Source: Candidatus Zixiibacteriota bacterium
GTDB taxonomy: Bacteria; Zixibacteria; MSB-5A5; GN15; PGXB01
DNA: 37,457 bases
NCBI GenBank assembly: GCA_020058225.1
Contig: JAGVEJ010000074.1
Location: 1 to 37,457, forward strand
Direction: 5' to 3'
Shown: positions 1 to 37,457 of the stretch, one piece after another
How positions within the stretch are numbered: the stretch's first letter is position 1
Layout of the letters: the number at the start of each line of letters is the position of its first letter
Program-made: the position numbers and the translations under genes
The notes under the pieces: generated by a model
What the model was told of the DNA's origin: nothing
Databases searched by the model: none
What the model saw: the letters and a program-made list of their open reading frames with translations, nothing else

Positions 1-347
1 ATATTCCGGAACCTCCTTGTTATGCCGGAATATAATACTTAATGTAAACTACCTCATGATAACATCTGTAAACCATGTTATGATACTGTACACGGCGTGT
101 GCCCTTCTTAAATTGTTTCATAGGGCGCATGCCATGCGCCCCTACGATTATCCACCGTCCGTCTGCGGCGGCGGACTAACGCCGCTTAAAAAAGGACACG
201 CCGCGGCGTGTCACTACTCTATATCAGCAGACACTGTGTCGAAACCACAAGGGTTTCGACCTACTTTTTCTACAACAATGGACGACATATTCCGGTCTTT
301 TTCAATAAGTACTACACTGTGGGCGCCTTTCTGTCGATAATCAAAAT
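1..347. other. Intergenic block rich in palindromes
   Basis: No convincing gene is seen. The open frame at 17-340 has no ribosome site and a translation of random character. The block holds several inverted repeats: atattccgg at 1-9 facing ccggaatat at 25-33, with a third copy of atattccgg at 287-295; a near-perfect hairpin gggcgcatgccatgcgccc around 123-141; a perfect 18-bp palindrome gacacgccgcggcgtgtc at 195-212; and a hairpin gtcgaaacc/gggtttcgac around 238-260. The stretch near 92-111 (ggcgtgtgcccttcttaa) is roughly complementary to 184-203, so the whole could fold as one nested structure. It reads like a stack of REP-type repeats. Confidence 0.5.
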
Positions 348-2201
348 GTGAATATGAAACCCAAGATACCCGGGTTCCGGCTTGAAATACAACTCGGACT
401 ATCTCTTATTATTCTTGTACTCGTTATCCTTAATTTTGCCTCGCATTATGCGCTTTTCCGCATCCGGCAGTCCCTTGAAGAGGGCATCAAAGATCGACTA
501 ACCGAAGCGGCGGTATTCACTGCCAACAGCATTATTAAAGAGAAGACAACTGTCATGCCGGATTCCGTTATCATGTATATTCAAAGACAATATTCATTGG
601 AATCATTATTGGTTATTCCTATGACCTATGAAAGAGTCATGGCAATACAGAACCGCCAATTTACAGATTCGCTTTTTCCAATGATGGAGTCTTCTTCAAC
701 TGTGGACGATTGGGCCGGAATTTTGTGTAATCAACCGATTTATAGCCACAGGCGAGGCTCTCCCAAGACTCTGCTTCTGTTTCCCATCGAATATATTGGA
801 TCTAAATATGCCATTATGATAGTCGGCGAAAGCAGTATTTTAGGCTCAGTAGAAAACGCCGGTTCCATACTCATCTTTTTTGGGATTCTTGGAGCGGCGA
901 TAATTGTTTTTGTTTCCGTTAAATTTATTCACTTCATAGTAAACCCATTTGAACGTCTGAAAGAAAAGGCCGTTGAATCAGGCAAATATGATAGGTCTAA
1001 TGGCGATGAGGTTTCGGCGCTCATCAGATCCTATGAAATCATTATTGATGATTTAAAACAGAAAGAGCAGGACCTTGTACGGCTTAATGAAATTATTATC
1101 CGACGGGCCGAGGACCTCGAAGTTTATAGCAATTATGTGCTTCGGTCGATTAATACCGGCATTATAACTATTGACGCATATAAAAAAATCTCTACGATTA
1201 ATCGTGCCGCCATTGATATGCTTGGTTTGAAAGATGAGGATATTATTGGCGGAGATTCAGCTTCGGTTCTTTTGCCATTTCCTCAATTGATGGAATTGGT
1301 TACTGATTATTATGATGGTATGCGGAACATTAATAACAAGGAAATCCGTTTAATAGGAAAAGATAAAGCAGTCTATTTTTTAACTACATCACTTTCGCCA
1401 CTGGTTGATAGTCGCGGAACCGGTATAGGATTGTCAATCATCCTGAATGACCATACCGAGTTTTTGAAATTACAGGAAGAGCTCGAGCTTAACAGAAGGA
1501 TGGCCTCATTAGGCGAAATGTCCGGGGGGCTTGCCCACCAGCTAAGGAACTCGACTGCCGCCATTGTTGGATTTGCCAAATTGATAGAAAAAAGGCTTGG
1601 AGAGGATACTAATGCGCGGGAGAATTTGAAAATGCTTTTAAATGAGGCTATGGATGCATCAGCGTTGGTGGGGAGGTTTCTTGATTTTGCCCGTCCTTTA
1701 CACCTTGCGCCGGAAGAATTTGAGCTTACCGGTTTCCTGACAGATATTGTGGCATCATTTAGGCGCAAATTCCCCAAAATTTGCATAGAGGATCATTCAT
1801 TGAAGTCTTCCCCGATAAAAATATCAGGCGATTCATTACTTCTTAAGCAGGCCTTAGGCAATATTATTGATAATGCCTGCCGGGCCGCCGGTAATGCCAG
1901 AGGGAATGTAACGATTGGAGCAAAAAGACAAGGCCAATTGGCTGAAATTATCATATCCGATAATGGGCATGGGATACCTGAAGATATTAAAGATAAAATA
2001 TTTACCCCTTTTGTTTCAGATTCTCCCTCCGGCTCAGGACTTGGGTTACCTTTGTCCCGCAAAATTATTATTATGCATGGCGGGAGAGTAACTTTTGAAT
2101 CCGAGCCGGATAGCGGGACTATTTTTACTATATCACTTCCAATAATGCAAATACCGGTTCAGGAGAAATCGAAAATAGAGATGGCGGGCAGACGTCCATA
2201 A
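348..2201 (+). CDS. Membrane sensor histidine kinase (HAMP-PAS-HisKA-HATPase)
   Basis: A 617-residue two-component sensor kinase. A first membrane helix lies near residues 13-35, a periplasmic sensor region follows to about 170, a second helix lies near 172-195, and then come a HAMP-like linker, a PAS-like domain (about 255-370) and the kinase core. The H-box reads GGLAHQLRNS with the phospho-acceptor at His397. The N box (NIIDNACRAA), G1 (DNGHGIPE) and G2 (GSGLGL) are intact, so it should be active. The layout resembles NtrB/ZraS-type kinases that pair with sigma-54 activators, but no response regulator lies next to it in the window. The start is GTG at 348; ATG at 354 is an alternative. The next gene, efp, starts about 60 nt later and may be co-transcribed. 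Confidence 0.88.
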   Translation: MNMKPKIPGFRLEIQLGLSLIILVLVILNFASHYALFRIRQSLEEGIKDRLTEAAVFTANSIIKEKTTVMPDSVIMYIQRQYSLESLLVIPMTYERVMAIQNRQFTDSLFPMMESSSTVDDWAGILCNQPIYSHRRGSPKTLLLFPIEYIGSKYAIMIVGESSILGSVENAGSILIFFGILGAAIIVFVSVKFIHFIVNPFERLKEKAVESGKYDRSNGDEVSALIRSYEIIIDDLKQKEQDLVRLNEIIIRRAEDLEVYSNYVLRSINTGIITIDAYKKISTINRAAIDMLGLKDEDIIGGDSASVLLPFPQLMELVTDYYDGMRNINNKEIRLIGKDKAVYFLTTSLSPLVDSRGTGIGLSIILNDHTEFLKLQEELELNRRMASLGEMSGGLAHQLRNSTAAIVGFAKLIEKRLGEDTNARENLKMLLNEAMDASALVGRFLDFARPLHLAPEEFELTGFLTDIVASFRRKFPKICIEDHSLKSSPIKISGDSLLLKQALGNIIDNACRAAGNARGNVTIGAKRQGQLAEIIISDNGHGIPEDIKDKIFTPFVSDSPSGSGLGLPLSRKIIIMHGGRVTFESEPDSGTIFTISLPIMQIPVQEKSKIEMAGRRP

Positions 2202-2262
2202 AACAGTTGCCAGATTTGCCGATTTTCCCTATATTCGGCGCTGAAAATAGTATGGAGGTATG

Positions 2263-2823
2263 ATGATTTCTCCCAGTGATTTCAGAAAAGGTCTGAAACT
2301 GATGTTTGAAGGTTCCCCTTATATTATCGTTGATTTTATGCATGTGAAGATGGGGAGAGGGCGTCCCCATGTCAAAGCTAAAATGAAACATCTAATGACG
2401 GGTCAGATAATTGAAAAATCATTTTTGACAACGGAATCTTTCAAACCCCCCGATCTTCAGATCAGATCAATGCAATTCCTCTACGCTCAGGGTAATGAAT
2501 ATGCATTTATGGATTCCCAAACCTACGACCAGATTACCTTAGACGAAGAGCATCTTGGTGATCCCCGATGGTATTTGATGGAAAATCATGAATATGATGT
2601 TCTCTTCTTCGAAGGCCGCCCAATTTCATTGGAATTGCCGGCCTCTGTTGTTCTGGTAGTTACGGAGTCTGAGCCGGCGGTTAAGGGGGATTCCGTTTCC
2701 AACATAATGAAACCGGCTACCCTTGAGACCGGCCTTAAAATCAAAGTTCCTCTTTTTGTGAAGGAGGGGGATAAGGTCAGAGTCGATACCCGTACCGGCG
2801 AATATCTTGAACGAGCCAATTGA
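2263..2823 (+). CDS. efp: Translation elongation factor P
   Basis: EF-P binds between the P and E sites of the ribosome and relieves stalling at polyproline stretches. The protein is about 186 residues, the normal family length, with a KOW-like N-terminal domain, a central OB domain and a C-terminal domain ending in the typical GDKVRVDTRTGEY. The loop that carries the modified residue reads VKMGRGRPHV. The tip is Arg32 (from this start), where the classical PGKG loop has Lys, and the usual Pro before the Gly is Met. An Arg tip is known from EF-Ps rhamnosylated by EarP; no earP is visible here. ATG codons at 2260 and 2263 both follow GGAGG (2254-2258); 2263 has the better spacing. Confidence 0.95.
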   Translation: MISPSDFRKGLKLMFEGSPYIIVDFMHVKMGRGRPHVKAKMKHLMTGQIIEKSFLTTESFKPPDLQIRSMQFLYAQGNEYAFMDSQTYDQITLDEEHLGDPRWYLMENHEYDVLFFEGRPISLELPASVVLVVTESEPAVKGDSVSNIMKPATLETGLKIKVPLFVKEGDKVRVDTRTGEYLERAN

Positions 2824-3457
2824 CAATTCCGGCAAGATTCTTGGCATTGACGAATCCGGCAAGGGCGACTTCTTCGGTCCCCTTGTCATAGCCGGCGTTC
2901 TTGCCGACCCTACCGGCGCTTTGGCGTTGAAGAGAGCGGGCGTCAAAGACTCCAAGAAGTTGGCCGACAAGAAAATTCTTGATTTGAGTCACTGGATAGT
3001 ACAAAATTTTGTTCATTCAATTGTTATAATTGGGCCGGAAAAATATAATCAATTATATTCCAAGATTGCCAATCTGAATAAACTTCTTGCTTGGGGGCAT
3101 AGCCGCATCATAGAAAATATTGCCGCCGATAATCAAATTGATATGGCCATTTCGGATAAATTCGGCAGAACCGACTTCATTGAGCGAGCGCTAATGGAAA
3201 AAGGGCGGCAAGTTAAACTTATTCAAGAAGTAAGGGCAGAATCAATAGTGCAGGTTGCGGCCGCTTCAATTCTTGCCCGCGCAGGATTTGTTCAATGTAT
3301 GGCAAAACTTTCCGGGCAGTACAAGATGACCTTGCCCAAGGGCGCCTCCGGTATGGTTGATAAGGCGGCGATGGAATTTGTCGGAAAATTTGGGACTGAT
3401 AGCTTAGCAAAAGTGGCAAAATTACATTTTAAGAATTTCAAGAGGGTTATGAAATGA
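2807..3457 (+). CDS. rnhC: Ribonuclease HIII, catalytic domain only
   Basis: RNase HIII cleaves the RNA strand of RNA-DNA hybrids. The N-terminus carries the hallmark GIDESGKGDFFGPLV (acidic pair Asp15-Glu16), followed by VKDSKKL, a further Asp in AISDKFG, and ESIVQVAAASILAR, which together give the expected active site. At 216 residues it is shorter than the roughly 300-residue Firmicutes proteins, because the N-terminal TBP-like substrate-binding domain is absent. The frame has no ATG or GTG that could serve, and the TTG at 2807 gives a start only 14 codons before the catalytic motif. It overlaps the end of efp by 17 nt, so translation is probably coupled. RNase HII of similar length is the alternative, but the GKGDFFGPL signature favours HIII. 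Confidence 0.88.
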   Translation: MNEPIDNSGKILGIDESGKGDFFGPLVIAGVLADPTGALALKRAGVKDSKKLADKKILDLSHWIVQNFVHSIVIIGPEKYNQLYSKIANLNKLLAWGHSRIIENIAADNQIDMAISDKFGRTDFIERALMEKGRQVKLIQEVRAESIVQVAAASILARAGFVQCMAKLSGQYKMTLPKGASGMVDKAAMEFVGKFGTDSLAKVAKLHFKNFKRVMK

Positions 3458-3672
3458 AAACCAATCGCATTGGAATTAGTATTCTTTGCGACAATAAGTC
3501 AGGTTCATCAGAAATTCTTCATAAGACGGTTAGATACTCTCTCGACCAAATTCAAAAAAGTCCATCATCAAGAACGATTGCTAACACCCGGAAATTTCTT
3601 GCCATGATTGCAAAGAAACTCCGGGTGATGGCCGGAGTTGTCGATGGAGTAAGCCATATTTTGGCCCATTAA
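3454..3672 (+). CDS. Small hypothetical protein
   Basis: A 72-residue protein that I do not recognise. Its ATG overlaps the rnhC stop (ATGA-type overlap), which is the main reason to think it is translated. The sequence is basic and looks largely helical after residue 20, with no cysteine pair, signal peptide or membrane segment. It ends about 70 nt before the convergent lipoprotein gene. It could be a genuine small helical protein or the remnant of a longer one. Confidence 0.5.
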   Translation: MKTNRIGISILCDNKSGSSEILHKTVRYSLDQIQKSPSSRTIANTRKFLAMIAKKLRVMAGVVDGVSHILAH

Positions 3673-3745
3673 GTCATCGAATAATAAAGGGGCGCCTGCG
3701 TTAGCAGACCCCCCCTAACGTGGAACCTAAAACCTCAGAAAACAA

Positions 3746-4537
3746 CTAAAATTGCCTTTTGGCGGAAATCTCTCCTGTTACCTGCCCCTCAGGATACTCA
3801 TCACTTTTGACATTATTGGCATATTTTACCAATCCGACGTTTTTTCCATACCAATAATAGTTTGTATATTCCCTTGATTTATTTTCTACTCTGATGCAAT
3901 TTTTATATATTGCGCCATTTTCAAGCTCAACGTCTTCGATGGCCGTTATTTGGAAATAATTGGAGCCAATAGTGGGATAGTTTTTGCCCGGCGCAATACT
4001 CTTAATATTATCATCATCCTGCGTGACGCTATCAATCACTATTACCGCGCTTGTGTCTTCTTTTTGTTGGAAATAATCATCATCAACAATATCGATAAAA
4101 TTGTTGGTATCAAAAAGAGAGGTAACAGGTTCAAACCGCGTCCATGTATGTCCAACTTCGAATGGCGTCTCGAGTATTTTTTCTGCCTGCGCTTGTTCAT
4201 TTTCATAGAAATATATGGCATTATCGCTATGGACAATATACCCGGTATCTTTGAACGAGGGATATTCCACATACTGTGAAAGCCATGGGTACAAGGTGAG
4301 TCCGTTTAAGGTTACCTCCCCGCCCAGAGTGAATGTTATATGAGTTACTGACTCAATTATATTGTTTGTGATTTTATACTGCGAAGCAGTTCCCGGTTCA
4401 AGAGGGAAATACTCATCAACAGTGTCTGCTTTATCATTGACCGAAATTAATCCGGTTTCTTCCGAACAACTTAGTATGAAAACCAGAATGAGTAGGCTTA
4501 GCAATACAAAAAATAGGTAATTGATATATCTTTTCAT
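3746..4537 (-). CDS. Predicted lipoprotein of unknown function
   Basis: A 263-residue protein with a lipoprotein signal: a basic start (MKRY), a hydrophobic core and the lipobox FILSC, so the mature protein would be lipidated at about Cys24. The rest is rich in Tyr, Asp, Asn and Thr and looks like a beta-rich secreted domain with repeated short strands; I cannot name a family. The start is well defined, since a strong GGGGGGAGG ribosome site lies a few bases before the ATG at 4537. The gene stands alone on the minus strand between two plus-strand clusters. Confidence 0.75.
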   Translation of the reverse strand: MKRYINYLFFVLLSLLILVFILSCSEETGLISVNDKADTVDEYFPLEPGTASQYKITNNIIESVTHITFTLGGEVTLNGLTLYPWLSQYVEYPSFKDTGYIVHSDNAIYFYENEQAQAEKILETPFEVGHTWTRFEPVTSLFDTNNFIDIVDDDYFQQKEDTSAVIVIDSVTQDDDNIKSIAPGKNYPTIGSNYFQITAIEDVELENGAIYKNCIRVENKSREYTNYYWYGKNVGLVKYANNVKSDEYPEGQVTGEISAKRQF

Positions 4538-4598
4538 TTTACCTCCCCCCTCACAAAATGCGAGAGTCGCTTGGCCGCTGATAGTCTTGGGCGGAATA

Positions 4599-4806
4599 AT
4601 GCAATTCCAATGCCTGAAATGTCATGACCGTATAATCCAATGATTGAATTGCCGTTACCGCCAATGGTCAGATTTTGCACATCATGTTTAGAATGTCAAA
4701 TTATGGGCATTTGCCGATGCGATATGGGGATAGGTCATTGGCTTCAGAAATTTCCAAGTTTGCCGAAAATAAGGATAAATATAACTCCAAGGCTGTTAAC
4801 CGATAG
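4599..4806 (+). pseudogene. Possible remnant of a small Cys-containing gene
   Basis: Between the lipoprotein gene and the next kinase, two short coding-like pieces lie in different frames. From 4599 a 14-codon piece begins MQFQCLKCHD (a CxxC pair) and stops at 4641. From about 4648 to 4806 another frame reads through sequence of ordinary protein character (GHLPMRYGDRS, then ASEISKFAENK) to a TAG at 4804-4806. Joining them would need at least two frame corrections, so a decayed gene is only one reading. An alternative is a short intact gene starting at ATG 4684 (40 codons), which lacks a good ribosome site. Confidence 0.25.
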
Positions 4807-4824
4807 ATATTAAGGAGGGCTGCC

Positions 4825-6843
4825 TTGTCCCAATTTATTATTGATCTGCTTTTCTCGTCCATTTTTGTCCTTCTTATAATCCTTTTAATAAAAGTTCGCG
4901 AGAAGGCTTTCATCGATAACAGCGAGAGTTTTTATTATACATTTGGTGGATTAACCGCGCTTGGGCTCGTATCCTTGATGCAACTTGCAGATCATCAGAA
5001 TCTTTTTGAATCATTTCCATTTCTATCGGAACCTATATATCAGGAATTGGTTAAGGTTATAGGAATAGTGACCGGAGTCGCCATGATGATTGCGGGCATT
5101 TCAATCTGGCTCCCATCCAAAAAGAAAAAAGAAACTATCTCAATGGAGCACACCATGGGAATAGAAGTTTTGGACAAAATCGAGAGGCAAATCGTTAATA
5201 TTGAAGATATCAATCATCTCTTCAATTCATTGCCGGAAATAATAAAAAAATATATTGGTATTCACTCCATGGCGGTCTTTCGTCTATTCCATAAAGGCGG
5301 TAATTTCATTTGTACCAATAACTACGGTTTTGATGAAAGTGTCGGAGAAAAAATACAAAAGGCCATATTCCCCGGCAACAGCCTATCCTCGCTTTATGAG
5401 GCAATGCAGAATTTATATTTTCCAGATCATTATGTTCCCATCAAGACCGGCGATGAAGTCGGCGCCATCATATTTTTCTGGGGAAATGAAGTCGATGGTT
5501 TTAGTAATGAGGAAAGATTTCTTCTGAATAAAATAGGTCAATCCTTATCAATCCGCCTGACTTCGTCTTATGAGGGCGCAAAGGAATCATTTTATGCCAA
5601 GAGTTTCGGGCTTTTACTTCAGGCCAACAGAGCTCTCTCACAAAAATCGGAGTTTCGTGGAAATTTGGAGGTTTTTTATAGAATAATCAGTCAGGCCTTC
5701 GGTATTGAATTTTTATCCTTGACTATTCCGGAGAAGCGACAAAAAAACCTTCTTAGATATGTTTTTGGAATTGGCGGAAATATGCTTCGCGATGGACTCA
5801 ATAATCCTCTCTTCAGGGATGATTATCTTGAGAGGGTAATGGAAAGCAAAAAGGGGATGGTGGTTGATGATATTGCCTCCAATTCCGAGATGGAAGCCGA
5901 TTCTCTTTTCCAGAGTTGTGGTCAACGAAGTCTGATAAATGTACCCATAATAAACTATGGAAGAGTTATTGCGGTTCTGACCGTAGGTCATTCGCATCCC
6001 CATCGTTTTGCCGTGCGGGATCTTCTTCTTGCCGAGACATTATGTATGGCCATTGCTCCGATTATTGAGGGTGAAATATCCCGCCGCGCCAATTTTGAAC
6101 GTGACCGCTACATTGGGGCGCTTTCGTCGTTTCAGGCGGCAATCGATAAATATGAAGACATTGACTCTCTCTATAGAGCCGCTACGGAGATTCTGGTTGA
6201 AAATATTAGTACAACTATGGCTCGGGTAACAATGCTTAATACTGAAAGAACGGAACTTATCACCAGAGCTTTCAGGTCGGTTAGGCCTTTTGAGGATGTC
6301 AAAACTGATAATGTTGCTCTATCCAGAGAAATGACTCCTTGGCATAATATGGTAATTTCCGAACATCGCCCGCTCCTGATTAATCAGAAGGACCCGGAAG
6401 CTTATATGGATTACGGTGAGGTGGAATCGCTTGTCATAAGCGGAGCACAATCGGCCTTGATGGTTCCAATACTTGTAAATGGCGTTGTGTTTGGCGTTAT
6501 CACCTTGGGTGAAATGCGAAGCTGGGAGCGCACCTCTTATGATTCAGCGAGTATAAGCTTCTGTAGGGGTGTTGCCGCTACTGTAGCAAGTGGAATCAAA
6601 GTGATTTTACAGGCGAAAGCTTTACTAAAGGGTATGTCCATGAGCGGCGTTTCTGCTTCATCAGAGGCCAAGGTATCACATCTCGATGTTTGTAGGGAGT
6701 TCAGGACACCCCTTTCAAGCCTCAGGGGTTCTATCGAATTGCTGAAGCAAAAAGGAATTGGGCAGGAGGAGGAATCGGAAGAAATTCTCACTCTTATGGA
6801 AAATTCGACTGACAGGATGATTTCCCTTTTGAATCGTGAGTAG
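4825..6843 (+). CDS. Membrane multi-GAF protein with degenerate HisKA tail
   Basis: A 672-residue protein. Three membrane helices (about 5-24, 38-58 and 74-96) precede a long cytoplasmic part with about three GAF-like sensor domains (roughly 115-255, 265-425 and 440-600). The last 60 residues look like a histidine-kinase dimerisation helix pair, with CREFRTPLSSLRG where active kinases have SHELRTPLTSLRG: the phospho-acceptor His is replaced by Arg624. The gene then ends, with no HATPase domain. The TTG start at 4825 follows a strong AAGGAGG. A complete hybrid kinase begins 58 nt downstream, so this protein may be its sensory partner. A premature stop in an older full kinase is an alternative. 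Confidence 0.8.
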   Translation: MSQFIIDLLFSSIFVLLIILLIKVREKAFIDNSESFYYTFGGLTALGLVSLMQLADHQNLFESFPFLSEPIYQELVKVIGIVTGVAMMIAGISIWLPSKKKKETISMEHTMGIEVLDKIERQIVNIEDINHLFNSLPEIIKKYIGIHSMAVFRLFHKGGNFICTNNYGFDESVGEKIQKAIFPGNSLSSLYEAMQNLYFPDHYVPIKTGDEVGAIIFFWGNEVDGFSNEERFLLNKIGQSLSIRLTSSYEGAKESFYAKSFGLLLQANRALSQKSEFRGNLEVFYRIISQAFGIEFLSLTIPEKRQKNLLRYVFGIGGNMLRDGLNNPLFRDDYLERVMESKKGMVVDDIASNSEMEADSLFQSCGQRSLINVPIINYGRVIAVLTVGHSHPHRFAVRDLLLAETLCMAIAPIIEGEISRRANFERDRYIGALSSFQAAIDKYEDIDSLYRAATEILVENISTTMARVTMLNTERTELITRAFRSVRPFEDVKTDNVALSREMTPWHNMVISEHRPLLINQKDPEAYMDYGEVESLVISGAQSALMVPILVNGVVFGVITLGEMRSWERTSYDSASISFCRGVAATVASGIKVILQAKALLKGMSMSGVSASSEAKVSHLDVCREFRTPLSSLRGSIELLKQKGIGQEEESEEILTLMENSTDRMISLLNRE

Positions 6844-6901
6844 AAGATAACTCTGAAACAGCAACGGGTCACACAGCGTGGCGATGCTCTTGATGGATTG
6901 A

Positions 6902-9484
6902 ATGAGCTATAAAATAAAAGTTTTAAATAATCAGCAATATTCTGAACTTATATCGAAAAAGGATTCAATTCTTTTCACGAATAAGATAAGATTGTATTTA
7001 ACCACCATCCTTCCGGGATTATATTTTTCCGTTACTGATAAAATTATCAGTCAGCATAATGAGAAATTCCTTTTCGTCCCTAATTCCATATTGAATGCTA
7101 ATTATCCGCCGGATATATTTGACAATATTGTATATAAGAAATTTGAATTGAATACTACATCGATTCCTTTTGATGAGAAAATATTTGTTCCGGTCACTGT
7201 TGATGGCATTGTTGTGGGTGGAATTGTCTGTGATGAAGATTATCAAGACCGGACCGATTGGGACAACCTTATAAATGAATTTTCAATTTCCGAATATTTT
7301 AGTCTGATATTTAACATTAATGATCGGCTGGCATCGGGCGATGCTATCGCTTTGCAGATGCTGAATCTAATGTCCGCCAAAAGGGCGGTTGATTCATTCA
7401 TGCGGGCGATTCCGGATTGGCTTGTTGAATTTCTTGGGGGAGGTTTGGCATCATTTTATTATAAATCCGGGGGCGAATATGTTTTGCGAAAAATGTCCGG
7501 ACAGGGCTCTTATTATGGCGAAACGCCATCATATATAAATGAAGAAGATGCCAAGATTTTCAATTCAGCAATTGCGGATGGTCGGTTTTTTCTACCTGCG
7601 GGCGTTTTGCCCAATTATATAACGGAAATAGCGGCTCCTCCTCCGATAAGGTTTATCATGGGCGGAAAACTTGGAAGTGATTTGGAGTATTTGCTGACCG
7701 GAGTTGTCCCTAATATTACATCATATTCATTTGCCCTATTCTTCCAGAGATTCCAGACGATTTTGGAAGGATTATCGGAGAAGCATTTTTCCAGCGAGCC
7801 AATATGGCACAGAATTTTCTCGACTTTGAATGAAATGTCGGAGGCCGGCCAAACTTACCAAAAAATGTTCGAATTTTTATATCCCATAATCAATGAACAT
7901 GTCAATATTAATCGTCTTGGCATGGCTCGTTATAACCAATTCGAAAATCGGTTTGAGATTGAAAGCGATGTTCATCAATTCGGCAAATCTTATTTCTCAG
8001 AATTCGCGACGTTGCCCGTATCAGGCTCAGATTTGGAGTATATCATTCGAACGGGCAAATTCCATTTTAAATCCATTCAGACTCCATCCATAAACAATAA
8101 ATTGGAATATCAAGCCTATAAAGAAGGGGCTCGTTCCATTCTTATGGCGCCGATCAGTTTCAATGGAAATATCACAGGGGTTTTGGGCGCCTGCTCACCA
8201 ATGACTGATGATCATTTGAAAAAGAATGTTAATATTTTTGAAACGATTGCGGATTATATCGGGAAGCTTTTTGCCATTAAAGAATTTAGACGGACAGCTG
8301 ATATTCATTTGCGTCAATCATCGGAATTGCAAGGAAAACTTGCTTCCCTTGAGAATCTTAGAATTTTGGGCGAGCTGGCCGGCGGAGTATTTCACGATTT
8401 GAATAATGTTTTGGCAGCGATATTAGGTCGATGCCAAATTCTTCAGGGAAAGGTTAGCTCCCTGCCTGAGAGCGAATTGGTCAATAAAATGATGCGGGAT
8501 CTGAGCCTAATCGAAAAGTCTGCCATCGATTCGGGAGAAATATTGAACCGCCTACGGCAACTTTCTCAATCGAGAAGGGGGGGCAGTGAACAGGTTATCA
8601 CCGTTCTTGAAATCATTGATGATTCCATTGAAATGGTTAAACCTCGTTGGGAGAGACTAAGCCAGGAAAAGGGTCTGAAGATTGTTTTAAAGAAAGATGT
8701 CCCTGATGATATAAAAATTAAAGTTGATCCCGCAAGCATGAGGGAGGTTTTTACAAATCTACTGCTTAATTCGTTGGATGCCTTTTCATCCAGTGGCGAG
8801 ATTGGTATTAGTTGTAGGCAGGTAAAAGAACGGGTAAGCATCTTCATTAATGATAACGCTTCAGGGATTCCGCAGGATATCATCGATAAAATTTTCGATC
8901 CATTTTTTACGACCAAAGGTGAAAAAGGCACAGGGCTTGGGCTTTCGCTAAGCAAAAAGATAATTGAGTCTCACGGCGGCCAGATTGAAGCTAATTCTAC
9001 TTTGGAAAAGGGGACTAAATTCATTATCGAGCTTCCTGTTTTTCGCTCTGATGAAATTCAACCAGAAAAAAAATATATTCCTTCTATTGGACGAAAACGC
9101 TCCCGTGTTCTTATTATAGAAGATAGGTCGGAGATGAAGGATATTTTACAGGAATCTTTGGCCGAACATGGATATGATGTTTCGGTTACATCAAGCGGCG
9201 AAGAAGCAATTGCAACGCTTGGGAAGGCCAAGTTTGATGCTTTAATAGTTGATCTCGGGCTCCCGGGAATTAGCGGTTTAGAATTGGCCGGCCAAATAAA
9301 AGGATTTGACAGAAAAATTAGAATTATTCTGATAAGCGGATGGGAAATTGAACAGAGTATCAGTGACCTGATGTCGATTGGCATTGACAGTGTCATGACC
9401 AAACCGTTCAAGCTTGAAGCGATTCTTGAGACCTTAAGTAATCTCTTGGAGCAGAAAGAAGAAGTCGATTCGCAGGCACTATAG
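6902..9484 (+). CDS. Hybrid sensor histidine kinase with receiver domain
   Basis: An 860-residue soluble hybrid kinase. The N-terminal 460 residues contain two or three divergent GAF-like domains and no membrane segment. The kinase core follows: H-box AGGVFHDLNNVLAAI with His498, N box (NLLLNSLDAF), G1 (DNASGIPQD) and G2 (GTGLGLSLSKK). The C-terminal receiver domain (about 725-850) has the acidic pocket (IIEDRSE), phospho-acceptor Asp784 in LIVDLGLPGISG, and Lys834 in MTKPF. All key residues are present. No DNA-binding output is fused, so the signal must pass to a separate protein. It lies 58 nt after the membrane GAF protein, in the same orientation, and probably forms one signalling unit with it. 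Confidence 0.88.
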   Translation: MSYKIKVLNNQQYSELISKKDSILFTNKIRLYLTTILPGLYFSVTDKIISQHNEKFLFVPNSILNANYPPDIFDNIVYKKFELNTTSIPFDEKIFVPVTVDGIVVGGIVCDEDYQDRTDWDNLINEFSISEYFSLIFNINDRLASGDAIALQMLNLMSAKRAVDSFMRAIPDWLVEFLGGGLASFYYKSGGEYVLRKMSGQGSYYGETPSYINEEDAKIFNSAIADGRFFLPAGVLPNYITEIAAPPPIRFIMGGKLGSDLEYLLTGVVPNITSYSFALFFQRFQTILEGLSEKHFSSEPIWHRIFSTLNEMSEAGQTYQKMFEFLYPIINEHVNINRLGMARYNQFENRFEIESDVHQFGKSYFSEFATLPVSGSDLEYIIRTGKFHFKSIQTPSINNKLEYQAYKEGARSILMAPISFNGNITGVLGACSPMTDDHLKKNVNIFETIADYIGKLFAIKEFRRTADIHLRQSSELQGKLASLENLRILGELAGGVFHDLNNVLAAILGRCQILQGKVSSLPESELVNKMMRDLSLIEKSAIDSGEILNRLRQLSQSRRGGSEQVITVLEIIDDSIEMVKPRWERLSQEKGLKIVLKKDVPDDIKIKVDPASMREVFTNLLLNSLDAFSSSGEIGISCRQVKERVSIFINDNASGIPQDIIDKIFDPFFTTKGEKGTGLGLSLSKKIIESHGGQIEANSTLEKGTKFIIELPVFRSDEIQPEKKYIPSIGRKRSRVLIIEDRSEMKDILQESLAEHGYDVSVTSSGEEAIATLGKAKFDALIVDLGLPGISGLELAGQIKGFDRKIRIILISGWEIEQSISDLMSIGIDSVMTKPFKLEAILETLSNLLEQKEEVDSQAL

Positions 9485-9519
9485 TATAGTTTTCATATAA
9501 TACCACCGATATTTTTTGT

Positions 9520-10767
9520 TTATGGGCAGACCGGAGATAAACCCTGCTTGTAGAGAAAATTAATCAAGTAGGTTATATCCGAAATGTTTGTGGCGCCATT
9601 TCCATTTGCATCACCAGCCGCGGGGGGCTTGGGAGCGGAACCATTTTTGTAGAGAAAATTAATAATGTATGTGATATCGAGCAAATTAATAACTCCATTT
9701 CCATCGGCATCGCCACAAATAAAACCAGGATATACCCACATATCCCCATAAACGGGGAATCCGCTAAGGGGACCTGGGCCTGCGCCGCCATATAGTACAA
9801 TCTTGCCAAGTCCCTCATGAAAAGTCATCCCTGCATCCCAACGAGAGCCAAGCCCCGTTCCAACTACCTTACTCCATGAAATGCCATCAAATTCCCAAGT
9901 ATCATTATAGAAGATGTCAGCAGGGTCAAATCTATTAACACCCCCATAAAGTAGCACTTTTTCCCTTATTGGATCATTCGCCATCATGTGCCAGAGACGC
10001 GCTTCTGGCCCCTGAACATCAATTTGCACCCAATTATATCCATCCCATTCCCATGTGTCACCGAAAGTCTCACCATCATAGGAAGATTGGCCGCCAAATA
10101 GAACACATTTCCCCCTTTTAGCGTCATAGGCCATTCTTGGAAATATCCTTGGTGGTGGGCCTTCACTCGATCGCAATTCCCAACTGGTTCCATCCCATTC
10201 CCAAGTTTCATTGAAAATTGTTTGGTAGTATGAACCGCCAAAAAGAACAACCCTCTGACGCCCGATATCATAGGCAAATGCACAGTTGGCGCGTGGTGAT
10301 GGCGCTGGGACATCTCTCAACGACCATGATAAGCCATCCCAAATCCATGTATCGCCAAGATAGGAGTCCGGATGAGTCCATCCTCCGAATAATATGGAAT
10401 TTTGACGGGCATCATCATAGACCATAAGGAAATTAGCTCGCGGGCCTGGTCCGTCGTAAGTTACGAACTGCCATTCGTTCAAATTCCATTCCCATGTATC
10501 TTGAATTAATTCAGTTCCAGTCATCTCACCATTACAAAGCACCAGTTTATTCAGAATTCTGTCATAAGAAAAGCCCGGACCGCCTCTTTTGGGCCCACTG
10601 CTGTCAATAAATTGCCATCCAAAATTGAGATTGTTTGCCAATGCTTCTGACGGAATAGTGGTCATTTCATTCAGCTGATTCAATTTGGTGGCAGAATCTG
10701 CGGCAAGAATCAGAGATGATAGTATTAAAATAATGCCAATAACAAAGAAAAATAGCACTCTTAACAT
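9520..10767 (-). CDS. Secreted Kelch-like beta-propeller with dockerin-type tail
   Basis: A protein of about 415 residues. A signal peptide (MLRVLFFFVIG to about ILAADSA) is followed by six or so blade-like repeats of the form GDTWEWDG..W followed by Y/FGG, typical of Kelch/galactose-oxidase propellers, each with a conserved Trp-Glu-Trp. The last 65 residues hold two dockerin-like Ca-binding repeats (GDADGNGVINLLDITYIINFLY and a second copy). Dockerins normally bind cohesins; in this bacterial group the doublet is a common tail on exported proteins and no cohesin is visible here. The ATG at 10767 is preceded by GGAGGG, so an upstream in-frame TTG at 10779 is unlikely to be the start. Confidence 0.8.
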   Translation of the reverse strand: MLRVLFFFVIGIILILSSLILAADSATKLNQLNEMTTIPSEALANNLNFGWQFIDSSGPKRGGPGFSYDRILNKLVLCNGEMTGTELIQDTWEWNLNEWQFVTYDGPGPRANFLMVYDDARQNSILFGGWTHPDSYLGDTWIWDGLSWSLRDVPAPSPRANCAFAYDIGRQRVVLFGGSYYQTIFNETWEWDGTSWELRSSEGPPPRIFPRMAYDAKRGKCVLFGGQSSYDGETFGDTWEWDGYNWVQIDVQGPEARLWHMMANDPIREKVLLYGGVNRFDPADIFYNDTWEFDGISWSKVVGTGLGSRWDAGMTFHEGLGKIVLYGGAGPGPLSGFPVYGDMWVYPGFICGDADGNGVINLLDITYIINFLYKNGSAPKPPAAGDANGNGATNISDITYLINFLYKQGLSPVCP

Positions 10768-10896
10768 ATTTCCCTCCAAAGAAGGCAGGTAGTTATTGAA
10801 CCTCTCGATTGCAAGTTCGGATATTACTCTTATTCTAATATAGAATATATTTTGGCATTGTCAATGCCTGAAGCGATGAACCCTCCATTTTTCTCC

Positions 10897-10924
10897 TTGA
10901 TTTTGCGGTAATAGGGCGTATATT
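10897..10924 (+). promoter_or_regulatory. Predicted sigma-70 type promoter of the rib operon
   Basis: TTGATT (10897-10902) and TATATT (10919-10924) are separated by 16 nt; a TATTAT two bases further on gives an 18-nt spacer. Initiation about 7-10 nt downstream would fall at the first base-paired segment of the FMN riboswitch, which fits the usual arrangement. Confidence 0.6.
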
Positions 10925-10930
10925 ATCTGA

Positions 10931-11049
10931 GATTCTTCGGGGTGAGGTGAAATTCCTCAATCGGCGGTAAAGGCCGCGACTCCCCGTATGCGGGGATTGA
11001 ACCGGTGAAACTCCGGTCCCGACGGTAAAGTCCGGATGGGAGAAGAATC
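10931..11049 (+). promoter_or_regulatory. FMN riboswitch (RFN element)
   Basis: This matches the conserved RFN aptamer. The P1 stem is gattcttc (10931-10938) with gaagaatc (11042-11049), a perfect 8-bp match. Between them lie the conserved blocks ggtgaaattcctcaatcggcgg, aaggccgcgac, ccggtgaaactccgg, cgacggtaaagtccggatgg and gagaag. It lies directly upstream of ribD, the usual target. FMN binding would stabilise P1 and reduce expression of the riboflavin operon. The 3' arm gggagaagaatc can also pair with gattttctccc at 11071-11081, giving an alternative fold just ahead of the terminator. Confidence 0.95.
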
Positions 11050-11081
11050 GTAAGGCTATAGTATTATCCGGATTTTCTCCC

Positions 11082-11105
11082 CCCGATCTATCATTGGGTT
11101 TTTTT
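11082..11105 (+). terminator. Riboswitch-controlled intrinsic terminator
   Basis: A short stem cccgat/attggg (11082-11087 with 11093-11098, one G-U pair) with a 5-nt loop is followed by seven T residues ending one base before the ribD ATG. The stem is weak for a free-standing terminator, but its position after an RFN element suggests that it is the off state. Because it reaches the start codon, it could also mask the ribosome-binding region. Confidence 0.5.
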
Positions 11106-12191
11106 ATGGTGAATAAGGACGCAGAAAAATATCTAAAAATGACGCTGGAACTGGCCGCCAAAGGAAGGGGGGCAACATCCCCAAATCCGATGGTTGGCGC
11201 TGTAATTGTCAAAAATGGTAGAATTGTGGGTCAGGGGTATCATAAATGTGCCGGCGGTCCTCATGCCGAAATTGTGGCCATCAATGAGGCGCGCGAGAAG
11301 GCTTCCGGCGCTACGTTATATGTTAATCTTGAGCCGTGCTGTCATTATGGCCGAACCTCCCCGTGTACTCAAGCAATTGTTGATGCCGGCATTAAAGAGG
11401 TCATTTTCGCAATGAAAGACCCCAACCCCAAGGTCAATGGCAAAGGAATGGCGATACTTAAAAAGTCGGGGATAAGGGTATCTTATGGTCTCCTTGAAGA
11501 GGAATCACGATATCTTAATGAAGCCTATATAAAATATATCAAAACAGACATTCCCTTTGTGATATTAAAAATGGCCCAATCACTTGATGGCCGTATTGCT
11601 ACATCCATAGGAGATTCTCATTGGATATCCTGCCGCGAGGCGAGAAAGTTTGCCCACCAATTGCGCACCGAATCCGATGCGGTTGTTGTCGGAAAGGGAA
11701 CGGTCAATGCCGATAATCCAAAATTGAATGTCAGGTTGGTAAAAGGGAAAAATCCATATCGAATAATTTTATCGCGTCAAGCCGATTTCTCGCCCAACTT
11801 GAATTTATTCAAGCATAATAATGATGCTCGGACGATTTTGGCTACGTCGAAATCCAGCGCCGGAAAGTTGAAAGCCAAAAATCTAATTATCTGGGAAATC
11901 AAGGAAAACAAAAAGGGTTTAATTCTTGATGACTTTCTCAGAAGAGCAGGGCAATTCGGGATTCAGACCCTTCTAATTGAAGGCGGCAGTCGATTGGCAA
12001 CTTCGTTTTTGCGACAGAGATTGGTGGATAAAATTCATCTCATGATTGCGCCTATGATAATTGGCAAGGGAAAAGAGTCCGTTGACGAATTGAATATTAA
12101 GAAACTAAGGAATGCAATTAAATTTGACAGTTACATATATCATCCTTGCGGAAGCGATATCCTTTTTACCGGATATCCAGAGAGAAAATAA
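11106..12191 (+). CDS. ribD: Bifunctional riboflavin deaminase/reductase RibD
   Basis: RibD carries out the second and third steps of riboflavin synthesis: deamination of the pyrimidine and then reduction of the ribosyl side chain with NADPH. The N-terminal deaminase domain (about 1-145) has the zinc-binding HAE (His53) and PCCHYGRTSPC motifs. The C-terminal reductase domain (about 148-360) carries the substrate and NADPH regions (MAQSLDGRIA, then DAVVVGKGTVNADNP and LIEGGSRLATSFL). The full length, 361 residues, is normal. The start is ATG at 11106; an in-frame TTG at 11094 lies within the terminator stem and is unlikely. There is no clear Shine-Dalgarno. The TAA stop overlaps the ribE ATG by one base. 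Confidence 0.95.
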   Translation: MVNKDAEKYLKMTLELAAKGRGATSPNPMVGAVIVKNGRIVGQGYHKCAGGPHAEIVAINEAREKASGATLYVNLEPCCHYGRTSPCTQAIVDAGIKEVIFAMKDPNPKVNGKGMAILKKSGIRVSYGLLEEESRYLNEAYIKYIKTDIPFVILKMAQSLDGRIATSIGDSHWISCREARKFAHQLRTESDAVVVGKGTVNADNPKLNVRLVKGKNPYRIILSRQADFSPNLNLFKHNNDARTILATSKSSAGKLKAKNLIIWEIKENKKGLILDDFLRRAGQFGIQTLLIEGGSRLATSFLRQRLVDKIHLMIAPMIIGKGKESVDELNIKKLRNAIKFDSYIYHPCGSDILFTGYPERK

Positions 12192-12826
12192 TGTTTACCG
12201 GCATTGTGGAGACAATCGGAACAATTACGGAAATTGGGCAAAAGCAGAATTATAAAGCGCTGTCCATTATGCCGGTTATTCCATTTATGGGCCTCTCTCT
12301 TGGCGAGTCAATTGCAGTTGATGGATGTTGTCTGACCGTCATAAATTTGAATGAAAAGACTTTTATCGTAGAGGCTTCCCCTGAAAGCATTCGGCATACT
12401 GTAATTGGGGATTATAAAGTTGGGACAAAAGCAAATCTGGAAAGGGCATTGCAACCCACCTCCCGGTTGGGAGGGCATTTTGTCACCGGTCACATTGATT
12501 GCGTGGGAGTTATCGATAAAGTAAAGAGGCATGGAGATATTCTCGAAATCTATATGCAATATTCTTCGGAGTATGATGATTATATTATTCCCAAAGGTTC
12601 AATTGCAGTTAGCGGCATTAGTCTCACCGTTAATCGTGTTGAAGGAAATATTTTCTCCGTGAATCTGATTCCACATACTCGGAACATTACCACCATCGAT
12701 ATGTTAAAAACAGGCGATAAAGTCAATTTGGAATTCGATATAATCGGCAAATATATTGCTAAGATGCTTAAGAAAGAAGAAAAAGATAAATTAACCATAG
12801 AAAAACTCATTAATAGTGGATGGTAA
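12191..12826 (+). CDS. ribE: Riboflavin synthase alpha chain
   Basis: Riboflavin synthase joins two molecules of 6,7-dimethyl-8-ribityllumazine to give riboflavin and a pyrimidine that is recycled. The 211-residue protein begins with the family signature MFTGIVE and has two tandem lumazine-binding barrels (about 1-95 and 96-200); the first holds DGCCLTV and the second GISLTVN. The ATG at 12191 shares a base with the ribD stop, so translation is coupled. Its 3' end is 20 nt from ribBA. Confidence 0.95.
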
Positions 12827-12845
12827 ATTTCTAATTGGAGATAAG

Positions 12846-14051
12846 ATGTTCAAGTTTGATGAAATTGGTGATGCCATAGAAGATATAAGACAGGGGCGTA
12901 TTGTCATTGTGGTCGATGATGAAGATCGTGAGAACGAGGGTGATTTTATTATGTCTGCCGAAAAGATCACGCCGGAGGCAGTCAATTTTTTGGCTTTGCA
13001 TGGGCGCGGCTTGATTTGTGTTCCATTAACGGAAGATAGAATAGAACGATTGAAACTTCATCCTATGGTCGAATCCAACAGCGCCCTTCATGGCACCCGC
13101 TTTACCGTATCGGTTGATGCCTGCAAGGGAACATCAACCGGCATTTCAGCCGCAGACCGCGCTACCACGATTCAAGTATTGGTCGATGATCATTCCATTC
13201 CGGAGGACCTATGTCGTCCCGGGCATATTTTCCCAATACAGGCGCTTGACGGCGGCGTGTTATCTCGTGCCGGCCATACCGAAGCCTCAGTTGATTTATG
13301 TCGCCTTGCCGGATTAAAGCCGGTAGGGGTACTCTGTGAAATAATGGATCATGATGGCACTATGGCGCGTGTCCCGCGATTGATGGAGATGGCCAAAGAA
13401 TTCAATTTCAGGATTATTACTGTCAAAGATTTAATTGAATATCGCCGACGGAATGAGAAACTTATAGATAAAATTACTACGGTTAACTTCCCAACCAGAT
13501 ATGGCATTTTCAATCTTCATCTATATAAATCACAGATTGATGAGCATCATCATTTGGCTGTAGTCAAGGGTGATGTGGCGGGAAAGAAGAATATTCTGGT
13601 AAGAGTGCATTCACAGTGTTTAACCGGCGATGTTTTTGGTTCTGCTCGATGCGACTGTGGGGAGCAGTTGGCCTCGGCCTTAAAGATGATTGAAAAAGAG
13701 GGCGCTGGAGTTCTGCTATACATGAGGCAGGAAGGTAGGGGAATTGGTTTGGCCAATAAATTGCTTGCCTATAAACTTCAGGATCAGGGGAAAGACACTG
13801 TTGAAGCGAATAATGAACTTGGGTTTGCCGCTGATTTGCGTGATTATGGTATTGGCGCCCAGATACTGGTTGATTTGGGATTAAGCGCAATTCGACTAAT
13901 AACCAACAATCCCCGTAAGATTGTGGGACTTGAAGGATATGGTTTGACCATATCCGAAAGAGTGCCGCTTCAAATCACACCGACAAAGTATAATTTGAAA
14001 TATTTGGAAACCAAACGCGACAAACTGGGACATTTACTGTCAATTCTATAG
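12846..14051 (+). CDS. ribBA: Bifunctional DHBP synthase / GTP cyclohydrolase II
   Basis: RibBA supplies both precursors of riboflavin: the four-carbon unit from ribulose 5-phosphate and the pyrimidine from GTP. The protein is 401 residues. The N-terminal DHBP synthase domain (about 1-200) has [10 protein letters not shown] (residues 24-33) and the HTEASVD motif. The C-terminal cyclohydrolase domain (about 205-400) has zinc ligands Cys258, Cys269 and Cys271 ([11 protein letters not shown]) and RQEGRGIGL. Both active sites look intact. The start is ATG 12846 with a GGAG site 7 nt upstream; the frame extends upstream into the end of ribE but that part is not conserved. Confidence 0.95.
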
Positions 14052-14061
14052 GAGCTGTTTT

Positions 14062-14535
14062 ATGCAATACAATGAAATCGTCGGAAAGCTTAATGCCTCG
14101 GGGCTTAAATTTGCGATTGTGGTTAGCAGGTTTAATAGCCTATTGACCGCAAAATTACTGGAAGGGGCGGTCGATTGTCTGGTGCGTCACCAGGCCGATG
14201 AAAAATCGATTACCGTCATCTGGGTGCCCGGATCATTTGAAATTCCCTACGCGGCTTCAAAGCTGATTGCCACTAAAAATTATGACGCCATCATCTGTCT
14301 GGGGGCAGTTATAAAAGGCGACACTCCTCATTTTGATTTCATCGCCACTGAAGCCGCCAAAGGCATTGCCAAATTGGCGCTTGATTCCGGAATGCCCGTT
14401 ATTTTTGGTATTATCACGGCCGATACCTTGGAACAAGCCATTGAGCGGGCGGGAACCAAAGCGGGCAATAAAGGATGGGATGCCTCTTTGACAGCTATTG
14501 AAATGGCCAATTTATATCGTGAAATTGACAGATGA
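14062..14535 (+). CDS. ribH: 6,7-dimethyl-8-ribityllumazine synthase
   Basis: RibH condenses the pyrimidine with the four-carbon unit, the penultimate step of riboflavin synthesis, usually as a hollow icosahedral or pentameric assembly. The 157 residues cover the whole family length, with [16 protein letters not shown] near the N-terminus, the substrate-binding [21 protein letters not shown] (catalytic His), and a final helix with GNKGWDA. It starts 10 nt after ribBA with a GGAG site and overlaps nusB by four bases. Confidence 0.95.
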
Positions 14536-14945
14536 TGAGTAATCGTCATCGTGCGCGTGAATTGGTGCTCAAAGCATTGTATGCTTTTGAACAGGGTGGC
14601 CAAACCAAGGATGAAATCCGCCTATCTATAATTGATGATAGCGGTCTTGATGTTAATGCAATCAAGTTCGCCGATACACTTTATGATTTAACCATCGATA
14701 ATTTAAAAAAGATAGATAAGCAGATATCGAATCTGGCCACCAATTGGAAACTTGATAGAATAGCCATTGTCGATAAAAATATAATTCGCATGGCAATTTG
14801 CGAAGTCGAATATATGCCGGATATTCCAATCAAGGTCGCCATAAATGAGGCAATCGAATTGGCGAAGCGGTATAGCACTTTGGAATCTGCTTCTTTTGTG
14901 AACGGGATATTGGATAGGGTGATGCATGAAAAGGCCGGTGAATAA
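14532..14945 (+). CDS. nusB: Transcription antitermination factor NusB
   Basis: NusB binds the boxA element of rRNA leaders with S10 (NusE) and supports antitermination. The 137-residue all-helical protein begins with the family pattern ([19 protein letters not shown]) and ends with [26 protein letters not shown], a strong match. The ribH-nusB linkage is common in bacteria. The ATG overlaps the ribH stop; a second ATG directly after is an alternative start. Confidence 0.93.
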
Positions 14946-14951
14946 TTTATT

Positions 14952-15968
14952 TTGGCAAAATATATGATTATGCTACAACTATTGATTTGCCTATTCCCTT
15001 CTTTCATTCAGGTGCCAATACGGCGGCTTCTTGGCGCCAGAATTGGAAAGCGATCGAAGATTAGGTTGGGGACTATATTAAAATATAATCATTTGATTAT
15101 TGATGAAAATGTTTCTATCGGACCATTTTGTTATATACAGGGACATGATATTTCAATCGGTTCAAATACTTTAGTAAGACCACTTACAATTTTAATTGCA
15201 CATACAATAAAACTTGGCCAATATGTCCATATCGCGCCGTCGGCAGTTATAAAAGGGGACAGTAATTTCAATCAGTCCTTTTTTGAGGTTGGCGATCATA
15301 GTCGAATATTCCCGTTCTGTTGGCTTGAACCCGGGCAGGGGATTAGAATTGGGAAGCATGTTGGAATAGGTGGCCATACTCTGATATTTACTCATGGAGT
15401 TTGGCCAGATTATCTTAAAAATGGGCCTGTTAGTTTTGGCGCTGTTATCCTTGAGGATAATGTTTGGCTTCCATGGCGGGTCTTTATTCTGCCTAATGTG
15501 ACTATCGGACATGATTCAATCATTGGCGGCGGTTCAATAGTTAATCGCTCTATTCCAGCCAATTCTTTGGCAGGCGGCATTCCCGCCAGAGTTATTAAGG
15601 AAGGAATTGGCAACCCCTTGACCATTGAAGATAAAATGGCAAGATCATGCGAAATATTGGCTTCCTATGTTGATTATTGCAATCAAAAGGGATTTGAATG
15701 GCATTATAAAATTGAAAATAATACTATTGTATGTGATCATTGTATTTCTATAGATAGTATGGAGCATCTGCGCTCGGGGGATATCCTTTTTGCTGTTAAT
15801 AGAAATTTAACAGATACTGAAATAAAAATGTTGCTTGAAAAAAATATTGCGATCATCTGCCATTCAAGGCTTACCGCGTATTCGAAAGCTTATTCACGCC
15901 ATATTTCTGAATTTGTGAAATTTCTGCGAAGATATGGTATAAGAATGTATATTTCGAGGGTAATATAA
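14952..15968 (+). CDS. Left-handed beta-helix acyltransferase with extra C-terminal domain
   Basis: A 338-residue protein. Residues about 30-215 consist of hexapeptide repeats ([LIV]-G-x-x-x-x), ending in the typical GGGSIVNRSIPANSLAGGIPARVIKEG of O- or N-acetyltransferases. A possible active-site His lies in the THGVWPDY region. The first 25 residues are hydrophobic and may contact the membrane. The last 110 residues form a separate domain (CDHCISIDSMEHL, then LRSGDILFAVN) that I do not recognise. The start is TTG, 6 nt after nusB. The next gene, a deacetylase-like protein, starts one base after its stop, so the two likely modify the same glycan. The acceptor is unknown. Confidence 0.72.
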   Translation: MAKYMIMLQLLICLFPSFIQVPIRRLLGARIGKRSKIRLGTILKYNHLIIDENVSIGPFCYIQGHDISIGSNTLVRPLTILIAHTIKLGQYVHIAPSAVIKGDSNFNQSFFEVGDHSRIFPFCWLEPGQGIRIGKHVGIGGHTLIFTHGVWPDYLKNGPVSFGAVILEDNVWLPWRVFILPNVTIGHDSIIGGGSIVNRSIPANSLAGGIPARVIKEGIGNPLTIEDKMARSCEILASYVDYCNQKGFEWHYKIENNTIVCDHCISIDSMEHLRSGDILFAVNRNLTDTEIKMLLEKNIAIICHSRLTAYSKAYSRHISEFVKFLRRYGIRMYISRVI

Positions 15969-15969
15969 G

Positions 15970-16677
15970 ATGTCTTTAATCCTGCGTATAGATGTGGATA
16001 AGCCTTTTGGCACTTCGTGCCTGATCAAGAGGATTATTAGTAAAACCCGTGAGGACTACTGGCTCCCAGCATTAAAGAACCTTGGTTATTTAAGGCATGC
16101 CAAAGAATTTATTTCTATTCTGAATCAACACTCTATCAAAGCTCATATCTATTTTCGCATGTGCACGGCTCCCGATCAATCGACACTTTCCGAGGTGATA
16201 GAAGGTGAACATCTTATTGGATTGCATTGTGAGAACACTAAGAGTTTTGAATCATTTAATCAGGAATTGCAGAGATTCAAGTCTTTAATTGGAAACACCC
16301 ATATCGATTCATTTACCAAGCATGGTTCGGGGACACTAAAACTGGGGAGAAATCATTATCCACCCTATGAGCCCGAAAAATATAAGGATTGGGCGCAAAA
16401 AATAGGTCTAAACTATTATTTTGGTAATGGCATTATTTCTGAATTGGCATCTTTAGAAACTGTGAAAACGTTTTATCCGGAAATGTTTTGGATCGAAGCT
16501 GACTATCGTCATCCAAATGCTTCCAAACTGGAAAAGATTATTGATATATCACAGAGCCATAAGGTCGCGGTTTTGATTCACCCATGCAATTATTATTCCA
16601 GAGTTCAGGTCAAAAAGGACTTTGATTATTTATTAAGGCAGACTTCTTCAGGTCGAATAAATTGGGCTTTATCCTAA
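15970..16677 (+). CDS. Polysaccharide deacetylase-like protein
   Basis: A 235-residue protein resembling the NodB/CE4 fold. It opens with LILRIDVDKPFG, where CE4 enzymes carry the metal-binding TFDD motif. Further conserved-looking pieces are HIYFRMCTAPDQ, GLHCENTKSFESF (where the family has its His-containing metal motif), SFTKHGSG and VLIHPCNYY near the end. Several canonical residues differ, so metal-dependent deacetylation is likely but not certain. There is no signal peptide, so a cytoplasmic sugar or lipid-linked substrate fits. It follows the acyltransferase gene by one base. Confidence 0.6.
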   Translation: MSLILRIDVDKPFGTSCLIKRIISKTREDYWLPALKNLGYLRHAKEFISILNQHSIKAHIYFRMCTAPDQSTLSEVIEGEHLIGLHCENTKSFESFNQELQRFKSLIGNTHIDSFTKHGSGTLKLGRNHYPPYEPEKYKDWAQKIGLNYYFGNGIISELASLETVKTFYPEMFWIEADYRHPNASKLEKIIDISQSHKVAVLIHPCNYYSRVQVKKDFDYLLRQTSSGRINWALS

Positions 16678-16720
16678 TTTTTCTCCAATAAAAAGGTCGG
16701 AGAGAATTTTCTCCACAAAA

Positions 16721-16744
16721 AAAGGGCGCATTCATGCGCCCTTT
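16721..16744. terminator. Bidirectional terminator between convergent genes
   Basis: A perfect 10-bp stem aaagggcgca/tgcgcccttt with a 4-nt loop lies between the plus-strand deacetylase-like gene and the minus-strand RRM gene. Read on the minus strand the stem is followed by seven T residues, so it is a strong terminator for the RRM gene. On the plus strand the U tract is weaker (cctttaattaa). Confidence 0.85.
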
Positions 16745-16764
16745 AATTAAACTTATGGTCTTAA

Positions 16765-17097
16765 TTAGAACCTGCGACGATTGCCGCTATAGCCGCCGCC
16801 ACCGCCGCCACGGGAATCGCGACGAGCGCCGCCGCCGCCACCGCCACCGCCTTCGGTCCGCGGACGAGCTTCATTCACATTAAGGGAACGGCCGCTGAGA
16901 TCGGTACCATTCAGGCCATTAATCGCGGCCTGTCCTTCGGTCTTGTTCGGCATTTCCACAAATCCAAATCCTCTCGGCTCACCACTAAATTTATCTTTAA
17001 TGATGGTGACTTTGGAAACTTCGCCATAACCTTCAAAAGCCTTGCGAAGGCCATTCTCTTCGACGTCACGCGAAAGGTTGCCTACGTAAATGTTCAT
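16765..17097 (-). CDS. RRM RNA-binding protein with Gly/Arg-rich tail
   Basis: A 110-residue RNA-binding protein. The single RRM has RNP2 (IYVGNL, residues 3-8) and RNP1 (RGFGFVEM, residues 42-49), followed from about residue 80 by a low-complexity tail of Gly runs with RR, RRDSRGG and a final NRRRF, similar to eukaryotic and cyanobacterial glycine-rich RNA-binding proteins. In cyanobacteria such proteins are often cold-induced. A GGAG site precedes the ATG. It is monocistronic, with a strong terminator 20 nt downstream and a long AT-rich leader upstream. Confidence 0.92.
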   Translation of the reverse strand: MNIYVGNLSRDVEENGLRKAFEGYGEVSKVTIIKDKFSGEPRGFGFVEMPNKTEGQAAINGLNGTDLSGRSLNVNEARPRTEGGGGGGGGARRDSRGGGGGGYSGNRRRF

Positions 17098-17595
17098 TTC
17101 ATTTCTCCGAATTTGTTTATCCCTTAACGAGTTTTTTCTTTTTAATATCGCAACCGGGATAAACCGGTTATTTGCGCTTTATTGCGCTATTATCTCCTGA
17201 TTATTCTTTCCACAAGTGAATGACCGAATGATACAGACCTTGGCGAAGCCTAATTAAAGAGATTATTCATTACATGATAATGTATCGACAAATTAATCAA
17301 AGTCAATTACTTTTTTTTGAATTCACGAGAATTTTTTTCATTGCTTTTTATAACAAAGTTTGGTCCATTTGGTTCCCGAAAAGCAATATATTAAACTTCC
17401 GAGCCAAGATTTGACAGTGTTTTTTATACAACCTCAGGTTGTCGATTGGGCATATTTACAGTAATTTTGTTTCGTTCTCTATTCGCTTCTTCTTAAAACA
17501 TGCCATTTTAACTCTGGACAATGACGGCAAATTTGTTATATTTTAACTCTATTTTGTAGAAAGTTAGTAAATATTTTCGGCAAGAGAAGCTGTGA
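17098..17595. other. AT-rich divergent intergenic region
   Basis: About 500 nt separate the minus-strand RRM gene from the plus-strand glycan operon. I see no gene or strong hairpin. The RRM side would hold a leader of about 170 nt if the candidate promoter below is right. On the operon side a TTGACA at 17411-17416 has no convincing -10 at the proper distance, and poly-T runs at 17311-17318 and 17331-17338 give the region a curved, AT-rich character. Confidence 0.6.
17277..17306 (-). promoter_or_regulatory. Candidate promoter of the RRM gene
   Basis: Read on the minus strand, TTGACT (17306-17301) is followed after 18 nt by CATTAT (17282-17277). The -35 matches 5 of 6 and the -10 matches 4 of 6 consensus positions. 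It would give an untranslated leader of roughly 170 nt. Confidence 0.3.
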
Positions 17596-20500
17596 ATGAC
17601 TAAAAATCCCGATTTTCGGCTCAATAAATTTGATCGCGCCAATGCCGCTATTGGGGCGGCGGTTTTTATTATCTCATTTGTTGTTTATAATTTAACCAAA
17701 GCGCCAACTTTTTCCTTTTGGGATTGCGGTGAATTTGTGGCCTGCGCCTATATTCTTGGAATTCCTCATCCTCCGGGGTCACCATTATATGTTATTTTGG
17801 GAAGGATTTTTTCCGTCTTGCCTATCGCGGCTGATATTGCTGTCAGGATAAATTTGCTATCTGTGGTTGCTTCTGCCGCGGGAGCGCTTTTTGGATATTT
17901 GGCTACCGTTCGAATTATACGATTTTGGTTTAATGATAAAGATAATTTTCAGAAACGAATTATCACCTACATTGGCGGTTTCACCGCGGCACTCTTTATG
18001 GCTTTCTCCAATACAAATTGGGGTAATTCTGTTGAGGCCGAGGTTTATGCTATCGCCATCTTGATAATGATGGTAATTTTATGGCTGGCTCTTCGCTATT
18101 TCGAGAGTAAGGAAACTGCGATGGGTAGCCGGAATATGCTTTTAATGGTCTATTTGGGTCTTCTCGGGGTTGGTATTCATCTTACGCTATATGTGGTTGT
18201 ACCGGTTTTTGCTTTATATTTTATCATGAAAAGGGAGGCTGGTGCTAGGGAATGGGGGATTGTCGCGGCATTTTTTGTATTGGAATTATATATGATTTTT
18301 GCCTTATCTTCCCGCCCCAACGAAATCCCTCTTTATATTCCAATACTCTTGCCCTTTATTGTATATGCATTCCATTTGGCCATTGTACAGAAAATTACCC
18401 GTTTTGCATTTATCACAATGGGATTATTTCTGATTTCTCTTTATCCATTCTTTCTCGAAATCGTTAATGCCTTTAGCCTCAATATACTGAGAAAGGATTT
18501 ATCATCAACAATTGATTCTCTGAATAAAGTCCCACTCGGTTGGATTGGATTGGCCGGATTGACGGGGTGGGGATTATTCTCCCTATTTAAATACCAACAA
18601 TTGCGCAAAGAATCTGCCGGTCCGGAATGGCTGATGTTACTCGTTTATTCTTTAATTCCGGCGGTTTTGCTGATAATTGGATTTATCCCCAAAGGATATT
18701 TTTCTTTTCTTTTCTTAAGCGTGATTATAATTGCCGTTTTGGGGGTACTTCTTAGGAATCAAATAAACTGGCTTAATTTGATTGCAGTTGGCGCCGTATC
18801 GATGATAGTTTTTGGGTTCTGGCAATTTCTGTATGGTTTAATATTTGGAGGGATTGCCATTCTATTTTTGGGGTTATATCTAAAAGATAAAAGCTGGAAG
18901 ACAGCTATTTCAATTATTATTGTTGCTGTTATAGGATTCTCAATTCATGCCTTTATACCGATTCGTTCCGCCCAAAATCCTTCAATAGATGAAAACAAAC
19001 CGTCAAGTTCATTTGGGGCCTTTGTCGGGTATCTTGAACGCAAACAATATGGCTCACAATCAATGGTGGAAAGGATGTTTGTTCGCCGCGGAACGTGGGA
19101 GCATCAATTTGGCGATTATCAAAGAATGGGTTTTTGGCGTTTCTTTGGAGAGCAGTATGGATTCAAAGGCCCGCGGTTTTTCATCGCGCTGATTCTTGGT
19201 TTATTCGGCATTTGGGAGGCTATTAGAAGAAAGCCTGATATTGGTTTGCCGCTGATTGTGCTAATTCTTCTTTGTTCAGTGGGCATTGTTTTATACATGA
19301 ATTTTGCCGATGGAACCCGCATGGACCAATCCAAACCGCATGATTATCTTGAGGTTCGCAATCGTGACTATTTCTTCACTCCGGCTTTTGCATTTTTTGG
19401 TCTTGCTATTGGTCTTGGTATTGCCGCCGTAATGGAATTTATAAGAGAATCGATGAAGAATCTGAAACCGGTATTGCAAAAATCTGCATTTACGGCTTCC
19501 TGTTTATTGGTGTTACTGCCATTATCTCCTTTAAAGGCCAATTATTTTATAAATGATCGCTCAAAAAACTACATGCCGTATGACTATGCCAATAACTATC
19601 TGCGTACCTGCGATAAAGATGCCATTCTATTTACTAATGGTGATAATGATACTTTCCCTCTCTGGGCCATACAGGAGGTTTATGGCGTTAGAAAAGATGT
19701 GCGCGTTGTCAATCTCTCTCTGGCCGGTACCCAATGGTATATCAAACAGGCGCGTGACGGAATGAAAGTGCCGATTGAATGGAATGATGAACAAATCGAT
19801 AATTTGCGCTCGTATTGGATTAAAGAGGGCGAGGCTTTTCGTATTCAAGATCAAGTTGTTGAGCATGTAATTACCGCCAACAAGTGGCGCTATCCCATAT
19901 ATATGACTGTTACCGTTCCGGGTGAAAGCAAAAAATATAAAGGGCGCTCGCTGGAAGAAAATTTATCTTTGGAGGGAATGGTTCACAAGCTTGTCCAAAC
20001 CAAAGGCAAAAGCCAGATAAATTTTGAAAAAACCAAAAGGCTATTTCTTGAAGATTACGACTATCGCGGTTTGGGAGAATCAACCGTTTATAAGGATGAA
20101 AATGCCGATAGGATCGCCGGCAATTATGCCACCGGTTACTTGATGCTGGCCGATTCTTTGCGGCGGGCCGGTAATTATGAATCGGCGTTTGATTTTGTAA
20201 AAAGGGGCTTGCAGATACTCCCGGATTCTTATGATATCTATGCTTATGGCTCTCAGCTTTTGGCCGCTATGGGTAGAATTGATACTATGAACGCATATAT
20301 TCAAAATGCCAGTACTGAGGATAAATGGAAGTTATATTTCAACTGGGGAATTTCGGCCAAGGTTGCCGGAAGGATGGATGATGCCGTAAAGGTTTTGGAG
20401 CTGACTCATCAATTGTATCCTGAATATGCCGATGCTTATCGGGCATTGGTTGGTCTTTATTACCAGAATAGGTACTATGGAAAATTAAGGCAGACGGTTT

Positions 20501-20604
20501 TGAAGTGGGTGGAGGATCACCCTGAAGATAGGGAATCTCAGCAATTACTCAGGGAAATAAAGAATGTCGCTCCATCGCTTGATACGCTCGAGGGCATTGA
20601 ATGA
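17596..20604 (+). CDS. DUF2723 membrane glycosyltransferase with TPR tail
   Basis: A 1002-residue polytopic protein. The N-terminus carries the DUF2723 signature FWDCGEF (residues 41-47) and HPPGSPLY (58-65), placing Asp43 and Glu46 in the first outer loop, as in GT-C enzymes that use polyprenyl-phosphate sugars; the eukaryotic relative TMEM260 is an O-mannosyltransferase. About 12 or more membrane helices run to about residue 645, then a soluble domain containing TNGDNDTFPLWAIQE, and TPR-like helices from about 840. It is the first gene of the glycan operon and overlaps the next by 4 nt. Transfer of a sugar to exported protein or glycan is inferred; the acceptor is unknown. Confidence 0.85.
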   Translation: MTKNPDFRLNKFDRANAAIGAAVFIISFVVYNLTKAPTFSFWDCGEFVACAYILGIPHPPGSPLYVILGRIFSVLPIAADIAVRINLLSVVASAAGALFGYLATVRIIRFWFNDKDNFQKRIITYIGGFTAALFMAFSNTNWGNSVEAEVYAIAILIMMVILWLALRYFESKETAMGSRNMLLMVYLGLLGVGIHLTLYVVVPVFALYFIMKREAGAREWGIVAAFFVLELYMIFALSSRPNEIPLYIPILLPFIVYAFHLAIVQKITRFAFITMGLFLISLYPFFLEIVNAFSLNILRKDLSSTIDSLNKVPLGWIGLAGLTGWGLFSLFKYQQLRKESAGPEWLMLLVYSLIPAVLLIIGFIPKGYFSFLFLSVIIIAVLGVLLRNQINWLNLIAVGAVSMIVFGFWQFLYGLIFGGIAILFLGLYLKDKSWKTAISIIIVAVIGFSIHAFIPIRSAQNPSIDENKPSSSFGAFVGYLERKQYGSQSMVERMFVRRGTWEHQFGDYQRMGFWRFFGEQYGFKGPRFFIALILGLFGIWEAIRRKPDIGLPLIVLILLCSVGIVLYMNFADGTRMDQSKPHDYLEVRNRDYFFTPAFAFFGLAIGLGIAAVMEFIRESMKNLKPVLQKSAFTASCLLVLLPLSPLKANYFINDRSKNYMPYDYANNYLRTCDKDAILFTNGDNDTFPLWAIQEVYGVRKDVRVVNLSLAGTQWYIKQARDGMKVPIEWNDEQIDNLRSYWIKEGEAFRIQDQVVEHVITANKWRYPIYMTVTVPGESKKYKGRSLEENLSLEGMVHKLVQTKGKSQINFEKTKRLFLEDYDYRGLGESTVYKDENADRIAGNYATGYLMLADSLRRAGNYESAFDFVKRGLQILPDSYDIYAYGSQLLAAMGRIDTMNAYIQNASTEDKWKLYFNWGISAKVAGRMDDAVKVLELTHQLYPEYADAYRALVGLYYQNRYYGKLRQTVLKWVEDHPEDRESQQLLREIKNVAPSLDTLEGIE

Positions 20605-21719
20605 TGAATATTCTTGCCCTCAATTGGCAGGACCTGACTAATCCTCTGTCCGGCGGGGCGGAAGTACATCTCGATGAATTGCTTCGAAGAATTGCCCAAA
20701 GGGGGCATAAGGTCACGCTGTTTTGTTCCGGATATGCCAATTCAAAACAGGAGGAAGTAATTGGGGGCATCAGAATTATCCGTTCCGGCAATCGCTACAA
20801 TTTCAATCTTATAGCGCCTTTTGTATTGCGTAAGCTTGTGCGTCGGGAAAGATTTGATATTCTTATTGAAGATATCAATAAGATTCCCTTTTATACGCCG
20901 CTTTATTTGAATCTGCCGACACTTGTGGTTGTGCCGCATCTTTTTTCAACCACGGTTTTTAGGGAGATTAATTTTATTCTTGGACTATATATATATTTTG
21001 CGGAAAGACCGTTGGTGGCTTTGTATAGGGGCAAAAAGTTTAATGTTATATCCGAATCGACCGCCGATGATATTGCTAAGCGCGGTATCCCGAAATCAGA
21101 TATTTCCGTGGTGCATTGCGGCATTGATAATACAACATATATAGTCGATTCATCGCAAAAGAAATACAATCGCCCGACCATTATCTATCTTGGCCGGATA
21201 AAAAAATATAAATCAATTGATCATCTTGTTTTGGCTTTTCAAAAAGTCCTACAGAAAATTCCGGAGGCCGAATTAAAAATTATCGGCAATGGCGATTATT
21301 TGCCCCGGCTTAAAAAACTGGCTGAAAATCTAAAATTAGACCAAGCAATAAGGTTCCCTGGGTATGTTTCCAGTGAAGAAAAAGTTGAAATAATGCAAAG
21401 GAGCCATGTTGCCGTATATCCCTCTCTTAAGGAAGGATGGGGATTGACCAATATTGAGGCCAACGCCTGCGGGACACCGGCAATCGCCGCCAATGTTCCC
21501 GGGTTGAGAGATTCTGTAATTGATGGCGAGACGGGATTTCTCTATCAATATGGCAATATTGATGAACTGGCGGACAAATTGGTTTTGATTTTGAAAGATT
21601 CTTCGCTGAGAGGAAAGCTTGAAAAGGGGGGATTGGAATGGGCCGGCAGATTTAATTGGGATTCTGCGGCGGAACAATTTTTGCATATTTTGGAAGGGGT
21701 TGCGAGGGGAAAGAAATGA
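20601..21719 (+). CDS. Glycosyltransferase family 4
   Basis: A 372-residue cytoplasmic GT-B glycosyltransferase. The N-terminal half has the acceptor-side SGGAEVHLDELLRRIAQRGH pattern. The C-terminal half has IIYLGRIKKYKSIDHLV and the retaining EX7E motif in KEGWGLTNIEANACGTP, followed by GLRDSVIDGETGFL. It would add a sugar from a nucleotide donor to a growing lipid-linked acceptor. The sugar cannot be deduced. It overlaps the DUF2723 stop and the following gene by 4 nt each, so it is tightly coupled in the operon. Confidence 0.9.
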   Translation: MMNILALNWQDLTNPLSGGAEVHLDELLRRIAQRGHKVTLFCSGYANSKQEEVIGGIRIIRSGNRYNFNLIAPFVLRKLVRRERFDILIEDINKIPFYTPLYLNLPTLVVVPHLFSTTVFREINFILGLYIYFAERPLVALYRGKKFNVISESTADDIAKRGIPKSDISVVHCGIDNTTYIVDSSQKKYNRPTIIYLGRIKKYKSIDHLVLAFQKVLQKIPEAELKIIGNGDYLPRLKKLAENLKLDQAIRFPGYVSSEEKVEIMQRSHVAVYPSLKEGWGLTNIEANACGTPAIAANVPGLRDSVIDGETGFLYQYGNIDELADKLVLILKDSSLRGKLEKGGLEWAGRFNWDSAAEQFLHILEGVARGKK

Positions 21720-22726
21720 TGACTCGAAAAAGACTCCTATCATTTTTACTTGGCATAATAATTTCCATAGTATTTTTGTATATCATTCTTCGAAATGTGA
21801 ATTTTGATGAGTTGACCACCGCTCTTAAAGATGCTAATTATATTTGGCTGATTCCCAATATATTTTTTGTGGTGTTTGCCATGTTTCAAAGAGCTGAACG
21901 GTGGAAATATATGCTCAACCCGATTGCCAGAGTTCCATATAAGAAGCTTCTTTCGGCAACATGTATAGGTTTTATGGCCAATAATGTTCTCCCATTGCGA
22001 TTGGGCGAATTTGTCCGCGCCTATTCACTTTCCAAGCAGGATAAAACAATCACCAAATCGGCCTCGCTGGCGACTATTTTTGTGGAACGAATGGTTTTTG
22101 ATTTGATAGCATTACTTCTTATTTTGGGCGTTGTTCTGACTGTTACGCCAATTCCGGTTGATAGCAAATTTAAATTGGGAGCGCTGATGTCTTTGGGGAT
22201 AGCTATTGCAGGCTTTATATTTGCTGTTGTGATAGTACTCAAACCTGAGGGTACCGGCAGACTTCTTACAAAATATCTCTTTTTCCTGCCGGCGAGAATC
22301 CGGGACAAGGTGGCCAGTACGGTACTCAAATTTTCCAAAGGATTGCTTTTTCTCAAAGACTGGAAACAGACTCTTTTTGTATCTATCCATACATTAATTC
22401 TTTGGCTTTTTATGGGGATATCAAACATTTTTGTGTTTTATGCTTTTAATTTTGATCTGCCAATTTATGCATCCTACGTGCTGTTGGTGGTGGTCTCAAT
22501 ATCAATTTTGATTCCATCATCTCCCGGCTTTATCGGCGTTTATCATGGCGGTGTGGTGTGGACATTAAATTTTTTTAATATCAGCCAGCATAGTGCGGTT
22601 TCATGCGCCATTGTCTTGCATGCGGCGCAGTTTATCCCGATCACCCTGATGGGATTTTACTATCTTCGCAAGGAGCATCTCTCGCTAAAACAGTTGGAGA
22701 AGGAGGCTCTGGATGAAGGACAATGA
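21716..22726 (+). CDS. LPG-synthase-TM / UPF0104 integral membrane protein
   Basis: A 336-residue membrane protein of the lysylphosphatidylglycerol synthase transmembrane (AglD-like, UPF0104) family with about eight helices. Family marks are the FMANNVLPLRLGEFVRAY segment, ERMVFDLIALL, and IPSSPGFIGVYHGG near the C-terminus. Members without a soluble catalytic domain often sit in glycan operons and are thought to move or modify lipid-linked intermediates. The start is ATG 21716 (MMTRKRL) overlapping the GT4 stop; the open frame upstream is the GT4 gene in another frame. It overlaps the next gene by 14 nt. Confidence 0.85.
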   Translation: MMTRKRLLSFLLGIIISIVFLYIILRNVNFDELTTALKDANYIWLIPNIFFVVFAMFQRAERWKYMLNPIARVPYKKLLSATCIGFMANNVLPLRLGEFVRAYSLSKQDKTITKSASLATIFVERMVFDLIALLLILGVVLTVTPIPVDSKFKLGALMSLGIAIAGFIFAVVIVLKPEGTGRLLTKYLFFLPARIRDKVASTVLKFSKGLLFLKDWKQTLFVSIHTLILWLFMGISNIFVFYAFNFDLPIYASYVLLVVVSISILIPSSPGFIGVYHGGVVWTLNFFNISQHSAVSCAIVLHAAQFIPITLMGFYYLRKEHLSLKQLEKEALDEGQ

Positions 22727-23450
22727 TTCCGCCCGTAAGAAGCTTCTTATAGTTTTGCCGGCTTATAATGAATCCGGAAAAATTGGGCGAGTGGTTCAGA
22801 AGGTCAAGGCAATAGAGCTGGTTGATTGTATCGTGGTGGTCGATGACTGCTCCAGTGATAAGACATCAGATGAAGCTCTGTCCGCGGGCGCCATTGTATT
22901 GCGGCATGAAAAAAATCAAGGGGTTGGGGCGGGTATAAGAACCGGCATAAAATACGGAATTGAAAATGGTTATGAAATCTGCGCCATTTTATCAGGTGAT
23001 GACCAGCATGAACCGAAAGAAATCAAGCGGGTAGTCGGACCGATTTTGAAAAATGAGTATGATTTTATTCAAGGGTCGCGCCGTATGAAAGGCGGCTGTG
23101 TGGTCAATGACCGTCCTTTTCGCATGGTGACAACCCAGCTTTATTCGCTTTTATTTTCTTTTTTGACATTTAGAAGAATTACCGATGCCACCAATGGATT
23201 CAGGGCTTTCCGGCTGTCAATTTTTAATAATCCCGCTATCAACATCGACCAAGAATGGCTTGACAGATATGAACTAGAGCCATATATATTATATAAGGTC
23301 GTCAAAGATAAAAATATCAGATTTAAGGAAACGCCAATTACAATTTATTATCATCAAAGTCGCAAACAGTTTACCAAAATGAAACCATTTCTGGATTGGT
23401 GGCGATTGGCCAAGCCAATGATTTATCTTGGATTAAGAATAAGGAAATAG
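22713..23450 (+). CDS. DPM1-like family 2 glycosyltransferase
   Basis: A 245-residue GT-A enzyme related to polyprenyl-phosphate mannose or glucose synthases. It has VLPAYNESGKIGRVV, the nucleotide-binding VVDDCSSD and the metal/catalytic SGDDQHEP (Asp96-Asp97), followed by FIQGSRR and TDATNGFRAF. There is no C-terminal membrane helix pair, unlike many bacterial homologues. It probably makes the lipid-phosphate sugar used by the GT-C enzymes of this operon. A paralogue at 28367-29083 shares the same C-terminal layout (WLDRYE, then FLDWWRLAKPMIYLGLRIRK). Confidence 0.88.
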   Translation: MKDNDSARKKLLIVLPAYNESGKIGRVVQKVKAIELVDCIVVVDDCSSDKTSDEALSAGAIVLRHEKNQGVGAGIRTGIKYGIENGYEICAILSGDDQHEPKEIKRVVGPILKNEYDFIQGSRRMKGGCVVNDRPFRMVTTQLYSLLFSFLTFRRITDATNGFRAFRLSIFNNPAINIDQEWLDRYELEPYILYKVVKDKNIRFKETPITIYYHQSRKQFTKMKPFLDWWRLAKPMIYLGLRIRK

Positions 23451-23452
23451 CT

Positions 23453-24415
23453 GTGAATAATCTCGATTTTGCCGAGCGTAAGGTTCTCATAACCGGCGGA
23501 GCCGGTTTTGTCGGTTCTAACCTGGTTGCCGCTGTGGTAAGGGCGGGCGGAGAAGCTATTGTGCTTGATGATTTATATACCGGAGATCTAAAAAATATAG
23601 ACAGCGATATCAAATATGAATTTATCAATGGTTCCGTTACCAACTATGAACTTGTGCTTAAATTGATGAAGGAAGTTGATTATGTGGCGCATCTGGCGGC
23701 CAGAAATATTATCGTTTCAACCAAAAATCCCCGTGATGATTATGAAACCAATATCGGCGGGACATTAAATGTTCTTCTTGCGGCCAGGGAAACCCATCCC
23801 AAAAGAATTGTCTATACTTCCTCAGCGTCAATTTATGGAAATCCGCGCATTTTACCCATCGCTGAAGACGAAACCCCGTTGACCTTCTCGCCTTATTCTG
23901 TATCCAAACTTGCCGGTGAGAATTATTGCTACGCCTTTTATGAAACCTATGGTATTCCAGTTACGGTTGTGCGATATTCCAATATTTATGGCATAAAACA
24001 AAATCCTTCCAATCCCTATTGCGGCGTAATCTCAAAGTTTATTATGTCAATTGAGAATAATGAATCGGTGCAAATACATGGGGATGGTCTTCAGACAAGG
24101 GATTTTACCTATGTCGATGATGCCGTAAATGCAACTCTTTCGGCGCTACTTTCCCCTCGGGCCGATGGATTAGTTTTTAATCTTGGGACCGGCGTTGAGA
24201 CAAGTATCATGCAAGTTGTCAATATTTTGGGAGAAATTATCGGCAGAAAGGTTACCTGCGAGCATATTGACAGAAGGGATATTGACAATATCCGGAGAAG
24301 GGTCCTGAATATTGAACGGATACGCACTCGCTTGCGCTGGCAACCTCAGGTAACCTTGAAGGAAGGATTGCGGCGCACCTATGAGTGGTATAATTCTCTG
24401 CCAAATAAGCCATAG
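23453..24415 (+). CDS. NAD-dependent sugar epimerase/dehydratase
   Basis: A 320-residue extended short-chain dehydrogenase acting on nucleotide sugars. The Rossmann motif GGAGFVGSNL lies at residues 15-24, the catalytic YSVSK is Tyr148/Lys152, and SSASIYG supplies the conserved Ser. The segment RDFTYVDDAVNA is typical of UDP-glucose 4-epimerase-like members. The product cannot be fixed; galactose or uronic-acid epimerases are the closest guess. The start is GTG at 23453, just after the stop of the GT2; the upstream extension of the frame lies inside that gene. Confidence 0.88.
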   Translation: MNNLDFAERKVLITGGAGFVGSNLVAAVVRAGGEAIVLDDLYTGDLKNIDSDIKYEFINGSVTNYELVLKLMKEVDYVAHLAARNIIVSTKNPRDDYETNIGGTLNVLLAARETHPKRIVYTSSASIYGNPRILPIAEDETPLTFSPYSVSKLAGENYCYAFYETYGIPVTVVRYSNIYGIKQNPSNPYCGVISKFIMSIENNESVQIHGDGLQTRDFTYVDDAVNATLSALLSPRADGLVFNLGTGVETSIMQVVNILGEIIGRKVTCEHIDRRDIDNIRRRVLNIERIRTRLRWQPQVTLKEGLRRTYEWYNSLPNKP

Positions 24416-24443
24416 GCTTACAAGATAGGGATCAAATTTCCTG

Positions 24444-26669
24444 ATGTTTTCTAATCTTCGCCTACGACATTTGCTTATTGGTCTTGCAGTTTTATCTCTT
24501 ATAATTAAGCTTGGGTTTATTTTCGGGAAAAAGCAGACGCCGGTAATGTGGGATGCGCGGATTTATTCATCGGTGGCATTGGGGCTGATTTACAAGATTC
24601 AAGATGGCGGGGCATTCGGCCATCCTGAAAAACTAAGTTCTTCAGACTCGGCCTTCCAGCAGGGGCAATTTGATATATATTTGGCCAAATATGTCACCGG
24701 CGAGCAGATTGACTGGTTGTATTACAAAAGACCGACTATGGCGACCGCACAGGAATATCTGTTTATATCGGGGCCAATTTTGCCTGCTTTTTTGACGATA
24801 TTTATATGGCAGAATATTTTTTCTGATTTTACATTAATTAGAATCGCCAATGCCATTGTCGATACCTTTTCGGTATTATTATTATTTTTAATTGCCCATC
24901 AGCTTTTTGGCAGAAGAATCGGCTTATTGGCGAGTTTCTTATATATTATTTATATGCCGTTTACAATTATCTGCGGCATGATTACTCCTGAACCGATTAC
25001 GATGTCACTTATTCTTGCCGTCTTGTATGTGATATTATTATGGTATAAACATCAGAATCCAAGGTTTCTCTATATTGCCGGATTGGCGCTTGGTCTTCTT
25101 GTACTTGCCAAGCCGACGGCGTCATTGTTATTCTTTCCATTTATAGTTGGGTTTCTCATTGAAAATAAAAATAAGCTCAAGCAAATATTGCCATTTCTTG
25201 CCAAAGCCGCAATTCCCTTTGCGGCTGTTGTGATACCATGGTTTATTATGGCATCGTTATATTTTGGCAAGCCGGCTATTCGTGACCCGCGCTATTCTGA
25301 AGCAAATTTCCGCTCCAGTTCATCAATCAAATATGAGGGATACGATCTCGATTTTGTCGAGAAAGATTTCTGGACTTATTCGGTCTCTGAGATGATTATC
25401 GATGATCCCATAGGGTATGGAAAATTATTGGTCAAGAAATTCGCCCGTCTCTGGTCGAACCCGTTCAATGAATTTGGTCAGACATATCTAATACCCCATG
25501 AGGCGCTAAAATCAATTCATTTGGTATTGATAATTGCGGCTTTATTTGGGATAATTTATTTTATTTCGAACGGCTACGGTTTTATTTATCTATTATTAAT
25601 CCTCCTGTATTATTCCATGGTTCATATTGTTTTTCATTCATTGGCGAGATACAATTTAAACGCAATGCCTTTTGTAATAATAGCGTCTTCCGCCATATTT
25701 GTAAAAATTTTTGATGGTTTGTATCGGATATTTGCAGAGAGAGAGCGCCATCGATTTTTGGCAGGAAATATTCTATCTGCGTTGGCAGTAATATCATTTC
25801 TATTTATCCCATTGGAAATTCCGGTCGGCATTCTTGGCCATGCAGTGGGCGTGTGGTTAATTTTAGCCATAAAAGCGGTTTTGTTGATAGGCGCTATTTA
25901 TTATTTATATCAATGGTTGCTTAAAATAAGCAGTAAAACCAAAGCCGCTTGCTCCGCTTTTATTTCAGGGGGAATACTTCTTATAATTATGCTTGTTATC
26001 GGTGCGGCGCCGGAAAATTGGGCGGAATGGAAATGCGAATTAGATAATCCCAATCAATCGGCGGGAGTCAAAGTCTATCCATCAAAAAATATTTCTTTAT
26101 CAGATATAGAGTCGGTTGCCATAAGAGCTGATTTGAGCGCGCAGAGGGAGACCGGCAATAAATTTATAATATCGGTTAATGGCGCCAAATCCGGGTTTGC
26201 TATCGGCGAGCCGCCGGCCTCATTGATGTACTACAAAAAGGCGACCTATCCTGTTTTTGAAAAATTGATGGATATTCATAAGGAAGAAATGCGTCATTGG
26301 TCCTATTTTAGGATTCCCGGGTCGGTTTTCAAGGAGCTAATTGACAGAGATGGATTTATTGATATCTCTATTAGCGCCGCCGGGGCTGATAAAATCACAC
26401 TCTATGGCAATTATCCAATAATTGATGGGGATTCCATTTTAATCCCTGATTTATATCGTTCTTCCATAGAGAAAATGATCGATAAAGGCGATCCTCGAAT
26501 ATGGCAAAAATATCCTCTTTCGTCCGATTCAGCTATATCGTATTTTGTATCTGATATGAAAAGTGATAATAGATCAATCGACCTTACGCCGTCTTTTGGC
26601 AATCAAGTTGGGCGTTATAGAATATATATAGAAGCAATCACAAATGATGGGAGAATTTTCTTTTTTTAG
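24444..26669 (+). CDS. GT39/ArnT-like membrane glycosyltransferase
   Basis: A 741-residue polytopic protein of the GT-C superfamily. The first helix (about 9-27) leads into an outer loop with MWDARIYSS, where GT39-type enzymes have their catalytic Asp. Around 11-12 helices run to about residue 520. The final 220 residues form a soluble, probably extracytoplasmic, beta-rich domain. A lipid-phosphate sugar is the expected donor, supplied by the DPM1-like genes of the operon. The gene lies 28 nt after the epimerase and 12 nt before the oxidoreductase. The acceptor is unknown. Confidence 0.8.
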   Translation: MFSNLRLRHLLIGLAVLSLIIKLGFIFGKKQTPVMWDARIYSSVALGLIYKIQDGGAFGHPEKLSSSDSAFQQGQFDIYLAKYVTGEQIDWLYYKRPTMATAQEYLFISGPILPAFLTIFIWQNIFSDFTLIRIANAIVDTFSVLLLFLIAHQLFGRRIGLLASFLYIIYMPFTIICGMITPEPITMSLILAVLYVILLWYKHQNPRFLYIAGLALGLLVLAKPTASLLFFPFIVGFLIENKNKLKQILPFLAKAAIPFAAVVIPWFIMASLYFGKPAIRDPRYSEANFRSSSSIKYEGYDLDFVEKDFWTYSVSEMIIDDPIGYGKLLVKKFARLWSNPFNEFGQTYLIPHEALKSIHLVLIIAALFGIIYFISNGYGFIYLLLILLYYSMVHIVFHSLARYNLNAMPFVIIASSAIFVKIFDGLYRIFAERERHRFLAGNILSALAVISFLFIPLEIPVGILGHAVGVWLILAIKAVLLIGAIYYLYQWLLKISSKTKAACSAFISGGILLIIMLVIGAAPENWAEWKCELDNPNQSAGVKVYPSKNISLSDIESVAIRADLSAQRETGNKFIISVNGAKSGFAIGEPPASLMYYKKATYPVFEKLMDIHKEEMRHWSYFRIPGSVFKELIDRDGFIDISISAAGADKITLYGNYPIIDGDSILIPDLYRSSIEKMIDKGDPRIWQKYPLSSDSAISYFVSDMKSDNRSIDLTPSFGNQVGRYRIYIEAITNDGRIFFF

Positions 26670-26681
26670 GAATATGATAAT

Positions 26682-27689
26682 ATGAACATTGGTATTATTG
26701 GATGCGGTTATTGGGGCCCTAATTTAGTCAGAAATTTTAATATGCTTGATGATGTTCGAGTTGTCGGGATATCAGACCTTCGAGAGGAACGGCTGAAATT
26801 TATTTCCCGCCTTTATCCAAACATCAAGACCGTGACAAAGGACTGCAATGAAATATTACATCATAAAGAAATTGATGCCATTGTGATAGCGACTCCGGTT
26901 TCTTCCCATTTCTCGCTGGGAATGGAAGCTTTGGAACATGGCAAGCATCTTTTGCTTGAAAAACCGATGACTGCCACTTCGGAACAGGCGGAAGTCCTGG
27001 TCGAAATGGCCAACCGCAAAAATCTCACCTTGATGGTTGACCATACTTTTATCTACACCGGAGCAGTCAGAAAAATAAAGGAAATCATTTCCAGCGGTGA
27101 GTTGGGCGACATTTATTATTTTGATTCCGTGCGAGTTAACCTCGGGCTATTTCAGCATGATATTAATGTCATTTGGGATTTAGCGCCGCATGATGTTTCC
27201 ATAATGGATTTTCTTTTATCACGTCCGGCAAAGACTGTTTCTGCGATAGGAGTGGCGCATTTTGATAATGATATCGAAAATATTGCATATCTATCGGTTG
27301 GGTATGACTCACATCTGATTGGGCATATCCATGTCAATTGGTTGGCGCCGGTGAAGGTTCGCAAGACCCTAATTTGCGGCTCAAAAAAGATGATTGTTTA
27401 TGACGATGTGGAGCCGTCCGAGAAGGTAAAAATATATAACAAAGGGGTGGATTATATTAAGAGCAGGGAAGAAGTCTATAATATTCTTGTTCAATATCGT
27501 ACGGGTGATATGATGGCTCCCAAAATAGAATTGACTGAGGCTTTGGGTTTGGTTTCAAAGGAGTTTGTTGCCGCCATTGCGGAACGGCGGAAACCATTGA
27601 CAGACGGAGATTCGGGTTATCGCGTGGTGCGGATTCTTGAGGCCGCTAATCAATCTCTAAGGAATGGCGGAAAGGTCGTTGAGTTATGA
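26682..27689 (+). CDS. Gfo/Idh/MocA family sugar oxidoreductase
   Basis: A 335-residue NAD(P)-dependent oxidoreductase. It has the dinucleotide motif IIGCGYWGPNLVRNF (from residue 5), the EKP motif with Lys94, and DLAPHDVSIMDFL with His170 as the likely catalytic residue. It resembles WlbA/WbpB-type UDP-sugar 3-dehydrogenases that prepare a 3-keto sugar for amination. No aminotransferase is present in the window, so the pathway to a 3-amino sugar would be incomplete here. It overlaps the following acyltransferase by 4 nt. Confidence 0.85.
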   Translation: MNIGIIGCGYWGPNLVRNFNMLDDVRVVGISDLREERLKFISRLYPNIKTVTKDCNEILHHKEIDAIVIATPVSSHFSLGMEALEHGKHLLLEKPMTATSEQAEVLVEMANRKNLTLMVDHTFIYTGAVRKIKEIISSGELGDIYYFDSVRVNLGLFQHDINVIWDLAPHDVSIMDFLLSRPAKTVSAIGVAHFDNDIENIAYLSVGYDSHLIGHIHVNWLAPVKVRKTLICGSKKMIVYDDVEPSEKVKIYNKGVDYIKSREEVYNILVQYRTGDMMAPKIELTEALGLVSKEFVAAIAERRKPLTDGDSGYRVVRILEAANQSLRNGGKVVEL

Positions 27690-28360
27690 ATAGGCTGAAA
27701 ATATTTGGCGATGTGAAAATATTCGATAATGTTCATATTGGAGAGGACACCATTATTTATGGTCCGGCAATTATTGGTCAACCTCCCCGCGGCAAAGCCG
27801 ACGGCGAGCTTTCTTTGATACTTGGCAAAGACTCGATTATTCGACCATTCACAACTATTTATGCCGGAAGCAAAATTGGTAATAATTTCCAAACTGGGCA
27901 GGGAACCTCGATTAGGGAGGATAATCTGATTGGCAATAATGTTTCGGTAGGCACCAATGCGGTTTTGGAGTTTGAAAATAAAATTGGAGATTTCTGCCGA
28001 ATTCATTCCGGCTGTTTTCTGGAGATGGTTACTTTGGGGAATTATGTTTTTATCGGACCGAATACGGTATTCACCGATGACCCTCACCCGATGAACTGTC
28101 CCAAATATAAAGAATGCGGGGGAGGAGCTGTGGTAGGGGATATGGTAAAAATAGGGGCGAATTGTACTTTCCTTCCGGCGGTCAAAATTGGGAGGGGCGC
28201 TCTAATCGGCGCCGGTTCCGTGATAGTGTATGATATCCCTGAAATGATGGTGGCCGCAGGAAATCCGGCAAAGGTGATAAAAAAGATTGAAGAGTTATCC
28301 TGCAAAATCAAGGCTTATGAGCGGCCTTATCTTTGGCCGCCCTATAATGAGCAAAAATAA
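27686..28360 (+). CDS. Hexapeptide-repeat acyltransferase (WlbB/WbpD-like)
   Basis: A 224-residue left-handed beta-helix acyltransferase. Repeats such as IGEDTIIYGPAIIG, IGNNVSVG, IGANCTFL and IGRGALIGAGSVI cover most of the length, and FTDDPHPMNCPKY is the loop that carries the active-site His in UDP-amino-sugar N-acetyltransferases. The linkage to a Gfo/Idh oxidoreductase is the same as in the wlbA-wlbB pair of O-antigen clusters, which supports acetylation of a modified UDP-sugar. The ATG overlaps the preceding stop. Confidence 0.85.
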   Translation: MNRLKIFGDVKIFDNVHIGEDTIIYGPAIIGQPPRGKADGELSLILGKDSIIRPFTTIYAGSKIGNNFQTGQGTSIREDNLIGNNVSVGTNAVLEFENKIGDFCRIHSGCFLEMVTLGNYVFIGPNTVFTDDPHPMNCPKYKECGGGAVVGDMVKIGANCTFLPAVKIGRGALIGAGSVIVYDIPEMMVAAGNPAKVIKKIEELSCKIKAYERPYLWPPYNEQK

Positions 28361-28366
28361 TCTTCG

Positions 28367-29083
28367 ATGTCACAAAACGAAATATTAGTTTCCCTTTTCT
28401 CCTATAATGAGGGTGAAAAACTAAAAGGCCTTGTCGCCAAATTTCCCCTCGAATCTCCGTATGATATTTTATTTATTGATGACGGTTCCACCGATGGCAG
28501 TTATGAATTTCTTCTTGAGAAAAAGCTTAAGGTTATTCGTCATGAATCCAATCGTGGAATTGGTTTTGGAATACGAGAGGCTGTTTCTTACGGCAGACAA
28601 AACGGGTATAAAATTATTGTTATTATGGCATCGAATGGCAAGATGCTTCCCGAGGAGATCAATCGACTGACTGAGCCATTACAAAAGGAAAATTATGATT
28701 ATATTCAGGGGTCGCGATATCTGGCTGGAGGACAATCTCCCAATCTGCCTCTTTTCCGAAAGGCGATGATTGGCCTATTTACCATGATTGTTAATCTTTT
28801 CATGGGGTATAAAGGAACAGATATTACTTGTGGATTTCGCGCCTATCGACTTGATATTTTCGACAATCCAAATTTTAATCTCAATCAAACTTGGCTCGAT
28901 AAATATGAAATGGAATACTACATACATTATTATGTTATAAAATCAGGGTATAAAATAAAGGAAGTTCCGGTATCAATGGTTTACCCCGAGGGCACCAAAG
29001 ATTACAGCAAAATAAGACCCTTTATCGGATGGTGGTCGATGATTCGCCCTTGGATTTATCTGGTCTTAAAAATTAGAAGGTAG
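28367..29083 (+). CDS. DPM1-like GT2 paralogue lacking the acidic catalytic motif
   Basis: A 238-residue GT-A fold protein clearly paralogous to the product of 22713-23450: both have FIDDGSTD/VVDDCSSD, YIQGSR/FIQGSR, FRAYRLDIFDNP/FRAFRLSIFNNP and a WW...RPWIYLVLKIRR type C-terminus. However, where the paralogue has SGDDQHEP, this protein has ASNGKMLPEE (residues 88-97), so both metal-binding Asp residues are missing. It may bind the nucleotide without normal catalysis, or use another residue. It is the last gene of the operon and is followed by hairpins and a terminator. Confidence 0.82.
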   Translation: MSQNEILVSLFSYNEGEKLKGLVAKFPLESPYDILFIDDGSTDGSYEFLLEKKLKVIRHESNRGIGFGIREAVSYGRQNGYKIIVIMASNGKMLPEEINRLTEPLQKENYDYIQGSRYLAGGQSPNLPLFRKAMIGLFTMIVNLFMGYKGTDITCGFRAYRLDIFDNPNFNLNQTWLDKYEMEYYIHYYVIKSGYKIKEVPVSMVYPEGTKDYSKIRPFIGWWSMIRPWIYLVLKIRR

Positions 29084-29112
29084 GGGAATAAATTATATTA
29101 TTATGGCGTATA

Positions 29113-29209
29113 TATAATTGAGAAGGAAATTTTGAGAAAACCGCCCCAACACTTTATGTCGGGGTTGGAGGCGGTATGGACCCGGTTCAAGGATGAGCCG
29201 GGCTTTTTT
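29113..29209 (+). ncRNA. Candidate small structured RNA
   Basis: A consensus -10 box TATAAT (29113-29118) with only a weak -35 region precedes two stem-loops. The first pairs 29140-29150 with 29164-29175 (11 pairs, one bulged A); the second is the terminator at 29181-29209. A transcript of about 85-90 nt would result. A tiny frame MDPVQG with GGAGG before its ATG lies at 29175-29195 and overlaps the second stem. It may be a small RNA, a leader of the cupredoxin gene, or only a double terminator of the glycan operon. Confidence 0.35.
29181..29209 (+). terminator. Rho-independent terminator after the glycan operon
   Basis: An 8-bp stem cccggttc/gagccggg with one G-U pair and a 6-nt loop is followed by a run of six T residues. 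It closes the long glycan operon or the candidate small RNA inside this gap. Confidence 0.85.
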
Positions 29210-29354
29210 ATTGGGTGATTTTTGGTTAGAGGCCAGCCAGGCGGTAGGCTGTCAAATCGGCAGACGAGAATAAAATTACAGGTGGAACTTTCTGTCGGTA
29301 ACGATTGTTGTGATTATCATAGACTAATATAGTCCAAGTAAAAGGAGTTTGTTA

Positions 29355-29732
29355 ATGAAATTATCCAGTATCAATTTTTTTGCATTTTTATTATTTGTCC
29401 TGACATTATTGGTATTTGCCTCATGTTCCAACAATGATTCCGTTACAAATCCAAATCCTCCCGGCAATAATGGCGGGATCGACAGCACCATTGACATAAC
29501 GGGTTTCAAGTATTCTCCGACCCCTGACACAGTGAAAGTTGGAACGACTGTTGCATGGACTAATATGGATTCAGCTCCGCATACAGTCACAAGTGATGAT
29601 GGCAAATTCACATCATCCGGGAATATGTCACAGGGGAATAAATATTCATATAAATTCACTGTCGCCGACGCCTATTCATATCACTGCGCTTACCATTCAA
29701 GCATGAAAGCTTCCATAATTGTAATCCCTTAA
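29355..29732 (+). CDS. Cupredoxin (plastocyanin-like) lipoprotein
   Basis: A 125-residue exported blue-copper type protein. A lipoprotein signal ends in VFASC (Cys24), then a Pro/Asn/Gly-rich linker of about 20 residues, then a single cupredoxin domain. The type 1 copper ligands appear complete: His76 (SAPHTVTS), Cys111, His114 and Met117 in HCAYHSSM. It probably carries electrons at the membrane surface. The start is ATG 29355 with AGGAG 8 nt upstream; an in-frame TTG at 29349 is less likely. A palindromic repeat is inserted exactly at its TAA stop. Confidence 0.9.
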   Translation: MKLSSINFFAFLLFVLTLLVFASCSNNDSVTNPNPPGNNGGIDSTIDITGFKYSPTPDTVKVGTTVAWTNMDSAPHTVTSDDGKFTSSGNMSQGNKYSYKFTVADAYSYHCAYHSSMKASIIVIP

Positions 29733-29886
29733 GGGAGTGTTGAAAAACCCTGATGTGTCGTGTCCGCGCATGGTCCCGCATTGCGGGAGCCGCATCTGTC
29801 AGAGTCACGCAATAGCTTAGGGGCGGATGTGGATTCGCCTGCGGCGAACCACCCACACTTTGGGTTTTTTCAACAGGCCCCTAAGG
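29730..29886 (-). repeat. Palindromic mobile repeat, copy A
   Basis: A non-coding element of about 147 bp (29735-29881) flanked by a perfect 5-bp direct duplication TAAGG (29730-29734 and 29882-29886). The ends are imperfect inverted repeats, consensus about GGCCTGTTGAAAAAACCC. Inside are a hairpin ttcgcctgcggcgaa and a second palindrome tcccgcattgcggga. It is the inverse of copy B at 32709-32857; aligned in the same direction the two are alike over most of their length, including ggttcgccgcaggcgaa and gcccctaagctattgcgt. It carries no gene. The left TAAGG contains the cupredoxin stop codon TAA. Confidence 0.85.
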
Positions 29887-29894
29887 TTTGATTC

Positions 29895-29923
29895 TTGACA
29901 CTTCTGCCGTGAAAACCTATCTT
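29895..29923 (+). promoter_or_regulatory. Promoter embedded in a terminator stem
   Basis: TTGACA (29895-29900) and TATCTT (29918-29923) are 17 nt apart. The -10 box is part of the left arm of the 12-bp stem at 29912-29945. Transcription would start inside the hairpin and give the 29949 gene a leader of about 20 nt. Confidence 0.55.
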
Positions 29924-29946
29924 TCTGAATCGGAAGATAGGTTTTT
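29912..29946 (+). terminator. Terminator-like 12-bp hairpin
   Basis: A perfect 12-bp stem aaaacctatctt (29912-29923) with aagataggtttt (29934-29945) and a 10-nt loop is followed by a T-rich tail that ends three bases before the next ATG. It would stop transcripts coming from the cupredoxin gene. Confidence 0.6.
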
Positions 29947-29948
29947 CT

Positions 29949-30521
29949 ATGAGCAAAATTAATTATAAGGTTTTGGCCATAATAGTATTGATTCTAATAT
30001 TGATTTCTCTTGCGGCCATGAAATCCTGTTTGGTGCGTAATAGAGAAATAGTCAAGTCATATTCGGATCATTCGGAAAATCTCTCCATGGGGCAGACCGC
30101 ACAATCAAATCCATTATCCGATTCCGTCCGTGTTTATCAGGATTCTCTTAGGTATTTGGAATCATTCTATAAAAGCCAGATTACCAGATTGTTGATCAAA
30201 AATATTCGTGATTCATCAGGTATTTTGGCCGATTCCATCAGGAAATTGGATGCTTATTATCAAACCCTAATTGATAGTATTAAAATGAGTCGATTGGCGG
30301 TTGATATTGAAGAATCAATAATGACTGAAGATTCTTTACCGTCACCCATATCGGATCAAATCAAAAGAATGACGTCGGAATTTGATTCATTGATTACAAC
30401 TTTGCCTCAAAATATTGGCCTAAGAGAAAGGGAATTGGCTATTGCTCAAATCTCATTAAGACTGGCAAATAAATATGGGATACACCCTGATTCTCTCCAA
30501 AAGATCATGATTACAAGATAG
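29949..30521 (+). CDS. Single-pass membrane protein of unknown function
   Basis: A 190-residue protein. A hydrophobic helix at about residues 7-25 (VLAIIVLILILISLAAM) anchors it, with a short positive N-terminus, so most of the protein should lie outside the cytoplasm. Residues 50-180 are strongly helical with heptad-like hydrophobic spacing (SLRYLESFYKSQ, SIRKLDAYYQTLIDSI), suggesting coiled coils. I do not recognise a family. The next gene, 9 nt downstream, encodes a sigma-region-4-like DNA-binding protein, so a sensor or anti-sigma role is possible, but the DNA-binding protein would need a cytoplasmic contact that this protein barely has. Confidence 0.65.
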   Translation: MSKINYKVLAIIVLILILISLAAMKSCLVRNREIVKSYSDHSENLSMGQTAQSNPLSDSVRVYQDSLRYLESFYKSQITRLLIKNIRDSSGILADSIRKLDAYYQTLIDSIKMSRLAVDIEESIMTEDSLPSPISDQIKRMTSEFDSLITTLPQNIGLRERELAIAQISLRLANKYGIHPDSLQKIMITR

Positions 30522-30530
30522 GCTTTTTGG

Positions 30531-30860
30531 ATGAAGAAATATAGCCAATCAGATTTTGCCGAAATTCTTGTTGATAAGCTTATCATGGAATCATTTCCTA
30601 TCGAAAGGTCCCCATATTATCAAGTTCCTCTTGATGACAAATTGCGGGCAAGTTTTGAAAAATTGCGGGATAAGGTTAAATGGCATATCAATCATTCTTT
30701 GTCCAAAAGGCAAAAAGAAGTAATAAAGTTGTATTTGGAAGGAAAAAAGCAGGCTGAAATTGCTTGCCTTTTGGGAATCAAGCAACAAGTTGTAAATATT
30801 TATAAGCATCGAGCTATAAATAAGTTAAAGCATATGTTGGGTAACAAAGCTGTATGTTAA
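30531..30860 (+). CDS. Sigma-70 region 4-like helix-turn-helix protein
   Basis: A 109-residue protein whose C-terminal half (about 55-105) reads LSKRQKEVIKLYLEGKKQAE, IACLLGIKQQVVNIYKHRAI and NKLKHML in succession, a close match to sigma factor region 4 and related HTH domains that contact the -35 element. No region 2 is present, so it is not a full sigma factor. The N-terminal half is unrecognised. It follows the membrane protein gene by 9 nt. A stand-alone transcription regulator is the safest description. Confidence 0.72.
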   Translation: MKKYSQSDFAEILVDKLIMESFPIERSPYYQVPLDDKLRASFEKLRDKVKWHINHSLSKRQKEVIKLYLEGKKQAEIACLLGIKQQVVNIYKHRAINKLKHMLGNKAVC

Positions 30861-31078
30861 ATTCCTTTTAAATGAAAGAAATTTATAGAAGTTACTCTTT
30901 ACTGCCGTATTTACTTGCAGAAGGTGTAGCACCTACCTCACAGATATTAAAAAATTGAATCGTTTTATTATTTTGGTGAAGGAGGTGGTTCCAACTTTAA
31001 GATTTTGAGCCCCTAACAAGGCCCGCCATACTAATATTAAGCCCCTTAAACCATTTAAAGGCAGGCAGGGGAGAGTTT

Positions 31079-31303
31079 ATGCCTCTGAGAAAAGAAGCTG
31101 AAAGATATGCCAGAGTTGGCGTTAAGGACTGCTGGCATCCGTATGGGTTGCAGGGATTGTCTCCCGAAAAATTTGCGATGGTGGCATCGCAGATTCTAAA
31201 TGGAGAATTTGGCCTCTTGATGTTGAACCCGAGGAAGGTGGTTAACCAGGATAGCGCCTGTAAAATTCAATTGATATACCTGAATACAGAAATGGTCAAA
31301 TAG
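31079..31303 (+). CDS. Small hypothetical protein
   Basis: A 74-residue protein not recognised. A good ribosome site (GGGGAGAG, 3 nt before the ATG) and a strong terminator just downstream argue that this is a real, singly transcribed gene. The sequence has CWHPYGLQGLSPEKFAMVASQ near residues 18-38 and no membrane helix. The 218 nt before it contain several short inverted repeats (such as aggtgtagcacct near 30919) and a purine-rich aaggaggtgg at 30980 but no clear riboswitch class. Confidence 0.55.
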   Translation: MPLRKEAERYARVGVKDCWHPYGLQGLSPEKFAMVASQILNGEFGLLMLNPRKVVNQDSACKIQLIYLNTEMVK

Positions 31304-31323
31304 GTTGCGGAAAATTCGTTAAG

Positions 31324-31353
31324 AAGGGTTGGCTGGTCAGCCAACCCTTTTTT
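31324..31353 (+). terminator. Strong Rho-independent terminator
   Basis: A perfect 11-bp stem aagggttggct/agccaaccctt with a 4-nt loop is followed by TTTT. It lies 21 nt after the small gene at 31079-31303. Confidence 0.93.
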
Positions 31354-31459
31354 ATTTGCTCGATCAATAAGAGTTATTGACAAAATTCCCTTTCCAATTA
31401 TATTGGCGCACAATAGGTTTTGATTTGAACCTTATGTCTGGACTTGTGTAAAAACCTAT

Positions 31460-31951
31460 ATGATTTTGCGGATAAAACAGGCTCTATTTATTACACTTAT
31501 TTCCATAGCGCTTTCCTTTTCATTGAATTCTTTTTCCGGCGATCGAATTCCATTCATAGGCAACTGGCCATCAATATCGGGTTCTGATTCAATCCTGCGT
31601 CCCCCATCAGCGGGTAAAGGAGACCCTCCATTTATTTCTCTTGATGAGGCGGCGGCGAAATTCCAATCAAAAAATGTTGTTTTTATAGATTCCCGTGATC
31701 CGGCCGATTATGATATTGGTCGAATAAAAGGGGCAATCAATTTACCTTTTGATTTGCTTGAGGAATTTTGGCCGAAAGTAGTTGGAGGGTTCGACAAGGA
31801 AAAGGAATATGTGATTTATTGTAGCGGCGATGAGTGCGAGCTTTCTTTGTTTTTAGGAAGGGAAATGAAATCGCAAGGGTATCCGAAAATATTCATATTT
31901 TTTGGCGGTTGGCGGGAATGGGAGCGGGCAAAATTGCCGGTGGAAAGATAG
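31460..31951 (+). CDS. Exported rhodanese-domain protein
   Basis: A 163-residue protein with an N-terminal signal or anchor (residues about 5-25) and one rhodanese domain (about 55-160). It has VVFIDSRDPADYDIGRIKGA and NLPFD, then the active-site loop YCSGDECE with the catalytic Cys121, and FFGGWREWE near the end. Rhodaneses move sulfane sulfur or act in thiol redox steps; being exported, this one would work in the periplasm. The MauE/DoxX-like gene begins 5 nt downstream, an association that suggests a thiol-redox unit in the membrane. Confidence 0.85.
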   Translation: MILRIKQALFITLISIALSFSLNSFSGDRIPFIGNWPSISGSDSILRPPSAGKGDPPFISLDEAAAKFQSKNVVFIDSRDPADYDIGRIKGAINLPFDLLEEFWPKVVGGFDKEKEYVIYCSGDECELSLFLGREMKSQGYPKIFIFFGGWREWERAKLPVER

Positions 31952-31956
31952 ACCAC

Positions 31957-32409
31957 ATGAGCCTTTGGAATAAATTGGCGGGAAGTGATTATCTGGCATT
32001 GTCGGTAAGAATTTTTGTTGGCGCAATTTTTATTTATGCCTCAATTGATAAGATTTCAAATCCGGCGCAGTTTGCGCGGATAGTCTATAATTATCATTTA
32101 GTTCCCACCGAATTAATCAACTTATTTGCCCTATTATTGCCCTGGATTGAACTTATGGCAGGCATATTTATTATTATTGGGATTTATAAAGATGGGGCGG
32201 TATTGCTTGCCAGCCTGATGGTGTTAAGTTTTATCATCGCCCTTTCGATAAATCTTTTGCGCGGAATCAATATTGAGTGCGGGTGTTTTTCGGTCAGCTC
32301 CAAGGCGACAAGTAATATAATCAGTCTGCTCATTAGAGATGTGGGGCTATTGGTGTTGACTATTTATTTATATTTCAGCAAATCAAAACGGTTTTCATTG
32401 TTAGAATAA
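31957..32409 (+). CDS. MauE/DoxX-like membrane protein
   Basis: A 150-residue integral membrane protein with four helices (about 12-32, 52-75, 78-100 and 118-140). The first helix has VRIFVGAIFIYASIDKI followed by NP.QFA, typical of the MauE/DoxX family, and the loop after helix 3 contains ECGCF, a Cys pair conserved in MauE-like proteins linked to disulphide chemistry. The start is ATG 31957; the open frame further upstream lies inside the rhodanese gene. It pairs with the rhodanese gene just before it. Confidence 0.85.
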   Translation: MSLWNKLAGSDYLALSVRIFVGAIFIYASIDKISNPAQFARIVYNYHLVPTELINLFALLLPWIELMAGIFIIIGIYKDGAVLLASLMVLSFIIALSINLLRGINIECGCFSVSSKATSNIISLLIRDVGLLVLTIYLYFSKSKRFSLLE

Positions 32410-32643
32410 TATCTGGGGCTATTTTTTATCCAGTGTTCCACTTTTTATAAGCATATTAAAAAATCCTATTAACAGGAAGAAGTATATTTATGGGTAATTA
32501 TGCTGGCCGCACGTCCCAATAATTTGAGCAAATTTAATTATCTAAATTCAAAATTCATGGTTTTGGGGTCGGCAATGATTATATTTATGAAGTATTGATA
32601 TATTATTGAAACGATTCAGAAATCGAGTCTGGAGAAGCCATAA

Positions 32644-34350
32644 TTGTCCGGCAAATTAATTTTAATCCTCCTATTTGGTTTCATTTTTGTGGCGGATGGG
32701 GCCTTAGCCCAGGGGACTGTCGAAAAAGCCCTCGAATGTGGGCGGTTCGCCGCAGGCGAATCCACATCTGCCCCTAAGCTATTGCGTAACACTGGCAGAT
32801 GTGGACATCTGCCATGCATGGACACGGTACACCCGGCTTTTTCAACACGCCCCCAGGATGGGAATACCATTGATTCCATAGTAATTGACAATAACAATAT
32901 TTATAATACTGATTCTTCAGCCTATAATTATTGGCCATTTAGGCTGATCAATAAATTGCATCTTAAAACCAGGCGATTTGTTATTGAGAGGGAGATATTA
33001 TTGAAAAGGGGAGAAGAATTTTCCCCGGAGCGGGCCGCCGAGTCCGAGAGAAATCTCCGTTCACTCCCATATATTTGGGCGGCTTCGGTCGATTTCCGCC
33101 GAAACCGCAGTAATCAGGGAATTCTCTATGTTACAACATCCGACCGTTGGACCCTTCTTGGCGGAGTATCAATTAATAGATCCGGCGGTCGAAACATATA
33201 CGAATTTCGCATCGAGGAATCAAATTTTCTTGGGCGGGGACAGTATGTCTCATTCAATTATTTTAGCAGAAATCAAGAAGAAGATTACTACCAATTTGCG
33301 GCTGTAGAGAGGCGAGTTTTTGGTAGCCGCAATATGCTGAGTTTTTATGTCAATAGCGATCCCGAAATCGGCCAGGAAAATATTGGTCTTAGTAGGCCAT
33401 TTTATTCATTTGATTCAAAATTAAGCTATTTAATAAATCATGCCAAAATAAATAGATATGATTATTATTATAAAGATGGGATTTTGATGGCCCAAAATAA
33501 GGCTTATGGTGAAATATACGAGCTGGAATCGGTGTATCGGTGGGGCGGCTATGCAAGCAAGGCTTTTGCTGGGGTAGAATATCAATTTAGAAAGCTCGAC
33601 TTTTTTTCGGAACAAGGCGATGGATTTGTATTCCCGACTGATAGCAGTTATTATGGAATTAACCTAAAATTCGGCTTGGTAAATGAGAAGTATATTAAAG
33701 CCACGCATCTGAATTCGTTTCAAAGGATTGAAGATGTTTTGATTCAAACCGGCGGAGTCTTAACGCATGGCTGGTATAGCGATCATAATTCAAGAAAATT
33801 ATATGATCTTCTTTCATTTGTTTTCAATTATTCAAACAGCGTCGGTTCAAATTTATTTTTTGCCACATTTGGTCGAAAGTATTGGTATGATGGGAACATT
33901 GACTTCAGAAAACAGTTAATACTTTCGATAAAATATTATAACAATGCTTATGTATGGATGACTCAGGCATTTTATGCCGTTTATCAAGAGGACTGGCGAA
34001 GAGACAACAATGAGTTGCTTTATCTTGGAGAGAGCTTTGGAATTCGCGGCTATCCTAAGAATTATCTCAATGGCGGGAAAATACTTCGGTCAAACTGGGA
34101 AACGAGATTTTTTCCGGGCATTAGAATTATGGGAGTTGATATTGGAATGGCGCAATTTATTGATATTGGTCAAATTGCCGCTCAAAATAGAGATATTGCA
34201 GATGGCAGATTCCTATGGTCAGCCGGATGTGGTTTGCGGATTGGAACCGAAAGGATTGCCAGTAAGGATATATTGAGGATTGATTTAGCATATGCGGGGA
34301 GACTGAAAAAATGGGAAATTTCCATCGGTTCCGGGCAATTTATAAGATAA
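32644..34350 (+). CDS. POTRA-barrel outer-membrane protein with repeat inserted near the N-terminus
   Basis: A 568-residue outer-membrane protein. A signal peptide ends at ALA-Q (residues 20-23). Residues 24-71 come from a mobile palindromic repeat and have an odd, Cys-rich composition (ECGRFAAGES, NTGRCGHLPCM). A POTRA-like region follows (about 95-165, RRFVIEREILLKRGEEFSPERA) and then a beta-barrel of the BamA/TamA or surface-antigen kind (NFLGRGQYVSFNYFSRN, and GESFGIRGYPKN for a conserved barrel segment). Without the insert the protein would be 520 residues. The start is TTG with GGAG about 10 nt upstream. It might insert or transport other outer-membrane proteins; the substrate is unknown. 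Confidence 0.8.
   Translation: MSGKLILILLFGFIFVADGALAQGTVEKALECGRFAAGESTSAPKLLRNTGRCGHLPCMDTVHPAFSTRPQDGNTIDSIVIDNNNIYNTDSSAYNYWPFRLINKLHLKTRRFVIEREILLKRGEEFSPERAAESERNLRSLPYIWAASVDFRRNRSNQGILYVTTSDRWTLLGGVSINRSGGRNIYEFRIEESNFLGRGQYVSFNYFSRNQEEDYYQFAAVERRVFGSRNMLSFYVNSDPEIGQENIGLSRPFYSFDSKLSYLINHAKINRYDYYYKDGILMAQNKAYGEIYELESVYRWGGYASKAFAGVEYQFRKLDFFSEQGDGFVFPTDSSYYGINLKFGLVNEKYIKATHLNSFQRIEDVLIQTGGVLTHGWYSDHNSRKLYDLLSFVFNYSNSVGSNLFFATFGRKYWYDGNIDFRKQLILSIKYYNNAYVWMTQAFYAVYQEDWRRDNNELLYLGESFGIRGYPKNYLNGGKILRSNWETRFFPGIRIMGVDIGMAQFIDIGQIAAQNRDIADGRFLWSAGCGLRIGTERIASKDILRIDLAYAGRLKKWEISIGSGQFIR
32709..32857 (+). repeat. Palindromic mobile repeat, copy B (in frame inside a gene)
   Basis: An element of about 139 bp (32714-32852) bounded by a perfect 5-bp direct duplication CCAGG (32709-32713 and 32853-32857). 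The ends are ggactgtcgaaaaagcc and ggctttttcaacacgcccc, imperfect inverted repeats of each other. It holds the ttcgccgcaggcgaa hairpin and a central palindrome gcagatgtggacatctgc. The duplication interval is 144 nt, exactly 48 codons, and the chosen frame is stop-free. Deleting it joins ALAQ directly to DGNTIDS. Confidence 0.9.
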
Positions 34351-34396
34351 GAAATATCTAACTTTCCGTATTGCAATGCGTTACAGACAATTTTGC

Positions 34397-34426
34397 TTGA
34401 CAATTGACAAAAACATTTTATATTTA
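34397..34426 (+). promoter_or_regulatory. Predicted promoter of the metalloprotease gene
   Basis: TTGACA (34397-34402) and TATTTA (34421-34426) are 18 nt apart in an AT-rich stretch 70-100 nt before the ATG. A second TTGACA at 34404-34409 overlaps the spacer. The leader would be about 65 nt. Confidence 0.5.
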
Positions 34427-34498
34427 ATGTCAGAGACTAATACTCTATACCGCCCTTTGTTGTCTTGCCATGTTTTTGAACGCGAGGATTGAGAAGTT

Positions 34499-36178
34499 AT
34501 GATTAAAACATTTCTATTATCTTCTTGTTTATTGCTAATGGCATGGTTGATATCCCCAATGCTATCTAATGCCGATTCGGGAAGCGGCTTCAAATTCGGC
34601 GGTTCAATCAGTCTTATTGAAAAGGCTTTTAAGGATGGCAGTATCACTCGCGCGGATAAGATTTTTTATAATCTTCAAGCAGTCTTGGCTCCGAATGATT
34701 TGCCGGCCAATTTTAGAGCGCCTATAACGGAATTAATACCCTGCGGGACTCCCTATGTTATGGAAGCCCAAAATAACTGGAAGATTCTATCATCAGATCA
34801 ACAGGCTATAGCAGCCAATTATCTGGCGAGACCAACCTCTGATGCCGAATATATTTCTTCCGATTCGCTATTTATGGTGCATTATGATACGACAGGATAT
34901 GAGGCTGTTCCTCTTGAAGACCTGAACTTGAATTCCATTCCTGATTATGTTGAGCGAATCGCCATTTATGCCGACAGCAGTTATCGGTATTATCATCAGG
35001 ACCTGGGGTATTTGCCACATCCTTTTGATGCCGATTCGCTATATGATATTTATCTAATAAAATTATCGGCTTATGGGGTAACGGTTAGGGAAACTCAGGG
35101 TGATTCTGCGTGGAATGATTATACTTCATATATCCAAGTTCATAATAGCTTTTTCGGTTTTCCTTCAAATGATGATCCCGAGGGGGATGTTATTGGCGCC
35201 CAGAAAGTCACCTGCGCCCATGAATATTATCATGCCACGCAACTTGCTTATGATGGAACGGAAGAAGTCTGGTGGATGGAATGCACGGCCACCTGTTTTG
35301 AAGAGGTTACTTTTCCTGAGGTCAATGATAATTATTGGTATCTCAACTCTTTTTTTGACTATCCTGACACATCACTAATAACCGGTGGGTATCACATGTA
35401 TGGGGCATTTATTTGGCCGATATACTTATGGGAGAAATACGGAATCAATATTCTGCGTTCGGTTTGGGAGTATTGCCGATATTCCAATTCTCTTGCATCC
35501 ATCGATTCGGCATTATTGCCTTTCGGGAAATCGCTTAAATTAGATTTTCCGGAGTTTGCCTCTTGGAATTATTTTACCGGTTCAAGAAATGATGGCGGTC
35601 GGTATGATAGCGGCGCTTATTATCCGACAGTGCCGTTTGACAGGGTGGTGTCTTCACTTCCGTTTACCGCTATTAACGCTCTAAATCCGCCTGATGGGTT
35701 ATCATGTAATTATATTATGGCCTATCCCGGAGGCGCTCAAAATGGCTATCTAAAGTTGGATTTTGATGGCATTAATTCGGTTGAGTGGGCCTTCGCCTAC
35801 ATAGGATTGGGTCAGAGCGGCTCCATTTTTGGAACCTGCCCGGTTGATATTCTGGGGCGAACCACCGGTGGGATTTATAATTTCCTTAAATATGATTCCA
35901 TAGTCTTTATACCGACCATTGTATCTCAATGGCTTGATGACAATCAATACTCTTTTGCGACGATTTTTATTCCATTTGGGGATGCCAGCGGTTCCGGGGC
36001 CACCAATATTCAAGATATAACTTACCTTATAAATTATCTTTATAAGGGTGGCCCGCCACCATTAAATGATATGAAGCTGGGAGATAATAATTGTAGCGGG
36101 ATAATTAATATTCAGGATATTACATATCTGATAAATTTTCTTTATAAGGGTGGAGTATCACCCTGCGTAATACAATAG
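34499..36178 (+). CDS. Secreted HExxH metalloprotease with dockerin-type tail (MXAN_6640-like)
   Basis: A 559-residue exported protein. A signal peptide covers about residues 1-25. The catalytic region has VTCAHEYYHATQLAYDG with the zinc-binding His241-Glu242-x-x-His245 and, about 15-20 residues on, WWMECTATCFEE, whose acidic residue may be the third ligand. This pattern fits the MXAN_6640-type putative metalloproteases. Residues 365-480 look beta-rich. Two dockerin-like repeats end the protein (GDASGSGATNIQDITYLINYLY and GDNNCSGIINIQDITYLINFLY), similar to the tail of the Kelch gene at 9520. A TTGACA promoter lies upstream. The substrate is unknown. Confidence 0.82.
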   Translation: MIKTFLLSSCLLLMAWLISPMLSNADSGSGFKFGGSISLIEKAFKDGSITRADKIFYNLQAVLAPNDLPANFRAPITELIPCGTPYVMEAQNNWKILSSDQQAIAANYLARPTSDAEYISSDSLFMVHYDTTGYEAVPLEDLNLNSIPDYVERIAIYADSSYRYYHQDLGYLPHPFDADSLYDIYLIKLSAYGVTVRETQGDSAWNDYTSYIQVHNSFFGFPSNDDPEGDVIGAQKVTCAHEYYHATQLAYDGTEEVWWMECTATCFEEVTFPEVNDNYWYLNSFFDYPDTSLITGGYHMYGAFIWPIYLWEKYGINILRSVWEYCRYSNSLASIDSALLPFGKSLKLDFPEFASWNYFTGSRNDGGRYDSGAYYPTVPFDRVVSSLPFTAINALNPPDGLSCNYIMAYPGGAQNGYLKLDFDGINSVEWAFAYIGLGQSGSIFGTCPVDILGRTTGGIYNFLKYDSIVFIPTIVSQWLDDNQYSFATIFIPFGDASGSGATNIQDITYLINYLYKGGPPPLNDMKLGDNNCSGIINIQDITYLINFLYKGGVSPCVIQ

Positions 36179-36225
36179 CAAATTATCCATATAAGGGCGG
36201 CTCACAACCTCCATGTAATCTATTC
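36179..36225 (+). other. Remnant of an older dockerin end beyond the stop
   Basis: Right after the TAG of the metalloprotease gene, in another frame, the DNA would read NYPYKGGSQPPCN, which closely repeats the end of a dockerin unit (INYLYKGG followed by PP and C). It looks like the leftover of a lost or recombined repeat copy. Confidence 0.5.
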
Positions 36226-36251
36226 AAGAGGGGCATTTTAAAAGTTTTTTC

Positions 36252-36280
36252 TTGACTTGGGTGTTTGAAAGATTTATACA
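36252..36280 (+). promoter_or_regulatory. Predicted promoter of the zinc-ribbon gene
   Basis: TTGACT (36252-36257) and TATACA (36275-36280) are exactly 17 nt apart. The leader to the ATG at 36369 would be about 80 nt. Confidence 0.65.
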
Positions 36281-36368
36281 AACCCCTAATGTAGCATAAT
36301 ATATCCCGATTTGGATTTTGTCCGACTCGGAATAAACATGGACGTTAATTATAGTGAGAGGGGGAAAG

Positions 36369-36587
36369 ATGGATTGCGGTTGTGGACCGAAAATCCTAAT
36401 CTGTGTTGAGTGCGGACAGGAATTTGTGTTTACTGTCAATGCGCAGGAGTACTTCGCTGAAAGAGGATACACTGAGGATCCTAAGCGCTGTAAGCATTGC
36501 TACATGATTCACAAACGTGACAAGCGTCCGAATAGCACCAGCATGGAGGCGGAGAAGGTCAATCTTGATGCCATTTATCCGGAGTGA
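36369..36587 (+). CDS. Small zinc-ribbon protein
   Basis: A 72-residue protein of the probable zinc-ribbon type seen in many bacteria. Two CxxC pairs (Cys12/Cys15 in LICVECGQEF and Cys41/Cys44 in KRCKHCY) should bind one zinc ion, with FAERGY(T)EDP between them as the family core. Cys3 and Cys5 at the very start are extra. The role in the family is not established; nucleic-acid binding is a guess. ATG 36369 follows a GAGGGGGA site; an upstream GTG at 36354 is less likely. It is bracketed by its own promoter and terminator. Confidence 0.85.
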   Translation: MDCGCGPKILICVECGQEFVFTVNAQEYFAERGYTEDPKRCKHCYMIHKRDKRPNSTSMEAEKVNLDAIYPE

Positions 36588-36596
36588 ATTGACTTC

Positions 36597-36634
36597 AAAA
36601 AACCCCTGCCCGATATCTCGAGCAGGGGTTTTTT
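36597..36634 (+). terminator. Strong Rho-independent terminator
   Basis: A 12-bp stem aaaaacccctgc/gcaggggttttt with a 12-nt loop and an oligo-T tail follows the zinc-ribbon stop codon by about 10 nt. Confidence 0.93.
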
Positions 36635-36708
36635 ATTCGCCAGGGATGCGCCGAGGGGGAGGCGGCGGCACAGCCCCGGCCTGACCGAAATCCCATCCGG
36701 TCATCTGT

Positions 36709-37457
36709 CTATTTTAACAGCAACATTTTCTTCACAAGTTCCCCATCATCGGTAATTAATTTATAAAGATATATTCCCGATGGAACCTGATTTCCATTAT
36801 TATCCTTTCCATCCCAGAGTGCGGTCACTTCGCCGGCGCGATAATAATTATCAAGAAGATTTCTAACCTGTCGCCCAAGTATATCATAAATATTCAATTT
36901 AATTTCGCTGTCTTTTTGTAATGATATATCTATGGATGTTGAAGGATTGAAGGGATTGGGGTAATTTTGTCCCAATTGAGCGCCGCATGGCAAAAGTCCT
37001 TTATCCGACCATTCCAATCCGGCGGCAAAGGCTACCTGAAAATCGGCGGTCATGGTAGCAACCGAGGCCGAAATATTGTTCACCCCGACATAGGTATTTT
37101 CACCGGCATACGAATTTGAGTTTGGGCCAGTGATTGATGTGAAGGATATTTTATTGGCGCTTCCGGGGAAGGGATCTCCGGAATTGCCCACTGAAATGTT
37201 TTTTTCCATTTCGTATAATCCATCGGCTTGCTCGAGGGCAACCAAATAATTGCCGTTTGATGTGTACCCTGGGTACCATTGATTGTCATTGCTGTATTGA
37301 GTCTCGTCAATATGCCATATTAAGAGACCGCTGTTGGGCAGATAGGCATCATATCCGATCTTTTGTCTATTTTCTACAAGGAAATATTCATTGCCAAGAC
37401 CTCCTGAAGACCAGAGACGATAAATATTGCCGCCGCTTTCCACCCGTCCTATGGAAG
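36709..37457 (-). CDS. C-terminal part of an M6-type secreted protease with sorting tail
   Basis: The gene runs off the end of the window, so only the last 250 or so residues are seen. GNEYFLVENRQKIGYD followed by GLLIWHIDE is typical of the region after the zinc site in M6 (immune inhibitor A-like) metalloproteases, so the HExxH part should lie beyond 37457. The last 90 residues form a FlgD-like/type IX-type C-terminal tail: GQNYPNPFNPSTSI, then KLNIYDILGRQVRNL, WDGKDNNGNQVPSGIYLYKL and a final KKMLLLK. It suggests export through a sorting pathway different from that of the dockerin-tailed proteins nearby. Confidence 0.8.
   Translation of the reverse strand, partial: SIGRVESGGNIYRLWSSGGLGNEYFLVENRQKIGYDAYLPNSGLLIWHIDETQYSNDNQWYPGYTSNGNYLVALEQADGLYEMEKNISVGNSGDPFPGSANKISFTSITGPNSNSYAGENTYVGVNNISASVATMTADFQVAFAAGLEWSDKGLLPCGAQLGQNYPNPFNPSTSIDISLQKDSEIKLNIYDILGRQVRNLLDNYYRAGEVTALWDGKDNNGNQVPSGIYLYKLITDDGELVKKMLLLK

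Follow-up and report, generated by a model that had tools for sequence, protein, structure and literature searches.

A putative IS1182-type MITE carried in frame by an outer-membrane protein gene in a Zixibacteria genome

Mobile repeats that insert in frame into working genes are known best from Rickettsia, in which it is less clear how they transpose. Nearly half or more of the copies of the Rickettsia palindromic elements (RPE) lie in genes, and these elements encode a conserved peptide (reviewed in PMC10969869). Miniature elements (MITEs) of the IS1182 family include MITEPye1 of Paracoccus yeei, which is present in 1–3 copies per chromosome and is mainly intergenic (PMC11578231), and the ISMac2 MITEs of Methanosarcina acetivorans, which are 160 and 169 bp in length, with a 4-bp direct repeat tabulated for one of them (PMC3852290). 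QMITE1 and QMITE2 of Coxiella burnetii have direct repeats of 2–3 nt and 7–11 nt, respectively, and overlap known genes mostly at gene ends (PMC5896051). Both IS1182 MITEs (PMC11578231, PMC3852290) and in-frame MITE fusions (PMC10969869, PMC5896051) have been described before, the Rickettsia elements being the most extreme of the fusions. The combination of an IS1182 MITE with in-frame gene fusion looks new, as does uvrB as a host gene, and a limited literature search found no papers on such elements in Zixibacteria.

The gene considered here lies in the window (the whole 37,457-nucleotide stretch that was analysed), which belongs to a single fragmented metagenome-assembled genome (MAG) without close strain relatives. 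The gene starts with TTG, and a GGAGAAG Shine-Dalgarno-like site is found at 32631–32637. Its product comprises a signal peptide with a presumed cleavage site, one POTRA domain and a C-terminal beta barrel, as judged from the sequence and from an AlphaFold model (pLDDT 83.4, built from 16 sequences). The POTRA domain and barrel of that model, together with its best PDB matches (BamA and TamA, E about 1e-12 to 1e-10), place the protein in the BamA/Omp85 superfamily; the NCBIfam profiles TIGR03303 (OM_YaeT/BamA, E=9e-13) and Omp85 family (E=4e-07) also matched it, both under their curated cut-offs.

A preliminary description of the window had reported a repeat with inverted ends at positions 32709–32857 of this gene, bounded by a perfect 5-bp duplication (CCAGG). 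The repeat is present as described and its flanks are as read, but the duplication itself is best taken as 4 bp, CCAG: one copy precedes the GGG end of the element and the other follows its CCC end, while the fifth base, G, is part of the element at the left junction and of the flanking DNA at the right one (Table 1). Element and duplication then amount to 140 + 4 = 144 nt, and hence to 48 codons. The remaining particulars agreed with the sequence: the 144-nt interval has an open frame throughout, its removal joins ...ALAQ to DGNTIDS..., and exactly 48 residues are added behind the signal peptide, ahead of the POTRA domain. The element and the right CCAG would be translated as GTVEKALECGRFAAGESTSAPKLLRNTGRCGHLPCMDTVHPAFSTRPQ; with 3 Cys in 48 residues, this insert is not strongly Cys-rich, as it had been called. 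The element folds better than all of 200 shuffled sequences on either strand (z -3.9 and -6.3), and its length and lack of a transposase gene are those of a MITE (under ~500 bp, without a transposase gene). Rfam gave no match at the element.

Table 1. Positions in the window of the outer-membrane protein gene, of the mobile element within it and of a second copy of the element
Feature	Position	Strand	Basis or remark
Host gene, 568-aa BamA/Omp85-superfamily outer-membrane protein	32644..34350	+	ORF; profile matches; AlphaFold model
Signal peptide MSGKLILILLFGFIFVADGALAQ, codons 1-23; its end coincides with the left junction	32644..32712	+	sequence
Rest of host gene, QDGNTIDS onward, collinear with orthologues	32853..34350	+	alignment
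Mobile element, putative 140-bp IS1182-type MITE ('type A')	32713..32852	+	self-similarity in own genome; missing from orthologues
Left 4-bp target duplication CCAG	32709..32712		sequence; register fixed by 41 copies
Right 4-bp target duplication CCAG	32853..32856		sequence; register fixed by 41 copies
Left terminal inverted repeat GGGACTGTCGAAAAAGCC	32713..32730	+	also at ends of intact IS1182-family elements
Right terminal inverted repeat (GGGCGTGTTGAAAAAGCC on minus strand)	32835..32852	-	also at ends of intact IS1182-family elements
Inner hairpin 1, TTCGCCGCAGGCGAA	32746..32760	+	slot with unrelated self-complementary sequences in other copies
Inner hairpin 2, TGGCAGATGTGGACATCTGCCA	32793..32814	+	second swapped-hairpin slot
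Second window copy of the same MITE	29733..29880	-	at TAA stop codon of cupredoxin-like gene (29349-29732)

Orthologues of the gene were found in 56 of 60 related genomes, those with names among the closest being from Zixibacteria MAGs, except for one labelled Ignavibacterium. The preliminary description had predicted that the nearest homologues would lack residues 24–71, and this was borne out: in an alignment with 12 same-family orthologues (38–45% identity) those residues are unique to the window protein, and further relatives across the order likewise lack them. The full-length element was absent from 147 related genomes, where only fragments of its core were found, and its exact core pattern was not recovered in a contig-database search that possibly did not include the window's own genome.

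Within that genome the element is multicopy. A blastn search, proposed in the preliminary description as a check, returned 64 matching pieces, and the end motif TGTTGAAAAANCCC has 55 exact occurrences, versus 0 for a reversed control pattern. Copies were collected locus by locus, and their number is a minimum; 41 non-redundant copies with both ends were gathered. These form three classes with little in common beyond their ends: type A (about 140–153 bp when complete), type B (mostly about 109–136 bp) and type C (about 225–300 bp), a few assignments being rough because the classes were set by simple motif rules. Most copies lie outside recognisable genes.

With the element read as GGG...CCC, 13 of the 41 copies are flanked at this fixed register by an exact 4-bp repeat (shuffled mean 1.0, maximum 6 in 2000 shuffles), and the flanks of 21 match at three or more of the four positions (4.7 in shuffles), so that a 4-bp duplication is the rule. 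The preliminary description had staked its reading on a duplication being present at other copies as well, where it does recur. We attribute its absence in exact form from the other 28 copies to decay, recombination or other events. A duplication of 5 bp or 9 bp was rejected as the rule in favour of 4 bp; longer direct repeats at some copies, such as one of 10 bp (CCAGAGGATG) at L117 (contig C71) and one of 9 bp (TCACTATGG) at L002 (contig C2), are exceptions. At the second copy in the window, the left target copy TTAA still provides the TAA stop of the cupredoxin-like gene, and the right copy, CTAA, matches it at 3 of 4 positions.

The element shares its ends (GGGNNTGTTGAAAAA) with full-length IS1182-family insertion sequences of related genomes and with a transposase fragment in the window's own genome. 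This fragment, of 122 codons, is located at the end of contig C136 directly behind the same terminal repeat (GGGGAGTGTTGAAAAAGCCC), and matches the last 51 positions of the IS1182 model (E=1.6e-12, under the full-length cut-off). Related transposases from further genomes of the order and class include full-length ones of ~450 codons, in elements of ~1.4 kb that have GGGCTTGTTGAAAAA-type repeats at both ends. On the strength of these shared ends we regard the element as an IS1182-type MITE, and the co-occurrence of ends points to an IS1182-family transposase as the probable enzyme acting on GGGNNTGTTGAAAAA. In the fragmented 248-contig assembly no complete autonomous insertion sequence with these ends was found, only the 122-codon fragment, which leads us to infer mobilisation in trans. 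Such MITEs are not confined to the window's genome, since a ~150-bp element with the same ends occupies about 640–792 of locus L181 in another genome of the class; its site reads CACAG-CTTG-CTGTG, the loop CTTG being present at either side.

Compared with MITEPye1 and the ISMac2 MITEs, the element is alike in size, stem-loop fold, direct repeats and possession of terminal repeats common to IS1182-family insertion sequences; it differs in sequence and phylum, in having three copies in frame inside genes and, relative to MITEPye1, in its much higher copy number. Two other sources of mobility were considered and rejected. The ends of an IS1182-like transposase element on contig C224 differ (GAGGCTGTGTCATAAT), and Y1 (RAYT-type) transposases are present, but none of the element's motifs are found in their neighbourhoods, which speaks against REP/RAYT mobilisation. 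The second IS1182-like element, with ends GAGGCTGTGTCATAAT, occurs at L018, L023 and L068 (contigs C63, C53 and C224), where its left end is in some cases fused to a type-A core, suggesting chimeric repeats.

Palindromic targets are known for some IS1182-family members. One of them, IS1272, targets palindromes and replaces the stem-loop without duplicating it, and its authors also drew a hypothetical pathway (c), in which only the loop is duplicated (PMC5678879). Nine IS1182-family elements in relatives of the window's genome lie within palindromes, with 4–7 of 8 flanking positions complementary (~2 expected); for some of them the 4-bp loop is exact on both sides, as at L176, within CACAG-CAAG-CTGTG and with CAAG on both sides. 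Transposase family and palindromic targets are thus shared with IS1272, whereas the copies studied here retain the stem and have a second copy of the 4-bp loop, which is the pattern of pathway (c). Loop duplication at these full-length copies provides comparative support for a pathway that had been drawn only as a possibility. In the window's genome the complementarity of the flanks is also raised (136 versus 105 expected, reached by 1 of 2000 shuffles). The sites within genes are poor hairpins (3/8 complementary positions for the outer-membrane protein gene, 3/8 for uvrB and 4/8 for a glycosyltransferase gene), so hairpin preference fails to explain those three sites.

For every copy, open reading frames were sought across the site both with and without the element. 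Copies were found in three recognised genes, in frame in each case: the Omp85 gene, uvrB and a GT4-type glycosyltransferase gene. In the DNA-repair gene uvrB (contig C46, L024/L256), which is single-copy (the only UvrB match in the genome), a shortened type-A copy of 98 bp has TCAA on both sides and is inserted on the same strand and in the same frame as in the Omp85 gene. It contributes 34 residues (GSIEKTPMCGRFAAGESSSAPKLTGHPVFSTAPQ) near the N-terminus, before the conserved UvrB start, and the UvrB proteins of relatives lack them. Homology to solved UvrB structures begins just past the insert, at about residue 60, and the 714-residue protein is intact to its C-terminus. The sequence offers no in-frame ATG, GTG or TTG from the end of the element to the point where UvrB conservation begins, which requires initiation inside the element or ahead of it; one possible alternative start is an ATG that lies in the element. 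In the glycosyltransferase gene (contig C194, L149/L172/L241), the region between the two glycosyltransferase domains is longer by 38 residues owing to a type-B copy, which has the same ends. Relatives lack this insert, and alignments with those of the same family split there (about 1–170, then about 210–390). This insert is flanked by a 12-bp direct repeat (CCCTTCAGGTGA) instead of 4 bp. Other open reading frames across empty sites (up to 202 residues) were taken as chance occurrences; the four largest were scanned and had no Pfam match.

We consider it highly probable (roughly 90%) that the segment in the outer-membrane protein gene is a non-autonomous IS1182-type MITE that was moved in trans and inserted with a 4-bp duplication, leaving the gene read through with 48 added residues. 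An IS1182-family DDE transposase would recognise the GGGNNTGTTGAAAAA ends, move the MITE in trans and duplicate 4 bp of its target; full-length elements mostly target the loop of a small hairpin, and it is this loop that is duplicated. This copy would have landed just behind the signal peptide of the BamA/Omp85-like gene and, because element and duplication together are 144 nt with one open frame, the gene would read through and gain 48 residues. Selection presumably removes copies that break useful genes, and those that would survive are open, in frame and located in linkers or at the edges of domains. The movement in trans, the translation of the insert, its tolerance and the filtering by selection are all steps that we infer.

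In the AlphaFold model, pLDDT is about 25–36 over the insert and about 90 over the POTRA domain and barrel, and the insert is predicted to form a flexible, disordered periplasmic linker ahead of the POTRA domain. The same model, which places the insert outside the folded part, bears on an alternative that we judge improbable, namely that the insertion inactivated the gene, with the outer-membrane protein lost and the frame open by chance or recency. From length and stop codons, the mean chance of an open frame is 13% per type-A or type-B insertion, so some random insertions would stay open; however, over its other 497 codons the gene is intact, is collinear with the orthologues and keeps the invariant motifs, and the same arrangement is found in the highly conserved uvrB. 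This copy also diverges by 9.3% from the family consensus, which speaks against a very recent arrival, although part of that divergence predates insertion. Against the 13% expectation, all three recognised genic copies have an open frame, which fits selective removal of disruptive insertions, disrupted genes being less sensitively detected.

The openness of the frame could also mean that the repeat was domesticated as coding sequence and kept for a useful peptide (G-x-V-E-K ... CGRFAAGES.SAPKL ... FST), a possibility also raised for the Rickettsia elements. The type-A insertions in the outer-membrane protein gene and in uvrB, which are independent of each other, share strand and frame, and among the 12 full-length type-A copies with both ends, 10 keep that frame open. 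A simulation of neutral change, set to the observed divergence, already leaves this frame open in 63–74% of cases, so that 10 of 12 is not exceptional, and comparison of the open frames with that simulation detected no selection on the element-encoded peptide. The choice of frames is moreover limited by a TGA in the third frame of the terminal repeat on each strand. With only two recognisable intragenic type-A copies, and an insert that is predicted to be disordered, we find retention for a peptide hard to credit.

Still less probable is an assembly artefact, in which reads from different repeat copies were joined to leave a chimeric junction in the gene. The genome is a MAG of 248 contigs with many copies, and several contigs end in these repeats, but here both flanks are parts of one gene that is collinear with its orthologues, with matching 4-bp duplications, and the flanks in uvrB and the GT4 gene are collinear too. 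A lineage-specific N-terminal extension that only resembles the repeat, suggested by the variable length of the region between signal peptide and POTRA domain among orthologues, is refuted by the 84–92% nucleotide similarity of the segment, over most or all of its length, to the best-matching copies elsewhere in the genome; the segment also has terminal repeats and a target duplication.

The preliminary description had likened the repeat to the Rickettsia palindromic elements, and the resemblance holds in kind, with two further in-frame genic copies, but does not extend to membership. Like RPE, this is a hairpin repeat of ~150 bp found in frame in unrelated protein genes that stay open. Unlike them, it is recognised in frame within genes in only 3 cases, for at least 41 copies with both ends, its peptide shows no evident conservation, selection on that peptide was not detected, a likely transposase family has been identified and the organism is another one. 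Since most copies lie outside recognisable genes and mobility appears to be of the IS1182 type, we describe the element as RPE-like, not as an RPE. The QMITE1 and QMITE2 elements and intragenic ERIC elements are comparable as MITEs that overlap, or are in frame in, open reading frames; the direct-repeat lengths of the QMITEs differ from that found here.

Insertion of the IS1182-type MITE in frame means that mobile DNA has most likely added new protein stretches in this organism. A wider proposal, to which we give somewhat less than an even chance, is that protein remodelling akin to that by RPE has arisen independently in a candidate phylum: read-through of IS1182-type MITE ends (G-x-V-E-K) would repeatedly seed disordered segments into an Omp85 protein, the nucleotide-excision repair protein UvrB and a glycosyltransferase linker, and purifying selection would leave the in-frame, open copies at domain edges. 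Here a single genome makes it possible to name a likely transposase family, its ends, the duplicated target and three proteins affected, including that of the single-copy uvrB, and so offers a usable case for asking whether mobile repeats make tolerated or useful protein segments.

The interior of the type-A element is itself variable. In type-A copies (L007, L008, L015, L020, L026 and others) two inner slots hold unrelated self-complementary sequences (TTCGCC..GGCGAA, TCCCGACA..TGTCGGGA, GCAGATG..CATCTGC) with constant sequence on either side, which looks like an exchange of entire hairpins. An inner module, TGTGGGCGG-hairpin-TCCACATCTGCCCC, is also found in other genomes of the order (L072-L074, L076, L079-L080, L083-L087), there without IS1182-type ends, and may therefore have existed earlier as a palindromic repeat in its own right before the MITE acquired it.
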